Positions 1 to 64,000 of a stretch of 64,000 nucleotides of DNA are shown here, piece after piece. The DNA is from an uncultured Clostridia bacterium. Lineage in GTDB: Bacteria; Bacillota; Clostridia; Lachnospirales; CAG-274. The stretch lies in assembly GCA_947630475.1 (NCBI GenBank), contig CANRHR010000004.1, positions 62,001 to 126,000 on the forward strand, given 5' to 3'. Within the stretch, counting starts at the first letter, position 1. Each line of letters starts with the position of its first letter. The translations under genes were made by a program, and so were the position numbers. The notes beneath the pieces were generated by a model that was given only the letters and a program-made list of their open reading frames with translations, did no database searches and was not told the DNA's origin.

Positions 1-1068
1 TTTGGGCCGACTAAAAACCCTTGGGATACACAGAAAGTTCCGGGCGGCTCAAGCGGCGGCTCTGCGGCGGCTGTTGCGGCTGATGAAGCGCCTTATTCAT
101 TAGGCTCCGATACAGGCGGCTCTATAAGGCAGCCGTGTTCGTTCTGCGGCGTGAGCGGAATTAAGCCGACATATGGCAGCGTTTCAAGATATGGGCTTGT
201 TGCTTTTGCATCATCTTTGGATCAGATAGGGCCAATAGGAAGAGATATTAAAGATTGTGCTGAAATTTTATCTGTAATTTCAGGTCATGACTTTAGAGAT
301 TTTACATCTGTAAACCGCCCTGCTATAGATTTTTCGTCATCATTTGACGGCAGCGCAAAGAGCTTAAAAATAGGAATACCCAAAAATTATTTTTCGGCAG
401 GCCTTGATAAAGATGTAGAAAAGGCTGTGCTTGAAGCCGCCGAGGTTTTTAAAAAAATCGGCGCCCAAATTTATGAATTTGAGCTTCCAACGGTTGAATA
501 TGCAATTCCGGCTTATTATATTATCGCCTGCGCCGAGGCAAGCTCAAACCTTTCAAGGTATGACGGCGTAAAATACGGATACAGAAGCAAAAATGCAGAA
601 AATATTTTAGATTTGTTCTGCAGCTCCAGAAGCGAGGGCTTTGGAATGGAAGTGAAGCGCCGTATTATGCTTGGTTCATTTGTTTTAAGCTCGGGCTATT
701 ATGACGCATATTACAAAAAGGGGCTTCAAGCAAGGGCTCTTATCAAAAAGGGCTTTGACGAAGCATTTGAAAAATATGATATGATATTATCCCCAACCGC
801 ACCGACAGTCGCATTTAAAATAGGTGAAAATATATCAGATCCACTTAAGATGTATCTTGGCGATATCTATACAGTAAGCGTTAATCTTGCGGGAATACCT
901 GCCGTTTCTGTTCCTTGCGGCTTTGATAAAGAAGGTATGCCTATAGGGCTCCAGCTTATAGGAAAGGCATTTTCCGAGCCTGTTTTGGTAAAAGCGGCTT
1001 ATGCTTTTCAGTTAAATACAGATTTTCACAAGAAAAAAGCTCAGGCATTTAAAGGAGGCGAGCAATGA
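1..1068 (+). CDS. gatA: Glutamyl/aspartyl-tRNA amidotransferase subunit A (5' end outside window)
   Basis: Amidase-signature subunit of GatCAB. It releases ammonia from glutamine so that misacylated Glu-tRNA(Gln) or Asp-tRNA(Asn) can be converted to the correct aminoacyl-tRNA. The frame is open from the first base, so the gene is truncated by the window edge; the ATG at 151 is internal. The visible part opens with the Gly/Ser-rich amidase signature ([11 protein letters not shown]), then [10 protein letters not shown], which carries the Ser-cisSer and nucleophilic Ser of the Ser-Ser-Lys triad. The catalytic Lys should lie upstream, outside the window. It overlaps gatB by 4 nt (ATGA), so the two are translationally coupled. 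gatC is presumably just upstream. Identity is very secure. Confidence 0.97.
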
Positions 1069-2501
1069 TGAATTATGAAACTGTATGCGGTCTTGAAGTT
1101 CATGTAGAGCTTTCCACAAAATCAAAAATATTCTGCGGCTGCACAACCGAGTTCGGAGGAGAGCCAAATACTCATGTTTGCCCTGTCTGCTCCGGAATGC
1201 CTGGTACACTTCCGATGTTAAATAAAAGCGTTGTGGATTATGCTATAAGGGTTGGTCTTGCCCTAAACTGCGATATTACAAGATACAATAAATTTGACAG
1301 AAAAAATTATTTTTATCCCGATCTTCCAAAGGCATATCAGATAAGTCAGCTTTATCTTCCTATTTGCCGAGATGGAAAGGTAGAGATTGAAACCGAAGCC
1401 GGCAAAAAATATATAGGCATACATGAAATCCATATGGAAGAAGATGCGGGAAAGCTTGTTCACGACCCTTGGGACGACTGTACCCTTATAGACTATAACC
1501 GCTGCGGAGTTCCGCTTCTTGAAATAGTAAGCGAACCTGATTTTTCAAGCGCTGACGAAGTTATAGCATATTTGGAAAAATTAAGGGATATACTTATTTA
1601 TTTAGGCGTTTCCGACTGCAAAATGCAGGAAGGCTCAATGAGAGCCGATGTTAATGTTTCCGTAAAGCCTTTTGGCTCAAAAGAGCTTGGAACAAGAACG
1701 GAAATGAAAAATATGAACTCCTTTAAAGCAATACACAGAGCGGTAAATTTTGAAACAAAACGACAAATTGAGCTTCTTGAGGAGGGAAAAAGAGTAATAC
1801 AGGAAACAAGAAGATGGGACGAAAACAAAGATGCAAGTTTTGCAATGCGTTCAAAAGAAAATGCTCAGGATTACAGATATTTTCCGGAGCCTGATCTTTT
1901 GCCTGTTGAAATAAGCGACAGTTGGATTAGGCAAATAAAAGAAAATATGCCGGAGCTTCCCGAAGCAAAAAGGAAAAGATATGTTGAAGAATTTTCTTTA
2001 AGCGAATACGATGCATCGGTAATTACCTCGGCAAAGGAGCTTGCGTTTTTATTTGAACAGACAACGGCGATATGCTCAAAGCCTAAGGAAGTATGCAACC
2101 TTATTATGGGCGAATTAATGCGTCTTATGAGCGAAACGTCTACCTTGCCGGAAGATTTGGATATAAGCGCCGAGGATACGGCAAAGCTTATCGAGCTTGT
2201 ATGTGACGGAAAAATAAACAGAAATACGTCAAAAGAGGTATTTGAGGCTATGTTTAAGCAAAAGGCAAAGCCTGAAGAATATGTTAAGCAAAAAGGGCTT
2301 CTTATGCTTGATGATGACAGCCTTGTTGAGGAAACTATAGATAAGGTAATTAATGAGAATCCTAAATCCGTGGAGGATTATCTGGGCGGCAAACAAAAAG
2401 CGTTCGGTTTCCTTGTGGGGCAGACAATGAAAGCCCTTAAGGGTAAGGCAAACCCTCAGAGCGTAAACAGAATTTTAAAGGAAAAATTAGAAAAGCTTTG
2501 A
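1065..2501 (+). CDS. gatB: Glutamyl/aspartyl-tRNA amidotransferase subunit B
   Basis: GatB binds the misacylated tRNA, phosphorylates the glutamyl or aspartyl ester and receives ammonia from GatA. The 478-residue length is normal for the family. The N-terminus ([23 protein letters not shown]) and the [15 protein letters not shown] segment with its zinc-type cysteines are hallmarks, and the C-terminal part is the helical YqeY-like tRNA-binding tail. The start at 1065 is supported by AAGGAGG at 1052-1058 and by the ATGA overlap with gatA. A second in-frame ATG at 1068 is an equally spaced alternative. It is a cytosolic housekeeping enzyme, expected in Firmicutes that lack a dedicated GlnRS. Confidence 0.98.
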
Positions 2502-2549
2502 TTTTTATTTGGCAGCGGAGTAAGAGTATAGACTGTAAGGAGAATTATC

Positions 2550-3440
2550 ATGCTGAAACAAATAAAATATTTTCAAATTGTCGTTTCGTGCGGCAGCTTC
2601 AGTGAAGCCGCCGAAAAATGTCATATATCTCAATCCGCTGTTTCTCAGCAGGTACATTCGTTGGAAAAAGAGCTTGGCGTTAAGCTTTTAAGACGGGAAA
2701 GCCGCCATTTTGCATTAACGCCGGCAGGCGAGCATTTTTATCAAAAAAGTCTGCTTATTGTGGCTGATATCGAAAGACTTTTTAAAGAAACAAGGCAAAT
2801 AGCATCAGGAGAGGATTTTGCTTTGCGCATAGGATACATAAAGGGATACGGCGGCTTGGAATTTCAAAGGGCAGTGGCAAAGTTTGCAGCAAAATATCCC
2901 GATATTTCTATTGATATAAAAAATGGCAATCACAAAGATTTGTATGATTTGCTGCGTGCGGATAAGATAGATTTGGTGTTTAACAATCAGCGCAGAGCAT
3001 TTTCCGATTTTTCCGATGAATATGCTAAAATTATACTTACCGTTATCGGATGCAATGTTGAGATATCCGCAAGAAATCCTATAGCAAATTTAAAATTTGT
3101 AAATGTAAATGACTTGAGAAATACACCGTGTATTTTAGTGGCATCTAAAGAACAAAAAGAAAATGAGAAGATTTACTATCAAGAAATATACGGAATTGAG
3201 GGAAAGTTTTTATTTGCCGAAAATTTGGAAGAGGCGAGGCTCATGGTGGTAAGCGGGAAAGGCTTTTTGCCCATTGAGGGCGGCTCTCCTCCGGATCAAT
3301 TTGAAGAAACAATAGTCAGGATTCCTTTATGCAGAAACGGAAAGCCTATCAGCCGAAATTATTGCGCCTTTTGGAAGATAAACAATTCGGGCTTTTATAT
3401 TGAAGAATTTGCGCAAATACTTAAAGATGAATTTAAATAA
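2550..3440 (+). CDS. LysR-family transcriptional regulator
   Basis: A 296-residue protein with an N-terminal winged helix-turn-helix (about residues 1-60, including FSEAAEKCHISQSAVSQQVHSLEKELGVKLLRR), typical of LysR regulators. A periplasmic-binding-protein-like effector domain follows (about 90-290). Start supported by AAGGAG just upstream of the ATG. LysR proteins usually act on a divergent neighbour, but here the flanking genes are in the same direction and 48 nt separate it from gatB. No target is evident. It ends before a clear terminator at 3571. Family secure, regulon unknown. Confidence 0.92.
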   Translation: MLKQIKYFQIVVSCGSFSEAAEKCHISQSAVSQQVHSLEKELGVKLLRRESRHFALTPAGEHFYQKSLLIVADIERLFKETRQIASGEDFALRIGYIKGYGGLEFQRAVAKFAAKYPDISIDIKNGNHKDLYDLLRADKIDLVFNNQRRAFSDFSDEYAKIILTVIGCNVEISARNPIANLKFVNVNDLRNTPCILVASKEQKENEKIYYQEIYGIEGKFLFAENLEEARLMVVSGKGFLPIEGGSPPDQFEETIVRIPLCRNGKPISRNYCAFWKINNSGFYIEEFAQILKDEFK

Positions 3441-3480
3441 CAGGCAAGCATTTATCTTAGGCGGCGGCTTCGTACCATTA

Positions 3481-3507
3481 TTACGCAGCATAAGCAAAGT
3501 ACGAGTA
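3481..3507 (+). repeat. Dispersed intergenic repeat, copy A
   Basis: This sequence matches the copy at 42561-42587 at most positions, sharing TTACGCAGC, TAAGC and AGTACGA with a few substitutions between. Other copies lie at 18829-18844 and, inverted, 33981-33998. All are in non-coding DNA. No transposase or CRISPR context is present. Confidence 0.55.
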
Positions 3508-3570
3508 TTATCCGTAAAATTTGTATAATTGCAAATGATATAAATAAATTTTAAAAGATAGGAAGATTGA

Positions 3571-3600
3571 AGAGTGTCTATTAATGGCACTCTTTTTTTG
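3571..3600 (+). terminator. Rho-independent terminator after the LysR gene
   Basis: AGAGTGTC (3571-3578) pairs with GGCACTCT (3586-3593), with one G-T wobble and a 7-nt loop. The second arm runs directly into a T tract. It separates the LysR gene from the next promoter. Confidence 0.85.
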
Positions 3601-3628
3601 TATAAATAGTAATTTTTAAAAAATTATT

Positions 3629-3656
3629 TTGACATTGAATGACACATAAATATTTA
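3629..3656 (+). promoter_or_regulatory. Candidate sigma-A promoter for the Asn/Tyr-rich protein gene
   Basis: TTGACA at 3629-3634 is followed by a 16-nt spacer and TATTTA at 3651-3656. The -35 box is perfect and the -10 box is weak. Its position implies that an in-frame ATG at 3639 lies inside the promoter and that translation begins at 3708. Confidence 0.55.
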
Positions 3657-3707
3657 TTATTATTTTTTCATAGAAATCAGATTTTTTATAAAAGGAGTGG
3701 ATTATTT

Positions 3708-5126
3708 ATGGAAATTAATATTTTAAGCGTTCTGCCTGAGTTGGCTGCATATGAATCGATTTTTGATACAAATGAGATTAAATCGGAAAATTATGCTTTG
3801 GATTATTCTTTTTTTGAAAGCTGTTTTAAAAATTATTATAATTTGCTTTATCTTTCAGAGTTGTACAGATATTTTCAATATGACGGTTTTACGGGATGGG
3901 AAAAACAATCCCAAAAAACCGATGCATTAAACAATTATGATATTCCCGACAACAGCATATTCTATTTATTTAACAAATATGAAGATATCCAAAATAAATA
4001 TAAAATCGAAAAAAATCTTTTTTTTATCGATAAGGGCAATATAGTGTCAGATTATTACAAAAACATAAATAGTATTGTTGAAAAAAACACCTTGAATTTA
4101 AGCAAAAACAGTTTAAGCGATTATTTATTAAGATATGTTTCGGAAAAAATGCATACGGAAGAAATTTTAAAAAATATTAGCGCTGATTTGTCATATAAAA
4201 TTAAAGATAATAAAAAATATTATTCAAACAATAACTTAAACAATACCGAATACAATCAAAACAAAATTTTAAATTTATACTTTGCTCAGACTGATTTAAA
4301 TAAAAATATGGAGTATACATTTTTTAACTCTTCCGACAGAAACGATATAAAGAATATAAATTATTTGTATAATAAATTTAATGATGATGATTTAAATCAA
4401 AACGCTGTTTGGAATGTTTTTAAGGATATATATAAAAGCAAAGAATCGATTTATCAAAATAATTTAAATGAATTTAATAATATATTTAATGAAAATGACA
4501 AAGCATATAAATTTTCAGACAGAGAAATTTTAAATTACCGTAATAATATAAATTATCTCATAACGCCTAATCAGACGCTAAACAATGCGAAAAATAAAGA
4601 TATAGATGTATACAATTATTATGGAAATCAACATCTTAATCAGCTTTATTATTCAAGCAAAATATTTGATAAAATTTTCCCTAAAACTTATTATTTTTAT
4701 AACAAAAATGGCGATTTAAATAAATTTGAAATCCAAGAGAATTTTAACAAGCGAGATATTTTGGATGAATCTATAATTCAAGAGAATTTTAACAAGCAGG
4801 CATATTTAAATGAATTTGAAACCCTAAAAAATAATGTTATGAACAGCAATTATTATGAAAATAACGATAACAGCTATATAAATAATTTTTTGAGCTTATA
4901 TGATGAAAACAACTTATATTATAATGATGCCAATACAGATTTCAAGTCGTTTTTTCAAACTATGGATACAGATTATTTTTTTGAGGATATTCCTGAATAC
5001 GAAACTAACGAAAAATATTATGATCAAAGCATAAATACGGAAAATATTAAAAAAAATCAAGGCTGTGAAGAAATTTCAGGGGAAATAAACAAAATGCTTA
5101 AGATAATGCTGACTGCGGAAAAATAA
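3708..5126 (+). CDS. Asn/Tyr/Asp-rich protein of unknown function
   Basis: I do not recognise this 472-residue protein. It starts at 3708 (MEINILSVLPEL), preceded by AAAGGAG. It has no signal peptide or membrane segment. Composition is striking: very rich in Asn, Tyr, Asp and Lys, with many NN, YY and YNN runs and almost no Gly, Pro or Arg. An in-frame direct repeat encodes IQENFNK twice, 15 codons apart. The N-terminal ~45 residues and C-terminal ~40 residues look more ordinary and could be the conserved ends. The next gene, 34 nt downstream, is a phage baseplate-hub homologue, so a tail-associated or secreted structural role is conceivable but unproven. Confidence 0.75.
   Translation: MEINILSVLPELAAYESIFDTNEIKSENYALDYSFFESCFKNYYNLLYLSELYRYFQYDGFTGWEKQSQKTDALNNYDIPDNSIFYLFNKYEDIQNKYKIEKNLFFIDKGNIVSDYYKNINSIVEKNTLNLSKNSLSDYLLRYVSEKMHTEEILKNISADLSYKIKDNKKYYSNNNLNNTEYNQNKILNLYFAQTDLNKNMEYTFFNSSDRNDIKNINYLYNKFNDDDLNQNAVWNVFKDIYKSKESIYQNNLNEFNNIFNENDKAYKFSDREILNYRNNINYLITPNQTLNNAKNKDIDVYNYYGNQHLNQLYYSSKIFDKIFPKTYYFYNKNGDLNKFEIQENFNKRDILDESIIQENFNKQAYLNEFETLKNNVMNSNYYENNDNSYINNFLSLYDENNLYYNDANTDFKSFFQTMDTDYFFEDIPEYETNEKYYDQSINTENIKKNQGCEEISGEINKMLKIMLTAEK
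4734..4797 (+). repeat. In-frame 19-bp direct repeat inside the Asn-rich gene
   Basis: An identical 19-mer (starting CAAGAGAATTTT) occurs at 4734-4752 and 4779-4797, 45 nt apart, so it keeps frame and duplicates the peptide QENFNK. This suggests length variation by local duplication. Confidence 0.8.
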
Positions 5127-5160
5127 TTTATCGGCATATAGTATATATGGGAGGATTTTT

Positions 5161-6126
5161 ATGGATATAAAACTTATAACGGCAGATAACAACAAATTTT
5201 ATGATATAACAAATATATGTGCAGATGAAATTATATTGACATCAACTGTCTGCAGCCCTGCTTCAAACTTAAGCTTTGGCATTTATTCCAAAAATCTTGA
5301 GTTTAATATATCAGAGGGAACAGAGGTTTTGTTTTATGCAGAGGGCAAAGCCGTATTTAAAGGATATGTTTTTCAGATACAGCGAACAAAACAGATTATT
5401 AAAATTATTGCCTATGACCAAACAAGATATCTTAAAAACAGAGATTCTTTTTATTTTAGAAATGTTAAAGCATCTGAAATAATAATGAACGTATGCTCTA
5501 AATTTAAAATAAATATCGGAGAAATAGACAATACGGAATATATTATACCTATACTGATTGAAGACGATACAGCATTATGGAATGTATTTGAAAAAGCGCT
5601 TAATATTACTCAAGGCGTTACAAATCAAAAATATATTATTTATGATGACTTTGGAAAGCTTATGCTTAAAAATGTTAAAAATATGTCTGTACCGCTGTTT
5701 TTCAGCAGCGATGATAAAACAATGATTGATTTTAATTATAAAACCGATATTGATTCCGAAACCTTTAACAGAGTAAAGCTGTTTAAACACAATAAAGATG
5801 ACAAGGTATGCTATACCGCCGCCGAAGAGCAAGCGGAGTCTGTGGCAAGATGGGGAGTGCTGCAGTATACCAAGGTTATAGATGATGAATTAAACAGCGC
5901 ACAGGCAAATGAATTGGCAAAAAAAATTTTGGAAGCAAAAAACAAGCTTAATTCAGCGTTGTCGGTTGTTGATTTTGGAAAAATCGACATAAGGGCAGGC
6001 TCATCTGTGGGGGTTAAAATTAAGCTTGCACAAGGAGAAATCAATTCTTTATTTTATGTAAGAGAATGTGTGCACAGCTTTAAAAACGATCAGCATACAA
6101 TGAAGCTTGAGCTTGGAGATATTTAA
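5161..6126 (+). CDS. Phage baseplate hub protein, XkdQ/YqbQ-like (orphan)
   Basis: A 321-residue protein resembling the XkdQ/YqbQ family of PBSX and related contractile-tail elements, which forms the gp27-like baseplate hub joining tail tube to spike. Visible support: an N-terminal beta-rich part with a strand-turn pattern typical of these hubs, then 'YDQTRYLKNRDSFYFRNVKASEIIMNVC', the LWNVFEKALNIT segment, IYDDFGKLMLKN, and a C-terminal MKLELGDI ending like XkdQ (…LELE). Start supported by GGGAGG. No other tail genes (sheath, tube, tape measure, XkdP, spike) occur in the window. It may be a prophage relic or a domesticated part. Confidence 0.72.
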   Translation: MDIKLITADNNKFYDITNICADEIILTSTVCSPASNLSFGIYSKNLEFNISEGTEVLFYAEGKAVFKGYVFQIQRTKQIIKIIAYDQTRYLKNRDSFYFRNVKASEIIMNVCSKFKINIGEIDNTEYIIPILIEDDTALWNVFEKALNITQGVTNQKYIIYDDFGKLMLKNVKNMSVPLFFSSDDKTMIDFNYKTDIDSETFNRVKLFKHNKDDKVCYTAAEEQAESVARWGVLQYTKVIDDELNSAQANELAKKILEAKNKLNSALSVVDFGKIDIRAGSSVGVKIKLAQGEINSLFYVRECVHSFKNDQHTMKLELGDI

Positions 6127-6191
6127 CCTGCAGGCAAGTGCCGGTCTTAAGATACGGAAGTATCGTTTGTTGATAAATTTTATTTATAAAG

Positions 6192-6220
6192 TTGACTTAT
6201 TATGGTATTGTTGATATAAT
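6192..6220 (+). promoter_or_regulatory. Sigma-A promoter of the EAL-domain gene
   Basis: TTGACT (6192-6197), a 17-nt spacer and a perfect TATAAT (6215-6220). Its position rules out an upstream in-frame TTG at 6192 as start and supports translation from 6270. Confidence 0.85.
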
Positions 6221-6269
6221 TAGCGTGTCATTAAAACTGTTGTATGTGTCAGCGAAGGTGATTTTCCGA

Positions 6270-8501
6270 ATGAATGAAAAAAGTTTTTTTAAAAAAGCAT
6301 CTTTGATTTTTATTGTCTGTCTTGTTTTTGCAGGCTCTTTAATAATTTATTCTGTCCATCTTGAAAAAAAATTGAGCAGCGATATATACGATAAGCTTAA
6401 AAATGTATCGGAAAGCAACAGTATCCTTATTAATAATGAAATAAAATCAAGACAGAAGCTTATAGGAGAAGCGGCGGCAAGGATAGCTGACGAAAATTCA
6501 GATTCCACAAGCATTAATTTAAATATTCTTAATGATATTATTACAAGATATGATTTTAAAAGAATGGGCATAATTAATAAAGATGGCATAGGCTATGCTA
6601 CAGATGGGTATAGATTTGATTATTCCGGAAAGGATTTTTTTAATAAAGCTTTAAACGGCGAAATTGTTGTAAGCGGAAAGCTTAAGGATGTTGCCGATAA
6701 TGATGATATAATTATATTTTGCGCCCCTGTTTATATAAACGGAAATGTGAAGGAGCTTGTTTTTGCAGCTTATTCAACCAAAATTTTGACAAATCTTTTG
6801 TATATAGATTTTTTTGAAGGAAACGGCTGTTATTATATAACCGATAAAAACGGAAATATTATAATCACTTCGGCTAAAGAGGGGGATTATACTGAAAATA
6901 TTTATGATAGCATAATTAAAAGCGACAAAAGGAACAATAGCTCGGCGGAGGATATAAAATATAATATTGATAATGGGATTCAAAAGCAATTTAGCTATTA
7001 CAACAACGGCAAAAAATATATGTATTATTTGCCGTTAAATATAAATGACTGGTATATTTTTAATGAAGTAAACGAAAATGTTATTGCCGCAGGCAAAAAT
7101 AATATAATGCATATAACATATGTTCTGTTTATTTTGGATACATTTGTTTTTGCGGTTGTTTTGATGTGCTTTATAAAAAATGAAAAATCAAAAAACTTAA
7201 GATTAAGAGAAATAGCTTATGTTGATCCGCTTACGGGAGGATATACATATCAGCGTTTTATAGAGCAAGCAAGAGAAAGCATAGATAAAAACAGCGGCGA
7301 GAATATAGCGTTTGCTGTTATGGATATAGATGGATTTAAGTTTATAAACGAGTTGTATGGCTATGATGTGGGCGATGAAGTTTTAAAATATATATGGCAA
7401 ACATTTCTTAACGAAATTAACGCACATAAAGAAGTTTTTGCAAGAAAAAATGCAGACAGGTTTGTGGCGTTATTATATTATGATACAAAGGATCAGCTTA
7501 GGGACAGGCTTAAGGAGATTAATGCAAAGGTTCAAAACTGTTATATCAGAAAGAGCAAGGGATATATTTTAAGACCGAAAATGGGAATATATCTTATAGA
7601 AAATAAAAAAGATTCGCTTGAATCTATGTATAATTATGCTATTATGGCATATTCAACAATAAAAACAAATAAGGATGATGATATTGCTTTTTATTCAACC
7701 GAATACAGCGAGCGTATTATTCAAAACAAATTTATTGAAGATGAAATGGAATATGCCTACGAAAATAAAGAATTTATGGTTTATTATCAGCCCAAATATG
7801 ATGCCTTAACAAAGCGCATGACAGGCGCCGAAGCCCTTGTAAGATGGAAAAAACATTCAACCGGAGAGCTTGTTTCACCGGGAATTTTTATACCTATAGC
7901 CGAAAAAAACGGCTTTGTAATAAGACTGGATGAATATGTTTTTAAAGAGGTTTGTATCTACCAAAAGAGAATTTTAAGCAGAGGCACAGAGCCTGTTCCC
8001 GTATCTGTAAATGTTTCTCAGAAGCATTTTTATAATGATGATTTTGTAAAAAATTATGTAAGGATTTTAAATGAAGTCGGTATTGATTCAAAGTATATCC
8101 AAATTGAAATAACAGAAAGCGCAATGTTTGAAAACAGAAAAAAACTTTGTTCGATTATGGATGAATTACATGATAATGGGTTTAAAATACTTATGGACGA
8201 TTTTGGTACGGGCTATTCTTCTCTTATGATGCTTAAGTCAATATCTGTTGATATTATGAAGCTTGATAAAAGCTTTGTTGATGATTATAACGACAAAAAA
8301 GGAGAAATTATAATAAGGCACGTTGTTCAGCTTGCAAAGCAAATGGATATTTCTATCATTGCCGAGGGTGTGGAAACGCAGGATCAATATATATTTTTGA
8401 GAGATCTGGGCTGTGACCATATACAGGGCTATTACTTTGCAAGACCAATGCCCGAGCAGGAATATACCAAGCTTTTAACAGATAATTTAACCGACAAGTA
8501 A
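6270..8501 (+). CDS. Membrane c-di-GMP phosphodiesterase (Cache-like sensor, degenerate GGDEF, EAL)
   Basis: A 743-residue signalling protein. A transmembrane helix (about 10-29) and a second one (about 285-305) enclose a probable extracellular Cache-type sensor. A cytoplasmic GGDEF domain and an EAL domain follow. The GGDEF signature is replaced by NADRF, so diguanylate cyclase activity is unlikely. The EAL domain keeps EALVRW, the VNVSQ Asn, EITES, DDFGTGYS, KLDKSFV and AEGVET, the set needed for metal binding and hydrolysis. I infer an active phosphodiesterase, with the GGDEF domain possibly a GTP sensor. The start at 6270 has AAGGTG upstream and follows the promoter at 6192-6220. Monocistronic, ending at a terminator. 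Confidence 0.93.
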   Translation: MNEKSFFKKASLIFIVCLVFAGSLIIYSVHLEKKLSSDIYDKLKNVSESNSILINNEIKSRQKLIGEAAARIADENSDSTSINLNILNDIITRYDFKRMGIINKDGIGYATDGYRFDYSGKDFFNKALNGEIVVSGKLKDVADNDDIIIFCAPVYINGNVKELVFAAYSTKILTNLLYIDFFEGNGCYYITDKNGNIIITSAKEGDYTENIYDSIIKSDKRNNSSAEDIKYNIDNGIQKQFSYYNNGKKYMYYLPLNINDWYIFNEVNENVIAAGKNNIMHITYVLFILDTFVFAVVLMCFIKNEKSKNLRLREIAYVDPLTGGYTYQRFIEQARESIDKNSGENIAFAVMDIDGFKFINELYGYDVGDEVLKYIWQTFLNEINAHKEVFARKNADRFVALLYYDTKDQLRDRLKEINAKVQNCYIRKSKGYILRPKMGIYLIENKKDSLESMYNYAIMAYSTIKTNKDDDIAFYSTEYSERIIQNKFIEDEMEYAYENKEFMVYYQPKYDALTKRMTGAEALVRWKKHSTGELVSPGIFIPIAEKNGFVIRLDEYVFKEVCIYQKRILSRGTEPVPVSVNVSQKHFYNDDFVKNYVRILNEVGIDSKYIQIEITESAMFENRKKLCSIMDELHDNGFKILMDDFGTGYSSLMMLKSISVDIMKLDKSFVDDYNDKKGEIIIRHVVQLAKQMDISIIAEGVETQDQYIFLRDLGCDHIQGYYFARPMPEQEYTKLLTDNLTDK

Positions 8502-8533
8502 ATTAGGGGTACTTCGGTCGGTTATGAAATATA

Positions 8534-8566
8534 AAAACTGCCTTTCGCAAAGCAAGGCAGTTTTTT
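8534..8566. terminator. Bidirectional terminator between convergent genes
   Basis: AAAACTGCCTT (8534-8544) and AAGGCAGTTTT (8554-8564) form a perfect 11-bp stem with a 9-nt loop. There are T runs on both strands. It serves the EAL gene (plus) and the amidohydrolase operon (minus). Confidence 0.93.
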
Positions 8567-8574
8567 ATAAGCTA

Positions 8575-9786
8575 TTAGTGTTCATCAAGCCAGCGAAGAG
8601 CTGTTTGTACATATGCAGCGCTGCCGAGGTATAATACGGAATCGTCAAATTTAACTTTAGGGTGGTGCTGTCCAAAAACATATCCGTCTTTAGAGCTTCC
8701 TGCAACCAAAAATATACAAACTGTAGGTACTTTATGACTTATAAATGCGAAATCTTCACTTCCTCCGCCTGGTTTATCGCCGAAAATCTCCGACATATTA
8801 ACTGCATTTTTTTCAAACATATCTTTCATATATTTTAAAGTATCCGAAGCTAACGCTTTATCTATAATCATGCAAGGACAGAAATCATAAAAATCTGTTG
8901 TAACTTCACATCTGAACGCAGCGCCTATGCCTTTTCCGATTTGATTAATGCGTGTCTTAATAAGCTCGCCTACATCGTTTTGAGGATCGGTAGTACGAAT
9001 TGTTCCCCACATTTCGGCGGTATCCGGAATTACATTTGAGGCTTTGCCTGCTTCAAATCGTCCTGTTGTAAATACGCCGAATTGATTTCCTTCCAGCTCA
9101 CGGCTGTTTATTTCCTGAAGGGCAATGTGTATATGTGCTGCCGCTGTGATTGGATCAATAGCTTCATGCGGTGTTGAACCATGCCCGCCTTTTCCTTTTA
9201 CCGTAATATGATACTGCTCGCATGACGAAGATGTAATTCCTCCTGCTGATACAATAACAGTTCCGGATTGCAAGGGTATTCCTGTCATAACATGAATCAT
9301 TACTGCCGCATCAACATTGGGTTTTTCAAGAAGTCCTGCTTTAATCATATCCAAAGAGCCTTGAAATATCTCCTCGGCAGGCTGAAATTCTAATTTTACT
9401 GTTCCGTTTATATTATCTTCATATTCCTTAAGAATTTTTGCTGCCCCTAACAGCATTGCTGTATGCATATCGTGCCCGCAGCCATGCATTTTGCCGTTGT
9501 TTTTGCTTTTGTATTCAACATCGGCTTCTTCACATAGCGTAAGCGCATCCATATCCGCTCTAAGCAGTATAGTTTTGCCCTGCTTTTTTCCTCCGGCATA
9601 GGCAATTATTCCTGATTTGCCGATAGCCTTTGGAGAATATCCCATTTTTTCCAGTTCTTTATAAACAAAATCTGTTGTTTTTGGAAGATCGAATCCTATC
9701 TCGGGATATTGATGAAGCTTTCGTCTTATTCTCTGAAGTTCGGGCTGTATGGATTCTGCATTTTTTAAAATCTCTTTTTCATTCAT
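8575..9786 (-). CDS. M20D-family amidohydrolase (amidohydrolase/deacetylase)
   Basis: A 403-residue metal-dependent hydrolase of the M20D group (hippurate, N-acetyl-diaminopimelate or N-acyl-amino-acid hydrolases). Signature residues: HQYPEIGF near the N-terminus, RADMDAL, GCGHDMHTAMLLGAA (metal His/Asp) and QPAEE (catalytic Glu pair). The C-terminal region holds GGGSEDFAF and a metal His (GQHHPK). I chose the ATG at 9786 because AAAGGAG sits 8 nt upstream; the ATG 24 nt further upstream lacks a site. It is the last gene of an operon with patB and a DUF3737 gene, suggesting removal of acyl groups from an amino-acid conjugate that PatB then lyses. The substrate is inferred. Confidence 0.93.
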   Translation of the reverse strand: MNEKEILKNAESIQPELQRIRRKLHQYPEIGFDLPKTTDFVYKELEKMGYSPKAIGKSGIIAYAGGKKQGKTILLRADMDALTLCEEADVEYKSKNNGKMHGCGHDMHTAMLLGAAKILKEYEDNINGTVKLEFQPAEEIFQGSLDMIKAGLLEKPNVDAAVMIHVMTGIPLQSGTVIVSAGGITSSSCEQYHITVKGKGGHGSTPHEAIDPITAAAHIHIALQEINSRELEGNQFGVFTTGRFEAGKASNVIPDTAEMWGTIRTTDPQNDVGELIKTRINQIGKGIGAAFRCEVTTDFYDFCPCMIIDKALASDTLKYMKDMFEKNAVNMSEIFGDKPGGGSEDFAFISHKVPTVCIFLVAGSSKDGYVFGQHHPKVKFDDSVLYLGSAAYVQTALRWLDEH

Positions 9787-9829
9787 TTTATTAACTCCTT
9801 TATCTGTCAACAGAAAAATTTTTAAAGTA

Positions 9830-11008
9830 TTATTTAAGAGATTTTATCTTTTTAAAACGATTTATTCCGTCATAAAGACGTGAAAGTCCGTCATTAAGAA
9901 TTTTGCGTGGACAGGCTATATTAAGACGAATGAAAGCTGAGCCTGTTTTGCCGTACTGCGCTCCTTGCGAAACATATAGCCCGGTTTCACGGCGGAGAAA
10001 TGTTTGAAGGTTAGAAGTATTTTCGCATAATTTGCGGCAGTCCAGCCACAAGAGATAAGTAGCGTCTGAGCTTACAAGTTTTATATCCGGAATATTTTTA
10101 TCTATAAACGATGCGGCGGTAAGTTTATTTTTATAAATATATTTTCTTAGTTCGTCAAGCCATTCTTCGCCTTTTGTAAAGGCGGCAACGGCCGCATCAA
10201 CGGCAAATGCATTTGCTTCCGCTATTTCATCTGTGTTAAGGGCACGCCATACCTTATGCCTTAGCACTGAATTTGGAATATATACCGCAGCGGTTTGAAG
10301 CCCCGGAATATTAAATGCTTTTGTCGGAGATATGCAGGTAATGCTGTTCATACGGCATTGCTCATTTACCGATGCAAAAGGGGTATATTCTTTTCCCGGG
10401 TCTGTAATATCACAGTGGATTTCATCCGAAACAACTGTTACATTATGCTTTAAGGCAAGGTGTCCGATTTTTGCAAGAGTTTTACTATCCCATATTTTGC
10501 CTATGGGATTATGCGGATTGCACAGCAGCATAAGACTTGTTTGAGGATCTGAAAGCTTTTCTTCCAGCTTATCAAAATCTATTGAATAGCAGCCGTTTTG
10601 ATAACAAAGCTGTGATTCTGATACATTTCTTCCGTTGTTTAAAATAGAGTTAAAAAAAATATTATAAACAGGCGTCTGTATAAGTACGTTTTCTCCTGCT
10701 GTAGTCAGCTTTCGCACAATTGATGAAATTGCCGGAACAACCCCTGTGCAGAAAATAAGATAATTTTTTTCCATATTGAAATTATGTCTTTTTTTCCACC
10801 ATTCGCATATAGCATTATTCCATCTTTCGGGTATGCTGCAGTAACCGAAGATACCGTGTTCCAAACGTTTTTTTAATTCTTCTGCGATAGGAGGGGCAAC
10901 CGTAAAATCCATATCGGCTACCCACATTGGCAGTTCATTTTCCGATACATCCCATTTTAATGAATCTGTATTGCGGCGGTCAATAATTTTGTCAAAATCG
11001 TATTTCAT
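9830..11008 (-). CDS. patB: MalY/PatB-family PLP C-S lyase / aminotransferase
   Basis: A 392-residue fold-type I PLP enzyme of the MalY/PatB group, mostly cystathionine beta-lyases or C-S lyases. Features: N-terminal LPMWVADMDF, the family hallmark; NPHNPIGKIW for PLP contact; VVSDEIHCDI with the PLP-ring Asp; SPTKAFNIPGLQ with the Schiff-base Lys; and FIRLNIACPR with the carboxylate-binding Arg. The start at 11008 overlaps the upstream gene by one nucleotide (TGATG) and has AAGGAG 8 nt before it; an ATG two codons upstream is too close to that site. Coupled to the DUF3737 gene and the amidohydrolase. The exact thiol substrate is not visible. Confidence 0.93.
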   Translation of the reverse strand: MKYDFDKIIDRRNTDSLKWDVSENELPMWVADMDFTVAPPIAEELKKRLEHGIFGYCSIPERWNNAICEWWKKRHNFNMEKNYLIFCTGVVPAISSIVRKLTTAGENVLIQTPVYNIFFNSILNNGRNVSESQLCYQNGCYSIDFDKLEEKLSDPQTSLMLLCNPHNPIGKIWDSKTLAKIGHLALKHNVTVVSDEIHCDITDPGKEYTPFASVNEQCRMNSITCISPTKAFNIPGLQTAAVYIPNSVLRHKVWRALNTDEIAEANAFAVDAAVAAFTKGEEWLDELRKYIYKNKLTAASFIDKNIPDIKLVSSDATYLLWLDCRKLCENTSNLQTFLRRETGLYVSQGAQYGKTGSAFIRLNIACPRKILNDGLSRLYDGINRFKKIKSLK

Positions 11009-11868
11009 CAGCATATCTCCTTACATGGAAAATCACGGCATATAATAACGGTTTTTAATGGATTAACTTTGTCTTTTTCAATTATCAGCTCTCCTATGCC
11101 GTTTGCCGTTATCCTGCCGCCCGATGGATTAAGAACGCTGTCTATTTTGCTTGTTATATCGGCATCTACGGTAGAGTATTCAAATGCAAGCGTAGTGTTT
11201 AGAAGCTTACAATTTTTCATAATTAAATTATCTATATAACACATTCCCTGCAGGCTCTCAACGCTACAGTTTACAAGGGTTAAATTTTTGGCGTTCCACC
11301 CGAGATATTCTCCGGATATAAACGAATCATAAACAGTTATATTTTCACTGTTCCAAAATGCATCTTTTGAAAGCAGGCGAGAATTGCGTATTACGATATT
11401 TTTTGCTCCGTCAAAGCAATAATTTCCGTAAAGAGTTAATCCATCCGCCGTCATATCAGAGCAGTTCATAGCAAAATAATCGCCCTTTGCCGTTACTTTA
11501 TCCAAGCTTATATTGCTGCAGCTCCATAAAGTTTCGGCTGCATTGGGAAGGGATACGTTTTCAAGCTTAACAGAGCTGCATCGGCGAAAATTTTTTGGCG
11601 CTTCTATTTGGCTGTCCTTTACTGTTATATTGTTTGTATACCAAACGCCGGCACGTGCCGCTTCAAACCATGTGCAGTTTTTTGCATATATATTTTTTGA
11701 GTACCAAAGCGGATATTTCCATTTAAACATAGAGCCGTAAAGCTTTATATCGGAAGACTCCTTTAGAGGAGATTCTCCGTCTGCAAAAATTGTATCTTCA
11801 AATGTTATGTTTTTTGCACCAAAAAGTGACCTTTCACCGGTATAATAACCTTGAGTTATTTTTTCCAT
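11008..11868 (-). CDS. DUF3737 family protein (predicted right-handed beta-helix)
   Basis: A 286-residue protein of the DUF3737 family. The sequence is a run of short beta-strand repeats with regularly spaced Asn, Ser and Val/Ile (patterns like SENITVYDSFIS and AKNLTLVNCSVE), as in pectate-lyase-like beta-helices. No signal peptide, so probably cytosolic. Family function is unknown to me. It is the first gene of the operon with patB and the M20D amidohydrolase, so a role linked to that pathway is possible. A GGTGAGGCG purine-rich site precedes the start, and a good promoter lies at 11904-11932. Confidence 0.88.
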   Translation of the reverse strand: MEKITQGYYTGERSLFGAKNITFEDTIFADGESPLKESSDIKLYGSMFKWKYPLWYSKNIYAKNCTWFEAARAGVWYTNNITVKDSQIEAPKNFRRCSSVKLENVSLPNAAETLWSCSNISLDKVTAKGDYFAMNCSDMTADGLTLYGNYCFDGAKNIVIRNSRLLSKDAFWNSENITVYDSFISGEYLGWNAKNLTLVNCSVESLQGMCYIDNLIMKNCKLLNTTLAFEYSTVDADITSKIDSVLNPSGGRITANGIGELIIEKDKVNPLKTVIICRDFPCKEIC

Positions 11869-11903
11869 ATTTGCATCGCCTCACCTTTTATTCAGTTAAA
11901 TAA

Positions 11904-11932
11904 ATTATAGTACATTTTTATATAAATGGCAA
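11904..11932 (-). promoter_or_regulatory. Sigma-A promoter of the DUF3737-patB-amidohydrolase operon
   Basis: On the minus strand, TTGCCA (forward 11927-11932), a 17-nt spacer, then a perfect TATAAT (forward 11904-11909), about 36 nt before the DUF3737 start codon. Confidence 0.88.
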
Positions 11933-12037
11933 ATGCTTATAATGAATGCTTTATTATGCTTGATATGCATATAAGAAATTTGGCTTTATCCGATTTTTTT
12001 AAACTCAAAAAGAAAATTAAATTTTTTATAAAAAAAC

Positions 12038-12066
12038 TTGTAAAGCTATTGTAAAAGTGGTATACT
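12038..12066 (+). promoter_or_regulatory. Sigma-A promoter with no downstream protein gene
   Basis: TTGTAA (12038-12043), a 17-nt spacer, TATACT (12061-12066). No plus-strand coding gene follows; the next element is a terminator about 100 nt downstream. Confidence 0.65.
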
Positions 12067-12072
12067 GTTTAT

Positions 12073-12180
12073 AGTTAAGAAATACATGTCATTGTATTAA
12101 AAGCAATTATGTTTTTTCATTTTTCATCTTTCCTTTTTTATCATATAATTTAAAAAAGTCTCCTATTAGGAGGCTTTTTT
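12073..12180 (+). ncRNA. Candidate small RNA of about 105 nt
   Basis: The segment lies between a plausible promoter (12038-12066) and an intrinsic terminator (stem 12152-12164 / 12168-12180, three-base loop). It has no open frame of note and resembles no RNA family I know. It runs convergently into gltD, so it may simply be terminator-proximal readthrough or an antisense RNA. It is inferred from promoter and terminator only. Confidence 0.4.
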
Positions 12181-12222
12181 ACTTTTTTAAATTATATGAT
12201 CCTGCCTAGGCAGGATCATATA
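12140..12222. terminator. Nested inverted repeats: bidirectional terminator and 30-bp perfect palindrome
   Basis: Three structures overlap. First, 12152-12164 pairs with 12168-12180, an A6/T6-flanked CTCCT/AGGAG hairpin that can terminate on either strand. Second, a perfect 20-nt inverted repeat at 12140-12159 and 12181-12200 encloses that hairpin. Third, a perfect 30-bp palindrome at 12193-12222 is centred on CCTAGG. The second and third compete for 12193-12200. Gene gltD (minus) ends 11 nt away. Confidence 0.8.
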
Positions 12223-12232
12223 TCAAAAAATA

Positions 12233-13711
12233 TTAAGCTTTTGTTCTTGATGAAAGAGAGTTTAAATATTTATCGCATTGCTCGGCAGCGCTTCTTCCCT
12301 CGTGTATTGCCCATACAACAAGGCTTTGGCCTCTCCTCATGTCGCCCGCCGCAAAAACGCCGGCAATATTTGTGCTGTATTTTCCGTATTCTGCTTTTAC
12401 GTTGCTTCTTGCGTCCGTTTCAAGTGAAAGCTGTTTTATTAATGTGTCTTCGGGGCCTAAAAAGCCCATCGCTATCAGCAGAAGCTGGCAGGGAAGCACT
12501 TTTTCGGTTCCTTTTATAGGCTTGGGAAATCTTTTGCCGTTTTCATTTACCCATTCCACCTCAACGGTATGGACAGCCTTAATATGACCGTTTTCATCAG
12601 GCTCTATCTTTGTGATTGTAGTTAAATATTGCCTGGGGTCTTTTCCGTAAAGCTCAATTGCTTCCTGCTGACCATAATCGGTCTTTTTTATTCTGGGCCA
12701 CTGTGGCCACGGATTGTCAGGTGTGCGGCTAATGGGAGCTTCCGGCATAATCTCAAGCTGAATAACGCTTTTGCAGCCATGTCTTATGCTTGTGCCTACA
12801 CAGTCTGTGCCTGTGTCGCCGCCGCCTACGATAACAACGTCCTTTCCCTCGGCGCTGATATATTTTCTGTCTTGAAGCTTTGAGTCAAGAAGACTTTTTG
12901 TGTTTTTTGAGAGGAAATCAACGGCAAAATGTATACCGCTGCATTCTCTTCCTTCCGCCTGTAAATCTCTTGGTTTTGTTGCGCCGCAGCAAAGAACCAC
13001 AGCGTCATATTCATTTACAAGCTTTGCCGCAGAATAATTTTTTCCTATTTCGGTGTCGGTAATAAATGTAATTCCCTCTTTTTTTAGTATATCGACTCTT
13101 CTTTGCACAATGCTTTTATCGAGTTTCATATTAGGTATGCCGTACATCAAAAGGCCGCCTATTCTGTCGCTTCTTTCAAAAACGGTGACTTTATGGCCAA
13201 ACTGATTGAGAATATCCGCACAAGCAAGCCCAGATGGACCGGAGCCTACCACAGCGACTCTTTTTTCGGTTGATTTTTTGGGTATCCTCGGCAAAACCTT
13301 GCCTTCTTCAAACATTTTATCTATTATATGAACCTCAATATTTTTTACCGTAACGGCAGGCTCAAGCATACCAAGCGTACAGGAGCCTTCGCATAAAGCA
13401 GGGCAGACTCTTCCTGTAAATTCCGGAAAGTTGCTTGTTTTTGAAAGACGTTTGTAAGCTTCGTCGTATTTTCCTCTGTATACAAGGTCGTTCCATTCGG
13501 GAATGAGGTTGCCCAATGGGCAGCCTCCCTCCAAAGGTTTGCCTGTATGGCAGAATGCAACGCCGCAGTTCATGCATCTTGCGCCCTGCTGTTCAAGCTC
13601 GGCTTCGCTGAAATGTGTATGAAATTCATCCCAGTCTTTCATCCTTATATCGGGTTCTCTGTCTTTGGGAAGTTTTCTTTCAAACTCTAAAAATCCTGTT
13701 GGCTTACCCAT
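12233..13711 (-). CDS. gltD: Glutamate synthase small subunit
   Basis: The 492-residue NADPH-dehydrogenase subunit of GOGAT, which passes electrons from NAD(P)H through FAD and Fe-S clusters to the large subunit. The N-terminus carries the cluster cysteines ([28 protein letters not shown]). Two dinucleotide-binding motifs follow ([15 protein letters not shown] for [15 protein letters not shown] for NADPH), then the C-terminal [19 protein letters not shown]. Its start overlaps the end of gltB by 8 nt, indicating coupled translation. It is a paralogue of the NfnB subunit encoded at 40240. Confidence 0.98.
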
Positions 13712-16700
13712 TTACAGCACTCCTTTCATGCTTTGCCGTTTCTGCTTTGATTACCGTTTCAAAAGCGGCAAGCTCTGCTTCGTCATCGGATAGATTATTA
13801 AGCTTGCCTGCTTTAATTGCTTCTGTAATTTTTTTGTATGCCATTGGTATAACCTTTACAAACTTGTTTACAAGATTATCAAAATCGTCCAAAATAGCTC
13901 TTGCTTTTTTGCTGTTTGTATATAAATAATGCTTTTCGAGCATAGCTTTTAATTCGTCTCTGTCCTCGCTGTCGCTCATATCCTCCATAAGAACAAGAGT
14001 TTTGTTTAAATTATTTTCAAAATTACCGTCTTCATCATAAACATAGGCAATACCGCCGCTCATGCCTGCCGCAAAGTTTCTGCCTGTTTTTCCTATTACG
14101 GCTACTCTTCCGCCTGTCATATATTCGCAGCCATGCTCGCCGATTCCCTCAACAACGGCATTTACACCGCTGTTTCTTACACAGAAGCGCTCTCCGGCAA
14201 GACCGTTTATATAAGCCTCGCCTTTTATTGCGCCAAAGAAAGCAACGTTGCCTATAATAACATTTTCATCGGCTTCAAACTCGGCGTTTTGGGGAGGAAC
14301 AACAATAATTTTTCCTCCGCTTAAACCCTTGCCGATATAGTCGTTTGAATCGCCCTCAAGACGCATTGTGACGCCCGGAGCAAGGAATGCTCCGAAGCTT
14401 TGCCCCGCAGAGCCTCTGAAACAGAGGTTTATGGTATCTTCTTTAAGCCCTGTGGCACCATGGCGCCTTGCTATCTCGCTTGAAAGAATTGTTCCGCATA
14501 CACGGTTTATGTTTGTAACGGCAAGACAGGCTTCAACTCTTTTTCCGCTTGCCATAGCAGGTTCGCAAAGCCTTACAAGAGCGTTTACATCAAGAGATTT
14601 TTCAAGCTCGTGATTTTGTTTAACGTTAAAATATCTTTCGCTGTCGTTTGAACATATCTTAGGCTGATATAAAACCCCTGTGAGATCAACGGTTTTAGCT
14701 TTCCAGTTTTCAACTTTTTTGGGCATGAGCTTTTCTACATGGCCTATCATTTCGTTGATGGTTCTTACGCCTATTTTTGCCATCCATTCTCTTAAATCGG
14801 CTGCAATAAAACGCATAAAGTTTTCAACGTATTCAGGCTTGCCCATAAATTTTGCTCTAAGATCAGGATTTTGGGTCGCAACGCCGACAGGACAAGTATC
14901 AAGGTTGCATACTCTCATCATAACACAGCCCATAGTGATAAGAGGCCCTGTTGCAAAGCCAAATTCTTCGGCTCCGAGAAGCGCGGCTATCGCTACATCA
15001 CGTCCTGTTAAAAGTTTGCCGTCAGTTTCTATAACAACTCGGTTTCTCAGGTTGTTCATAAGAAGCGCCTGATGAGTTTCGGCAACGCCAAGCTCCCAAG
15101 GAAGCCCTGCGTGTCTTATGCTTGTTTTTGGCGCAGCTCCTGTTCCACCGTCATATCCGCTTATTAAAATAACGTCTGCACGGCTTTTGGCAACGCCTAC
15201 AGCGATTGTACCGACGCCTGCTTCGCTTACAAGCTTAACGCTTATTCTGGCATCTCTGTTTGCGTTTTTGAGATCGTGTACAAGCTGTGCCAAATCCTCT
15301 ATAGAATATATATCATGGTGAGGCGGCGGAGAAATAAGACTTACACCCGGGGTTGAGTTTCTAGCTTTTGCAATCCAAGGATAAACTTTCTTTCCGGGAA
15401 GATGACCGCCTTCTCCGGGCTTTGCGCCCTGCGCCATTTTTATTTGTATCTCAACAGCGTTTTGAAGATAGTTTATTGTAACGCCGAAGCGGCCTGAAGC
15501 AACCTGCTTGATTGCAGAACAGCGGCTGTCACCGTTTTCATCTCTTATAAATCTGTCGGGTGTTTCTCCACCTTCTCCGGTGTTTGATTTTCCGCCGAGC
15601 CTGTTCATGGCTATTGCCATACATTCATGGGCCTCTTTGCTTATAGAGCCATAGCTCATAGCCCCTGTTTTAAAGCGCTTAACTATGGATTCAACAGGTT
15701 CTACCGTATCTATGTTTATCGGCTTATCTATCGTTCTTATATCCAGAAGGCTCCTTATTGTGCAAAGATGCTCTTCGTTATTCATAATATTTGTATATTC
15801 TTTAAAAAGCTTATAATCACCAGTTCTGCAGGCTGTTTGAAGCTTGTGGATTGTTTCGGGATTAAACATGTGATATTCGCCGTTTCTTCTCCACTTGTAT
15901 TCACCGCCGGGATCCAATGCATCTGAAATTGTAAGAGGCTCAAACGCCTTATCATGACGAAGTCTTGCTTCTTTTTCTATATGATTTATATCAAGGCCGC
16001 CTATTCTTGTCGCCGTACCCGTGAAAAATTCATTCACAACGCTTTCGCTTATTCCAAGAGCCTCGAAAATCTGGGCTCCCTGATATGATTGTATAGTTGA
16101 TATGCCCATTTTAGACATTATTTTAACAATACCATGAGTTACGGCATCAATATAAGTTTTAACAGCTTCGTCCTTTTCTTTTGATATATAGCCTTTTTCA
16201 GACATATCCTCAAGTGTTTTGTATACAAGATAAGGATTAATCGCATTTACGCCATAGCCTAAAAGAACTGCAAAATGATGCACCTCTCTGGGTTCTCCGG
16301 ATTCAAGAATTATGCTGACATTCATGCGCGTTCCTTTTTCTATAAGGTGGTGGTGAAGCCCGGCGCAGGCAAGCAAAGCCGGTATAGCGGCTTTATTTTC
16401 ATTTACGCCCTTATCTGAAAGTATAATAAGATTATATCCGTTATCAACAGCAATATCTGCTGCATTGTATATATCTTTAATTGCCTGAATCATATCATCC
16501 GGCGTATTTTTATTGTATAAAATAGGTATTGTAACAGTTTTAAAGCCTTTTGATTTTATTCCCCTAAGCCTGCTTATTTGGGTATTGCTTAAAATAGGAG
16601 TTTTAGACCTAATTCTTCGGCAGTTTTCCGGATTATGCTTAAGGAGATTTTTTTCTCCGCCAAGGTATACAAGCGAAGAGGTAACTATTTCCTCCCTTAT

Positions 16701-18422
16701 TGCGTCAATCGGAGGATTTGTAACCTGAGCAAAAAGCTGCTTAAAGTAATTATACAAAAGCTGAGGTTTTTCGGATAAAACGGCAAGGGGAATATCCGTA
16801 CCCATTGCAGAAATAGGATCTTCGCCTTTTTCCACGATGCCCTTAAGCGTAGCGTCTATATCCTCCCAAGTATAGCCAAAGGCCTTTTGTTCGGTTAAAA
16901 GAGGGAGCTTAGAATTGAAGTCGTTTTCTCTGTTAACAAAAAGATTTTCAAGCTCTAAAAATCTTTTTACTATAAGCTCGCCAAAGGGCTGTTTTTGAGC
17001 CTGTTTTTTTATTCCGTCGACAAGCTGAGCCCAGTCGCTTATGCTTCCTTCGTCATATTCTGTTTCATCTATATTTATAAGATTTTCCTTAAGCCATTGT
17101 CCGTAAGGATTTGATTTTGAAATCTTATCCTTAATTTCTTCATCTTCAATAATTCTTCCGGATTTTGTATCTATAAGAAGCATTTTTCCGGGGTGGAGTC
17201 TTTCTTTTTTTATAATTTTTTCAACCTCAACACCGCTTACGCCTACTTCTGAGGAAAGAATTACCATATCGTCTTTTGTAACATAATATCTGGCAGGCCT
17301 TAAACCGTTTCTGTCGAGAGTTGCGCCGACAAGCACACCGTCTGTAAATGCTATTGCGGCGGGTCCGTCCCAAGGCTCTCCGGTGCAGGAGTTATATTCA
17401 TAAAATGCCCTTTTGTTCTCATCCATAGTGGTATCATTTTCCCATGGTTCGGGTATTGTCATCATAACGGCTTCGGGAAGAGAGTAGCCCGAAAGGGTGA
17501 GCATATGAAGATAGTTATCAAGCATAGCGGAGTCGCTGCCGTCTTCGTTTATTATAGGATAGATCCTTTTAAGATCGTCACCAAAGGCTTCGGATTCGAA
17601 CATTTTTTCTCTTGCCTTAGTCCAGTTTACGTTACCTCTTATTGTATTAATTTCTCCGTTATGGATAATATATCTGTTAGGATGCGCTCTTTCCCAACTG
17701 GGGAAAGTATTTGTTGAAAATCTTGAATGAACAAGGGCTATTGACGTTGTCATATCAAGATCCATCAAATCTAGATAAAAGCTTGCAACCTGGTCGGGGG
17801 TAAGCATACCTTTATAAACTATGGTGCGGCTTGATAATGATGTAAAATAAAAATAAGGATCGGCATCGGCGCAGGCACGAATTTCTTTTTCGGCTCTTTT
17901 AAGAATAATGAAAAGCTTTCTTTCAAAGGCTATTCCCGCTTCTATGTTGTCGGCTTTTTTTATAAAAACCTGCATAATCCTAGGCATTGCATCAACGGCG
18001 CTTTTTCCTATGCATTTTACATATGTGGGCACTTCTCTTATGCCGAGATAATGCTGACCTTCTTCTTCAATTATTTTAATAAGCTTTTTAATGCTTTTAA
18101 ATCTTGTCTGCTCATCCGGAGATAAAAAAAGCATACCAACGCCGTAATCTCCTTCATTGGGCAGTTTTATATCCTCATTTACACAAACCTTTTTAAAAAA
18201 ATTATGAGGTATCTGTATAAGTATGCCGGCTCCGTCACCTGTATCAGGCTCACTTCCAACGCCGCCTCTGTGAGAGAGCTTTTTTAAAATTCCGATCGCA
18301 CTTGTTATAATATCATGGCTTTTTTTGCCCTTTATATTTGCGATAAAGCCTATGCCGCAGCTGTCATGCTCAAACATAGGATCATATAAGCCCTGCTTTT
18401 CAGGCAAACCTATCTGCTTCAC
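13704..18422 (-). CDS. gltB: Glutamate synthase large subunit
   Basis: Large GOGAT subunit, about 1572 residues. An N-terminal glutaminase domain carries the nucleophile Cys in [10 protein letters not shown], exposed after removal of a short propeptide. The FMN/2-oxoglutarate domain contains [12 protein letters not shown] and the 3Fe-4S ligands [12 protein letters not shown], and the C-terminal beta-helix has GxxGG repeats. It makes two glutamates from glutamine and 2-oxoglutarate. I prefer the GTG at 18422 ([10 protein letters not shown]), because AAAGGA lies about 9 nt upstream. ATG codons at 18440 and 18431 are alternatives without usable sites. Operon with gltD; leader described at 18487-18590. 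Confidence 0.96.
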
Positions 18423-18486
18423 AAAGATCATTCCTTTCATTTTGAATTTATTTTTAAGGTTTAATTCATTTTAGTGATTAAAATTA

Positions 18487-18549
18487 AAAGGCACCTTAAG
18501 TAAAAAATCAAAAGAAAACCCTTTTGATCTTAATACTTAAGACGCCTTT
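18487..18549 (-). promoter_or_regulatory. Long leader hairpin with terminator-like inner stem upstream of gltB
   Basis: In the minus-strand leader, forward 18534-18549 and 18487-18502 form a 16-bp outer stem with two G-U pairs. It encloses a 9-bp inner stem (forward 521-529 with 506-514 of the 18-kb block, loop of six). The inner stem is followed by U6 in the transcript, as in an intrinsic terminator. The hairpin sits at the extreme 5' end, right after the promoter. It suggests attenuation or mRNA stabilisation; no known riboswitch class is recognisable. Confidence 0.6.
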
Positions 18550-18561
18550 GCCTTATAAAGT

Positions 18562-18590
18562 ATTTTACTATATTTATTTAATAAATGCAA
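18562..18590 (-). promoter_or_regulatory. gltB: Sigma-A promoter of gltBD
   Basis: On the minus strand, TTGCAT (forward 18585-18590), a 17-nt spacer and TAAAAT (forward 18562-18567). The predicted start of transcription, near 18555, falls just before the leader hairpin. Confidence 0.75.
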
Positions 18591-18743
18591 TAGTTATGCC
18601 GTTTATTTTTAATATTATTTATTTTTTTTTAAAAAATAAGGTTTAAATTTAATTATGCAGGCTTTAAGGCAGAGGAAGTTAGGTTTATTTTCAAAATGAA
18701 GGAAAAAATAAATATCCTGCATTTTTTGTATTGAAATGAAAAA

Positions 18744-18772
18744 TTGACTTATTTTATACGGAATGTTATAAT
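18744..18772 (+). promoter_or_regulatory. rbr: Sigma-A promoter of rubrerythrin
   Basis: TTGACT (18744-18749), a 17-nt spacer and a perfect TATAAT (18767-18772), leaving a leader of about 90 nt that contains one copy of the dispersed repeat. The region 18591-18743 between the divergent promoters is AT-rich, with no other recognised element. Confidence 0.9.
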
Positions 18773-18828
18773 TAAAAATACAATTTCAATTTTCCAATCG
18801 ATAAGCCGCCAAGTATTGTTAATAAATA

Positions 18829-18844
18829 TAAGCGGAGTACGAAT
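18829..18844 (+). repeat. Dispersed intergenic repeat, copy B
   Basis: A 16-mer (TAAGCGGAGTACGAAT) identical to 42571-42586, lying in the rubrerythrin leader 27 nt before the start codon. Confidence 0.6.
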
Positions 18845-18871
18845 GGTATTAAAAACAAGGAGGATATTTTT

Positions 18872-19414
18872 ATGAAAGAATTAAAAGGAAGCAAAACGGA
18901 AGAAAATTTAAAGACAGCTTTTGCCGGAGAATGTCAAGCAAGAACAAAGTATACTTATTATGCAAGCAAAGCCAAAAAAGACGGATATGAGCAGATAGCG
19001 GCAATCTTTATGGAAACTGCCGAAAATGAAAAAGAGCATGCAAAAATTTGGTTTAAGCTTTTAAACGGCGGAAATATTCCGGCTACAACAGAGAATCTTA
19101 AAGATGCAGCCGAAGGTGAAAATTTTGAGTGGACGGATATGTATGCCGAATTTGCAAAAACGGCAAAGCAAGAAGGCTTTGATGATATAGCAGTCCTTTT
19201 TGAAGAGGTAGGCAAAATTGAAAAGGAGCATGAAGAAAGGTACAGAAAGCTTTTGTCAAATATAGAGGGCGGGCTTGTTTTCTCAAGAGATGGCGATACT
19301 GTTTGGCAGTGCGCAAACTGCGGACATATTCACATTGGCAAAGATGCTCCTGAGGTTTGCCCCGTGTGCGATCATCCAAGATCATTCTTCAAAATTAAAG
19401 CGGAAAATTATTAA
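18872..19414 (+). CDS. rbr: Rubrerythrin
   Basis: A 180-residue non-haem iron peroxidase that reduces hydrogen peroxide in anaerobes. The N-terminal ferritin-like di-iron domain (about 1-140) carries two ExxH motifs (ENEKEH and IEKEHEE) and the Glu ligand in [11 protein letters not shown]. The C-terminal rubredoxin domain (about 145-180) has the two CxxC knuckles CANCGH and CPVCDH. Start supported by AAGGAGG. Single gene with its own strong promoter; a peroxide-responsive repressor site (PerR box) was not evident by eye. Identity is secure. Confidence 0.97.
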
Positions 19415-19470
19415 TAACAAAAATCTGTGGTTCTTAGTTTGTTAAAAAAATAATGTTTGTTGATTTTATA

Positions 19471-19612
19471 AAAGAGCGCCGCAGACTAAAATCCGCAGGA
19501 CGAGCTTTGCCCGTCCGAGGAAAAAGGTGAGTTTCAAGGGATTTTTAATCCCGATGGAACGAACCTTTTATACTTCTGTTCCCTCTCGAAAAAGTCCACT
19601 TGGACTTTTTCG
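19471..19612. other. Structured intergenic segment with several hairpins
   Basis: Between convergent rbr and the flippase gene lies a stretch denser in G+C than its surroundings and rich in small inverted repeats. GGACGAGC pairs with GCCCGTCC at about 19498-19516. GGGAT pairs with ATCCC across TTTTA near 19538-19552. A perfect 11-bp stem links 19587-19597 with 19602-19612. No open frame. It may be a repeat-element relic or an extended 3' region. Confidence 0.45.
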
Positions 19613-19620
19613 ACACTCAT

Positions 19621-19644
19621 AAGGCAGCCATTAGGGCTGCCTTT
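19621..19644. terminator. Terminator between rubrerythrin and the flippase gene
   Basis: AAGGCAGCC (19621-19629) pairs with GGCTGCCTT (19635-19643) around a 5-nt loop, followed by a short T run. It is positioned to end both convergent transcripts. Confidence 0.7.
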
Positions 19645-19659
19645 ACTATATAAAAATTA

Positions 19660-21267
19660 TTATAAAAGATTTCTTTTATCCATAAAGTTTATTATTTTTG
19701 TACCCATAGGCATAAGTTTTAAATCTTCTCTTTCAAAGCCTTTAAGTATTATCATCGCCGCAAGGTAAGCGGCTATGGCGCATATAATGGCAAACATAGT
19801 GGAAAATGTATTGTTTGGAATTATAAAATAAGCCGTATGATATGCCCCAAGGCATATTGCGCCCATTATTAAAGAAGCGGTTACAGGCTTAAGAAGTATG
19901 CTTTTTAAATCGGGCTTTGTGCCTGTGGCTTTGTAAAGAGCAAAAAGATTAAGCCCCGATGCTATAATATAACATACGGTTGTGCTTATAACTGCCCCAA
20001 CAACGTTTACAGAGGCTATTCCTATTAAAACGTAATTAACCGGTATCTTAAATATAGAGCCTATAAGCGCATTTATTGCCGGCACCTGAAGCTTTCCTAT
20101 ACCTTGAAGCACTCCCGTTGCTATTTGGCTTAATGCTAAGAATATTATGCTGAGCGCACCGACTTTAAGTAAAATGCCTCCGCCCGAATAACGCGGAAAT
20201 AAAAGCCGGAGAATTTGATCGCCCAATATGCCTATACCTATTGCCGATGGAACAGAAATTATCATGGTAAGCCTTAATGTGGTTGAAATTTTGCTTTTTA
20301 CGGCTTTAGAATCTCCTTTTACTCTGCTTGAAGCAATACTTGGAAGAACAGCGGTAGCAAGGGCTGTTGAAATTGAAACAGGCAGGGTTGTAAGCGTAAC
20401 ATATTTGCCCGTAAGCTGACCGTATAATGCTTCGATTTGCTCCGGGCTGAAGGCTCCGCTTGCCGCAAGCCTTGAGTTTACCATCTGCATATCTATAAGA
20501 TTTGTCATTGAAAATATAGCTGTTCCCGTTATTATAGGTATGGCTGTTTTAAACAACGTGGCTGTTATATCTTTAAAGCTGTCGGTTTTATAATTGGCTT
20601 TATCGGCTTTAAATCTGCTCTTTATAGATGGTTTGTTTTTTAAAAACACAATACTTATAAATATAAGCCCGGCAAAGGCTCCTATGCCTGTGCCGGCGGT
20701 GCCTCCCGCTGCGCCGTATTCAACGCCTAAGCCGACAAGGAGCCAAGCAAGATATACGCTGAAAAAAGCGTTAAAAATCTGTTCTATTATTTGGGATACC
20801 GCCGTGGGAACAGTCGTCCCCATGCCTTGAAAATACCCTCTGAAAACAGACATAAGAGCAACTATAAATATGGTAGGAGAGAGGGTTAAAATAGAGTAAT
20901 AGCTTCTTGGGCTTTCTATAATCTCACAAAACCTGCCTGCCCCGAAAAACATCAAAACAGAAAATAATAATCCCAAAATTCCGGCGTTTATCAGTGAAAC
21001 GCCGAATATTTTTTCGGCATTTTTATATTGACCCAATGTAATTTTTTCGGAAACCATTTTGGATATTGCCGCCGGAAGACCGGCGGAGCTTATTACCAAA
21101 AACATATTGTATAGATTATATCCGGCGCTGTATATACCGTTGCCCTTATCGCCTATCATATCAGTTAAGGGCAGACGGTAAGCAAAACCGAGTATTCTGA
21201 CCATTATGCCGGCTGAAGCAAGTATTGCCGCCTGTTTGACAAATGTATTTTTTTTATCTCTTTGCAT
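19660..21267 (-). CDS. MOP-superfamily flippase, MurJ/SpoVB/YtgP-like
   Basis: A 535-residue integral membrane protein with about 14 hydrophobic helices, of the polysaccharide-biosynthesis/MATE-like (MVF) family. The N-terminus KQAAILASAGIMVRILGFAYRLPL and GNGIYSAGYNLYNMFLVISSAGLPAAISKMVS are typical of SpoVB/YtgP proteins, which flip lipid II or related undecaprenyl-linked sugars. Start supported by AAAGGAG. Which member it is (essential MurJ or sporulation SpoVB) cannot be decided from the sequence. It follows typA by 54 nt on the same strand and may share its transcript. Confidence 0.92.
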   Translation of the reverse strand: MQRDKKNTFVKQAAILASAGIMVRILGFAYRLPLTDMIGDKGNGIYSAGYNLYNMFLVISSAGLPAAISKMVSEKITLGQYKNAEKIFGVSLINAGILGLLFSVLMFFGAGRFCEIIESPRSYYSILTLSPTIFIVALMSVFRGYFQGMGTTVPTAVSQIIEQIFNAFFSVYLAWLLVGLGVEYGAAGGTAGTGIGAFAGLIFISIVFLKNKPSIKSRFKADKANYKTDSFKDITATLFKTAIPIITGTAIFSMTNLIDMQMVNSRLAASGAFSPEQIEALYGQLTGKYVTLTTLPVSISTALATAVLPSIASSRVKGDSKAVKSKISTTLRLTMIISVPSAIGIGILGDQILRLLFPRYSGGGILLKVGALSIIFLALSQIATGVLQGIGKLQVPAINALIGSIFKIPVNYVLIGIASVNVVGAVISTTVCYIIASGLNLFALYKATGTKPDLKSILLKPVTASLIMGAICLGAYHTAYFIIPNNTFSTMFAIICAIAAYLAAMIILKGFEREDLKLMPMGTKIINFMDKRNLL

Positions 21268-21320
21268 AAAGCCGCTCCTTTAATCTTTAGTTTTAAGGAT
21301 TTTGTATAAATGGTAAGAAT

Positions 21321-23150
21321 TTAATTTCTGTTTGCCTTTTTTCTCAAAACGGGATCTAAAATTTTCTTTCTTATCCTGAGATTTTCCGGAGTTACCTCCA
21401 CAAGCTCATCTTCCGCAATAAATTCAATGCTTTTTTCAAGGCTCATTTCTGTATAAGGCGTAAGCTTAAGGGCATCGTCCGAGCCTGAAGCCCTTGTGTT
21501 TGTAAGCTGTTTTTTCTTGCATACGTTAACTTCCATATCATTTGTTCTTGAGTTGCGACCAACAACCATACCGCTGTAAACCTTAAATCCTGCGCCGATA
21601 AAAAGCTCGCCTCTTTCCTGTGCATTAAACAAGCCGTATGTTACAGCCTCGCCGGTTTCAAAGGCGACAAGAGAGCCCTGTGATCTTGATGCTATATCTC
21701 CTTTATAAGGCTCATAGCCGTTAAAGCTTTGATTAAGTATGCCGTTTCCTTTTGTATCGGTTAAAAATTCGTTTCTGTAGCCTATAAGTCCTCTTGCGGG
21801 TATGTTAAACTCAAGCCTTGTATATCCGCCCTTGGAAGGCGCCATATTTATCATTTCGCCTTTTCGCTTTCCGAGTTTTTCTATAACATTTCCGACAAAT
21901 TCTTCCGGAACGTCAATAATCGCAAGCTCCATAGGCTCGCATTTTTTTCCGTCTATTTCTTTATAAAGGACTTCCGGGCGTGATACCTGAAATTCATATC
22001 CTTCTCTTCTCATGGTTTCTATAAGTATTGATAAATGAAGCTCACCTCGTCCGCTTACTTTAAATGCATCGGGCGAATCGGTATCCTCAACCCTTAAGCT
22101 GACATCTGTATTAAGCTCTCTTTGAAGCCTGTCCCTTAAATGTCTGCTTGTAACAAATTTTCCCTCCTGCCCGGCAAAAGGGCTGTCATTTACACAAAAT
22201 GTCATTGATATCGTAGGCTCTGAAATTTTATTTACCTCTATCGGTACGGGATTATCAACCGAGCAAACGGTATCTCCTATGTGGATATTTGAAATACCGC
22301 TTATAGCAACTATAGCGCCGACAGTTGATTCTTTTACTTCTATTTTTTCAAGCCCTTCAAATTCATAAAGCCTTGTTATCTTTACTTTTTCGTTCTTTTC
22401 GCTGTCGTGATAATTTACAACGCAGGCATCTTGATTAACTTTTACAGTGCCGTTTTCAACCTTGCCTATACCTATGCGCCCTACATAGTCGTTGTAGTCT
22501 ATTGTTGTGATAAGTATCTGAAGAGAAGCCTCTTCATCACCTTCAGGCGCAGGGATATAATCTATTATAGTATCAAAAAGGCATTTCATATCTTCCGCCT
22601 GCATAGCGTCCTCGGGCTTCATAGCAGCTTTTCCTGCCTTGGCTGAGGCAAAAACAAAGGGTGCGTCAAGCTGCTGCTCGGTTGCGTCAAGCTCCATAAA
22701 AAGCTCTAAAATTTCATCTACAACTTCGTTGGGTCTGGCTTCCGGCCTGTCGATTTTATTAACGCATACAACCACGGGCAGCTTAAGATCCAAAGCGTTT
22801 TTAAGCACAAATTTTGTTTGAGGCATAGGACCTTCGTAAGCGTCTACAACAAGGATGACGCCGTCTACCATTTTAAGTATTCGCTCTACCTCTCCGCCAA
22901 AATCAGCGTGACCGGGGGTATCCACTATGTTTATCTTTGTATCTCCGTAATAAACAGATGTGTTTTTGGAAAGTATGGTGATGCCTCTTTCCCTTTCGAT
23001 GTCGCCGGAGTCCATAATTCTTTCTCTTACAACCTGATTGGAACGAAATGTTCCGCTTTGCTTTAAAAGCTCGTCAACAAGTGTTGTTTTGCCATGATCA
23101 ACGTGTGCGATAATAGCTATATTTCTTACATCATCTCTTTTAGTTATCAT
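21321..23150 (-). CDS. typA: Translational GTPase TypA/BipA
   Basis: A 609-residue ribosome-associated GTPase involved in 50S assembly and stress growth. G1 AHVDHGKTTL, the switch region RGITILSKN, G3 DTPGHADFGGEVER and G4 NKIDRPEA are all intact. Domain II, the EF-G-like domains III and V, and the TypA-specific C-terminal domain (GLFNAQERGELFIG … GMVVGRNSR) follow. The length is standard. The promoter is at 23284-23312, with a leader of about 125 nt that contains small inverted repeats. Identity is secure. Confidence 0.98.
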   Translation of the reverse strand: MITKRDDVRNIAIIAHVDHGKTTLVDELLKQSGTFRSNQVVRERIMDSGDIERERGITILSKNTSVYYGDTKINIVDTPGHADFGGEVERILKMVDGVILVVDAYEGPMPQTKFVLKNALDLKLPVVVCVNKIDRPEARPNEVVDEILELFMELDATEQQLDAPFVFASAKAGKAAMKPEDAMQAEDMKCLFDTIIDYIPAPEGDEEASLQILITTIDYNDYVGRIGIGKVENGTVKVNQDACVVNYHDSEKNEKVKITRLYEFEGLEKIEVKESTVGAIVAISGISNIHIGDTVCSVDNPVPIEVNKISEPTISMTFCVNDSPFAGQEGKFVTSRHLRDRLQRELNTDVSLRVEDTDSPDAFKVSGRGELHLSILIETMRREGYEFQVSRPEVLYKEIDGKKCEPMELAIIDVPEEFVGNVIEKLGKRKGEMINMAPSKGGYTRLEFNIPARGLIGYRNEFLTDTKGNGILNQSFNGYEPYKGDIASRSQGSLVAFETGEAVTYGLFNAQERGELFIGAGFKVYSGMVVGRNSRTNDMEVNVCKKKQLTNTRASGSDDALKLTPYTEMSLEKSIEFIAEDELVEVTPENLRIRKKILDPVLRKKANRN

Positions 23151-23283
23151 ATTGTTTTCACTCTCTTTTTTTCATTTTTCGGATATACAGTCTAAGCCTT
23201 TGTTTACAGGAGCCTGCGCTCATGCCGAATACAACGGCAAGTGCCTGCCGCCTTATAGACGGGACTTATTTGTCAGTTAAATT

Positions 23284-23312
23284 ATTTTAGCATAAAACGG
23301 AAATATTATCAA
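23284..23312 (-). promoter_or_regulatory. typA: Sigma-A promoter of typA
   Basis: On the minus strand, TTGATA (forward 23307-23312), a 17-nt spacer, TAAAAT (forward 23284-23289). The following leader includes a CGGCAGGCACTTGCCG-type inverted repeat. Confidence 0.75.
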
Positions 23313-23464
23313 CAAATTTAAAAAAGAAATATACAGGCTTTATTCAATTTCAAAATCATCTTTAAAAAATTTTTCTTTGTTTTCAGATAGACAGCGGTGG
23401 GTATTGAGGTAAAAAACTGTTTAAAAAACAGCATTGTAAATTTATTGTGCTTGTAAAATAATGC

Positions 23465-23493
23465 TTGACAAGCAATTATTACAAGTGTAATAT
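23465..23493 (+). promoter_or_regulatory. Promoter of the beta-lactamase operon
   Basis: A perfect -35 TTGACA (23465-23470), a 17-nt spacer and TAATAT (23488-23493). The first repressor operator overlaps the spacer and -10. Upstream of it, 23313-23464 is AT-rich with nothing else recognised. Confidence 0.85.
23478..23491 (+). promoter_or_regulatory. BlaI/MecI-type operator 1
   Basis: A perfect dyad ATTACA-AG-TGTAAT, matching the TACAnnTGTA core bound by BlaI/MecI repressors. It overlaps the promoter, so binding would block RNA polymerase. Confidence 0.88.
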
Positions 23494-23502
23494 ATAGTTA
23501 AT

Positions 23503-23516
23503 ATTACATTTGTAAT
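23503..23516 (+). promoter_or_regulatory. BlaI/MecI-type operator 2
   Basis: A second perfect dyad ATTACA-TT-TGTAAT, centred 25 bp downstream of the first, near the expected transcription start. Two tandem operators are usual for bla operons. Confidence 0.88.
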
Positions 23517-23546
23517 AATTAAATATTTTTTGGGAGTGATAAATTT

Positions 23547-24422
23547 ATGAAAAGAATGATTGCATTTTTATTAAGCTCGGTTTTGGCGATAAGCCTTGCG
23601 GGCTGTAATCAATCGGAACAAAATTCCGCTGAAACGGCAAGCTCTGTTCAAAAATTTAAGGAAAATACCGTAAATGAAAACGAGGTTGACTATTCGCAGG
23701 AGTTTGGGCAAATAAAAGGCTGCTGTGTATTTTATGATGCATCAATGAACAGTTATAATTTTTATAACAAAGCAGACTGCAAAACAAGGTATTCGCCAAA
23801 TTCTATTTTTAAGATAATATCAACACTTGAAGGTTTGGAATGTGGCGCTGTAACCTCCGAAACATCAACTATGAATTACAATGGAAATATATATCCTTTT
23901 GAAAGCTGGAATACAAATCTTAATTTAAAAGAGGCTTTTCAAAATTCATGTGTATGGTATTACAGACAGCTTATAGATAAAATAGGCAAAGAAACAATGA
24001 AAAAAGGGCTTGAAGAAATAGGCTATGGCAATTGCGATATAAGCCAATGGAATGGCAGCGGACTTAACCCAATGGAAGATACTAACGGTTTTTGGCTTGG
24101 CTCGTCGCTTGAAATTTCTCCGTTGGAAGCGGTAAACGTAACAAGCAAAATTTTTGAAGGCAAAAGCAGATACAGTAAAGAAAATATTGATATACTTAAA
24201 AATATTATGAAAAGCGATACTAAAGGAATTTACGGAAAAACGGGTACAGGTATGGATAACAGCGCATGGTATGCGGGCTTTTATGAAAAAGAAAATGACA
24301 AAATTTATTTTGCGCTGCATTTGCAAAACGGTGACGGAATAAAAATAGCGGGTGCGGACGCAAAGAAAATTGCTGTATCCATTATAGAAAAACACTATAT
24401 GCAGGAGGAATATTATGAATAA
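23547..24422 (+). CDS. Class D (OXA-type) beta-lactamase, lipoprotein
   Basis: A 291-residue serine beta-lactamase. A lipoprotein signal with lipobox LAGC (Cys20) predicts membrane anchoring outside the cell. Class D motifs are present: SIFK (86-89) with the nucleophile Ser and the carbamylatable Lys, SCV (134-136), and KTGTG (from 231). The YGN-type element is at YGNCD. It is related to the sensor domain of the BlaR1-like protein two genes on. Start supported by GGGAG. First gene of a bla-blaI-blaR1 operon, an arrangement I recall from the C. difficile CDD enzymes. Resistance spectrum cannot be predicted. Confidence 0.9.
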   Translation: MKRMIAFLLSSVLAISLAGCNQSEQNSAETASSVQKFKENTVNENEVDYSQEFGQIKGCCVFYDASMNSYNFYNKADCKTRYSPNSIFKIISTLEGLECGAVTSETSTMNYNGNIYPFESWNTNLNLKEAFQNSCVWYYRQLIDKIGKETMKKGLEEIGYGNCDISQWNGSGLNPMEDTNGFWLGSSLEISPLEAVNVTSKIFEGKSRYSKENIDILKNIMKSDTKGIYGKTGTGMDNSAWYAGFYEKENDKIYFALHLQNGDGIKIAGADAKKIAVSIIEKHYMQEEYYE

Positions 24423-24783
24423 TTCAGCGCAGATTTCAGAGGCGGAATATGAGATAATGTGTGTTATTTGGGATAAATATCCCATAAATACCAACGAAAT
24501 AACGAAAATAGTTTTAAAGTCAAGCAATTGGAATAAAAGAACTATACACACGCTTATATCAAGACTTGATAAAAAAGGCATAATTTCACATGAACAAGTA
24601 GGCAAGCTTTATTATTATACGCCCATTGTGAAGAAAGAAGATTATATAAAGGCCGAAAGCAAGTCATTTCTAAAAAAGTTTTATGACGGAACAATAAAAA
24701 GCATGGTAATGAACCTTATTGAGAATGATATGATTACAGATGATGAACTTACAGAATTGAGAAATATGCTGAATAAAAGGTGA
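24415..24783 (+). CDS. blaI: BlaI/MecI-family repressor
   Basis: A 122-residue winged-helix repressor. The N-terminal domain has the family pattern ISEAEYEIMCVIWDKYPINTNEI and the recognition region WNKRTIHTLISRLDKKGII. The C-terminal part forms the dimer domain that BlaR1 signalling inactivates by cleavage. It starts 8 nt inside the end of the beta-lactamase gene, with AGGAGG upstream, so the two are coupled. The two TACAnnTGTA operators ahead of the operon are its likely sites, giving autoregulation. Confidence 0.95.
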   Translation: MNNSAQISEAEYEIMCVIWDKYPINTNEITKIVLKSSNWNKRTIHTLISRLDKKGIISHEQVGKLYYYTPIVKKEDYIKAESKSFLKKFYDGTIKSMVMNLIENDMITDDELTELRNMLNKR

Positions 24784-24789
24784 TAAATT

Positions 24790-26442
24790 GTGAATATGTA
24801 TAATATTTTGATATGCAATATAATTCTCTCTTTATCGGCAATTATAATTATAAGCCTTAAAAATTTATTCGGAAAGTTTATTTCGGCAAGATGCAATTAT
24901 TATATAGGATTTTTATTGATTTTTATTCTTATTGTGCCTATGGTGCCCAAAATCGGCATATTGCAGAATATATGTTATGATAATATGGAGAACATAACAA
25001 AAAGCCCAAAATTTTTTAATATTGACAACTTTGAAAGCAACAATAAAGATTTTTATATTTCAGTAAATAAGGATTACACTGTTTCTTTTATTATTATCAG
25101 TGTTATGCTGATGAGAATTTTGATATTGAAAATATCGGAAATACGGCTTCGTAAGTACACAGAAAGCAGAATATACAGCGAAGAATTTAATAAATACTGC
25201 TCTGTTTTGAAAGTTAATGCGCAATTATATAAAAGCAAAAGTATAAATTCTCCAATATCTTTCGGAATAATAAAAAAATATGTTATTATCCCCGACAGAA
25301 AGCTTAAGAAAAAAGAATTTGAAATTGCTGTGCTGCACGAATTAACACACCATAAGCATAATGATATATTAATAAACTATATATTATGTATTTTAAATGC
25401 AGTGTATTGGTTTAATCCTTTTGTTTATATGCTAATCCAAAATATAAGGCTTGGAATGGAAATATACTGTGATTATTCTGTAATACAGCAAATAAACAAT
25501 AATATAGAATATGGCAATATAATACTTAATTTTGCAGCTGATAACAAAAAATACGGAGCTGCTGATTGTATAAGCGGAAATGGCAAACATTTAAGGAGCA
25601 GAATAAATAAAATAATTGAATATGGCGATGAATATTCAAAAAAAGTTTCAAGGGCTGTTATGGCATTTTTTATTTGTATAACTATTTTGACAGCTATATG
25701 TATAAATTCTTTTGGGTATGCTTTTGAATATAACCATATAAACATACCGGCAGCAGAAATTGATTTGGATAATTTCTTTAATGGCGCCAAAGGCACTTTT
25801 GTATTGTATAATCAAAACAGCAATGAATATATGATTTATAATAAAAAGCTGGCATACAAAAGGGTTTCGCCTGATTCCACATTTAAAATTCCGTTGGCAT
25901 TAAAGGGATTGGAGGAAAACATTATAACCGCAAATGATAATAAAATGTTTTGGAACGGAGCTGAAAATCCTTTTTCGCAATGGAATAAAAACCAAAACTT
26001 AAACTCTGCAATGAAGTATAGCGTAAATTGGTATTTTCAAGAAATTGACAATAAACTCGATAAATCTGAAATAATAAATTATTTGAAATATATTGATTAT
26101 GGAAATAAAAATGTTTACGGCAATAAAGACTACTGGCTTGAAAATTCTCTTAAAATTTCTCCTGTTGAACAAATAATATTCTTAAAAGGATTTATAAATA
26201 ATATTTATAATTTTGAAGAAGAAAACATAAATACGGTTATGAAAGCTATAAAATTGGACAATGGCTTATACGGCAAAACAGGAACCGGAATGATTAACGG
26301 AAAAATAAACAGCGGTTGGTTTATTGGCATAGCCGAAAGAGGCAATAATAAATATATATTTGCAACAAGGCTTGAAAACGCCGATGGTTTAGCGGCAAGG
26401 GACATAACGGTAAATATATTGAAATTCATAATTGATAATTAA
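24790..26442 (+). CDS. blaR1: BlaR1-type sensor-transducer (M56 protease + class D sensor domain)
   Basis: A 550-residue membrane receptor. About four transmembrane helices (near 5-27, 37-56, 96-116, 288-308) surround a cytoplasmic zinc protease with HELTH (183-187) and the EIYCD ligand Glu near 224. The extracellular C-terminal domain is a penicillin-binding class D fold: STFK (363-366), SVN (411-413), KTGTG (496-500). Acylation of the Ser by a beta-lactam should activate the protease and relieve BlaI repression. I chose the GTG at 24790, 6 nt after AAAAGGTG; the ATG at 24796 is the alternative. The ribosome site lies in the end of blaI. Confidence 0.94.
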   Translation: MNMYNILICNIILSLSAIIIISLKNLFGKFISARCNYYIGFLLIFILIVPMVPKIGILQNICYDNMENITKSPKFFNIDNFESNNKDFYISVNKDYTVSFIIISVMLMRILILKISEIRLRKYTESRIYSEEFNKYCSVLKVNAQLYKSKSINSPISFGIIKKYVIIPDRKLKKKEFEIAVLHELTHHKHNDILINYILCILNAVYWFNPFVYMLIQNIRLGMEIYCDYSVIQQINNNIEYGNIILNFAADNKKYGAADCISGNGKHLRSRINKIIEYGDEYSKKVSRAVMAFFICITILTAICINSFGYAFEYNHINIPAAEIDLDNFFNGAKGTFVLYNQNSNEYMIYNKKLAYKRVSPDSTFKIPLALKGLEENIITANDNKMFWNGAENPFSQWNKNQNLNSAMKYSVNWYFQEIDNKLDKSEIINYLKYIDYGNKNVYGNKDYWLENSLKISPVEQIIFLKGFINNIYNFEEENINTVMKAIKLDNGLYGKTGTGMINGKINSGWFIGIAERGNNKYIFATRLENADGLAARDITVNILKFIIDN

Positions 26443-26469
26443 GGATATTTGTACTTCGTAAATATCCTT
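26441..26469 (+). terminator. Hairpin at the end of the bla operon
   Basis: AAGGATATTT (26441-26450) pairs perfectly with AAATATCCTT (26460-26469) around a 9-nt loop. It overlaps the blaR1 stop codon. The T run is short, so termination strength is uncertain. The remainder to 26648 holds a GCTGAA/TTCAGC inverted repeat and AT-rich DNA. Confidence 0.6.
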
Positions 26470-26648
26470 TAAAGCTGAACTGACGAGCATCTCCGATTTT
26501 TCAGCGTAAAACAGCCGATATAATGAATCAATCTTTTGCGTATGTTAAAAACAAAGAGTTAATTTATTAGATAGTGCCAAAAAAATTATTGAATTTTTTT
26601 TAAAATTAATATTATTTATCAATTGTACATTAAAAATGTTTTTTATTT

Positions 26649-26677
26649 TTGACATTATTGACAATATATAATATAAT
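26649..26677 (+). promoter_or_regulatory. Sigma-A promoter of the hydrogenase-chemoreceptor gene
   Basis: TTGACA (26649-26654), a 17-nt spacer, TATAAT (26672-26677). A second TTGACA at 26658 and a second TATAAT at 26667 overlap it. The leader is about 100 nt. Confidence 0.85.
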
Positions 26678-26783
26678 AACAATTGAGTTAATCGTTAATT
26701 AATTTGACCGATAAGTGAGTGTAAGCAAAGTTCCGATATTATTTAACGGTAATGGCTTTATATATTAATGGAGGTGGTTCAAA

Positions 26784-28616
26784 ATGAAAAACATAATAAC
26801 AGTGGACGAGAAGATGTGTTCCGGATGCAATGCCTGCATAAGAGCCTGTCCTATACTTAACGCAAATAAGGTAACAAACTACGATGGCAAGATTGTAGTT
26901 TCAAATGTTGATGTTGATAAATGCATAGCCTGCGGAAACTGTGTTAAGGAATGTCATCATGGCGCAAGAAAATATATAGACGATACGGAAACTGTCATGA
27001 AAAATATTTCCGATTATGCCTTTATTGTCGCTCCCGCTGCATTGATAAGCTTGAAAAATAAAGGCAAAAATTTGCTCAATTATCTTAGAAAAAAAGGAGC
27101 AAAGGGAATTTATGACGTTAGCTTTGGCGCTGAAATTACAACTTGGATGTATTATCAGTATCTTAAAGAAAATCCATCAATAAAAACAATAAGTTCCCCT
27201 TGTCCTGCTGTTGTAAGTTTCATTGAAAAACATACTCCCGAACTCATACCTAATCTTTGCCCCATACATAGTCCAATGCTGTGCCTTGCAATATATCTTA
27301 GAAAGTATTTGGGATACAAAGGAAAAATTGCCGCAATAAGCCCATGTACAGCAAAATCTGCAGAGTTTGAAGATACGGGCTATATTGTAAATGCAAATGT
27401 TACCATATCGCATATTAAAGAAATGTTTAAAGATAACCCAATTCCCGATTATAACGAAGATTTTGCCTTTGACGATATAGAGGGAATAGACGGAAGAATG
27501 TATCCTATTCCCGGAGGAATAAAAGACTGCTTAAAGAGAATAGATCCGTCGCTTAGCATTATAGAGATATCAAGCAGAGAAAAAGCATACCCGATTTTAT
27601 ATAAATATGTCGAAACCCCCGACAGCAGCAGACCTCGCGTGCTTGATATTTTAAATTGCGATTATGGCTGTATTTCCGGCGTAGGCTTAAAAAATGACTT
27701 TAATATAATAGAGATATACAATAATCTTGAAAATCAGATAAAAGATAAAAAAACAGATTATTCTTATATGGAAAAGCTTAATCCAAAGGATTTTTACAGA
27801 ACATACCATAATCTGCATATAGATAAGCTTAAGGCAAGTGAAGCTGATATTGAGCACGCTTATGATCTTATGCATAAGAAAACCTTCCATGAGCGTACTT
27901 TCGATTGCGGAGCGTGCGGATATAAATCTTGTCATGAAATGGCGATTGCTATAGCAAACGGTCTTAACGTTGCCGAAAACTGTCATCAGTATGCTTCTGT
28001 TGAAGTTCGTGAAGCAAACAAAAGGATACAAGATGTAACAAAAGCTATAAAAGATACTTTCTTTAACATGAGCAGCGAGCTTCAAAAGTCTATCAAGATA
28101 TCAGAGGAGAATAAAGCATATTCTTCACACGGAAGCGAAAAAATAAAGATGATAAAAACAAGCATAACTACGCTCAATAATTCATGCAAAGATATTGAAA
28201 ATACCCTAAGTTCAATAAAGCAGACGCTTAAGTCATTTAAAAATATGACCTCTACGATAGAGAGCGTTGCAAGGCAGACAAATATCCTTTCGCTTAATGC
28301 CTCGATAGAAGCGGCAAGGGCGGGCGTAGCCGGCAAGGGCTTTGCCGTTGTTGCCGATGAAGTAAGAACCCTTTCGGCAAAAACAAAGCTTACGACAACC
28401 GATATAGAAGCTTCAACCGACAGCTTGGAGGAAATCGTTATAACATCAGACAGAAATATAGAAAAAATTAATGAGGAATTGAGCGAATTTGAAAATTCTA
28501 TAAGCGAAGTTTCAAAATCCATTGAAAATACAAATTATACCTCAGATGAAATAAACAAAATTATTGTCGAAATTATAAATCTTGCCGATGAAGTGGCGGC
28601 AAACTTAAACCTTTAA
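26784..28616 (+). CDS. Sensory [FeFe]-hydrogenase fused to a chemoreceptor signalling domain
   Basis: A 610-residue soluble fusion. Residues 12-22 and 47-57 carry two CxxCxxCxxxC [4Fe-4S] ferredoxin motifs. Residues ~75-320 are an [FeFe]-hydrogenase H-domain with the H-cluster cysteines at 140 (SSPCPAVV), 188 (SPCTAKSAE), 292 and 296 (NCDYGC). The Cys that relays protons in catalytic enzymes (TSCCP) is Pro here, as expected for a sensor. A small CGACGYKSC Fe-S domain (375-400) follows, then coiled coil and a methyl-accepting domain with the classic tip (about 495-535, [17 protein letters not shown]). No membrane helix. Predicted cytosolic hydrogen or redox receptor coupling to CheA/CheW, which are not in the window. 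Confidence 0.93.
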
Positions 28617-28667
28617 AAACATACGTCCCGATGCTTATTATATATTCACCTTTGTTCGGAGGATAAT

Positions 28668-30509
28668 ATGAACTCTTATATTAAAGATGAAATACTTCTT
28701 AAAGTAGAAAAGCCGGCAAGATATATAGGCAATGAAATTAATATGGTTAAAAAAAATCCCGATGATATAGACATAAGGTTTGCATTTTGCTTTCCCGATG
28801 TCTATGAAGTGGGAATGAGCCATTTAGGGCTTCAAATATTGTATTTTTTCTTAAACAGAAGAAATGATACTTATTGTGAAAGAGCGTTTGCCCCATGGCA
28901 TGATATGGAAAAGGAAATGCGAGAAAACGGTATTGATCTTTTTGCCCTTGAAACAGGAGATCCTATCAAAAATTTTGATTTTGTTGGCTTTACTCTTCAA
29001 TATGAAATGAGCTATACAAATATAATTAATATGCTGGATTTGGCAGGTATAAGTATTTGGTCAAAAGACAGGGGAGAAAACGAACCTATAATTATAGCGG
29101 GAGGACCTTGCGCTTACAATCCCGAGCCTTTGGCGGATATTGTAGATATATTTTATATAGGCGAAGGAGAAGTAAGCTACGATGAATTTTTGCAGCTTTA
29201 CAAAGAGTGCAAAAAACAAAATTTAAGCAAACGTGAATTTTTTAAAAAAGCCGTAAAAATTTCCGGAATATATATACCGTGTTTTTATGACGTCGATTAC
29301 AACAGCGACGGAACAATAAAAAGCTTTGAGCCTAATTTTGAAGATGCTCCCAAAACTGTAAAAAAGGTTATTGTAAAGGATATGGACAGTGTATTTTATC
29401 CGGATAAACAGCTTGTTCCTCTTATAGAGGTTATTCATGACAGGGTTGTTTTGGAGGTCTTTAGGGGCTGCATAAGGGGCTGCCGATTTTGTCAGGCGGG
29501 TTATGTTTATCGTCCGGTAAGGGAAAAGAGCTATGAATGTATTTTGTCAAAGGCTCAGTCTTTGGTTGATAATTCGGGGCATGAAGAGATATCGTTAACA
29601 AGCTTGAGCACAGGCGATTATACGCAGTTTAAACCGCTTGCGCAAAGTCTTATCGAAAAATTTTCCGATAAAAGCGTAAATCTTTCTCTTCCGTCATTAA
29701 GAATAGACGCCTTTTCTCTGGAGCTTATGAAAAAAATTCGCCAGGTAAGAAAATCGGGGCTTACCTTTGCCCCGGAGGCAGGTAGCCAAAGATTAAGAAA
29801 CGTAATAAACAAGGGCATTGATGAAAATGAAATTTTAAACGGCTGCTCACTTGCTTTTAAAGGCGGCTGGGGCAGAGTTAAGCTTTATTTTATGACAGGG
29901 CTTCCTACGGAAAATGAAAATGATCTGCTTGAGATGGCGAAGCTTTCGTCAGCCATTGTCGATGAATATTTTAAAATACCAAAAGAAAACAGAGCAAAAA
30001 GCATTTCTGTTATAATAAGCTGCTCGTGCTTTGTGCCAAAACCGTTTACGCCGTTTCAGTGGCAGCCTCAGGCTTCTGTTGAAGAATTTATCCAAAAACA
30101 AAAATTTATTAAAGCCAATATTTCCGGCAAATATATAAAATTTAATTATCATGAGCCTGAGTTAAGCTCACTTGAAGCTGTTTTGGCAAGAGGCGACAGG
30201 AAAACATCAAAGCTTATAGTAAAGGCGTGGGAGCTTGGCGCAAAGTTTGACAGCTGGAACGAGCTTTTTAATTATGACGCATGGCTTAAGGCATTTGAAG
30301 AAACATCTCTCTCGAAAGAATTTTATGCAAACAGGCAAAGGCGGTATGATGAAATACTTCCATGGGATTTTATAGATATTGGCGTAAAGAGGGATTTTTT
30401 TATAAGAGAAATGGAAAAAGCAAAAAATGAAGAAATTACCCCCAACTGCCGTGCAAAATGTGCCGCCTGCGGCGCTAAGTGCTTTGGAGGAGGCGTTTGC
30501 TTTGAATAA
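28668..30509 (+). CDS. B12-binding-type radical SAM protein (TIGR03960-like)
   Basis: A 613-residue radical SAM protein. The N-terminal ~190 residues look like the cobalamin-binding-type Rossmann region (FAFCFPDVYEVGMSHLGLQILY … IIAGGPCAYNPEPLAD). The SAM cluster motif CIRGCRFC is near residue 267 (CxxxCxxC). The C-terminus is Cys-rich (CRAKCAACGAKCFGGGVC). It always, in my memory, pairs with a DUF2344 protein, which here overlaps its 3' end. The reaction is unknown. Start supported by CGGAGG. First of a three-gene operon ending in RNase G. Confidence 0.93.
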   Translation: MNSYIKDEILLKVEKPARYIGNEINMVKKNPDDIDIRFAFCFPDVYEVGMSHLGLQILYFFLNRRNDTYCERAFAPWHDMEKEMRENGIDLFALETGDPIKNFDFVGFTLQYEMSYTNIINMLDLAGISIWSKDRGENEPIIIAGGPCAYNPEPLADIVDIFYIGEGEVSYDEFLQLYKECKKQNLSKREFFKKAVKISGIYIPCFYDVDYNSDGTIKSFEPNFEDAPKTVKKVIVKDMDSVFYPDKQLVPLIEVIHDRVVLEVFRGCIRGCRFCQAGYVYRPVREKSYECILSKAQSLVDNSGHEEISLTSLSTGDYTQFKPLAQSLIEKFSDKSVNLSLPSLRIDAFSLELMKKIRQVRKSGLTFAPEAGSQRLRNVINKGIDENEILNGCSLAFKGGWGRVKLYFMTGLPTENENDLLEMAKLSSAIVDEYFKIPKENRAKSISVIISCSCFVPKPFTPFQWQPQASVEEFIQKQKFIKANISGKYIKFNYHEPELSSLEAVLARGDRKTSKLIVKAWELGAKFDSWNELFNYDAWLKAFEETSLSKEFYANRQRRYDEILPWDFIDIGVKRDFFIREMEKAKNEEITPNCRAKCAACGAKCFGGGVCFE

Positions 30510-31182
30510 ATACAGGATGAAATTTACAAAAACAGATAAAATGAAGTTCATAGGTCATCTGGATATGCTAAAGCTTTTTCAAAGGGCAGTTAAAAGAGCC
30601 GGACTTCCGATTTCATATTCAACAGGCTTTAATCCTCACCAAATTATGAGCTTTGCTTCTCCACTTGCGCTGGGGACAGAAAGCATAGGCGAATACTGTG
30701 ATTTTAGGCTGGATGAAAAAATTGATTGCCTTAGAATAAAGGATTCCCTTAATACGGCTCTGCCGGAGGGCATGACTGTGCTGGAGGTTTGCGAAACATC
30801 GGAAAGCTCAAAAAACTCCGCTTCAATTATAGACGCCGCTCTTTATGAAATAGTCTGCGATAAAAAAATTAATCGGCTTGACGAAGTATTGGCTGATATA
30901 TTAAATTCAAAGGAAATTATAATAAAAAAAACAGTTAAAGACAAAACAAAAGAAGTGAATATAAGAGAGGATATTTATAAGCTGTATTTAAAAGAAGAAA
31001 ATGTTATGGCGTTAATTTCGGCGGGCAGCAAAAGAAATTTAAAGCCCGAGCTTTTAATTGAATATATTTATAATATTTCGGGGCTTGAATTTATTCCCAT
31101 TAAAATAAAATCAAAAAGAATAGAAATGTATACCGTTAAAGGCGGCGAATTTATCCCTCTTAAGGAAGCGGTGGGGCTATGA
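30502..31182 (+). CDS. DUF2344 / TIGR03936 radical SAM-associated protein
   Basis: A 226-residue partner of the preceding radical SAM protein, recognised by YRMKFTKTDKMKFIGHLDMLKLFQRA and GFNPHQIMSFASPLALGTESIGEY near the N-terminus. The start is the TTG at 30502: GGAGGAGG at 30486-30493 is exactly 8 nt upstream, whereas the ATG at 30517 is too far. It overlaps the upstream gene by 8 nt and the downstream gene by 4 nt, so all three are coupled. Function is unknown; it may bind or present the substrate RNA or protein. Confidence 0.92.
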   Translation: MNKYRMKFTKTDKMKFIGHLDMLKLFQRAVKRAGLPISYSTGFNPHQIMSFASPLALGTESIGEYCDFRLDEKIDCLRIKDSLNTALPEGMTVLEVCETSESSKNSASIIDAALYEIVCDKKINRLDEVLADILNSKEIIIKKTVKDKTKEVNIREDIYKLYLKEENVMALISAGSKRNLKPELLIEYIYNISGLEFIPIKIKSKRIEMYTVKGGEFIPLKEAVGL

Positions 31183-32603
31183 GAAAAATTTTTATAGATT
31201 GTCTTTCAAACCAAAAGGGGACTGCCCTTTGCGAAGACGAAGAGCTTATTGAATTTATTCCTCAAAGCAGATCTTCAGCCGCCGTGGGCAATATATACTG
31301 CGGAATAGTTGAAAAAATACTTCCAAGCAAATTTGCGTTTATAAATATTGGCGAAGAAAAAAATGCTTTTATGCAGCTTAGCGACAAAAAGCAGGAAAAT
31401 TTATATGAATATAAAGATAACAAAAATTACGGCCTTAAAATAAAGCAGGGCGATTGTGTTGTCGTTCAAATTGAAAAAGAGGCTTATGGATTAAAATCCG
31501 CCGCAGTTTCTTTCAATTTAAATTTTGTCGGCAAATATGCCATTTTGATAACAAACCAAAGCGGAATAGGAATTTCAAAAAAAATAGAAGATGAAGAGCT
31601 TAAAAAAAAGCTTAAAAATGCAGCCGAATCCGTTGTTGGCGAAAATTATGCCGTTATACTGAGGACAAGCTGTGAAAAAGCCGACATCGAAGAAATAAAA
31701 TCCGAGATAATTAAATTATATGAAAAAAGTGTGGAAGTTTTAAAAAAGGGGTTATATATAAAACCGCCTGCTATGATATATGAAGCTGAAAATGAAACCG
31801 AAAAATTAATAAGAGATTTTATAACAGATGATAAAGATGAAATTATTGTAAATGAAAAAAGTGTTTTTGAAAGTTTTTTAAATACCGATTATAAAAAAAA
31901 CTTAAGGCTTTATGAAGATAATATACCTATGTTTAATTTTTACGGAATACAAAGTCAGCTTGAAAAAGCCCTTAACAATAAAATATGGCTTAAAAGCGGC
32001 GGATTTATAATTATAGATGAGGTTGAAGCCTGCACTGTTATAGATGTTAATTCCGGAAAATTTATAGGAAAAGACAAAAGGAAAACAGCCCTAAAAACAA
32101 ACCTTGAGGCCTGTCGTGAAGCCGCAAAGCAGATAAGACTGAGAAATTTATCGGGTATGATAATAATTGATTTTATAGATATGGTATTTACTGAGGATAA
32201 ACAGGCTGTTACAGATTGTCTTAAAGAGATTGTAAAAAAAGACAGAATCTCAACAACAATAGTAGGAATGACGGAGCTTGGCCTTATGCAGCTTACCAGA
32301 AAAAAAACTCGCATAAGCTTAGGCAAAGCCCTTACCGATATATGTCCGCATTGCGGCGGCAGGGGAAGAATAGAAAATGAAAGCTATACGGCCCAAAGGA
32401 TATATAATAGAGTATGCAGCATTTTTGCCGATACAATATATAATGTTGTTACAATATCGGCAAATAAAAAAGTTATAGATACATTTAAGGGCTTAAATAA
32501 TGAATATTTATCGATAGAAAAAAAATTTGGCAAAAAAATCAAATTTAATGTTATCTCTGCGCAAAAATCAGATTATTTTGAGATAGAAAAAGAAAAAATA
32601 TAA
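31179..32603 (+). CDS. rng: Ribonuclease E/G family protein
   Basis: A 474-residue endoribonuclease for rRNA and mRNA processing. An N-terminal S1-type domain (about 35-110, GNIYCGIVEKILPSKFAFINIG) precedes the catalytic domain, which has the metal-binding aspartates in TVIDVNSGKF and MIIIDFIDM and the zinc-link motif CPHCGGRG near the C-terminus. Size matches RNase G rather than long RNase E. It is coupled to the DUF2344 gene (ATGA overlap). In many Clostridia this gene is followed by rplU-rpmA; here a terminator and tcdA follow. Confidence 0.95.
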   Translation: MRKIFIDCLSNQKGTALCEDEELIEFIPQSRSSAAVGNIYCGIVEKILPSKFAFINIGEEKNAFMQLSDKKQENLYEYKDNKNYGLKIKQGDCVVVQIEKEAYGLKSAAVSFNLNFVGKYAILITNQSGIGISKKIEDEELKKKLKNAAESVVGENYAVILRTSCEKADIEEIKSEIIKLYEKSVEVLKKGLYIKPPAMIYEAENETEKLIRDFITDDKDEIIVNEKSVFESFLNTDYKKNLRLYEDNIPMFNFYGIQSQLEKALNNKIWLKSGGFIIIDEVEACTVIDVNSGKFIGKDKRKTALKTNLEACREAAKQIRLRNLSGMIIIDFIDMVFTEDKQAVTDCLKEIVKKDRISTTIVGMTELGLMQLTRKKTRISLGKALTDICPHCGGRGRIENESYTAQRIYNRVCSIFADTIYNVVTISANKKVIDTFKGLNNEYLSIEKKFGKKIKFNVISAQKSDYFEIEKEKI

Positions 32604-32633
32604 GCCGAAAAAATTATGACAGATTTTTTCGGC
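32604..32633. terminator. Bidirectional terminator between rng and tcdA
   Basis: GCCGAAAAAA (32604-32613) pairs perfectly with TTTTTTCGGC (32624-32633), loop of ten. It starts right after the rng stop codon and lies 11 nt from the tcdA stop. Confidence 0.85.
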
Positions 32634-32644
32634 ATTAATAAACT

Positions 32645-33379
32645 TTAAGCCTGCTCTGACAAAGCCAAATCATTTAAAACTTCTCCGGCGATTATAAGCC
32701 CGGCGACAGACGGAACAAAAGCTGTACTCCCCGGTATGGCTCTTTTTTTTGAATTGCTTTGCTCAGCTTCCATAGAGATTTCAAGCTTTGGCTTTATAGG
32801 CTTCTGTTTTGAATAAACTACTTTAAGATCTGTTATTCCTCTTTTTTTTAGCTCGCTTCTCATAACCTTTGCAAGGGGACAAACCGAGGTGGAATAAATA
32901 TCTGTTATCTCAAATTTTGTGGGATCTGTCTTGTTACCTGCGCCCATTGAGCTTATAACGGATACGCCTGCCTTTTTTGCCTGCTCGATTATTTCAATTT
33001 TGCCTGCAACAGTATCTATGGCATCTATAACATAATCATAGTTTTTGAAATTGATCAGCGCCGAATTTTCCGGCAAATAAAATATTTTATGTACATTTAT
33101 ATTTATATCAGGGTTGATATCAAGTAGCCTGTCCTTTGCAGTATCGGCTTTATATTTTCCGATTGTGCTTTCAAGCGCAAAAATCTGCCTGTTGATATTG
33201 CTTAGGCATATTTTATCATTATCTATAAGATCTATACTCCCTATGCCGCTTCTTGCCAGAGCTTCGGCGGCGTATCCTCCTACTCCGCCCACGCCGAAAA
33301 CGGCAACTCTTGATTTGGCAAATTTTTGCATAATTTCTTTTCCGTATAACAATTCTGTTCTTGAAAATCGATTATTCAA
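32645..33379 (-). CDS. tcdA: tRNA threonylcarbamoyladenosine dehydratase
   Basis: A 244-residue E1-like (ThiF fold) enzyme that converts t6A37 to cyclic ct6A in tRNA. It shows the start NRFSRTELLYG, the nucleotide-binding GVGGVGGYAAEALARSGIG, the LSNINRQ motif with the adenylation Arg, and the DAIDTVAGK segment. The start is probably the TTG at 33379: GGGAG lies 8 nt upstream and the protein then begins with the conserved NNRFSR. An ATG five codons further upstream lacks a ribosome site. Single gene, minus strand, ending at the terminator shared with rng. Confidence 0.93.
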   Translation of the reverse strand: MNNRFSRTELLYGKEIMQKFAKSRVAVFGVGGVGGYAAEALARSGIGSIDLIDNDKICLSNINRQIFALESTIGKYKADTAKDRLLDINPDININVHKIFYLPENSALINFKNYDYVIDAIDTVAGKIEIIEQAKKAGVSVISSMGAGNKTDPTKFEITDIYSTSVCPLAKVMRSELKKRGITDLKVVYSKQKPIKPKLEISMEAEQSNSKKRAIPGSTAFVPSVAGLIIAGEVLNDLALSEQA

Positions 33380-33485
33380 TTTTTTCACTCCCATATGTCA
33401 ATAAATACTTTTATTATATCATAATTTTTTTATTTTGCTTCATTTTCAGTATAAAAATTGATATATTTGGCATACTTAATTATAC

Positions 33486-33514
33486 TTGACATAATAAGAA
33501 AATAATGATATATT
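33486..33514 (+). promoter_or_regulatory. Sigma-A promoter of the DUF2325 gene
   Basis: A perfect TTGACA (33486-33491), a 17-nt spacer and TATATT (33509-33514). The first operator begins 7 nt downstream, at the expected transcription start. Confidence 0.8.
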
Positions 33515-33520
33515 TATTAT

Positions 33521-33536
33521 GTTAGCTTTAGCTAAC
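33521..33536 (+). promoter_or_regulatory. Candidate operator 1 (GTTAGC-TTTA-GCTAAC)
   Basis: A perfect 6-bp inverted repeat around TTTA, placed just after the -10 box. The half-site resembles those of DtxR/MntR-type metalloregulators; that link is a guess. Confidence 0.6.
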
Positions 33537-33623
33537 CCATAATTATCTGTTTTTATAAAATATCTGTGAAGAATTTAAGATTGATCACAGTAAAGCTTAT
33601 TATTTTTTGTTTTTTACAATATA

Positions 33624-33639
33624 GTTAGCTATGTCTAAT
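33624..33639 (+). promoter_or_regulatory. Candidate operator 2 (imperfect copy)
   Basis: GTTAGCTATGTCTAAT matches operator 1 at 12 of 16 positions, keeping GTTAGCT and CTAA. It lies in the leader, 22 nt before the start codon. Confidence 0.5.
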
Positions 33640-33661
33640 CGAGCTGAAAGGAGAATTTACA

Positions 33662-33940
33662 GTGAGTGTTGTAATCATAGGCGGAAACGACAGAATGCAT
33701 TTTCAGTACAAACAAATATGCAAAAAATTTAATTATAAAGCCAAAATATTTACTCAAATGCCGTCTGATTTAAAAAACAGAATAGGCAGACCTGATCTTT
33801 TAATACTTTTTACAAATACAGTTTCACATAAGATGGCAATAGCTGCCTCTCAGGAGGCGCAAAAAAATAATATCCTTGTAGAGCGCTGCCACAGCAGCAG
33901 TTCGGCTGCGTTAAGCAAAATATTTGAAGCCCTTAAATAA
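33662..33940 (+). CDS. DUF2325 domain protein
   Basis: A 92-residue cytosolic protein with the DUF2325 pattern: N-terminal VVIIGGNDRMHFQYKQICKKF (Rossmann-like strand-loop-helix), PDLLILFTNTVSHKMAIAASQEA and ERCHSSSSAAL near the C-terminus, with one conserved Cys-His pair. Biochemical function is unknown. GTG start at 33662 supported by AAAGGAG. Its promoter carries two related inverted repeats, so it is probably tightly regulated, plausibly by metal or redox state. No partner gene adjoins it. Confidence 0.88.
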   Translation: MSVVIIGGNDRMHFQYKQICKKFNYKAKIFTQMPSDLKNRIGRPDLLILFTNTVSHKMAIAASQEAQKNNILVERCHSSSSAALSKIFEALK

Positions 33941-33980
33941 GTAAATTTTTATAAATATTTAATTTTATTAATGATATTTA

Positions 33981-33998
33981 TACTCTGCTTACGCTGCC
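33981..33998 (-). repeat. Dispersed intergenic repeat, copy C (inverted)
   Basis: Reverse complement reads GGCAGCGTAAGCAGAGTA, differing by one base from GCAGCGTAAGCGGAGTA in the 42561 copy over 17 bp. It lies just after the DUF2325 gene. Confidence 0.55.
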
Positions 33999-34067
33999 TA
34001 CTCATACCCCACAGCCTAAGAGGGAATTGCTTGTCGGTTAAAATTGAGATAAAATCATAGAATATAA

Positions 34068-34089
34068 ATATAAATATTAATATTTATAT
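34068..34089. repeat. AT-only perfect 22-bp palindrome
   Basis: A perfect dyad of 22 A/T bases centred on TTAA between the DUF2325 and lipoprotein genes. It could be an operator or a chance product of AT-rich DNA. The rest of the 313-bp gap holds repeat copy C and the promoter at 34147. Confidence 0.4.
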
Positions 34090-34146
34090 CATTTGTTTGG
34101 ATACTGCAATGCTGTACAAAAATTGTGGACTTTTACTATATTTATA

Positions 34147-34175
34147 TTGAAAAAAACAGGTTTTTATTATATAAT
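34147..34175 (+). promoter_or_regulatory. Sigma-A promoter of the lipoprotein gene
   Basis: TTGAAA (34147-34152), a 17-nt spacer, a perfect TATAAT (34170-34175), giving a leader of about 75 nt. It shows that an in-frame upstream start near 34189 is unlikely. Confidence 0.8.
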
Positions 34176-34254
34176 ATAAAAAATTGAGTTGGTCAATGAT
34201 ATTCGTAGTTTTGCAGATCAGCGAAATGTCTTTGACGTTCGCCGGAGGTTATCT

Positions 34255-35610
34255 ATGAAAAAACTTATTCTTTTTTTTATCTTTGTTTTGGGCTTAACAG
34301 GCTGTGGCGCAGGAGATACCCAAAGTCTTCAGCTTAATAAAAAGCAGCTTCAAAATTATAATGATAAAATAAAAACAGAGCTTCAAAGCTATTATTGGAA
34401 TTATGACGAAAGCAGCAATGAGTTTGAAAGCGGCTATGTAGAAACGACGCAAAGCCCTAATTTTGATGCTGTTGTTAAAGCTTGCGAAAGCGTAGGGCTT
34501 GATATAAAAAAATACAGCGGAAATGAAGTTGTTGTGGCGGCTACAGATTTAAAGCATTTTAATGACGAACAGGCAGGAAGAGCTTATTTTTATTTTAACG
34601 GCAGAAATTTAATAGGAGAGTATTATAAATTTAATAACAAAATTTACAGTATTAACGATAAAAATATTTTTCTTAAAGACGTAAATTTTAATAATTACGA
34701 AAATACACAGTTATTAGGTGAATTTGAACAAAATGAAATAAAAATAAAGTTTGACGATTATAAAGATATGGATTCCAGCGGCAATTTTGCCGTTATTGAT
34801 GACGATTATAAGATGTCTGTTTATAAGCTGTCTAAAAATAACAGCTTTAGAACAATAAAGAACATAAGCTATGCCGGCGAAGGGCTGTATCCTATGGATT
34901 TTTGCTTTGGTGAAAATTACTGTGCCGTTTTACTGGGGAAAAATGACGAGGCATCAAATACAAGCCAAAGTATTGAATATGAAGATGAACATAGCTCAGG
35001 CGATGAGAAGCAGTATAATCTTAAAAGCTGGAAAGTAGAATTTCTCGATAAAAATTTTAACAAAAAATCCGAAAGCATAGAATTGGATTTGTCAACATAT
35101 ACCTGTGTGAATGTTTTTAACGGAAAGCTTTTTTTATCAAGAGGCAACAGCATTGATGTTTTTGAAAAAAGCTCGGATGGTACTTGGATAAAAAGCAGTC
35201 AGTTTATGCTTAAAAACAATATAAACAGCTTTAAATTTGCCGATATTGACGGTGACGGCAATGAAGAAATTGTTGCTATTGATGGCATGGATTTATATGT
35301 TTTTGAATATAATGAAGTTTTTGACCTTATATGGAGAACAAATTTATCTATAAACTCTATGAAAGAAAGCCTGTATACAGGCGATTTAAACGGCGACGGC
35401 ATTCAAGAAATATACATAGAGGATTTGTCGGATACAACAGCAAGATATATACTCGATAAAAAAGGCTTTAAAAGCTATAGTGAGGGAATAGGGTATCTGC
35501 ATAAATTTATAGTGGGTGACTTTAACGCCGATGGAAAGACGGATTATATCGAAAAAATAATTTCGGAAGATGACAACAATGAAAAGTTTATTTTAAATAT
35601 TGCAAAATAA
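34255..35610 (+). CDS. Secreted lipoprotein with FG-GAP/VCBS-like calcium motifs
   Basis: A 451-residue lipoprotein. It has a short signal with lipobox LTGC (Cys about 17). The C-terminal third has three DxDxDG-type loops spaced like FG-GAP/VCBS beta-propeller repeats (DIDGDGNEEI, DLNGDGIQEI, DFNADGKTDY), each typical of calcium binding. Start at 34255 with GGAGG upstream; the product then begins MKKLILFFIF. Function is unknown; surface binding or an integrin-like propeller fold is inferred. Monocistronic, with its own promoter and terminator. Confidence 0.87.
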   Translation: MKKLILFFIFVLGLTGCGAGDTQSLQLNKKQLQNYNDKIKTELQSYYWNYDESSNEFESGYVETTQSPNFDAVVKACESVGLDIKKYSGNEVVVAATDLKHFNDEQAGRAYFYFNGRNLIGEYYKFNNKIYSINDKNIFLKDVNFNNYENTQLLGEFEQNEIKIKFDDYKDMDSSGNFAVIDDDYKMSVYKLSKNNSFRTIKNISYAGEGLYPMDFCFGENYCAVLLGKNDEASNTSQSIEYEDEHSSGDEKQYNLKSWKVEFLDKNFNKKSESIELDLSTYTCVNVFNGKLFLSRGNSIDVFEKSSDGTWIKSSQFMLKNNINSFKFADIDGDGNEEIVAIDGMDLYVFEYNEVFDLIWRTNLSINSMKESLYTGDLNGDGIQEIYIEDLSDTTARYILDKKGFKSYSEGIGYLHKFIVGDFNADGKTDYIEKIISEDDNNEKFILNIAK

Positions 35611-35643
35611 CGGTTATCAAATTGCTGAAAAATCAATTAAAAA

Positions 35644-35680
35644 GGCCTGCTCTTAATAAATTTGAGCAAGCCTCTTTTTT
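35644..35680. terminator. Terminator between the lipoprotein gene and rpmE
   Basis: GGCCTGCTC (35644-35652) pairs with GAGCAAGCC (35664-35672) with one mismatch, followed by T6. It overlaps the rpmE stop codon on the other strand. Confidence 0.85.
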
Positions 35681-35885
35681 ATTTATTTCTTCCGTATTTT
35701 TTGTTGAATTTATCAACACGTCCGCCGGCATCAAGCAAAAGCTTTTGACTGCCTGTATAAAATGGGTGGCATTTTGAACAAACTTCGACTCTTATTTCTT
35801 CTTTTGTTGAGCCTATAACAAATTCATTGCCGCAATTGCATTTTACTTTTGCCTGAAAATATTTTGGATGAATTCCTTCCTTCAT
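35679..35885 (-). CDS. rpmE: 50S ribosomal protein L31 (zinc-binding type)
   Basis: A 68-residue ribosomal protein. It begins MKEGIHPKY, contains CNCGNEF and [10 protein letters not shown] (the zinc ligands of the C+ form) and the Lys/Arg-rich tail. I start at 35885 because AGAGGTG lies 7 nt upstream; a longer in-frame extension to 35921 is not credible for the family. It has its own promoter 89-117 nt upstream and a leader with two hairpins. Confidence 0.97.
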
Positions 35886-35911
35886 TAAAAGTACACCTCT
35901 TTCTATAGTAA

Positions 35912-35958
35912 TGAGATACATTTTGGCATCTCACATAACAAGCGGACAAAGCTCCGCT
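35912..35958 (-). promoter_or_regulatory. rpmE: rpmE leader hairpins
   Basis: In the 5' leader, AGCGGA/TCCGCT (forward 35941-35946 / 35953-35958) and TGAGAT/ATCTCA (forward 35912-35917 / 35928-35933) form two small stem-loops. They might mediate ribosomal-protein autoregulation; this is inference. Confidence 0.4.
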
Positions 35959-35973
35959 GAAAACAACAAAAAT

Positions 35974-36002
35974 ATTTTAACATACAATAAAGGAGTATGC
36001 AA
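35974..36002 (-). promoter_or_regulatory. rpmE: Sigma-A promoter of rpmE
   Basis: On the minus strand, TTGCAT (forward 35997-36002), a 17-nt spacer and TAAAAT (forward 35974-35979), lying between rho and rpmE, so rpmE can be transcribed independently. Confidence 0.7.
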
Positions 36003-36026
36003 GCGAAAATTTAACTTTATAAAATT

Positions 36027-37364
36027 TTATTCGCTTTTGCTTTCGATAACTTTCATGGCTTTAACAAATTCTGCATTGTTTTTGCTGTTATACATAATAT
36101 CTATAAATTGTTCGGTTATTTCGTGGCTGGGAAGTGAGGATGAAAAGCTTTTTCTTAAAAAATAGATGCAGTCAAGCTCATCTTTGTTAAGCAAAAGATC
36201 TTCTCTTCTTGTGCCGGATTTTGCCAGATCAACCGCCGGAAAAATTCTTTTTTCGCTTAGTTTTCTGTCAAGAACAAGCTCCATATTTCCGGTTCCTTTA
36301 AATTCTTCAAATATAACATCGTCCATTTTGCTGCCGGTATCAACAAGGGCTGTTGCAAGGATAGTAAGGCTGCCGCCTTCTTCTATATTTCTTGCTGCGC
36401 CAAAAAATTTTTTTGGCATATGAAGCGCCGCAGGGTCAAGTCCGCCCGTAAGAGTTCTTCCGCTTGATGGGATAGTAAGGTTGTATGCTCTTGAAAGCCT
36501 TGTTATGCTGTCCAGAAGAATGACAAGGTCTTTGCCTTGTTCAACAAGTCTTTTTGCTCTTTCAAGCACCATTTCGGCAACTCTTTTGTGATGTTCGGGA
36601 AGTTCGTCAAAGGTTGAGTATACAACATCAACATTTACCCCCTCTATAGAGCGCTGCATATCCGTCACTTCTTCGGGACGCTCATCTATCAGCAAAACTA
36701 TAAGATGAGCCTCAGGGTGATTTTTGGTTATTGCGTTTGCTATTTTTTTAAGCAGTATTGTTTTGCCTGCCTTGGGCGGGGCAACAATCATTCCTCTTTG
36801 CCCTTTTCCTATTGGCGCAATAATATCTATCAATCGTGTTGAGAGTTCGTCAGAAGTTGTTTCGAGCCAAAGTTTTTCTTTTGGATAGATAGGGGTAAGT
36901 TTTTCAAAGTCGGGCCTTTTTGATGCGCTGTTTGGCTCATCGCCGTTTATGCTTTTTACAAACAGCAGAGCCGAAAATTTTTCATTCTCTTTGGGTATTC
37001 TTATATTGCCTCTTACACAGTCGCCGGTTTTTAAATTAAATCTTCTTATTTGGGAGGGAGAAACATATATGTCGTTATTTCCCGGCAAATAATTTTCCGT
37101 TCTCAAAAAGCCGTATCCATCCGCCATAACTTCAAGTATGCCTTCTGATACAATGCCGCTGTCTAGGCTTTCAAGCCCGGGCTTGAGGAGGTTCTGGGCG
37201 GATTTTTCATCATCTGCGACATTTAAAATTTCTTGCTCCTGTTTTGGCTCGGAAGCTGCCAGAACCTCTATCAATTCACTTTTTTTAAGAGCGCTGACGC
37301 CGCTTAGGCCTCTTTCTCTGGCAAGCTCCCTCAGCGATATAACTGATAAATCTGAATAGTTCAT
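36027..37364 (-). CDS. rho: Transcription termination factor Rho
   Basis: A 445-residue hexameric RNA helicase. The N-terminal Rho-N helical domain ([29 protein letters not shown]) and the cold-shock RNA-binding domain ([27 protein letters not shown]) precede the RecA-type motor. The motor contains Walker A APPKAGKT, Walker [17 protein letters not shown] and the Q-loop/R-loop region. The start is the ATG at 37364, 6 nt after GGAGG; an upstream in-frame ATG at 37400 overlaps the LysM gene and lacks a site. 16 nt downstream of the LysM gene, probably co-transcribed. Confidence 0.97.
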
Positions 37365-37380
37365 TCTTTCCTCCAACTTA

Positions 37381-38382
37381 TTATATTTCGGGTATAACAA
37401 GCACCTGCCCTACAAAAAGCGAAGATGCGTTATCCAAATTATTTGCTTCAAGAATTTTTTGGTAATAATCACCTTTTCCGTAAACTTTTTCACTTATTTT
37501 CCATGCATTGTCACCTTTTCCGACAGTATATTCGCTTGGCACATCCTTTGTGTCACCGTCAGCACTGTTGCTTGTACCGTTTTCGGCGTTATTATCGGTA
37601 TTCCCGTTATTTGATGTTAAGGCAGAGTTTGCGCTGCTTGCCTTGCCGTTTTTGAGCTGCTCATTTTCTTTTTTCAGGCTTTCAACTTCAGCGGTAAGAG
37701 AATTTAATTCTTCAATGTTGCTGGGGTTTTCAAGCTCGTTATTTAATCTTTCGCTTATATTTTCGTATTCCGCATTTGCAACATTCAGTTTATATGACAA
37801 AAATGTAACGGCAAAAAGAAGGATAACTGAAAATATGCCTAAAATGACCGTAAGAAAACTTATTGATTTTTTTTCGCCCTCATAATAGCTGTTTTCGTAG
37901 TATCCGCTTTTTTGCATTTTTCTTTCAGGGCTTGAAGCTCTTTGCGGCTGAGGTTTTTTTGCTTTTTTTCTTGATTTGGAGTTATTTGAGCTTTTTGATG
38001 ATGTTGCTCTTTTTCTCCTTTTGGCATAGGTATTTACTCTGTCATATCCGTATGGAACATTTGTATAATTTTCAGCAGGCTCATCATAATTGCTGTCATA
38101 GCCGTCATCATAGTACCTAAAATCACTGTCATAATATTTATTATTAGAATCATTATAATACTGATTTTGATAACCTTCTCTTCCAAACTCGTCATAGTAG
38201 CTTTTTGAGTAAGCTCTTGGATTTTCATTAACATAATCTCTGTTGTATTTTTTTTCAGGTATAAAATAATTTTCTTCTCCCTCATCCATATATTCCTGAA
38301 ACAGACGTCCTACCGCCTGTTTAGTCATTTTCTCATTATAAAAATCCAAGGTGTTTTCAAGCTTTTTTTTATTTTCGTTCAA
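37381..38382 (-). CDS. LysM-domain membrane protein
   Basis: A 333-residue type II membrane protein. Residues 1-170 are cytoplasmic, Tyr/Asn/Asp-rich then Lys/Arg/Ser-rich. A transmembrane helix covers about 174-197, a short coiled coil 200-245 and an Asn/Ser/Thr linker 246-282. A LysM domain (284-332, [19 protein letters not shown] … GQVLVIPEI) should bind peptidoglycan outside the membrane. TTG start at 38382 supported by GAGGGGGG. Its N-terminal sequence matches nothing I know. It sits directly before rho, so a role in cell-wall growth or division is inferred from domains only. Confidence 0.85.
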
Positions 38383-38909
38383 CGAAATCCCCCCTCGGAA
38401 GCGATATATAAATTAACACAATTTAATTTTATTACTATATGGAAAAAAAGTCAATAAATAAACTCGGGCGGAGTTCAACTTTTTAAACGACATACAATTA
38501 CACCTCATTTTAGGCGCAATTATAAGTAATTAAGGAGGGCAATTAAGGTTTTTTAATAAACAGAAATTATGAAGCTTTGCAGTTGCTGTGGCTTCAAAAA
38601 AATACAGTTAATCTTAAATAATTTCAAAAAACTGTTTAATTGATTAAAGAAGTCACTTGATTTTAAGGTGGAAAGAATCACTTATTTATCAGCATGAGTA
38701 TAAGCCGTTGCCGATAGGAAAATTGCAGCAGTAATTCAAATAGCTATAAATATATGATATATATAAAGTATGAATACGATTGAATAATATGTTTAAAATT
38801 TACAAATTTTTATTTTTTGTGATAAAAATTCTCATTACAAATTTGAAAGAAAATTGATGAAATCCTGCAAAATATCACATTATACTTCAATATGACAAAA
38901 AATTATGAC
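38383..38909. other. Intergenic region, AT-rich, no gene seen
   Basis: More than 500 bp between the divergently transcribed LysM gene and prs. I see no open frame with a ribosome site, no tRNA fold and no recognised riboswitch. It holds scattered short inverted repeats and runs of A/T. Confidence 0.6.
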
Positions 38910-38938
38910 TTGAATTTACATATAATTTAATTTATGAT
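38910..38938 (+). promoter_or_regulatory. prs: Sigma-A promoter of prs
   Basis: TTGAAT (38910-38915), a 17-nt spacer and TATGAT (38933-38938). The ~115-nt leader contains CGGTTTTT … AAAAACCG, an 8-bp inverted repeat. Confidence 0.7.
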
Positions 38939-39058
38939 GAATATGTATAAATGATAAAAATTTTCAATGTTTTACTCTTCGGTTTTTTGCCAAAATATTT
39001 TATGTATCGCCAAAAACCGTTTTCCGCTAAAATAATTTTCAGAGAGGAGCTTTTAATT

Positions 39059-40183
39059 ATGAGAAATGACATTGGATTGATAAGTATGAGGGGCTGTGAA
39101 GAGATATCAAAAAAAATAGACAAGTATTTGGTTGAATGGTATAAAAAAGAAAGAAATATAGAGGTTGATACATTTCTCTTAAACGTAAGCTGTCCAAGAT
39201 TTGCCACGGGCGAGGCGAAAGCTGTTATACATGAAACCGTAAGAGGTTATGACATATATATAATTTGCGATATGTTTAACTATTCGGTTACATACAAAAT
39301 GTATGGCATGGATATGCCTATGTCACCTGACGATCATTTTCAGGATCTTAAGAGGATAATTTCAGCCGCCGGCGGAAAGGCAGGCAGAATAACTGTACTT
39401 ATGCCCATGCTTTATGAAGGACGTCAGCATAAAAGAACATCAAGGGAAAGTCTCGACTGTGCGCTTGCTCTTCAGGAGCTTGTTTCAATGGGGGTTGACA
39501 ACATAATAACATTTGATGCCCACGATCCCAGGGTTCAAAACGCCATACCTTTGGGAGGATTCGATAATGCTCAGGCATATTATCAGATGATAAAAGCGCT
39601 TATACGCAATGTTCCCGATATAAGGATAGATCATAATCATCTTATGATTTGCTCACCGGACGAAGGCGGAATGAGCAGATGTATTTATTATTCATCTGTG
39701 CTTGGCTTAAGCCTTGGAATGTTTTATAAAAGAAGAGATTATTCAAGGGTTGAGCATGGAAGAAATCCTATCTTAAGCCATGATTTTTTAGGCGAGAAGA
39801 TTAATAATAAAGATGTAATTATTGTAGATGATATGATAAGCTCGGGAGAATCTATAATAGACGTTTCCAAAAAGCTTAAGGAAAGAGGAGCCAACAAAAT
39901 ATATGCTTTTATAACTTTTGGCCTTTTTGTTGACGGTATAGAAAAATTTAATAAAGCCTATGAAAATGGCTTTATAGAAAAGATATTTACAACCAATCTT
40001 ACCTACAGAAGCGAAGCGCTGAAAGCGGCGCCATGGTATTGTGAGGTGGATATGTCAAAATATATTTCTCTTATTATAAACACTCTTTCAAAAGATGAAT
40101 CCATAGGCGAGCTTTTAGATCCTGTAGGAAGAATCAATAAGGCTCTTAATAAGCATCTTAAAGAACTTGAAAACAGGGCATAA
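39059..40183 (+). CDS. prs: Ribose-phosphate pyrophosphokinase, long clostridial variant
   Basis: A 374-residue PRPP synthetase (ribose 5-phosphate + ATP to PRPP), longer than the usual ~315. Visible landmarks: FATGEAKAVIHETVRGYDIYII; the ATP flexible-loop region MLYEGRQHKRTSRES in place of the canonical YYGYARQDRK; FDAHDPRVQNAIP with the metal His; and the PRPP loop VIIVDDMISSGESI. Insertions (YGMDMPMSPDDHF and the region after AQAYYQM) explain the length. Start at 39059 with GAGGAG upstream; the upstream in-frame extension is leader. Monocistronic, ending at a strong terminator. Confidence 0.93.
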   Translation: MRNDIGLISMRGCEEISKKIDKYLVEWYKKERNIEVDTFLLNVSCPRFATGEAKAVIHETVRGYDIYIICDMFNYSVTYKMYGMDMPMSPDDHFQDLKRIISAAGGKAGRITVLMPMLYEGRQHKRTSRESLDCALALQELVSMGVDNIITFDAHDPRVQNAIPLGGFDNAQAYYQMIKALIRNVPDIRIDHNHLMICSPDEGGMSRCIYYSSVLGLSLGMFYKRRDYSRVEHGRNPILSHDFLGEKINNKDVIIVDDMISSGESIIDVSKKLKERGANKIYAFITFGLFVDGIEKFNKAYENGFIEKIFTTNLTYRSEALKAAPWYCEVDMSKYISLIINTLSKDESIGELLDPVGRINKALNKHLKELENRA

Positions 40184-40187
40184 TAAA

Positions 40188-40227
40188 ATTTTGGGGCTGT
40201 TTTATGTTTATAAAACAGCCCCAAAAT
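40188..40227. terminator. Strong bidirectional terminator between prs and nfnB
   Basis: An 18-bp near-perfect stem (40188-40205 with 40210-40227, core TTTTGGGGCTG) and a 4-nt loop, with A/T tracts on both sides. It serves the convergent prs and nfnAB transcripts. Confidence 0.93.
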
Positions 40228-40239
40228 AATGTCAAAAAT

Positions 40240-41625
40240 TTATTTGCTTAAATATTCATCGATTGCGGCGGCAGCCTTTTTTCCTGCGCCCATGGCGAGT
40301 ATAACGGTTGCGGCTCCTGTTACGGCATCACCGCCGGCATATACTCCCTCTCTTGAGGTAAGACCTGTTTCCTCCTGTGCTATAATACACTTTCTTTTGT
40401 TTATTTCAAGACCCTTTGTTGTTGAGCTTATTAAAGGATTGGGTGATGTTCCCAAAGCCATAATAACGGTATCAACATCTATCGTAAAATCTGAGCCTTT
40501 TATTACAATGGGGCTTCTTCTGCCGGATTCATCAGGCTCGCCAAGTTCCATTTTAACGCATTTCATGCCGCATACCCAGCCGTTTTCGTCAACAAGGATT
40601 TCGGTTGGATTTGTAAGGGTATCAAAAATAACACCCTCTTCCATTGCATGGTGAATTTCTTCAAGCCTTGCCGGAAGCTGCTCGGTGCCTCTTCTGTAAA
40701 CTATATGGCTTTGCGAACCGAGCCTTAATGCTGTCCTTGCAGCGTCCATAGCAACGTTGCCGCCTCCTACCACAGCAACTTTTTTTCCGATTTTTACAGG
40801 CGTATCATAATCTTCTTCGTAGGCTTTCATAAGATTTACTCTTGTTAAAAATTCATTTGCGGATAAAACACCGTTTGCATTCTCTCCGGGTATGCCCATA
40901 AACTTAGGAAGCCCTGCGCCTGAACCGATAAATACGGCATCAAATTTTTCTTCTTCAAACAATTCGTCAATTGTTATTGTTTTGCCTATAATTACATTGG
41001 TTTCTATTTTTACGCCAAGTTTTTTAATATTTTCGATTTCGGCTTTTACCACTCTTTCTTTTGGGAGCCTAAATTCCGGTATACCGTATTCCAATACGCC
41101 GCCTGCTTTATGAAGAGCTTCAAAGATTGTTACCTCATAGCCTTTTTTTGCAAGCTCTCCGGCGCAGGTAAGCCCTGCCGGGCCTGCTCCTATAACCGCT
41201 ACTTTTTTGCCGTTTGGCGTTTGTTTTTGGTTTAGCTCTATATTGTTTTCTCTTGCCCAATCGGCTGTAAATCTTTCAAGCTTGCCTATTGAAACAGGCT
41301 CTCCCTTTATGCCTAAAATACATTCGCCTTCACATTGGCTTTCCTGAGGACATACTCGCCCGCATACCGCAGGAAGAGAACTGTATTTTGCAATTTCCTT
41401 AGCGGCGTTTTCAAAATTTTCTGTTTTAAGCTGTGCAATAAAAGCGGGTATATCTATGTTTACGGGACAGCCCTTTACGCATTTCGGATTTTTGCAGCCA
41501 AGACATCTGTTGGCCTCTTCTACAGCTTCTTTTTCGTTATATCCGAAGCATACTTCCTCAAAATTTGACGCTCTGAGCTTTGCGTCCTGCTCTCTTACAG
41601 GCACTCTTTTCATTTTGTCGCCCAT
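40240..41625 (-). CDS. nfnB: NfnB: NADH-dependent ferredoxin:NADP+ oxidoreductase large subunit
   Basis: A 461-residue flavo-iron-sulfur subunit of the electron-bifurcating transhydrogenase Nfn. It resembles GltD, with N-terminal cluster cysteines (CLGCKNPKCVKGCPVNIDIP; CGRVCPQESQCEGECI), an FAD motif VAVIGAGPAGLTCAGEL, an NADPH motif VAVVGGGNVAMDAART and the C-terminal GVYAGGDAVTGAATVILAMGAGKKAAAAI. In Clostridia this gene is often mis-called glutamate synthase small subunit (gltA); adjacency to NfnA settles the identity. Start overlaps the nfnA stop by one base, with GGAGGTG upstream. Confidence 0.94.
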   Translation of the reverse strand: MGDKMKRVPVREQDAKLRASNFEEVCFGYNEKEAVEEANRCLGCKNPKCVKGCPVNIDIPAFIAQLKTENFENAAKEIAKYSSLPAVCGRVCPQESQCEGECILGIKGEPVSIGKLERFTADWARENNIELNQKQTPNGKKVAVIGAGPAGLTCAGELAKKGYEVTIFEALHKAGGVLEYGIPEFRLPKERVVKAEIENIKKLGVKIETNVIIGKTITIDELFEEEKFDAVFIGSGAGLPKFMGIPGENANGVLSANEFLTRVNLMKAYEEDYDTPVKIGKKVAVVGGGNVAMDAARTALRLGSQSHIVYRRGTEQLPARLEEIHHAMEEGVIFDTLTNPTEILVDENGWVCGMKCVKMELGEPDESGRRSPIVIKGSDFTIDVDTVIMALGTSPNPLISSTTKGLEINKRKCIIAQEETGLTSREGVYAGGDAVTGAATVILAMGAGKKAAAAIDEYLSK

Positions 41626-42515
41626 TATTTTTCACCTCCGCAGCCACAGCCCTTGTGGCTGTGAGTATTTCCTTCTTCATATTTGAGAAGAGCTCTTCCT
41701 TCTTCTGTTTTATACATGGCTTGTCTTCTCATAGCTTCGTCATAATTGACAAGGTGTCCGTCAAACTCCGGCCCGTCAACACAGGCGAATTTAACCTCTC
41801 CGCCAACGGATACACGGCAGGCGCCGCACATTCCCGTTGCATCAACCATAATGGGGTTAAGGCTTACCGTTGTTGGAATGTTAAGCTCTTTTGTGAGAGA
41901 TGCCGTAAATTTCATCATAATCATAGGCCCTATAACTATGGCATGATCGTATTTTTTGCCTTTATTTTTTACAAGATCCGTTAAACAATCCGTAACACGG
42001 CCGTTAAAGCCAAAGCTTCCGTCGTCGGTTGATATGTATAAATTACCTGCGACTTCAGCCATTTCATCCTGCATAATAAGAAGATCTTTTGTGCGGCTGC
42101 CTATTATGACATCGCATTTAACGCCTATGCCGTTAAGCCATTTAACCTGTGGATATACCGGAGCGGCGCCCACTCCTCCCGCAATAAAAATTATATTTTT
42201 CTTTTTAAGCTCATCGGGGGTTTTGTTTACAAGCTCTGACGGACAGCCCAACGGGCCGACAAAATCACATACACAATCGCCTTCGTTAAACTGAGCAAGC
42301 TCTTTTGTGCTTTTTCCGACGGTTTGAAAAACTATTGAAACGCTGCCTTTTTGGGGATCGTAATCGGCTATTGTAAGGGGTATTCTTTCTCCCTTTTCGG
42401 TATTTTTTACAACGACAAACTGCCCCGGCTTGGCGGATTTGGCAACCCTTGGCGCTTCAATATCCATAAAATAAATACTTTGCGCCAAAAGCTTTTTATT
42501 AATGATTTTATACAT
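41625..42515 (-). CDS. nfnA: NfnA: ferredoxin:NADP+ oxidoreductase small subunit
   Basis: A 296-residue FNR-like subunit binding FAD, NAD(H) and a [2Fe-2S] cluster. FAD region GQFVVVKNTEKGERIPLTIADYD; NAD region IFIAGGVGAAPVYPQVKWL; cluster cysteines in DATGMCGACRVSVGGEVKFACVDGPEFDGH. The C-terminus is His/Cys-rich (HSHKGCGCGGEK), which is unusual and could bind metal. With NfnB it couples NADH and reduced ferredoxin to NADP+ reduction. Start preceded by AAGGAGG. The leader carries a dispersed repeat and competing hairpins. Confidence 0.94.
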   Translation of the reverse strand: MYKIINKKLLAQSIYFMDIEAPRVAKSAKPGQFVVVKNTEKGERIPLTIADYDPQKGSVSIVFQTVGKSTKELAQFNEGDCVCDFVGPLGCPSELVNKTPDELKKKNIIFIAGGVGAAPVYPQVKWLNGIGVKCDVIIGSRTKDLLIMQDEMAEVAGNLYISTDDGSFGFNGRVTDCLTDLVKNKGKKYDHAIVIGPMIMMKFTASLTKELNIPTTVSLNPIMVDATGMCGACRVSVGGEVKFACVDGPEFDGHLVNYDEAMRRQAMYKTEEGRALLKYEEGNTHSHKGCGCGGEK

Positions 42516-42560
42516 TCTCAGTGCCTCCTTGATTTTAAAATCTATAAAAGTTGGTTATGA

Positions 42561-42587
42561 TTACGCAGCGTAAGCGGAGTACGAATA
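42561..42587 (+). repeat. Dispersed intergenic repeat, copy D (reference copy)
   Basis: The fullest copy, containing GCAGCGTAAGCGGAGTACGA. It lies, in antisense orientation, in the leader of nfnA, 46-72 nt before the start codon. Confidence 0.6.
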
Positions 42588-42593
42588 TAATTG

Positions 42594-42642
42594 CCTGCCG
42601 TATAAAGCCGGCAGGACTGCAGCGGCTTTGGTTTCAAAACCA
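42594..42642 (-). promoter_or_regulatory. nfnA: Competing hairpins in the nfnA leader
   Basis: CCTGCCG (42594-42600) pairs with CGGCAGG (42609-42615), while AAAGCCG (42604-42610) pairs with CGGCTTT (42623-42629). The two stems share 42609-42610 and exclude each other. A third stem, TGGTTT/AAACCA, spans 42629-42642. Such an arrangement could be a switch or coincidence. Confidence 0.4.
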
Positions 42643-42722
42643 TACATTAATAATATACTACATCTTTTAACATTTTTGTACTGTTTTTTTTATTTTTTAT
42701 CAGGTAATTGCTGCATTTTTAT

Positions 42723-43052
42723 TTAATATTGTATGCATTTGAACAGAAGTGATAATGCGTTGCTTATTTTGCCGCCTATTCGGTTTAAAAATATAAGTTT
42801 TTTCGGCATTAGGTTTAAGACTGCGTTAAGCAGCATATCAGGCCTTGATGCAAAGCATACAAAAATACAGCGAAAGTCCGAATCATAAATTTTGTAAAAA
42901 ATTTCTTCGGAGTTTATTATATAAATTACTGATTCGTTAAATGGCGTTTGGCTTACATAATCCATAAGCTTTGTCAAGCTATCGTAATATTTTAATGAAT
43001 CGGCTGACAAGGGATAATTATAAAAATACAGAAAAGTTTTATTTGCTTGCAT
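42723..43052 (-). CDS. Small protein of unknown function
   Basis: A 109-residue predicted cytosolic protein that I do not recognise. It has alternating beta/alpha character (KTFLYFYNY, SVIYIINSEEIFYKIY, CIFVCFASRPDMLLNAVLNL, KKLIFLNRIGGKISNALSLLFKCI) that could be a small Rossmann-like or thioredoxin-like fold. Start at 43052 because AAAGGGG is 8 nt upstream; a 13-codon extension to 43091 has no site. It is divergent from topB. Reality of the gene is likely but not certain. Confidence 0.6.
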   Translation of the reverse strand: MQANKTFLYFYNYPLSADSLKYYDSLTKLMDYVSQTPFNESVIYIINSEEIFYKIYDSDFRCIFVCFASRPDMLLNAVLNLMPKKLIFLNRIGGKISNALSLLFKCIQY

Positions 43053-43161
43053 ACATACAACCCCTTTTACAGTGTATTGAAGTATATGCAAAAAGCTCTT
43101 GTCTGTTTCTGACTTGTGTAATAATATATAATAAGAATATTAAACAATTTGGAGGTAAAAG

Positions 43162-45330
43162 ATGAAAAGCTTTGTTTTGGCGGAAAAGCCGTCGGTTGGG
43201 AAGGATATAGCCAAGGTTTTGGGCTGCAAAAAGAGCGCCGGCGGATTTTTTGAAAGCAGCAGATACATTGTGAGCTGGGCTATGGGACATTTGGTAGGGC
43301 TTGCCGAGCCGGAAAGATATGATGACAAATATAAAAACTGGAATCTTAACGATTTGCCTCTTATGCCGGATAAACTTAAGCTTGAGGTTTTAAAGGAAAG
43401 CGCAAGACAATTTAATACAGTTAAAAAGCTTGCCGCAAGAAATGATATAGATGAGATTATAATCGCAACAGACGCAGGAAGAGAAGGAGAGCTTGTTGCA
43501 CGCCTAAGCCTTATTATGGCAGGAGTAAAAAAGCCTATGAAGCGCCTTTGGATATCATCTGTAACAGAAAAAGCCATAAAAAACGGATTTTCAAAATTGA
43601 AGCCATCAAAGCAGTATGACAATTTGTTTTATTGCGCCCTTTCAAGGGCAGAAGCCGATTGGCTTGTAGGAATAAACGCAACAAGAGCGCTTACAAGCAA
43701 GTATAACGCCTCTCTTTCCTGCGGAAGAGTTCAAACGCCAACCCTTGCCATAATTGAAAAAAGAGAAAATGAAATAAAAAATTTTAAAAGCCGACGTTAT
43801 TACTCTCTTGAGGCTGTAAATGAAAATATTAAATTGACTTGGTTTTATAAGAATAACAGTACATTTGTTTTTGAAGAAAAAATAATAGATGACATAATAT
43901 CAAAAATAAAAAACTGTCCTGCTGTTGTAACCCAAATAAATAAAAGCGTGAAAAAATCGTTTTCGCCTAAGCTTTACGACTTAACGGAGCTTCAGAGAGA
44001 TGCCAATATAAGATTTGGCTTTTCGGCAAAGGAAACTCTTAATATAATGCAGCAGCTTTATGAAAAGCATAAGGTTTTAACTTATCCCAGAACCGATTCC
44101 AGATATCTTAGCTCTGATATTGTGCCTACTATCCCTGAAAGGCTTAATGCGCTGCCAAAGGAATACTTTAAAATAAAAACGGCTCTGCTAAAAACGGAAA
44201 TAAAACCCAATCCGAATTATGTTGACGACAAAAAGGTGAGCGATCATCATGCTATAATACCAACCGAGCAGCCCGTTTATTTTGATGAATTCAGCGACAG
44301 GGAAAAGAAAATATATAAAATGGCGGTTGAAAGATTTTTAAGCGTTTTATATCCTCCCTGTGAGTATGAGCAGATAAGCTTAAGCTTTAAAATAGGCGAT
44401 GAAACTTTTAAAGCAAACGGAAAAAGAATTATATCAAAAGGATACAAAGAAATATATTCTTCCGACGAAGACAAAGACAGCTTTTTTAAGCAAAGCTTTT
44501 CTTTGCCCAATATGGGCGACAGTCTAAAAATAGACAGGCTTAATAAACATTCGGCAATGACAACTCCGCCGCCCAGATTTAACGAAGCATCGCTTTTATC
44601 GGCTATGGAAAATCCTATAAAATATATGGAAAGCTCTGATAAAGAGCTTAAAAAAGCCTTAACCGAAACCGGAGGCTTGGGAACAGTCGCCACAAGGGCC
44701 GATATAATAGAAAAGCTTTTTTCATCGTTTTTAATTGAGAAAAGAAATAAAGATATTTTTATAACATCTAAGGGAAAACAGCTTTTGGATCTTGTGCCAA
44801 GCGAGCTTAAATCCCCCGAAATGACAGCAGGCTGGGAGCTTAAGCTTGCAAAAATAGCGGAGGGAAGCCTTAAAAGAGATGATTTTATGAAAGAGATAAG
44901 GCAGTATACAAAAATTATAACAGATGAAATAAAAAAAAGCGACGCTAAATTTAAGCATACAAACATTACAAATACAAAGTGTCCGAAATGCGGAAAGCTT
45001 ATGCTTAGGGTTAAGGGGAAAAAAGGAGAGCTTTTAGTTTGTCAGGACAGGGAATGCGGAGAAAGAAAAACCGTTTCGATTTTAACAAATTCAAGATGTC
45101 CCATATGTCATAAAAAGCTTGAGCTTGTCGGTGATAACGAAGCAAGACGCTTTGTCTGCTCATGCGGCCACAGCGAAAAATATGCCGCCTTTAAAGAAAG
45201 GAAAAAAGCTCAGGCAAACCAAATGAATAAAAGTGAGGTTAGAGGATTTATAAAAAAATTGAACCAATCAAACGAAGAGCCAAACAACCCTTTCAAGGCC
45301 CTTTTGGATCAGTTTAAGGATAAGCCTTAA
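43162..45330 (+). CDS. topB: DNA topoisomerase III
   Basis: A 722-residue type IA topoisomerase. The TOPRIM domain starts at KSFVLAEKPSVGKDIAKVLGC and includes the acidic DAGREGEL motif. The active-site Tyr is in LTYPRTDSRYL. Three C-terminal zinc-finger-like knuckles (CPKCGKLM … CQDRECGE; CPICHKK … CSCGH) and a basic tail follow. It relaxes or decatenates DNA in the cytosol. Start supported by GGAGG. Chromosomal rather than element-borne: no conjugation genes accompany it. Confidence 0.96.
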   Translation: MKSFVLAEKPSVGKDIAKVLGCKKSAGGFFESSRYIVSWAMGHLVGLAEPERYDDKYKNWNLNDLPLMPDKLKLEVLKESARQFNTVKKLAARNDIDEIIIATDAGREGELVARLSLIMAGVKKPMKRLWISSVTEKAIKNGFSKLKPSKQYDNLFYCALSRAEADWLVGINATRALTSKYNASLSCGRVQTPTLAIIEKRENEIKNFKSRRYYSLEAVNENIKLTWFYKNNSTFVFEEKIIDDIISKIKNCPAVVTQINKSVKKSFSPKLYDLTELQRDANIRFGFSAKETLNIMQQLYEKHKVLTYPRTDSRYLSSDIVPTIPERLNALPKEYFKIKTALLKTEIKPNPNYVDDKKVSDHHAIIPTEQPVYFDEFSDREKKIYKMAVERFLSVLYPPCEYEQISLSFKIGDETFKANGKRIISKGYKEIYSSDEDKDSFFKQSFSLPNMGDSLKIDRLNKHSAMTTPPPRFNEASLLSAMENPIKYMESSDKELKKALTETGGLGTVATRADIIEKLFSSFLIEKRNKDIFITSKGKQLLDLVPSELKSPEMTAGWELKLAKIAEGSLKRDDFMKEIRQYTKIITDEIKKSDAKFKHTNITNTKCPKCGKLMLRVKGKKGELLVCQDRECGERKTVSILTNSRCPICHKKLELVGDNEARRFVCSCGHSEKYAAFKERKKAQANQMNKSEVRGFIKKLNQSNEEPNNPFKALLDQFKDKP

Positions 45331-45385
45331 ATTGACCGTATTGCAAATATCATGCCGAATTGATTTTTGTGAATTTCTTTATTTC

Positions 45386-45413
45386 TTGACTTATTATATA
45401 AATCTGTTAAAAT
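45386..45413 (+). promoter_or_regulatory. Promoter of the beta-propeller gene
   Basis: TTGACT (45386-45391), a 16-nt spacer and TAAAAT (45408-45413). The ~130-nt leader shows no recognised structure. Confidence 0.65.
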
Positions 45414-45550
45414 AAAAGTGGAGAATAATATACTTTTATTTTTATGATTAAATAATTTCAATATAAGGTTTAATTATACATACCATCGGTTTCACTGCCG
45501 TCAATTTTATTTATCAAAATATTGGCGGCTCTGTTTAGGAGGGTTCTGTA

Positions 45551-47863
45551 ATGATAAAAAATAAAGTGGTTATTAATATTTTAATAGCTTATTTTGCTTT
45601 ACTTACAATTGTTTTGGTTATCCAGCTCCCAAAAAAGAATATTACTGCCAAAGAGCCTATAGCAAGCGATCTTCAATACGAAGAAAAATTAAAAAATGCC
45701 GTTGTTCTTTACGTTGGAAGCCCTATTGCGGTAATAAACGAAAGTCAGATTATTATAGATGAAGATGATGCATCGGTGACGCCCGAGGTGGTAAACGGAA
45801 AAACTTATATACCTGTGTCTGTTTTGAAAACCGCATTCGGCGCCGCAATAAGCTGGAACAAGCAGAATAAGGAAACAACAATAAGATATAATAATACCGC
45901 TATAATTTTTAAAAATGAAAGCAACAGTATAAGAGTTGTGGATATGAACGGGGATACAAAGCAGGAAATCGAAACAGCACCGCTTATTCTTCACAACAGA
46001 GCCTATATTCCTTTAAGAATTGCCGTGGATATTTTTGAAAAAGAAGTTTTTTACAATAATAATCTTATAATTATAAGTGAAATAAAAGATATTTTTGATC
46101 CCACAACAGAAATCAATACCCTCAGTCTTTTAACCGAGCAGGTAAATTCACTGCCGACTGTCGGCAGTGAGGACAAGCTTAAAGCGCTTATAGAAAAAAC
46201 GGTGCATTTTGGCGACTCAAACGAGCAGCAAGACGCTTTATCCGCTTTAAGCTTTTCCGAAACAAATAATCAGGATGAGGGCGTAAACGAAGCTGACATA
46301 ATAAAAACCGACGGCGAATACATTTATTATGTCAGAAATTCAAGCGTTGAGATTGTAAATGCTGCTGATCCCCAAAATATGGAATCAGCTTCAAAGATAA
46401 AATTTGAAAATGATTTTGAGCCTAAGGCTATTTATGTTGAGGGCAAAAAACTTGTTGTTATGGGAAACTGCCCATATTTTCAACAAACAGACGAGGTTTC
46501 TGATTTTGAACATTCTCAGATATATATTTATGGGCTTGAGGATATTTCCGCTCCTTTGCTTTTAAGAAAAATAGATGCCGATGGAGCTTACTTTAACTCT
46601 CGTTTGATAAAAAACGATCTTTACTTTATTTCATCAATCAAAGCTTCCGAGATTAATACGGAAAACGGCAGGAAGCTGCTTCCTCTTTCTTACTGTGATT
46701 CGGCTGTCGGCGATAAAAGAATATATACGGGTTTTGAAAATACAAAATATTTTCCCGATGTATCAGGTGATAATTATATCTGCATTATCAGCCTGGATAT
46801 AAGCGAGAACGGCTCTCCTGCTGAGGTTGACGCCTATTTTGGGGCGGGAGATAATATTTATGTATCCGAAAACAATCTTTATTTTGCCTGCCGCTCATAT
46901 ACTGCCTCAGATGAGCTGACAAATATATACAGATTTAGGCTTGAGGATGGAAGAGTTGTTTATTCAAAAAGAACAAATGTTGACGGCTTTGTGCTGAATC
47001 AATTTTCTATGGACGAAAAAAACGGTTTCTTTAGGATTGCAACAACTAAAAGACAAATAACAACAGGAGCGCAAAGCAGCAATCTTTTTGTATTTAATCC
47101 TGAGCTTGAAAAATGCGGAGAAATAAAAAACATTGCTCCGGGCGAAAAAATTTATTCGGCAAGATTTTTGGGTGACAGAGCTTATATGGTGACATATGAA
47201 TCCGTAGATCCTCTTTTTGCAATTGATCTTAAAAATCCAAATAAGCCCGAAATATTAGGCTCTTTGAAGATACCCGGATACAGCAGTTATCTTCATCCAT
47301 ATGATGAAAATCATTTGATTGGTCTTGGCAAAGACAGTGTGGTTTATGCAAATCAGCCCTATTATCTGGGCTTAAAGCTGGCTATGTTTGATGTAAGCGA
47401 TGTTTCTAACCCAAAGGAGCTATTCAGCGAATCCGTAGGCGACAGAGGTACAGAAAGCGCCGCACTTTATGATCATAAGGCGTTTTTGTTTAATAAGGAT
47501 AAAAATGTGTTGTCAATACCGATTGATTTATATGTAAAAGATAAAGAAGATGATGAAAACCCAACTCAGTATGGAAAGCTTTCTTATCAGGGAGCATATG
47601 TTTATTCGATAGATATGGATAAGGGCTTTGTATTAAACGGAAGGGTTACTCATTTTATGCCGGATTACAGCTTTGAAAACGGCATGGATGAAAATTATGC
47701 CGTTAAGCGAATTATTTATATAGGAGATAATCTTTTTACGGCTTCAAATTCCAAAATCGAGGCAAGCAGCCTAAAAAGCTTTGATGTAATAGGAGAAATA
47801 AAATTTTCAGATGAAAATTCCGAAATAAGCTCTGATGAAAGTTCTGAAAGCTCTGAAAGCTGA
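45551..47863 (+). CDS. Secreted beta-propeller protein with copper-amine-oxidase-N-like domain
   Basis: A 770-residue exported or membrane-anchored protein. An N-terminal hydrophobic segment (about 7-25) has no lipobox. A repeat domain follows (about 50-180; GKTYIPVSVLKTAFGAAISW, NRAYIPLRIAVDIFEKEVFY) like the copper amine oxidase N-terminal domain of Firmicute surface proteins. The rest is the Beta_propel family, marked by FSETNNQDEGVNEADIIKTDGEYIYYV and repeated VDPLFAIDLKNPNKPEILGSL blades. The tail is Ser/Glu-rich. Function is unknown; extracellular protein or wall interaction is inferred. GGAGGG precedes the start. Confidence 0.88.
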   Translation: MIKNKVVINILIAYFALLTIVLVIQLPKKNITAKEPIASDLQYEEKLKNAVVLYVGSPIAVINESQIIIDEDDASVTPEVVNGKTYIPVSVLKTAFGAAISWNKQNKETTIRYNNTAIIFKNESNSIRVVDMNGDTKQEIETAPLILHNRAYIPLRIAVDIFEKEVFYNNNLIIISEIKDIFDPTTEINTLSLLTEQVNSLPTVGSEDKLKALIEKTVHFGDSNEQQDALSALSFSETNNQDEGVNEADIIKTDGEYIYYVRNSSVEIVNAADPQNMESASKIKFENDFEPKAIYVEGKKLVVMGNCPYFQQTDEVSDFEHSQIYIYGLEDISAPLLLRKIDADGAYFNSRLIKNDLYFISSIKASEINTENGRKLLPLSYCDSAVGDKRIYTGFENTKYFPDVSGDNYICIISLDISENGSPAEVDAYFGAGDNIYVSENNLYFACRSYTASDELTNIYRFRLEDGRVVYSKRTNVDGFVLNQFSMDEKNGFFRIATTKRQITTGAQSSNLFVFNPELEKCGEIKNIAPGEKIYSARFLGDRAYMVTYESVDPLFAIDLKNPNKPEILGSLKIPGYSSYLHPYDENHLIGLGKDSVVYANQPYYLGLKLAMFDVSDVSNPKELFSESVGDRGTESAALYDHKAFLFNKDKNVLSIPIDLYVKDKEDDENPTQYGKLSYQGAYVYSIDMDKGFVLNGRVTHFMPDYSFENGMDENYAVKRIIYIGDNLFTASNSKIEASSLKSFDVIGEIKFSDENSEISSDESSESSES

Positions 47864-47951
47864 GCAAAAGGTTTAACCTATTATAGTGCTGAAGATTTTT
47901 ATTACTGCGCTAAATTTAGAAATTTAGAATTTATTTTGTAATAAATAAATA

Positions 47952-47980
47952 TTGATTTTTAAGTAAAGAATATGTATTAT
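47952..47980 (+). promoter_or_regulatory. Promoter of the CmpB-like gene
   Basis: TTGATT (47952-47957), a 17-nt spacer, TATTAT (47975-47980). A long leader of about 200 nt follows. Confidence 0.6.
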
Positions 47981-47992
47981 AATATTTGTGGA

Positions 47993-48138
47993 AGCTTTAA
48001 CTTGATTTTGGGTTAAAGCGTAAACTGTTGTTATTATATTCGTAGTTTTACCGCACAAAACTACTTGTAACCTATAGCTTCTGCTGAAGTTTCAGACTGT
48101 CGCAGCAATATTTTTTGTTTTGGCGCACGTCTGACAGG
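47993..48138 (+). promoter_or_regulatory. Structured leader of the CmpB-like gene
   Basis: Three successive inverted repeats: GCTTTAAC/GTTAAAGC (about 47994-48019), GTAGTTTT/AAAACTAC (48042-48064), and TCAGAC/GTCTGA with an inner GC-rich extension (about 48094-48136). No known riboswitch consensus is recognised. The region otherwise has no gene. Confidence 0.4.
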
Positions 48139-48187
48139 CAGGGGCGGTTTACTTGTTGTGTCAATAAAAATGAATGCAGGTGATATT

Positions 48188-48784
48188 ATGATTATGAATA
48201 AATTGATGGGACTTAATTATTATTATTTCTTTAATTGCTTCTTTATGTACAGTTTTTTAGGATGGGTTATGGAATGTATTGTTTTATCAATACAAGAAAA
48301 AACTATCATAAAAAACACCGGCTTTATAAGAGGGCCTTTTTGTACAGTTTACGGAGCAGGAGCAATGTCGGCATATTATTTTCTTAAGCCCGTGAGCGAA
48401 AATATGCTTGTTTTGTTTTTTTGCGGCTTGATTTTGGCAACAGCAATAGAATATTTTACAGCCATTATTATGATAAGGCTGTTTGGCAGTTTTTGGTGGG
48501 ATTACAACAATAAGCCGTTTAACTATAAAGGGATTTTATGCCTGGAAAGCTCTGTGGGCTGGGGCTTTTTGACAATACTTCTGTTTAAATTCATTCATCC
48601 TTTGGTTGAAAAAGCGGTGTCTATATACCCTGTCAGCTTTGGAAAAATTATGATCAGCTTGATTACAATATTATATTTTATCGATTTTACAACAAGTTTC
48701 CGTAGATCTCACCGAGAATTTATTATAAGCAAATGTGTTGATGATGATATGGATGCATATTGTGATCAAAAAAATTATTCATAA
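48188..48784 (+). CDS. Putative ABC-transporter type IV / CmpB-family membrane protein
   Basis: A 198-residue membrane protein with about four to five hydrophobic helices. It matches the family called putative ABC-transporter type IV (CmpB): FFMYSFLGWVMECI near the start, IKNTGFIRGPFCTVYGAGA, EYFTAIIMIRLFGSFWWDYNNKPFNYKGILCLESSVGWGFL. Despite the name, a transport role is unproven. I start at 48188, shortly after AGGTGAT; ATG 48194 and an upstream GTG at 48158 are alternatives. It precedes trpS by 31 nt. Confidence 0.85.
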   Translation: MIMNKLMGLNYYYFFNCFFMYSFLGWVMECIVLSIQEKTIIKNTGFIRGPFCTVYGAGAMSAYYFLKPVSENMLVLFFCGLILATAIEYFTAIIMIRLFGSFWWDYNNKPFNYKGILCLESSVGWGFLTILLFKFIHPLVEKAVSIYPVSFGKIMISLITILYFIDFTTSFRRSHREFIISKCVDDDMDAYCDQKNYS

Positions 48785-48815
48785 TTACAGATAAATTTTA
48801 ATTGAGGTGATATTC

Positions 48816-49820
48816 GTGTCTGAAGATAAAAAAATAATATTCAGCGGCGTGCAGCCATCAGGTATTCCTTCTTTGGGAAATTATATAGGCGCTTTTAAAA
48901 ATTGGCTTTTGCTGCAAAATGATTACAACTGTTTGTATAGTATTGTTGATATGCACGCCATAACTGTAAGGCAGGAACCTGCCGCACTTAGGAAAAAAGC
49001 AAGAGATCTGCTTACATTGTATTTGGCTTTGGGCCTTGATCCCGAAAAAAACATTATATATTATCAATCTCATGTCAGTGCTCATGCCGAGCTTGCTTGG
49101 ATATTAAACTGCTTTACCTATATGGGAGAGCTTAACAGAATGACTCAGTTTAAAGAAAAATCTCAAAAACATTCTGAAAATATAAATGCCGGCCTTTTCA
49201 CATATCCTGTGCTTATGGCTGCGGATATTCTGCTTTATCAAACGGATCTTGTCCCCGTTGGAGAGGATCAGCGTCAACATCTTGAGATTGCAAGAGATAT
49301 TGCCTTAAGGTTTAATAATATATATGGCGAAGTATTTAAAATCCCTGAAGCATATATACCCAAAACAGGAGCAAAGATAATGGGGCTTCAAAATCCTTCA
49401 AAAAAAATGAGCAAATCTGAAAGCGACAGCGATAACAATGTTATATATATTTTAGATGAACCCGATAAAATTGCGGCAAAAATTAAAAGAAGCGTTACAG
49501 ATTCCGATAACAGAGTTATATATTCACCGGATAAACCCGGCATTTCAAATCTTCTTAATATATATTGCGCTTTGACAGCAAAAAGTATAGAACAGGCAGA
49601 GGATGAATTTGCCTCAAAGGGGTACGGTGATTTTAAGGCAGCTGTCGCCGAAGTTGTTATAGAAGAGCTTAAGCCTGTTCACCAAAGATTTAAAGAGCTT
49701 AGTGCCGATAAGGCTTACATAGACGAAGTTATAAAAAAAGGCGCTGAAAAAGCTAATTATTTATCACAAAAAACACTTAGAAAAGTGCAAAAAAAGGTGG
49801 GTTTCCCTGCGAAGCTCTAA
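48816..49820 (+). CDS. trpS: Tryptophanyl-tRNA synthetase
   Basis: A 334-residue class I synthetase. The HIGH-equivalent is PSGIPSLGNYIG near the N-terminus, with VDMHAITVRQ, DLVPVGEDQRQHLEIARDIA and the KMSKS loop (SKKMSKSESD) following. Length is standard. The start is the GTG at 48816 with GAGGTG 6 nt upstream; a GTG at 48807 is inside that site. No T-box leader was found between it and the preceding gene, so it may be co-transcribed with the CmpB-like gene. Confidence 0.97.
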   Translation: MSEDKKIIFSGVQPSGIPSLGNYIGAFKNWLLLQNDYNCLYSIVDMHAITVRQEPAALRKKARDLLTLYLALGLDPEKNIIYYQSHVSAHAELAWILNCFTYMGELNRMTQFKEKSQKHSENINAGLFTYPVLMAADILLYQTDLVPVGEDQRQHLEIARDIALRFNNIYGEVFKIPEAYIPKTGAKIMGLQNPSKKMSKSESDSDNNVIYILDEPDKIAAKIKRSVTDSDNRVIYSPDKPGISNLLNIYCALTAKSIEQAEDEFASKGYGDFKAAVAEVVIEELKPVHQRFKELSADKAYIDEVIKKGAEKANYLSQKTLRKVQKKVGFPAKL

Positions 49821-49841
49821 AATGAAAGGAAGGTGCATACT

Positions 49842-50873
49842 ATGATGGATTTTATTCCCGAAAAAAAACGATTTGATATCATAAGCTTTGGAGAGGTTAT
49901 GTTAAGACTTTCTCCGCCGGATAAAGAAAAAATTTCTCATGCCCAGATATTTGAAAAAAATGCCGGCGGATCGGAGCTTAACGTTGCATCGGGCGCGGCT
50001 GTTTTGGGAGTGAGAACTGCAATAATAACAAAGCTTCCGGATAATAAAGTTGGGCGTTTTATAAAGTATAAAATAAGATACGGCAATGTAAGCGATGATT
50101 ATGTTATTTTAGATGAATCACCCGAAAAAAGACTTGGCATTTATTATTATGAAAGCGGAGCTTATCCGAGGAAATCCTCCGTTGTTTATGACAGGGCACA
50201 TTCTTCAATGACTACGCTCAGGCCCGATGAAATACCCGATGATATTTATGATAAAACAAGATTATTCCATGTAAGCGGAATTTCACTTGCCATAGAAAAA
50301 GATCTTAGAAAAACTGTTATAGAATTGGTAAAGGGCTTTAAAAAAGCAGGCGCCGCTATTTCTTTTGACGTTAATTACAGAGCAAAATTATGGAGCGAAG
50401 ACGAAGCAAGAGAAACAATAAAATCTATACTTCCTTATGTGGATATTTTGTTTGTTTCTGAAGAAACTTCAAGAAAAATGATGCAGAAAACAGGAACTCT
50501 TGAAGAAATTATGAAAAGCTATACAGAAGAATATGGCTGTAAAATTGTTTTAACAACTCAGCGTGTTGTTGTAAGCCCTACAAAACACAATTTTGGGTCT
50601 ATAATTTATTGTGACGGAAAGTATTATCAAGAGCCAAGTTATGATAACATCGAGGTTGTGGACAGAATAGGAAGTGGCGATGCGTATGTTGCCGGTGCAT
50701 TATATGCCATTTTAAAATATGGCGACTGCCAAAAGGCTTTGGAATTTGGCAATGCCATGAGTGCTGTTAAAAATACAATTTATGGAGATATGCCAGCCAG
50801 CAGCCTCGGCGAAATAACAAGCATTATAGCTTCTCACAAAGATACCGGTTCTCAGGAGGAAATGAACAGATAA
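49842..50873 (+). CDS. kdgK: PfkB-family sugar kinase, 2-keto-3-deoxygluconate-kinase-like
   Basis: A 343-residue ribokinase-fold kinase. N-terminal FDIISFGEVMLRLSPP and GGSELNVASGAAVLGVRTAIITKLPDN, a substrate-specificity region RLGIYYYESGAYPRKSSVVYDR and the PfkB signature DRIGSGDAYVAGALYAI with the catalytic Asp fit KDG kinases. Other KDG-pathway genes are absent, so the substrate is provisional. The start is the ATG at 49842, 8 nt after AAGGAAGG; an adjacent ATG at 49845 is possible. It follows trpS closely and ends before a strong terminator. Confidence 0.88.
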   Translation: MMDFIPEKKRFDIISFGEVMLRLSPPDKEKISHAQIFEKNAGGSELNVASGAAVLGVRTAIITKLPDNKVGRFIKYKIRYGNVSDDYVILDESPEKRLGIYYYESGAYPRKSSVVYDRAHSSMTTLRPDEIPDDIYDKTRLFHVSGISLAIEKDLRKTVIELVKGFKKAGAAISFDVNYRAKLWSEDEARETIKSILPYVDILFVSEETSRKMMQKTGTLEEIMKSYTEEYGCKIVLTTQRVVVSPTKHNFGSIIYCDGKYYQEPSYDNIEVVDRIGSGDAYVAGALYAILKYGDCQKALEFGNAMSAVKNTIYGDMPASSLGEITSIIASHKDTGSQEEMNR

Positions 50874-50945
50874 TATTCTCCTGTGGATGTCAAGTCTGTT
50901 ATGCTTTAATTTTTGTTTATTATCGATATGTTATTGACAGTCTGC

Positions 50946-50977
50946 GGCGTGCCGGTGAAGCTGGCACGCCTTTTTTT
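50946..50977 (+). terminator. Strong terminator after the sugar kinase
   Basis: GGCGTGCC (50946-50953) pairs with GGCACGCC (50963-50970) and extends two pairs inward, followed by T7. It marks the upstream boundary of the next transcription unit. Confidence 0.95.
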
Positions 50978-51025
50978 CGGTACAACGAAAATCAATACAA
51001 TAACTGTAAAAGGAAGCATTAAATT

Positions 51026-52168
51026 ATGAAAAAAATCAATTTGACGGCAACGGCTGCCTTTGGCTTGGAAGCTGTTGTAAAAAGAGAAGCCCAAAGCCTT
51101 GGCTTTGAAGATATTAATGTGACGGACGGACGTATTAATTTTAAGGGCGATTTTTCATCTCTTATAAGGGCTAATTTAAAGCTGCGTTCGGCTGACAGAA
51201 TTTTGTGGGTATTATCTGAATTTGAGGCTGAAAGCTTTGAAGAGCTTTTCCAAGGCGTTAAAAAAATTGATTGGCAGGAAATTTTGCCTATGGATGCAAA
51301 TTTTATAATTACAGGAAAATCCGTAAAATCAAAATTATCAAGCGTTCCCGCCTGTCAGTCTGTTGCGCAAAAGGCTGTTATAGAAAAGCTTAAGACAAAA
51401 TATAAGATTATGAATTTTCCAAAAACAGGAACAGTTTATAAAATACAGGCAGCTTTTTTAAATAACAAGGTAACTATATCGCTTGATACATCAGGAGAGG
51501 CTCTGCACAAAAGAGGGTATAGGCAAACCCAATTTACAGCTCCCATAAAAGAAACTTTGGCGGCGGCGCTGATTGATTTAAGCTACTATAAAAAAGACAG
51601 AATACTTCTCGATCCCACCTGCGGCTCTGGAACAATAGCAATAGAAGCGGCTATGCGCTCCAGAAATATTGCCCCGGGTTTGAGCAGAAAATTTGTTTCC
51701 GAAAGCTGGGATATTATAGATAAAAAGCTGTGGAAAGAAGAGAGAGCAAAAGCATACAGCGAAATAGAATTTAACTTTATGCCCCAAATTTATGCTTCCG
51801 ATATCGATGCAAGAGCAATAGAGGCGGCAAAGCATAATGCAAGGCTTGCCGGTGTGGATGACTGTATTTACTTTGAAAATAAAGCATTAAATGATGTAAA
51901 GCTGCCCGGAGAATACGGGGTTTGCATATGTAATCCCCCATACGCCGAAAGAATGGGAGAGCTTGAGCAGACAGAAGAGCTTTACAAAGATATAGGCAGG
52001 CTTTTTGCTGATGAAAAAACATGGTCGGTTTATGTTATAACCTCTCACGAGGGCTTTGAAAAGCTTTACGGAAAGAGGGCGGATAAAAAAAGAAAGCTTT
52101 TTAACGGCAATGTAAAAACTGATTATTATCAATTTTTTGGACAAAGACCGCCAAAAAGCATAATATGA
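51026..52168 (+). CDS. THUMP-type SAM-dependent RNA methyltransferase (RlmL-like)
   Basis: A 380-residue methyltransferase of the RlmL/YpsC group that modifies 23S rRNA guanine N2. The N-terminal THUMP-like part is LTATAAFGLEAVVKREAQSLGF … RSADRILWVLSEFEAESFEELF. The Rossmann domain has LLDPTCGSGTIAIEAAM (SAM loop), YASDIDARAIEAAKHNARLAGV and the catalytic CNPPYAERM. Start preceded by AAGGAAG. It is 13 nt upstream of the beta-rich protein of the Hsp70 cluster, so it may lead that operon, though I see no functional tie. Confidence 0.93.
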   Translation: MKKINLTATAAFGLEAVVKREAQSLGFEDINVTDGRINFKGDFSSLIRANLKLRSADRILWVLSEFEAESFEELFQGVKKIDWQEILPMDANFIITGKSVKSKLSSVPACQSVAQKAVIEKLKTKYKIMNFPKTGTVYKIQAAFLNNKVTISLDTSGEALHKRGYRQTQFTAPIKETLAAALIDLSYYKKDRILLDPTCGSGTIAIEAAMRSRNIAPGLSRKFVSESWDIIDKKLWKEERAKAYSEIEFNFMPQIYASDIDARAIEAAKHNARLAGVDDCIYFENKALNDVKLPGEYGVCICNPPYAERMGELEQTEELYKDIGRLFADEKTWSVYVITSHEGFEKLYGKRADKKRKLFNGNVKTDYYQFFGQRPPKSII

Positions 52169-52181
52169 GGAGTTTGAAATT

Positions 52182-53357
52182 ATGCATCTGAGAGATTTGT
52201 TTGAATACCCTCTTCCCGTTTTAAAAACTGATGTTGATAAGCTTGCTTTTAATATAAGCGGTATAAGCGAAGGTTTTATAAACATTAAAAATACAGGCGG
52301 AGGAATCCTTAAAGGAGAAATTTTTTCAAACACGGAATGTATAACATTTTCCGAAAAAAATTTTTCCGGCAATAAAATAAAGATAAAATATGAAATAAAT
52401 ACAGCTTCATTTTTTGCCGGCGATAGGATTATATCGGAAATAGTTATTATATCCACAGGCGGAGAAAAAGTTATTCCGGTTATTTTAAATGTAATGTCAA
52501 AGCCTTTTGTTACAGAGGATAAAACGCAGTTGTTTGGCATTAACCAATTTTATGCCTATGCAAAATCAAACCCTATTGAGGCAAGAAGAATATTAGGCAG
52601 CGGCGACTTTATGCTTTGGCTTAATGTAAACGGCTTTGAGCATATGGATATACTTGAGGAAATAATAAACGACCCCAACAAAGAAAGAGCAATAGATAAT
52701 TTTTTTGTTTTATCGGGCATAAAGAAAAAATCTGATATTAAGGTTGAAAAAACAAGCTTTGAGTATAAAATAAAAAATAAGGAGCTTATAAAGGCTGTTG
52801 TTAAAATAAAAAAAATAGGAACAGGATATATAAATGCAAAAGTTTATAAAAGCTTTGATAAGCCTTGGCTTAGGCTTTTTTGCGATAAATTGACAAGCAG
52901 GGATTTTGACGGCAGCCTTAACGGAGAGCTTTATTTTGAAATTGATCCTACATTAGTTGATCGCTCTATTGATGTTGAAGAAATTGTTATAGAATCAGAA
53001 AAAAAAATAACCGTTAAAATAAGAACTGTTAAGATACCTAAAATTAAAGTCAGGCTTGATAAGCAGTTTTATAATTTTGATGACAGCGGCAGAATTTTAA
53101 TAGATAATTTCAGCGGTACAAATCTTATATTTGAGATAAGATCAAACGACAGCTTTGTAAAATTTGAGGGCGAAAAATATTTTGTAAACGAAAGAGCAGC
53201 GATTCCTTTTAAGGTTAAGCTTGCCGCTTTTACAAAAAACAGACTGGATTTTCGCCGTAAGCCGTTTATCAGCGGCGAAATAGGAATAAAAACAAATGTG
53301 GGAAAAGAAGTTTTTAGTTTTAATAAAAAGATAATTGCCGGCAGTGATTTTTTGTAA
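52182..53357 (+). CDS. Beta-rich (Ig-like) protein of the Hsp70 cluster, DUF5717-N-like
   Basis: A 391-residue protein with two or three predicted Ig-like or HYDIN-type beta-sandwich units (INIKNTGGGILKGEI … VIPVILNVM; VVKIKKIGTGYINAKVY … VKIRTVKI) around a short helical middle (YAKSNPIEARRILGSGDFMLWL … ERAIDNFFVLSG). No signal peptide or membrane helix. It recalls the N-terminal part of the DUF5717 proteins that sit beside Hsp70 genes in Lachnospiraceae; I cannot confirm this. Preceded by GAGGAG, 13 nt after the methyltransferase and 73 nt before the helical-repeat protein. Function unknown. Confidence 0.82.
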   Translation: MHLRDLFEYPLPVLKTDVDKLAFNISGISEGFINIKNTGGGILKGEIFSNTECITFSEKNFSGNKIKIKYEINTASFFAGDRIISEIVIISTGGEKVIPVILNVMSKPFVTEDKTQLFGINQFYAYAKSNPIEARRILGSGDFMLWLNVNGFEHMDILEEIINDPNKERAIDNFFVLSGIKKKSDIKVEKTSFEYKIKNKELIKAVVKIKKIGTGYINAKVYKSFDKPWLRLFCDKLTSRDFDGSLNGELYFEIDPTLVDRSIDVEEIVIESEKKITVKIRTVKIPKIKVRLDKQFYNFDDSGRILIDNFSGTNLIFEIRSNDSFVKFEGEKYFVNERAAIPFKVKLAAFTKNRLDFRRKPFISGEIGIKTNVGKEVFSFNKKIIAGSDFL

Positions 53358-53430
53358 AAGGCCTATATAATAATTATAATAATTGCGCAGGTTCTACGAA
53401 TATCATTGGCAAAATTGCAGAGGTGTTTTT

Positions 53431-56106
53431 ATGAATAAAGCTTATGCCCTTGCGGATAAAAGCGAGGAGCTTTACAACAATAAAAAAAATGTAAACAGAG
53501 GCTATAATTTTTTATTTAGATGTCTGGAGCTTTATTTTATCAATAATGATATTAAGATGCTGCAAAGAGGACTTATACGCTCAAGACAGATGCTTGATGA
53601 AAACAGACAGAGTATTTGCTTTGCCCTTTTCTGCTCGCTTTTTGAGATGGAAAGCGGATTTTATGAGCAGTCGCATAAAAGGCTTGATAAAGTAAAAAAG
53701 TATATTAAATACCTTAAAGCCAATGATACAGATAATTATTCGTTTTATTTTTATGTTAAGGTTATGACGGAGCTTTCACAAAATGGGCGCAGAAATTATT
53801 TTAAATACATTAAGTATCTTCAGGAATGTGATTGTGTATTAAGCAATATTTTTTTGGCGGATATTTATATTCGTATAAAATCTGATTACAGAAGGATAGG
53901 AGCGCTTTTAAAGTCTGTATATGAGAGCGGAAACAGAAGCAGGCTGTTTTTTATTGTTTTGTTTAAATTTTTTAGCTACAAAAATGAAAATAATCCGTTT
54001 AACGAGCTTTTAACTCCGCTTTTTAAATGGGGCTTGGCAAGAGAGCTGGATTTAAAGGAAATAGCCGAAGCCTGCGCCGATAAGATAAGTGTAGGTTTTT
54101 TCAGCCTTCAGATGTGTTTGAGGCTTTATAAAGCCTATTCGGGGCAAAAAATTTTAAGCGAAACGGTTAAGATGCTTATAAAAAATTATGATTATACAAA
54201 AAGCGCTTATCATATTTATAAAGAAGCTGTGGCAAGACAAATAGAAGCATCTCAGCTGATACCGTTTCTTGTAAAAACAAGTTTTAAGCTTGGCATAGAA
54301 GATATTGGAATTTATCCGATACAAAAATATCTTCACTCAGAGTATGCCCAAGAGGAGATAAAAGCTTTTGTTTATCATATTATTCTTAAAGACGCAAAGT
54401 ATGCGGTTCTTCTTGAAGAATATGAGAATGAAATAATAAGCTTTGGATTAAATGCATTCTCTATGGGCTACAGAGGAAGATATTATTTCAGTCTTTATAA
54501 ATTTATTACCGACAGGGCTGAAAAATATAAAATTTCAGACGGATTATGCAGTGAAATATTCAGAATACTTTACCCTTTTTCTTTTATATATGAGGTTGAA
54601 ACAGATAACAAAAAAGCGGCTTATATAAAAATAAAACATAAGGATATAAACAAAATGTCCGCTTACAGCCTTACAAACGGCAAAGCTCTTATAAGTGCGC
54701 TGAGCGATAATTTTACTTGTTATCTTTTGGATAAAGAAAATAAGGAGATTTTAACCGGAAATTTTGTATGTAAAAAACTGGTTCAAAACACAGATTTTAA
54801 TTTTTATTTTAAGCTTTATAAAAAAAATTATACAGATGAAAATATTATTCTGTTTCTTGCAAAAAATTTTCCCGCATATAATGAAAATGAGGCTGTGGAT
54901 ATTTTAAAGAGAGCTTACAAAATAAAAGGAATATCAAAAAGCCTTAAGGTAAAAACAGCGTTTAGGCTTGGCAGTATTTTTTATGCGGAAGATAAAAAAA
55001 ATGAAGCTATGGAATATTTTAAGGCGGTAGATCTTAATTATATAAGCGCATCGAACGCCGAAAGGCTTTTGTATATTTTTGCGGAAAATAATGAATTTCA
55101 GTCTGCCGTAAACGCTTTGATAAAAAAGCCCGCCCTTTTTGGAGAAAAGATATTGTTTTTTACAATTAAAAAAATTGCGCAGGATAAAAGCTTTAACGCA
55201 AGCATAAGCCCTTTTGCATATAAGCTGCTTATAAACGGAAAATATGACAAAAGCTTTGTAGAGGCTGTAAACGACGGCTACAACACTAGTATAGGCGGAT
55301 GGATGGCTTTAAGCCAAAGCCTTAATAAGCTTAAGCTCCCAAACAGAAGAATAGACGAAAGAATTTTAAAACTAAGCATTATAACAGGAGAGCTTGACGA
55401 AAAAACGGAAGATATTTTCAGAGCTTTTTATTATGCCGAGCCAAAAAGCGAAACCACTGCCGATTTTATTTATTTTTTATGCTATAAGGTTATTATAGAA
55501 AATAAGAAGCTTAGCACAGAAACGCTGAAAATTTTGGAAAGAGAATTTAAAAAAAGCAAAAATGCCGTAATTGCCGCCGCAGTTTCAAATATTTATATTA
55601 ATCAGGCGGTTACAACAGATAATTTTTATGATATAATAGAAGAAATAAAGGAAATTTTTGAGAAAAATGAAATAAGCTTTCCCAATTTTTCAAAAACTAA
55701 AGACAAAGCATTTCATAATTCGTATATAGATAAATACAAAGCCTTTTGCTACAGAGCCCCGGCCGGAAGAGAAATATATATATGCTACAAGAGAAATGAA
55801 AACGGCAGGCTTATAAAACGCAGAATGAAATATTTTAAATTTGGGCTTTATATTTTATGCCTAAGTGTTTTCAGCGGCGAAAAAATAGAATATTACTTCA
55901 GCGAGCAGCGTGAAAAAGGAAGTATTCAGACTGCGCCGGAAGTTTTTGTCAATTCCGATGAAAATTTTTATCCCGAATATGATGACGAATTTTTTAAAAT
56001 CAATTCTGCTTTTGTTAATCAGGGCATGGCAAAATATGACAGAGTAGAGGCGTTTATTTCAGAAAGAATTTTAAACGAAACGGATATAAAGGGCAGACTT
56101 TTATAA
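53431..56106 (+). CDS. Large helical-repeat (TPR-like) protein of the Hsp70 cluster, DUF5717-C-like
   Basis: An 891-residue protein, mainly alpha-helical, with pairs of short amphipathic helices like TPR/SEL1 solenoids (for example FRLGSIFYAEDKKNEAMEYFKAVD and NAERLLYIFAENNEFQSAVNAL). The C-terminal ~150 residues turn beta-rich (YKAFCYRAPAGREIYICYKR … EKIEYYFSEQ). No membrane helix. Start at 53431 (MNKAYALADKSEELY) with AGAGGTG upstream. With the preceding gene it totals about 1280 residues, the size I recall for single-gene DUF5717 homologues, so the pair may be a natural split. Likely a scaffold or substrate adaptor for the neighbouring Hsp70s; inference only. Confidence 0.85.
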   Translation: MNKAYALADKSEELYNNKKNVNRGYNFLFRCLELYFINNDIKMLQRGLIRSRQMLDENRQSICFALFCSLFEMESGFYEQSHKRLDKVKKYIKYLKANDTDNYSFYFYVKVMTELSQNGRRNYFKYIKYLQECDCVLSNIFLADIYIRIKSDYRRIGALLKSVYESGNRSRLFFIVLFKFFSYKNENNPFNELLTPLFKWGLARELDLKEIAEACADKISVGFFSLQMCLRLYKAYSGQKILSETVKMLIKNYDYTKSAYHIYKEAVARQIEASQLIPFLVKTSFKLGIEDIGIYPIQKYLHSEYAQEEIKAFVYHIILKDAKYAVLLEEYENEIISFGLNAFSMGYRGRYYFSLYKFITDRAEKYKISDGLCSEIFRILYPFSFIYEVETDNKKAAYIKIKHKDINKMSAYSLTNGKALISALSDNFTCYLLDKENKEILTGNFVCKKLVQNTDFNFYFKLYKKNYTDENIILFLAKNFPAYNENEAVDILKRAYKIKGISKSLKVKTAFRLGSIFYAEDKKNEAMEYFKAVDLNYISASNAERLLYIFAENNEFQSAVNALIKKPALFGEKILFFTIKKIAQDKSFNASISPFAYKLLINGKYDKSFVEAVNDGYNTSIGGWMALSQSLNKLKLPNRRIDERILKLSIITGELDEKTEDIFRAFYYAEPKSETTADFIYFLCYKVIIENKKLSTETLKILEREFKKSKNAVIAAAVSNIYINQAVTTDNFYDIIEEIKEIFEKNEISFPNFSKTKDKAFHNSYIDKYKAFCYRAPAGREIYICYKRNENGRLIKRRMKYFKFGLYILCLSVFSGEKIEYYFSEQREKGSIQTAPEVFVNSDENFYPEYDDEFFKINSAFVNQGMAKYDRVEAFISERILNETDIKGRLL

Positions 56107-56122
56107 AGTTGCTGAGCGTCAA

Positions 56123-56148
56123 AAAGCCGAAGCCATTCCGTCGGCTTT
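56123..56148 (+). terminator. Hairpin between the TPR-like gene and the first Hsp70 gene
   Basis: AAAGCCGA (56123-56130) pairs with TCGGCTTT (56141-56148) around a 10-nt loop. There is no T run afterwards, so it may attenuate, process or stabilise mRNA rather than terminate. Confidence 0.4.
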
Positions 56149-56221
56149 AGATTATTAAAAAATAATTATTTTACAGGTGAATTTATACCTAATTTTATAT
56201 TACCAAGGAGGATTTTCTGCA

Positions 56222-57898
56222 ATGGGTACATTAGGTCTTGATTTAGAAAGAGGTTTATTTTTGGGAATAGACTTTGGCACAACAAACAGTGTTGTAAGCA
56301 TATATAATTTTAAGGATGGTCAGGCACAGACCATTCCTATTGACGGAAGCAATATATTTCCTACAGCGATACAGTTTGAAACGGACCCGGAGGACGAAAA
56401 CAAGCTTTCAAGGGTTTTTGGAATACAGGCAAAGGAGGCTGCCGTAATATATCCTCAAAGCACAATACTTTCGATAAAAAGACTGCTTGGCTCTGATGAG
56501 GATATAGTTGTCGGCGTTGATGATAAGGAATATAAATTTAAACCGCAGCAGGTAGCGGGTGAAATTCTTTCTTATTTAAAGCAAAAGGCTGATGAATATG
56601 CTCAGCAGGAGCTTAATTTAAACGGAGAATTTTCGGGCTGTGTTATAACCGTACCCGCAAACTCAACAGATAAGCAAAAAAAGATGACCAAAGAAGCGGC
56701 TGTATTTGCAGGCTTCGATGAGCAGAATGTTTATCTGCGCCTTGAGCCTGCCGCCGCAGCAATAAGCTACGCAGTAAATGAGAGAAAGGATAAAAAGGTT
56801 TTGGTTTATGACTTTGGCGGAGGAACCTTTGATGCCTGTATACTTGAGATTAAAATGGATGAAAATGAGGAGCCTAATATTTCTATTTTAAGCACTTACG
56901 GCGACAATAATTTGGGCGGAAACGATGTTGATAAGCTTGTTGCCGATATGATTTACGAAGAATTTAAAAACCTTACAGATGAAGAAATAGATCTTTTTGA
57001 TGAAGATGCCGATGACGGGGTATCAAAAAGGCAAAAAAAGGTTGCCCTTGTAAGGCTTAATCAAGTAGCAAACCAAGCTAAGGAAAGGCTTTCAGCCGCA
57101 AAGAGCACAAAGGTTGTTTTGGCGCCGTTTATTCAGGAGCCTAAAATTGTAAATCTCAATATGGAGATTACAAGAGAAGCTTTTATGAATCATAAAAGAG
57201 TAAATAAGCTTGGCGACAGCGATGAAGTATTTGAAAAATTTGAAGGCAAAACCATATCCGATATGATAGATATTACCTTAAGCTGTATAGATAAATCTCT
57301 TGAGGCGGCAGGAATAAAGGCTGAAGATATTGACGAAGTATTTTTGGTTGGCGGAAGTTCATCTATTCCTATAATAAGCGAAAAAATAAGACAAAAATTT
57401 GGAAAAGATCCCTTTAAATCAAAAATAAGCCCTGCTTTAAGCATATCTCAAGGAGCGGCTCAGTACTGCAACATGATTATGACGCCTACCGTAAAAGGAC
57501 CGTCTATTCAAGAAAAAACTATCCATCCGCTTGGGCTTGAGATTGCGGGAAGAAGATTTATGGAAATAGTTTCAAGCGGTATGGATATACCTAAAGACGG
57601 GCTTAAAATAGAAGCGCAGGAGCCTCTTATAACAAATTTTGATAATGTTACAAGCATGGCTATCGTCGTTTATGAAAATACAGCGCCTGATGGCTCAAAA
57701 GAGGTTAAATTTGTAAATGCCGAAGGTATGAAAAGGCTTGCGGGAACTTCATTAAGAGGAATACCTCAGGCTGAGAGGGGTAAGGAAAAGGTTAAGGTTA
57801 TTTTTAATGTAGGTCAGGACAATATGCTTAAGGTTACGGCGCAGAGTATGTCAACAGACGGTGTTGTAACAGAGCTTAGCGTTGATGATTTGTATTGA
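56222..57898 (+). CDS. Hsp70-family ATPase (lidless), cluster member 1
   Basis: A 558-residue Hsp70. The ATPase domain is intact: phosphate-1 LGIDFGTTNS (about 14-23), SIKRLLG carrying the catalytic Lys, phosphate-2 VYDFGGGTFDA (about 195-205) and the adenosine motif LVGGSSSIP (about 375-383). An acidic insert (LFDEDADD) follows the NDNxLGGxD-type segment. The C-terminal beta substrate-binding part keeps SLRGIPQAERG and LKVTAQSMS, but the protein ends there, so the helical lid and an EEVD-like tail are missing. Start at 56222 after AAGGAGG. Shorter than DnaK (~610-640). Cytosolic chaperone-type ATPase; substrate unknown. Confidence 0.93.
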   Translation: MGTLGLDLERGLFLGIDFGTTNSVVSIYNFKDGQAQTIPIDGSNIFPTAIQFETDPEDENKLSRVFGIQAKEAAVIYPQSTILSIKRLLGSDEDIVVGVDDKEYKFKPQQVAGEILSYLKQKADEYAQQELNLNGEFSGCVITVPANSTDKQKKMTKEAAVFAGFDEQNVYLRLEPAAAAISYAVNERKDKKVLVYDFGGGTFDACILEIKMDENEEPNISILSTYGDNNLGGNDVDKLVADMIYEEFKNLTDEEIDLFDEDADDGVSKRQKKVALVRLNQVANQAKERLSAAKSTKVVLAPFIQEPKIVNLNMEITREAFMNHKRVNKLGDSDEVFEKFEGKTISDMIDITLSCIDKSLEAAGIKAEDIDEVFLVGGSSSIPIISEKIRQKFGKDPFKSKISPALSISQGAAQYCNMIMTPTVKGPSIQEKTIHPLGLEIAGRRFMEIVSSGMDIPKDGLKIEAQEPLITNFDNVTSMAIVVYENTAPDGSKEVKFVNAEGMKRLAGTSLRGIPQAERGKEKVKVIFNVGQDNMLKVTAQSMSTDGVVTELSVDDLY

Positions 57899-57976
57899 TA
57901 CGGATATTTCAGACTGTCAAAAGACTTATTTTTTCAATTTATATTGCCGTAATTAAAAATATGCAGGGGGAATAAT

Positions 57977-59734
57977 ATGCTGAAATCACCTGTAAAAATA
58001 GACGAGGGGTTTAAATATGAATATAGCTGTATTTTTGCCGAAGCTGAAAAAATAAAAATTAATTTTTTAAATGAGCAGAAAAAATATATAATCGATTCTT
58101 TGGAACAAATAAAGCGCTCTATTTTTGTAAAGCTCATAGAATGTGTAAAAAAGGATGATAGACTTCCTTCTTTTGATGAAAAAATTTATGATTATTATTA
58201 TGAGCTTATTATGCGGTATAAAAAGGCTGTCGCCATATATGACGGCAGCAGCTTCAAGCTTGTTTCAAAAGATGTTATAAGGCTTTTGGACGGACTTAAT
58301 TCTGTTTTAAAATCCAGAATAAGCCAATTTGAAGAAATTTACAGCGTTGTTGAATACAGATATGGCAAAGACAGTTTTTCAAACCCCGTTTACACCGAAA
58401 AACAGAGCATTGTCGAAAAATTTATAGCCAATATTGGAAAAGACCTTGATAATTTTGATTTTGATGATTTTGCCAAGGTCTGTTTGTGCTGTGATGATAT
58501 AAATAAAGAATTTAACGATAGGTTTTATGATAAAATCAATCTCTGCTTTAACGATAATCTTAAGAAGTGTATCGCTTTGTTAAACGACATAGAAAAAAGA
58601 GATGTCACTGCTTTTTATTTTGAAGCAATAAAAGAAGAAAATGAAATTTTAGGCTCTGTTATAAGGATTCAGGCTGATGCTCTGGAAAAGGCGCCTCAGA
58701 GCGCCTTTGAAGAAAGTCTGATACAAAGCATACTTTTTCAGTTGAGAGATGCTTACCAGCATATAAATAAACACGTTGATTCTGTGCTGGAAAAATTTTC
58801 TCATTTCGACAAAAAACCAAAATTTGAAAAGATTAAGCTTGATAAATTTGATATTGTTGGCGACAAAATATCACAAAAAAATATTTTTGATGAAAATATT
58901 AAGCCGTTAAGGGCGCAGTTTGCCGAAACGGTTTCAAATATACTTAAAAACATAAGCTCTGGCGGAAGCGAAACTTTTGAAGAAATAAAAAGCTCTTTTG
59001 AGAGATGTTTTATGCTTTGCGAAAGAATTAAAAAAATATTTACGGAAATAAATGCTTTTTATGACGATATCAGATTTGAGCTTGAAAAAAGCGAAGAAAA
59101 GGCTATTCTTTTGGGCATTTACGATACTGTTAAAATTAAGGTGGAAAGCCTTGATGAAGGGCTTAATTTTCTTAAGCTTGATGCAGAGGAAATATTAAAC
59201 GGCGCCAAAGATGGTTTTGAGCTTAATGAAAGAGAAAAAAAGAAAATTTCCGGCGATGTGTTTGATGATTTTATTTTAAACTCAAACGCAAAAGAGCTTG
59301 ATGAACAAACGATGACAAAACTAACAGAGCTTTTTAGTTGTAAGCTTAAAAGCAATAAAGCCGGCATTCTTGAAAAAGCGGATAAAAGAATTATGCTTTT
59401 TAAAAGAGAACAGCTTTTATTTGAAATAACCACATTTGAAGAAATTATGAATTATTCGATATCAAGACTAAGACAAAGCGAAAGCTTAAGCGTTAAAGAA
59501 TATGTGGCGGCGGTTGATTTTGCCGTTAAAAGCATAGACAACTGCCTTGAAGAATTTGGCATAAGCATTATAAGACCTGCCTCGCATCAGATGTTTAACG
59601 GAAAAGAACACGAAGTTTTGATGGCTGAAAAAAGCGTTGACTTCAGCAAAGGTGAAATAATAAGAGTTATGAACAGCGGCTTTAAGGAAAAAGACCGTGT
59701 CATTATAAGAGCCAATGTTATTGCGGCTAAATAG
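57977..59734 (+). CDS. Long helical protein with C-terminal GrpE-like domain
   Basis: A 585-residue protein. Residues 1-520 are predicted mostly helical with coiled-coil stretches. Residues ~528-585 read like the GrpE beta 'wing': GISIIRPASHQMFNGKEHEVLMAE, then KGEIIRVMNSGFKEKDRVIIRANVIAAK, paralleling GrpE's FDPxxHEAV and GYxxxDRVIRPAxVxV. GrpE uses this wing to pry ADP from Hsp70. I infer a dedicated nucleotide-exchange factor for the flanking Hsp70s. No membrane helix. AGGGGG precedes the ATG. It lies between the two intact Hsp70 genes and abuts the pseudo-Hsp70 gene. Confidence 0.82.
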   Translation: MLKSPVKIDEGFKYEYSCIFAEAEKIKINFLNEQKKYIIDSLEQIKRSIFVKLIECVKKDDRLPSFDEKIYDYYYELIMRYKKAVAIYDGSSFKLVSKDVIRLLDGLNSVLKSRISQFEEIYSVVEYRYGKDSFSNPVYTEKQSIVEKFIANIGKDLDNFDFDDFAKVCLCCDDINKEFNDRFYDKINLCFNDNLKKCIALLNDIEKRDVTAFYFEAIKEENEILGSVIRIQADALEKAPQSAFEESLIQSILFQLRDAYQHINKHVDSVLEKFSHFDKKPKFEKIKLDKFDIVGDKISQKNIFDENIKPLRAQFAETVSNILKNISSGGSETFEEIKSSFERCFMLCERIKKIFTEINAFYDDIRFELEKSEEKAILLGIYDTVKIKVESLDEGLNFLKLDAEEILNGAKDGFELNEREKKKISGDVFDDFILNSNAKELDEQTMTKLTELFSCKLKSNKAGILEKADKRIMLFKREQLLFEITTFEEIMNYSISRLRQSESLSVKEYVAAVDFAVKSIDNCLEEFGISIIRPASHQMFNGKEHEVLMAEKSVDFSKGEIIRVMNSGFKEKDRVIIRANVIAAK

Positions 59735-59743
59735 GTGATGGGT

Positions 59744-61231
59744 ATGAACCGATTGGATTTTAAAGACGGAGCTTTAACAGAGGAAAAATTTATTATAGGT
59801 GTTGATTTGGGAAATTCAAGGGCAGCTGTTGCCTATTACGATATAAATACTAAAAAGCCGACTGTTTTTGATGTGAGCGGAGGATATTCCAAGGCAAGCG
59901 TTCCGGTTGCGGTTGAATATATTCCGGAAAATGACGAGTGGATATTTGGAGAATATGCAGTGTTAAATCGTCCTGTCGGCGGAGAGGTTATATTCGAAGA
60001 TATAATCGAAAATATGGGCGAGGGAAAGCTTTATCAAATCGGCAGCAAAACTGTCAGCCTTTGTTATGTTTTAAGCTTGTTTTTAAAAGAGCTTATAGGC
60101 TCTGTAAAAAACATAAATCCAAAGGCACAGATTTGCGCCGTTTATGTTTCGGCTCCGCCTTATATGACTCAGAAAGCAAAAGATGAAATAAAAAAAGCCT
60201 TTTTTATGGCAGGATATGAAAATAGCTTTATGGGCTTTGCGGACGAAAGAGAGTGCGTTATAAGCCAATATTTTGAAAGTGAACATAGGCAAAATAGACT
60301 TTTGCTTTTGGATTATGGCGAAAGAAGCATCAGAGGTAATCTTTTTTCTTTTAAAGAAGAAAATGACAAAATTATTGCCGAATGTGATTTAAGTCTTTTT
60401 GATAAAAAGGGCGGTACAAGAGAAATTTATGCAAAGCTTGCAAATCTGTTTGAAAGCTATTATATTGAAAACAATGAAAAAAGCTTTCTTACAGAATATG
60501 AAAAAAAAGAAATGTCAATATTTGCATATGAACATAACGATTTGTTTTTAAACAGATACAACAAATCCGGAATAAAATTATATTATAATTTTTGTTGTCC
60601 TCCTTTTAAAAAGGTAGTTTCAAAGGCGGAAATGGACAGCTTTGTTAAACCCTTTGAGCTTAGGCTCAAACGTTTTTTAAAAACATTCCAAAATGAAGAC
60701 TGTGATATCCTTGCCTTCGGGGGAGGATTTGAACAGCTTTGGGCAAAAAGCGCCGCCCGCGAAACCCTTGGGGATTATAATGCCGTGGGAGCAGCCGCCT
60801 GTATAATTGCCTGCGGAGCCTGCATAATTGCCTGCCGTGAGCTTGGCATTGTAAAGGGCTTAAAAATCGAAATTTACGATAAGCAGCAGATAAAAGAAGA
60901 AATAGGCATTATTGTCGGAGAAGATAAATTTATTTCTCTTTGTGAAAAAAACACATTTTGGTGGCAGGAGCAAAAAAAGAAATATTTTATTATTGATGAC
61001 TCCGGTGATGAAGATTATAGGCTTGAAATTTTTAAAAATACAAAATCAGGTCTTGTAAGAGTTTCTGTCCTCAATTTGGACGGGCTTAGAAAAAACGGCA
61101 AAAAAACCGTAAGGCTTGCCATGCAGATTATATATGAAAGCTGTGAGAAAGCTAAAATACAGATAAAGGATATCGGTTTTGGCGAAATCGAAAAAAGCAC
61201 AGGCTTTGATAAAAGCTTTGCTATACCTTGA
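59744..61231 (+). CDS. Degenerate Hsp70-like protein (predicted inactive), cluster member 2
   Basis: A 495-residue Hsp70/actin-fold relative. The phosphate-1 loop reads IGVDLGNSRAAVAYYD (TTNS lost), phosphate-2 is LLDYGERSIRGNL instead of DFGGGTFD, and the adenosine motif is AFGGGFEQL, so ATP hydrolysis is doubtful. The beta substrate-binding-like end (VSVLNLDGLRKNGKKTVRLAM … IKDIGFGEIEKSTGF) aligns with that of the next gene. A 7-residue tandem duplication (ACIIACG/ACIIACR) sits near residue 355. Start at 59744, 6 nt after AGGTG, only 9 nt from the GrpE-like gene. Probably a structural or regulatory partner of the active Hsp70s. Confidence 0.86.
   Translation: MNRLDFKDGALTEEKFIIGVDLGNSRAAVAYYDINTKKPTVFDVSGGYSKASVPVAVEYIPENDEWIFGEYAVLNRPVGGEVIFEDIIENMGEGKLYQIGSKTVSLCYVLSLFLKELIGSVKNINPKAQICAVYVSAPPYMTQKAKDEIKKAFFMAGYENSFMGFADERECVISQYFESEHRQNRLLLLDYGERSIRGNLFSFKEENDKIIAECDLSLFDKKGGTREIYAKLANLFESYYIENNEKSFLTEYEKKEMSIFAYEHNDLFLNRYNKSGIKLYYNFCCPPFKKVVSKAEMDSFVKPFELRLKRFLKTFQNEDCDILAFGGGFEQLWAKSAARETLGDYNAVGAAACIIACGACIIACRELGIVKGLKIEIYDKQQIKEEIGIIVGEDKFISLCEKNTFWWQEQKKKYFIIDDSGDEDYRLEIFKNTKSGLVRVSVLNLDGLRKNGKKTVRLAMQIIYESCEKAKIQIKDIGFGEIEKSTGFDKSFAIP
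60797..60835 (+). repeat. In-frame 21-bp tandem duplication within the pseudo-Hsp70 gene
   Basis: Nearly identical 18-mers (GCCTGYATAATTGCCTGC) at 60797-60814 and 60818-60835, spaced 21 bp, differ at one base. They duplicate seven codons encoding Ala-Cys-Ile-Ile-Ala-Cys. Confidence 0.85.
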
Positions 61232-61284
61232 ATGTTTTGTAAATTAGGGCTATCTTTTATGTGATAAAAAAAGCAGGTGAAAAA

Positions 61285-62943
61285 ATGAATTGGGAAGATT
61301 ATAAAAAAGAAATAGAGCAAAGAGGAAGCTTGCCGGAAGATTGGTATATACTCGGCATAGACTTAGGCACAACGAACTCCATAATAAGCTTTTGGGATAA
61401 TAACAGCGAAAAGCCCGAGCCTATAGATATAAGCAACGGCTTTGGAAAAATACCTCTTCCGTCAGTTGTGCAATACCGAAAAGATGATGATGAGAGCGAA
61501 GGCGAATGGGTAGTGGGAGAAGAAGCATACCGATCTATGAAGATTTATCCCGAAACTACAATTCGTTCCATAAAGCGCAAGATGGGCACTGATGAAACTG
61601 TTGAGATAGACGGCAAAAGTTATCTTCCGGAGGAAATATCGGCAAAAATATTATCCGAGCTTATAGCTCATTGCCAAAGCTTAAACCCAAAGGCTGAAAT
61701 AGCCGCTGTTGTTGCGTCGGTTCCTTATGATTTTGATGACAGCGCAAAAAAAGCCACAATGAGGGCCTGTGAGCTTGCAGGCCTTTCTGATAAGCTTATA
61801 TGCCTTATAGAAGAGCCGAAAGCGGCGGCTCTTGCTTATAATTTTAGGCATCAGCTTGCCGAAAATGAAAAAATAATGGTGTTTGACTTTGGCGGCGGAA
61901 CTTTGGATATAACTTTGTTTCATGTTGTTGAAAAAAATGACAGCCATATTAAGCTTCAGGTTATAAGCGAGGGTGGTGAAGCTTATCACGGCGGTGACAA
62001 TGTAGATGAGGCTTTGGTTGAAAAATGCTATGAGTTTATAAAAAATAAGACGGGACAAAGCAAAGATGATATTGAAGTAGAAAATCAAGTTGAGCTTATA
62101 TGCAGAGCAAGAGAGGCAAAGGAAAGACTTTCGGGCGTTAAAAGCTTTAGGATTCCTTTTACTTTTTGCATACCTCCGTTTGTTGAGCAAATTTCAAGGG
62201 AAACATTTGAGGAGCTTATTGAGAATTTCAGCGAAAAAACAAGAAAGCTTGTTTTAAAAGCTCTTCGTGATGCCTATGCCGGCGCTCTTACTGCCGATGA
62301 TATAGACAGAGTGCTTTTGGAGGGAGGCTCTTCCAAAATGCCATGGGTTAAGGAGATGCTTACAGGCATATTTAATACCGATAAAATATATACCTCCGAA
62401 ACGGCGGCTCTTGATATCTCATTAGGCGCAACATATTATGCGGCGATGAAGATGGGGCTTCTTTCTCATCCCGATGTTGAGAGTGAAAAGGTAAATATAG
62501 AATTTGAGGTTACGGTTCCGCATGATATAGGCTTTGAAATAACAAGCGCAGATAAAAAATCATTTTTCACTATGATAAAAAGAGGCACTCCTTATGCTCT
62601 TGCCAAAAAAAGCCAAGTATTTACGCTTTCGGGCGATACTCCGGAGGATATGACAACTTTCGAACTTAAAATAATGGAGAGAATAGACAAAGAAGACAAA
62701 ATTGACAAATGCAAGCTTATAGGAGAGGTTGGAATAAAAGGGCTGCCGCAGCGACAAAGCGGCAAGACAAAGCTTAAAATAACGCTGCAGGTTGAAGAAG
62801 AAGGCGGAATGGTTAAGGGAAGCGTTGAGGATATGGGCTTTGGCAGCGAAATAGAGCCAAGCGGATTTAAGATGAATTTTGATCCGTCAAGGTTTGTTAA
62901 AGCTGTATGCGAAAATGCAAATGGAGCCGACGAACAGCCATGA
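61285..62943 (+). CDS. Hsp70-family ATPase (lidless), cluster member 3
   Basis: A 552-residue Hsp70. Motifs are intact: LGIDLGTTNS (about 23-32), TIRSIKRKMG with the catalytic Lys, VFDFGGGTLDITLF (about 198-211) and LLEGGSSKMP (about 344-353). The C-terminal beta domain has GIKGLPQRQSGKTKLKITLQV but diverges from DnaK, and there is no helical lid. It ends with VEDMGFGSEIEPSGF, also found at the end of the degenerate neighbour. An N-terminal extension (MNWEDYKKEIEQRGSLPEDWY) is unlike DnaK. Start at 61285 with AGGTGA upstream, 53 nt after the pseudo-Hsp70 gene. Last gene of the chaperone cluster. Confidence 0.93.
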   Translation: MNWEDYKKEIEQRGSLPEDWYILGIDLGTTNSIISFWDNNSEKPEPIDISNGFGKIPLPSVVQYRKDDDESEGEWVVGEEAYRSMKIYPETTIRSIKRKMGTDETVEIDGKSYLPEEISAKILSELIAHCQSLNPKAEIAAVVASVPYDFDDSAKKATMRACELAGLSDKLICLIEEPKAAALAYNFRHQLAENEKIMVFDFGGGTLDITLFHVVEKNDSHIKLQVISEGGEAYHGGDNVDEALVEKCYEFIKNKTGQSKDDIEVENQVELICRAREAKERLSGVKSFRIPFTFCIPPFVEQISRETFEELIENFSEKTRKLVLKALRDAYAGALTADDIDRVLLEGGSSKMPWVKEMLTGIFNTDKIYTSETAALDISLGATYYAAMKMGLLSHPDVESEKVNIEFEVTVPHDIGFEITSADKKSFFTMIKRGTPYALAKKSQVFTLSGDTPEDMTTFELKIMERIDKEDKIDKCKLIGEVGIKGLPQRQSGKTKLKITLQVEEEGGMVKGSVEDMGFGSEIEPSGFKMNFDPSRFVKAVCENANGADEQP

Positions 62944-63011
62944 TATTTGTGTGAATATAACAGATTAACGAATATCACTTAAAGAATTAAAGACATAAGA
63001 AGGTATATATT

Positions 63012-63899
63012 ATGAATAATTATTATGATTTGCTTTGCTCAATCGAAGAAAAGCTGCCAAATTTAAGTAAAGGACAGAAAAGAATAGCTAATTTTTTGCT
63101 TGAACATTATGATAAGGCGGTTTATCTTACCGCATCAAGGCTTGGAGAGATTGCCGGCGTAAGCGAATCAACGGTTGTAAGGTTTGCTATAGAAATGGGT
63201 TTTGACGGATACCCTAAATTTCAAAGGGCGCTTGAGGATCATGTTAAAAATAAGCTGACGGCTTCTCAAAGAATGAGGGTTTCATCGGACAGGATAATAA
63301 AAAACAATAAGCACATTTTAAAATCTGTACTTGAAAGCGATTTGGAAAAAATACACTCCACAATGAATAATGTTGATGAAAGAGATTTTGACGCCGTTGT
63401 AGATGCTCTTTTAAGCGGCAAAAAAATTTATGTTTTGGGAGGAAGAAGCTCGGCTGCGTTATCGGTTTTTTTAACGTTTTATCTTAATTTGATGCTGGAT
63501 AATGTTATAAATGTCACTTCATCGACAGTTACAGAGGTTTTTGAACAGATATACAGAATCGATAAGGGAGATGTGTTTATAGGAATCAGCTTTCCCAGAT
63601 ACTCTCAAAGAACAATTAAAGCAATGGAATATGCAGGATCAAAAATGGCAAAAACAATTGCCATAACAGACAGCGGAGTTTCACCCCTGCTTCAGTTTGC
63701 CGATTTGAGCCTTATAGCAAGAAGCGATATGGTTTCTTTTGTGGATTCGCTGGTTGCTCCTCTAAGCCTTATTAATGCTCTTCTTGTGGCGGTAAGTGTA
63801 AAAAAACAGAATGAGCTTGTTAATACCTTGGATAATCTTGAAAGACTTTGGAATGAATATCAGGTTTATACTTCTCATTCTTCGGGCAAGTATATATAA
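63012..63899 (+). CDS. MurR/RpiR-family transcriptional regulator
   Basis: A 295-residue regulator. The N-terminal HTH domain (about 1-77; LSKGQKRIANFLLEHYDKAVYLTASRLGEIAGVSESTVVRFAIEMGFDGYPKFQ) is diagnostic. A SIS sugar-isomerase-type domain (about 125-265; GKKIYVLGGRSSAALSVFLTFYL … GDVFIGISFPRYSQRTIKAMEYA) probably binds a phosphosugar. AAGAAGG precedes the start. It follows the Hsp70 cluster by 68 nt and precedes the flavoprotein by 39 nt; in Clostridia I recall it next to that flavoprotein, so it may not control the Hsp70 genes. Confidence 0.93.
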   Translation: MNNYYDLLCSIEEKLPNLSKGQKRIANFLLEHYDKAVYLTASRLGEIAGVSESTVVRFAIEMGFDGYPKFQRALEDHVKNKLTASQRMRVSSDRIIKNNKHILKSVLESDLEKIHSTMNNVDERDFDAVVDALLSGKKIYVLGGRSSAALSVFLTFYLNLMLDNVINVTSSTVTEVFEQIYRIDKGDVFIGISFPRYSQRTIKAMEYAGSKMAKTIAITDSGVSPLLQFADLSLIARSDMVSFVDSLVAPLSLINALLVAVSVKKQNELVNTLDNLERLWNEYQVYTSHSSGKYI

Positions 63900-63938
63900 A
63901 AACCAGACTTTTTGTCATTCTTATATAATGGTGATTTT

Positions 63939-64000
63939 ATGAAGAATATAGTTGTAATAGGAGGAGGCCCTGCCGGTATGTTTGCGGCAGGCTATGCCGC
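63939..64000 (+). CDS. FAD/NAD(P)-dependent oxidoreductase, BaiN-like (3' end outside window)
   Basis: Only 20 codons are inside the window. They read MKNIVVIGGGPAGMFAAGYAA, a classic GxGxxG dinucleotide-binding start of flavoproteins. The spacing after an RpiR gene fits the BaiN/aminoacetone-oxidase-like family common in Clostridia. The ATG at 63939 follows GGTGAT. The family guess rests on context, the FAD fold on sequence. Confidence 0.75.
   Translation, partial: MKNIVVIGGGPAGMFAAGYA

Follow-up and report, generated by a model that had tools for sequence, protein, structure and literature searches.

An open reading frame in a 64,000-nucleotide stretch of DNA from an uncultured Clostridia bacterium (the window, meaning the whole stretch that was analysed) encodes a soluble chemoreceptor whose input domain has the features of a group-D-type [FeFe]-hydrogenase. 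In our judgement the protein is most likely an H2 or redox receptor that carries an H-cluster and biases swimming through CheA, a reading to which we give a probability of about 0.5. The fusion itself, intact H-cluster ligands, a receptor tip, and the co-presence in the genome of a Che system, flagellins and H-cluster maturases are established.

A hydrogenase-type module and a chemoreceptor in one polypeptide

The fusion gene begins with ATG and encodes 610 amino acids in a single open frame with no internal stop; the reverse strand of the same interval (26784-28616) is rich in stops. Its features are listed below, with equivalent residues given in CpI numbering.

26784..28616, + strand: hydrogenase-chemoreceptor fusion gene, 610 aa (ORF, Pfam, relatives, AlphaFold2 model)
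26796..26966, + strand: N-terminal two-cluster ferredoxin domain, residues 5-61, Cys12/15/18/22/47/50/53/57 (Pfam Fer4_10)
27024..27680, + strand: H-domain Fe_hyd_lg_C, residues 81-299 (Pfam 93.8 bits, cut-off 22.1; CbA5H fold match)
27192..27206, + strand: L1 motif SSPCP, with Pro139 at the proton-relay Cys299 position and ligand Cys140 (C300) (alignment, 111 relatives)
27336..27365, + strand: L2 motif of ten residues, with Ser186 (M353), ligand Cys188 (C355), Lys191 (K358) and Glu194 (E361) (alignment, 111 relatives)
27651..27671, + strand: L3 motif LNCDYGC, with Leu290 (M497) and ligands Cys292 and Cys296 (C499, C503) (alignment of relatives)
27906..27983, + strand: C-terminal 4Fe-4S site Cx2Cx4Cx16C, residues 375-400 (PF04060)
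27984..28607, + strand: antiparallel coiled-coil chemoreceptor signalling hairpin, residues 401-608 (PF00015 and AlphaFold2 helices)
28281..28355, + strand: receptor tip, residues 500-524, with invariant N505, A506, E509, A513, G514, G517, F520 and A524 (46 rows)

Besides the H-domain, three Pfam matches exceeded their curated cut-offs: Fer4_10 (residues 5-57, 35.6 bits), the PF04060 FeS domain (residues 374-400, 30.3 bits, with Cys375-378-383-400) and MCPsignal, PF00015 (residues 469-605, 90.0 bits against a cut-off of 34.6). The four H-cluster ligands lie in the contexts SSPCP (Cys140), SPCTAKSAE (Cys188) and NCDYGC (Cys292 and Cys296). None of the 12 Pfam families matching at E <= 0.001 is PAS, and a scan of the window protein showed that no hydrophobic stretch ahead of the tip reaches 17 residues, so that no membrane segment was found. 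These results bear out a preliminary description made from the sequence alone, which had read here one soluble polypeptide joining a hydrogenase-type sensor to a chemoreceptor output, with two N-terminal ferredoxin clusters, an H-cluster domain with four ligand cysteines, an extra cluster domain behind it and Pro in place of the proton-relay Cys. The same description spoke of a full methyl-accepting tip, of which the signalling tip stands, with its MCPsignal match and conserved residues, whereas no methylation sites were recognised on inspection of the window protein by eye. We take residues 500-524 to be the CheA/CheW contact region from what is known of the family.

An AlphaFold2 model built from the 46-row alignment (mean pLDDT 84.5, pTM 0.70) predicts helices at 401-442, 447-512, 514-581 and 587-608. 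The first helix of the hairpin is thus modelled to begin at residue 401, directly after the last FeS cysteine, Cys400. Residues 2-344 of the model superpose on the CbA5H hydrogenase (8zqd) with Z 35.8 and rmsd 2.6 over 335 residues, and the fold search gave a Z of about 32 against CpI; the 50 entries listed by this search included no Nar1/CIAO3 structure, which excludes nothing. Fe_hyd_lg_C and MCPsignal share one chain in 46/46 aligned relatives, the receptor-type ones picked from 111 that were read, and the fusion is therefore no chance composite. A further cysteine, Cys167 (27282-27284), belongs to none of the known ligand sets; it lies two residues past the CpI Gln325 position and is kept in 108/111 relatives.

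The active site follows the group D pattern

The window protein has Pro139 in place of Cys299, Ser186 in place of Met353 and Leu290 in place of Met497. In the literature, group C TmHydS has Ser/Gly at Met497/Met353 and group D TamHydS has Leu/Ser, Cys299 is lost in both, and Ser or Thr for Met353 is typical of group D (PMC8163306; this and all other papers are cited from excerpts). By comparison with these residues, the active site of the window protein fits the group D (M2e, TamHydS) pattern. The likeness extends to the architecture, since TamHydS of Thermoanaerobacter mathranii and the window protein both have two N-terminal 4Fe-4S sites, an H-domain, the C-terminal Cx2Cx4Cx16C site and no PAS domain (PMC8163306, PMC13104023). 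TamHydS also resembles the window protein at these active-site positions, in that Cys299 is not kept, Met353 is changed to Ser and Met497 to Leu (PMC8163306). As described in these excerpts, TamHydS ends in a C-terminal helix without an output domain, whereas the corresponding helix of the window protein is predicted to extend into the chemoreceptor hairpin.

Group C (M2f) proteins such as TmHydS, R. albus HydS and HfsB share the cluster layout up to Cx2Cx4Cx16C but differ in having Met353 replaced by Gly and a PAS domain after the C-terminal cluster, which the window protein lacks. A separate homologue in the same genome, L003, combines Gly at the Met353 position with PAS and so has the group C pattern. 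The assignment of the window protein to group C in the preliminary description is thus better replaced by group D, on active-site letters and PAS absence; the earlier label follows HydDB, in which the [FeFe] enzymes fall into three groups (PMC9431212).

The architecture itself is already known as a putative class, as that description had recognised. HydDB lists group C2 as "Chemotactic (putative)", with methyl-accepting chemotaxis proteins as the putative means of H2 sensing (PMC5037454), and the window protein, with its H-domain linked to a chemoreceptor, resembles C2 as matched by class description. An acetogen survey discarded its C2 matches on an H-domain motif check (PMC9431212); the window protein carries that motif in altered form.

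The host genome holds Che proteins, flagellins and maturases

The host genome (G000; 2.18 Mb, 48 contigs, 99.6% complete) contains the window as positions 62001-126000 of contig 4. It encodes five Fe_hyd_lg_C proteins (L001-L005), the product of the window gene being L005. The group A enzyme L001 has intact TSCCPGW, IPCTAKKFE and MACPGGC motifs and adjoins a HydB-like frame (by eye). On contig 11, the group B-like L002 and the PAS-carrying L003 (570 aa) flank a SpoIIE-like phosphatase frame (by eye), a row that resembles hfsB-hfsC-hfsD (PMC11837493). Another hydrogenase-chemoreceptor fusion, the 640-aa L004 (contig 23, 511-2430, reverse strand), shares 41% identity with the window protein across the H part.

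CheA, CheW and a CheB-like frame (by eye) lie on contig 8, and a CheV-like protein (by eye) and another CheW that carries a zinc-binding domain are found elsewhere in the genome, which also has 11 MCP-domain and 8 flagellin-domain matches. HydE (574.2 bits), HydF (580.9 bits) and HydG (943.9 bits) all exceed their cut-offs. The preliminary description had proposed a cytosolic receptor that feeds into chemotaxis, and had counted a genome lacking both CheA/CheW and HydEFG as grounds against it; the finding of both systems and of flagellar genes, together with the soluble architecture, supports a cytosolic receptor acting on CheA/CheW. The hydrogenotaxis that the description went on to suggest is a putative role. 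In the CheW-like L009 (901-1737, reverse strand) the CheW match runs only to residue 78, and residues 90-153 form a CZB zinc-binding domain, which may be inserted into CheW, the downstream part resembling the second half of CheW by eye.

Soluble cytoplasmic chemoreceptors and the redox receptor Aer have a hairpin with a CheA/CheW tip and a redox or energy input. The window protein has the features of a cytoplasmic chemoreceptor, namely an MCPsignal match over cut-off, a conserved tip, no membrane segment found, and CheA and CheW in the genome; in the input position it carries an H-domain and Fe-S clusters, where Aer has a PAS-FAD domain. No recognisable hydrogen-metabolism genes lie beside the window gene. 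Just upstream (23547-26442) there is a row consisting of a class D beta-lactamase-like gene (172.8 bits to bla_class_D_main, cut-off 250), a BlaI-like repressor and a BlaR1-family sensor (432.5 bits, cut-off 400).

One conserved module serves several outputs

The first 409 residues were used to search 295 genomes of the same order, and matches at E <= 1e-20 were found in 157 of them. At E <= 1e-50 there were 117 places, of which we read 111 from 71 genomes; the six places not read lie one each in G117, G002, G082, G072, G253 and G234. All 111 relatives retain 13 of the 16 cluster cysteines, namely the eight of the N-terminal clusters, the four of the H-cluster and one of the C-terminal site, whose four cysteines are kept in 111, 110, 109 and 107. 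The other active-site positions are likewise conserved, with Lys358 in 107/111, Glu361 in 111/111, Ser or Thr at Met353 in 110/111, Pro at Cys299 in 107/111 and Leu at the Leu290 (Met497) position in 102/109. Pro139 and Lys191 are both lost in the two GGDEF-type members, L128 and L133 (Val/His and Ser/Arg).

Although the branch of the window copy is long (1.29 against a median of 0.17 in the tree), it departs from consensus only once in 47 near-invariant columns of the H part. We considered that this copy might be diverging toward loss while L004 does the work, a view that draws on the long branch and on the 41% identity to L004. An open frame, all 16 cysteines and the single departure speak against it, and we regard it as extremely unlikely.

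What follows the FeS site varies. Among the 111 proteins read, 73 have a chemoreceptor output, 23 a histidine kinase, two a GGDEF domain and seven a tip-less coiled coil, and three end in nothing; the remaining three, truncated at contig ends, are not assigned to any output class, and five reads were reassigned by eye. Six output changes are needed on a tree of 108 family members with L003 as the outgroup (109 rows in total). This switching of one module among receptor, histidine-kinase and GGDEF outputs indicates sensor-like behaviour, and it argues against an active H2-metabolising enzyme for which the receptor tail is minor. Such an enzyme would be in keeping with the intact fold and ligands and with the low activity of TamHydS (PMC8163306). 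The replacement of the proton-relay Cys by Pro and the restriction of tip loss to genomes without CheW count further against it, and we hold this explanation to be very unlikely.

CheW was present in 59/59 genomes with a receptor-type member compared with 138/236 others (295 genomes; counts ignore kinship). The seven tip-less members come from seven genomes, all without CheW, and they represent one event because they form one clade in the tree. Since CheW accompanies every receptor-type genome and the tip-less members fall in CheW-less genomes, the receptor tip is linked to the Che system, a conclusion to be taken cautiously in view of the single loss. Four Ruminococcus flavefaciens records, FD-1 included, share the tip-less tail type (by eye, among the 80 loci listed below).

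Measured between the last FeS cysteine and the tip Glu, the spacing occupies four of the seven heptad classes, with 38, 19, 12 and 4 of 73 proteins. This clustering would be compatible with a continuous coiled coil and carries little weight, since related sequences are not independent. Two receptor-type fusions, L031 and L135, stand side by side in G126 (contig 4, 52835-56128).

The family is widespread, as a scan of species genomes gave at least 583 relatives among at least 593 matching stretches. The 80 relatives listed are mostly from Lachnospiraceae and Oscillospiraceae, and a few are in records named Fibrimonadales/Fibrimonadaceae, Chitinispirillia, Desulfarculales and Cloacimonadota.

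The family is not associated with H-cluster maturases

Maturases were scored at E <= 1e-60 for HydF and HydG and at the family cut-off for HydE; the weak HydE-like matches in G018 and G019 (1.6e-65, 2.4e-31) were counted as absent, and split genes could escape detection, HydG/HydF being fragmented in G082 and G092. HydE or HydF was found in 40/72 genomes with the family and 124/223 without it, and both were missing from 32/72 and 99/223, respectively. Across the 295 genomes the presence of the family is thus unassociated with H-cluster maturases (counts ignore kinship). A plain Fe-S or redox sensor is therefore a live alternative. In such a receptor the four H-domain cysteines would hold a 4Fe-4S cluster only, with no [2Fe] subsite, and the hydrogenase fold would be a scaffold; the protein would inform CheA of redox potential, of O2/NO damage or of iron status. 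We regard this alternative as possible, short of probable.

Several findings favour it. Among the 59 genomes with a receptor-type member, 25 encode the complete set of HydE, HydF and HydG and 29 lack all three; these 29 span 10 families of the order, and 15 of them are at least 95% complete. Ligands and active-site residues are alike whether or not the genome bears maturases, in a comparison of two sets of 49 and 60 proteins that omits the two whose genomes have a single maturase, so the active-site letters are independent of maturases. In five genomes a family member is the sole Fe_hyd_lg_C protein; G284 has HydE and HydF, and G040, G125, G199 and G265 have no maturase, G199 and G040 being 99% and 96% complete. 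Nar1/CIAO3, which retain four cysteines without a [2Fe] site, offer a precedent. Additionally, TamHydS is obtainable as an apo-protein that contains four 4Fe-4S clusters (PMC8163306).

Other findings weigh against a receptor without the [2Fe] subsite. The host genome has HydE, HydF and HydG, Lys358 and Glu361 are kept at the frequencies given above, and some kin adjoin maturase genes. The GGDEF-type member L128 of G004 lies directly upstream of hydE-hydG-hydF, a tip-less member of G160 lies directly upstream of hydF-hydE, and receptor-type members of G049, G059 and G090 (one family) are about 6-8 kb from hydE. HydG also adjoins a receptor-like member in Candidatus Fibrimonadales (L224). This was the only one of the 80 loci listed with HydG nearby, and HydB, HydF, CheA and CheW were near none; when the same loci were probed with HydA, group B and HydS, the matches listed were all to the H-domain itself.

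As a control, group A-like proteins of maturase-less genomes were read, and four ligands are kept in 22/38. Because such four-ligand proteins also occur in maturase-less genomes, missing maturases are not readable as a missing H-cluster. Group A-like [FeFe]-hydrogenases in genomes without detectable HydE, HydF or HydG include that of L141, which comes from a single-contig genome (G045). Ser at the Cys300 ligand (TSCSPGW) occurs in 25/59 of the group A-like proteins read. We considered this Ser as a sign that maturase-less genomes lose their H-clusters, and dropped the idea at 16/38 proteins without HydE/HydF against 9/21 with them.

Strong group A-type matches, found in at least 143 genomes, are themselves weakly tied to maturases (present in 90/143 genomes with such a match compared with 74/152 others). 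Twenty-one genomes have no Fe_hyd_lg_C protein, and only one of the 20 listed has a maturase, which argues that the maturase calls are not noise.

A proposed route from cluster to flagellar motor

For the H-cluster-bearing receptor that we prefer, we propose the following sequence of events. The H-domain would carry an H-cluster in its HydEFG-bearing host cell, and H2 or reduced ferredoxin, the presumed stimulus, would alter the redox state of the cluster chain. This change may shift the FeS domain, whose last cysteine abuts the first hairpin helix in the model, and a movement of that helix would relay the change to the tip. The tip would then control CheA through CheW, so that swimming is biased by H2 or redox state. 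One-chain anatomy, cysteine conservation, the tie to Che, the host maturases and kin adjoining maturase genes are evidence for this receptor. The evidence against it comprises the family's independence of maturases, the 29/59 receptor-type genomes that have none, the four of five sole-H-domain genomes that likewise lack them, and the missing H2-gene neighbours.

TamHydS serves as a group D precedent that in part favours this receptor. TamHydS binds an H-cluster and turns over H2 (PMC8163306), with raised H2 affinity, low activity and a stabilised reduced state (PMC8163306, PMC13104023). H2 alters its secondary structure without needing reduction of the C-terminal cluster, which keeps its redox state under H2 (PMC13104023), a result that counts against the cluster-chain route proposed here. 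An AlphaFold dimer of TamHydS is parallel along the C-terminal helix, an interface that its authors rate as doubtful (PMC13104023). It is plausible from our model that the counterpart of this helix continues as the receptor coiled coil and forms the signal path.

Transcripts of R. albus HydA2 drop 90-fold when a partner organism removes H2, and the authors tentatively invoke HydS (PMC10838669). This result supports H2 sensing by the group C cousin and not by the window protein.

Implications for hydrogen sensing in gut Clostridia

The literature searched yielded no experimental study of the hydrogenase-chemoreceptor class or of a hydrogenase-type receptor's signal to the flagellar motor, in agreement with the preliminary description, which had called this biology scarcely studied. 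Nor did we find described there the group D active site, the swapping of outputs on one module, the CheW tie or the absent maturase tie. For group D, the route from cluster to signal has been posed as a question (PMC8163306). The fusion joins its C-terminal cluster, by a helix that is continuous in the model, to a well-understood output for which an in-vitro kinase assay exists, and these two properties would make the question testable.

More broadly, a large share of the proteins classed as "sensory [FeFe]-hydrogenases" in gut Clostridia might be maturase-independent Fe-S receptors that never hold an H-cluster, forming a modular redox sensor for chemoreceptor, histidine-kinase and GGDEF outputs. 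We consider this generalisation doubtful. If it is true, the counts of H2 sensors drawn from hydrogenase databases are too high; under the same facts, there may instead be another route of H-cluster assembly that is not yet recognised. For gut and rumen surveys, the mismatch with maturases puts in question the practice of scoring these proteins as H2 sensors.

Follow-up and report, generated by a model that had tools for sequence, protein, structure and literature searches.

The window, a 64,000-nucleotide stretch of DNA from an uncultured Clostridia bacterium, encodes a 585-aa protein, here called GrpX (57977-59734; all window features described are on the forward strand), which is probably a dedicated, divergent nucleotide exchange factor of the GrpE type that serves HspA, an Hsp70 without a lid. 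We would give this reading a probability of about 0.6. GrpE resets the bacterial Hsp70 and works by wedging the nucleotide cleft of DnaK open; it is a homodimer formed via a stalk and a four-helix bundle. The C-terminal helices and β-wing of GrpX would wedge open the nucleotide cleft of HspA, as GrpE does with DnaK, and GrpX would presumably also dimerise. The GrpX open reading frame is preceded by a Shine-Dalgarno-like AGGGGGA (57965-57971), and its orthologues were compared in a 30-row alignment.

The C-terminus of GrpX is a GrpE-type domain in homology and fold. The Pfam search matched residues 437-584 (59285-59728) to PF01025 (GrpE) with E=8.5e-13 and 48.8 bits, over profile positions 26-164 of 165; this score exceeds the curated cut-off of 25.8 bits, and the match is not due to chance. 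PF01025 was also matched by 28 of the 30 GrpX orthologues at E<=0.01. The AlphaFold2 model has the GrpE fold, including a long helix, a bundle helix and a C-terminal β-wing (residues 529-585, 59561-59731; strands in 529-584), with pLDDT of 93-96 over the wing and most of the helices 470-526. In the Foldseek search of this model against the PDB, the top 11 matches were all GrpE or GrpEL1 (probability 0.99-1.00), and nothing besides GrpE was found at E<=0.001. The stalk and bundle helices (residues 443-498 and 504-526, 59303-59554) contain the invariant residues L481, E483, T486, E489 and S494.

Profile comparison with the PDB gave similar results. When the profile was restricted to the last 165 residues of 30 orthologues, GrpE structures were the sole significant matches (4ani, E=8.7e-5; E. 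coli GrpE 1dkg and human GrpEL1 had E values of 0.023 and 0.05, respectively). The full-length profile yielded nothing but a chance coiled-coil match. The GrpE-like C-terminus proposed in a preliminary description of this DNA is thus borne out by sequence family, fold and phylogeny, and the profile comparison suggested there was positive. The likeness, noticed at that time in the wing, is real but wider, since the stalk and bundle helices also belong to it. The long helical region had been regarded as a replacement of the GrpE coiled coil; because the GrpE profile is matched nearly end to end, the N-terminal part is instead an addition before the GrpE domain. GrpX therefore shares the stalk helices, bundle helices and β-wing with the PF01025 proteins, and differs from them by about 436 additional helical residues in front.

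GrpX is located in a conserved operon, usually ordered DUF5717a-DUF5717b-HspA-GrpX-HspB-HspC-HspD-TPR, and this order recurs in most loci of sufficient length. In the window, the N-terminal part of DUF5717 (D5717a, 52182-53357; PF18984, E=2.9e-35) and its second part (D5717b, 53383-56106; PF18983, E=5.4e-26 and PF18984, E=1.4e-23; the start codon may be further in) are followed by HspA (56222-57898), GrpX, HspB (59741-61231; alternative GTG start at 59735) and HspC (61285-62943). The genes for HspD, an Hsp70 with a vWA domain, and the TPR protein lie 3' of HspC in most relatives; in the window's genome they are found together on contig C8 (L079:3521-6787, with HspD at L079:4709-6787) and not behind HspC. 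D5717a was predicted by AlphaFold2 to have three β-sandwich domains and a helical insert; its best Foldseek matches are ciliary central-pair proteins with tandem β-sandwiches, and the matches also include an SPD-2 domain.

Among the 41 relatives compared, 14 have a GrpX orthologue. The sampling of the window's clostridial order gave orthologues in 86 of 246 genomes, from more than 10 families, and public genome contigs contained 29 loci. The public contigs are titled Clostridia, Clostridiales, Eubacteriaceae, Defluviitaleaceae, Candidatus Epulonipiscium and, in one case, Turicibacter; these loci were recovered only with an alignment as the query, and single-sequence queries found no match in public genome contigs or viral contigs. 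The viral structure library also gave no match at E<=0.001. Outside the order, no GrpX was found in the class search (1 of 391 genomes matched, the window's own) or in the phylum search, where the 2 matches in 300 genomes were the own genome and a partial match to a 184-aa frame resembling ordinary GrpE. The full-length GrpX open frames are mostly about 555-680 aa.

The presence of GrpX and HspA is identical, both occurring in the same 14 of the 41 genomes; since the relatives share history, these are not 14 independent events. GrpX is immediately 3' of HspA in nearly all loci. In one genome (G028) the two genes are on separate contigs (C15 and C8), and the co-occurrence there is therefore more than simple adjacency, although this genome is a draft. 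As the conserved operon has its own unusual Hsp70s, GrpX probably serves one of them and not the ordinary DnaK. The partnership of GrpX and HspA is well supported.

Three of the four Hsp70s are intact. HspA (PF00012, E=8.2e-71), HspC (PF00012, E=6.1e-61) and HspD keep all of the catalytic and nucleotide-binding residues checked. HspB belongs to the DUF5716 family (PF18980, E=5.6e-18), and none of its 29 orthologues retains the equivalent of Lys70 or that of Thr199; arginine occupies the Gly198 position in 27 and the Asp201 position in 28 of them. On the basis of these replacements, HspB is a conserved pseudo-Hsp70 and pseudo-ATPase. Mostly 18-38 residues follow the SBD-β motif in HspA, HspB and HspC (a few of the C-termini counted are cut at contig ends), compared with 154 in DnaK. 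These three proteins end soon after this motif and are therefore without a lid. Moreover, HspA, HspC and HspD carry other residues in place of the hydrophobic LLLD that links the DnaK domains. Where DnaK has LLLDVTPLSLG, HspA has VVQEKTIHPLG or a similar sequence, HspC has IEFEVTVPHDIG and HspD has VKVGQITRQIFG. The replaced linkers, and the missing lid in HspA and HspC, suggest a cycle unlike that of DnaK.

A phylogenetic tree was reconstructed from 31 ordinary GrpE and 30 GrpX sequences, and the two split into separate groups at 100/100. L481, L524, I532, F540, H545, G568, Y/F569 and V575 (GrpX numbering) are common to both groups. At other positions that are invariant or nearly so in GrpE, GrpX has changed: T takes the place of N486, E that of R489, S that of A494, mostly bulky residues that of G512 and mostly N that of Q566, and the invariant arginine at position 577 is lost, this position being variable. 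As GrpX lacks these six conserved residues, it is no orthologue of the ordinary proteins, although both belong to one superfamily. The RANV motif had been equated with the RPAxV of GrpE in the preliminary description, but this was off by one, as the invariant R578 of GrpX aligns with Pro, Tyr or His of GrpE.

Some of these positions have been studied in GrpE. The G512 position corresponds to E. coli GrpE G122 in the C-terminal profile alignment, where the 1dkg chain is the G122D mutant; G122D was reported to abolish GrpE activity (PMC10825016). In the Mycobacterium tuberculosis GrpE, Arg169 forms a salt bridge with DnaK Glu236, and His181 was included in the interface mutant set (PMC10803776). 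These two residues align with GrpX 566 and 578, which are mostly Asn and an invariant Arg, and HspA has Gln at the position of DnaK Glu236. Such residues would fit a re-cut interface between GrpX and HspA.

The same replacements could indicate that GrpX keeps the GrpE fold merely as an Hsp70-docking module and has lost exchange catalysis, holding HspA (or HspB) in a single conformation within an assembly of several Hsp70s. The loss of the E. coli G122 equivalent and of Arg 577 would indeed speak against an exchange factor for HspA, and so might the absent lid and changed linker of HspA, whose cycle may differ from that of DnaK; the operon also has no J-domain gene. The pseudo-ATPase HspB encoded beside GrpX and the long, structured N-terminal region would likewise suit a docking module. 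However, the wing and the bundle are strongly constrained, as the C-terminal alignment has 18 invariant columns, and HspA keeps every nucleotide-binding residue checked, as expected of a cycling Hsp70. We consider a pure docking role unlikely, though it is the main alternative to exchange on HspA.

The length of a hairpin in the nucleotide-binding domain points to the partner of the proposed exchange factor. Published work associates service by GrpE with a long hairpin of the Hsp70 (276-302 in E. coli), the hairpins of Hsc70 and HscA having 4-10 residues fewer (PMC10825016). When the count starts behind the LS motif and runs to TR, the hairpin has 28 residues in the own DnaK, 27 in HspA, 28 in HspD and 22 in HspC; HspB is too degenerate to judge. 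The HspA hairpin has 27 residues in every orthologue in which the pattern was correctly located (in two rows it was misplaced). The long subdomain IIB hairpin expected of a GrpE partner is therefore found in HspA and HspD, which makes HspA the best candidate and HspD the second; HspD is possibly an additional client. That GrpX would mainly serve HspD or HspC instead of HspA seems quite improbable. The DnaK-length hairpin of HspD and its place within the same operon in most genomes are consistent with such a role; however, in the window's genome HspD is encoded on a different contig, the hairpin of HspC is short, and it is HspA that adjoins GrpX and co-occurs with it exactly.

These data also refine the view of GrpX as a purpose-built regulator between two Hsp70 genes. 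The gene does lie between Hsp70s, but its direct downstream neighbour is the degenerate HspB and not the Hsp70 at 61285 (HspC). The Hsp70s at 56222 and 61285 had both been suggested for modelling with GrpX, but the short hairpin of HspC does not support them as equally likely targets. The purpose-built role itself is supported indirectly by the conserved operon, the exact co-occurrence with HspA, the separate ordinary GrpE, and the DnaK-type hairpin that is present in HspA and not in HspC.

The whole-genome search of the window's genome found PF01025 at two places: in GrpX and, on contig C17, in an ordinary GrpE (E=6.6e-54). The latter adjoins genes for a DnaK-like protein and a J-domain protein, and this trio is away from the GrpX operon; GrpX thus differs from ordinary GrpE in being linked to HspA rather than to dnaK-dnaJ. 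It is very improbable that GrpX is a spare or stress GrpE for the ordinary DnaK: it does belong to the GrpE family and the ordinary DnaK is present, but so is an ordinary grpE linked to dnaK, and GrpX lacks residues common to all or nearly all of the 31 ordinary GrpE and is confined to HspA-bearing genomes among those compared.

The N-terminal region of GrpX (residues 1-436, 57977-59284) was predicted by AlphaFold2 to be all helical, and no Pfam family recurred in it among the orthologues. The disordered N-terminal tail of E. coli GrpE binds to the substrate site of DnaK (PMC12915176); in contrast, the GrpX region is largely structured. It contains two copies of a helical hairpin, at residues 75-116 (58199-58324) and 349-390 (59021-59146), which matched each other in hhalign profile comparison with P=1.1e-5 and a score of 28.2. 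Windows of the DUF5717b alignment served as the null, with a maximum score of 12.9 in 68 comparisons; the reversed profile scored 11.2. In the second hairpin I377, G380, I387 and K388 are invariant in 30 of 30 orthologues, and this hairpin is retained together with the GrpE part in short GrpX forms of 279-320 aa. An intramolecular pseudo-dimer, in which the N-terminal helices would repeat the GrpE bundle without its wing and form a one-chain four-helix bundle, was also considered and failed the hhalign test; the comparison of residues 195-280 with 440-530 was within the null, its score being reached in 37 of the 66 null comparisons.

The N-terminal region may be a docking scaffold. Through residues 1-436 the factor would dock to those parts of the machine that evolve fast, namely the pseudo-Hsp70 HspB and the scaffold of DUF5717 proteins, whose pace of evolution is close to that of GrpX. 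The median orthologue identity is about 76-77% for HspA, HspC and HspD, and 26-33% for GrpX, HspB, DUF5717a, DUF5717b and the TPR protein (the reference was L025 for HspD and TPR, and the window proteins for the others). The operon thus shows a two-speed evolution, in which the intact Hsp70s are slow; whereas GrpX, HspB, DUF5717 and TPR are fast.

Tentatively, the operon might encode a second self-contained bacterial Hsp70 machine apart from DnaK/DnaJ/GrpE, which would act as an ATP-driven switch or assembly device and not as a refolding chaperone. Its parts would be three active Hsp70s without the canonical lid and linker, one pseudo-Hsp70, and β-sandwich and TPR scaffolds; the giant GrpE would couple exchange on HspA to the scaffold state. 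No J domain was found in the eight window proteins scanned. The two J-domain matches in the window's genome are both away from the operon, and one of them (L080:4324-5133) is a second J-domain protein of 269 aa, unlinked to dnaJ, with an HPD motif and long predicted-helix flanks. It is a possible J partner of the extra Hsp70s.

A 2015 review described GrpE as the sole Hsp70 exchange factor encoded by eubacterial genomes (PMC4753570). Here, a genome with an ordinary grpE carries a second, lineage-specific GrpE, which has a large structured N-terminal region and is paired with its own Hsp70. In the available text of a 2025 review of GrpE-like factors, no such bacterial paralogue, fusion or N-terminal extension is mentioned (PMC12987570). 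The text search on DUF5716/DUF5717 returned one paper on an unrelated subject, and the literature search found no description of this widespread multi-Hsp70 operon of Clostridia. If the proposed role is correct, GrpX and HspA would offer a natural, testable case of specificity between an exchange factor and its Hsp70 (hairpin length, swapped interface residues), and also an entry point into this operon.

Of the published arrangements found, the nearest is theme two of the GAP1-N2 conflict systems, which comprises HSP70, GrpE, an HSP70 without the peptide-binding domain, and FNIII-DnaJ/TPR fusions (Kaur et al. 2020, PMC7159879). Both have in one neighbourhood an HSP70, a GrpE, a second reduced HSP70, and β-sandwich (FNIII) and TPR components, represented in the GrpX operon by the tandem β-sandwich protein D5717a and the terminal TPR gene. 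However, HspB keeps a β-SBD-like C-terminus and has lost the ATPase residues. The GAP1-N2 component (PF20013) was missing from all 14 GrpX genomes and was found in 1 of the 41 genomes (G012), which has no GrpX; the GrpX operon is therefore not a member of these systems, though it may work similarly. With the PADLOC anti-phage models, GrpX, D5717a/b, HspB and TPR had no match at E<=0.001, and the intact Hsp70s matched PDC-M61B only, weakly and in part, with E values from 7e-5 to 3e-11.

A related locus was observed in family f6 of the same order (L037:9153-14904; L038:8721-14344). GrpX was absent from the listed f6 genomes, and a 279-aa neighbour considered as a short GrpX was rejected, since it has no GrpE match and resembles the TPR protein of the operon. 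HspA, HspC and GrpX are absent from this locus; however, DUF5717, the HspB relative DUF5716 and the TPR-like neighbour adjoin there, and DUF5717 is one fused protein.
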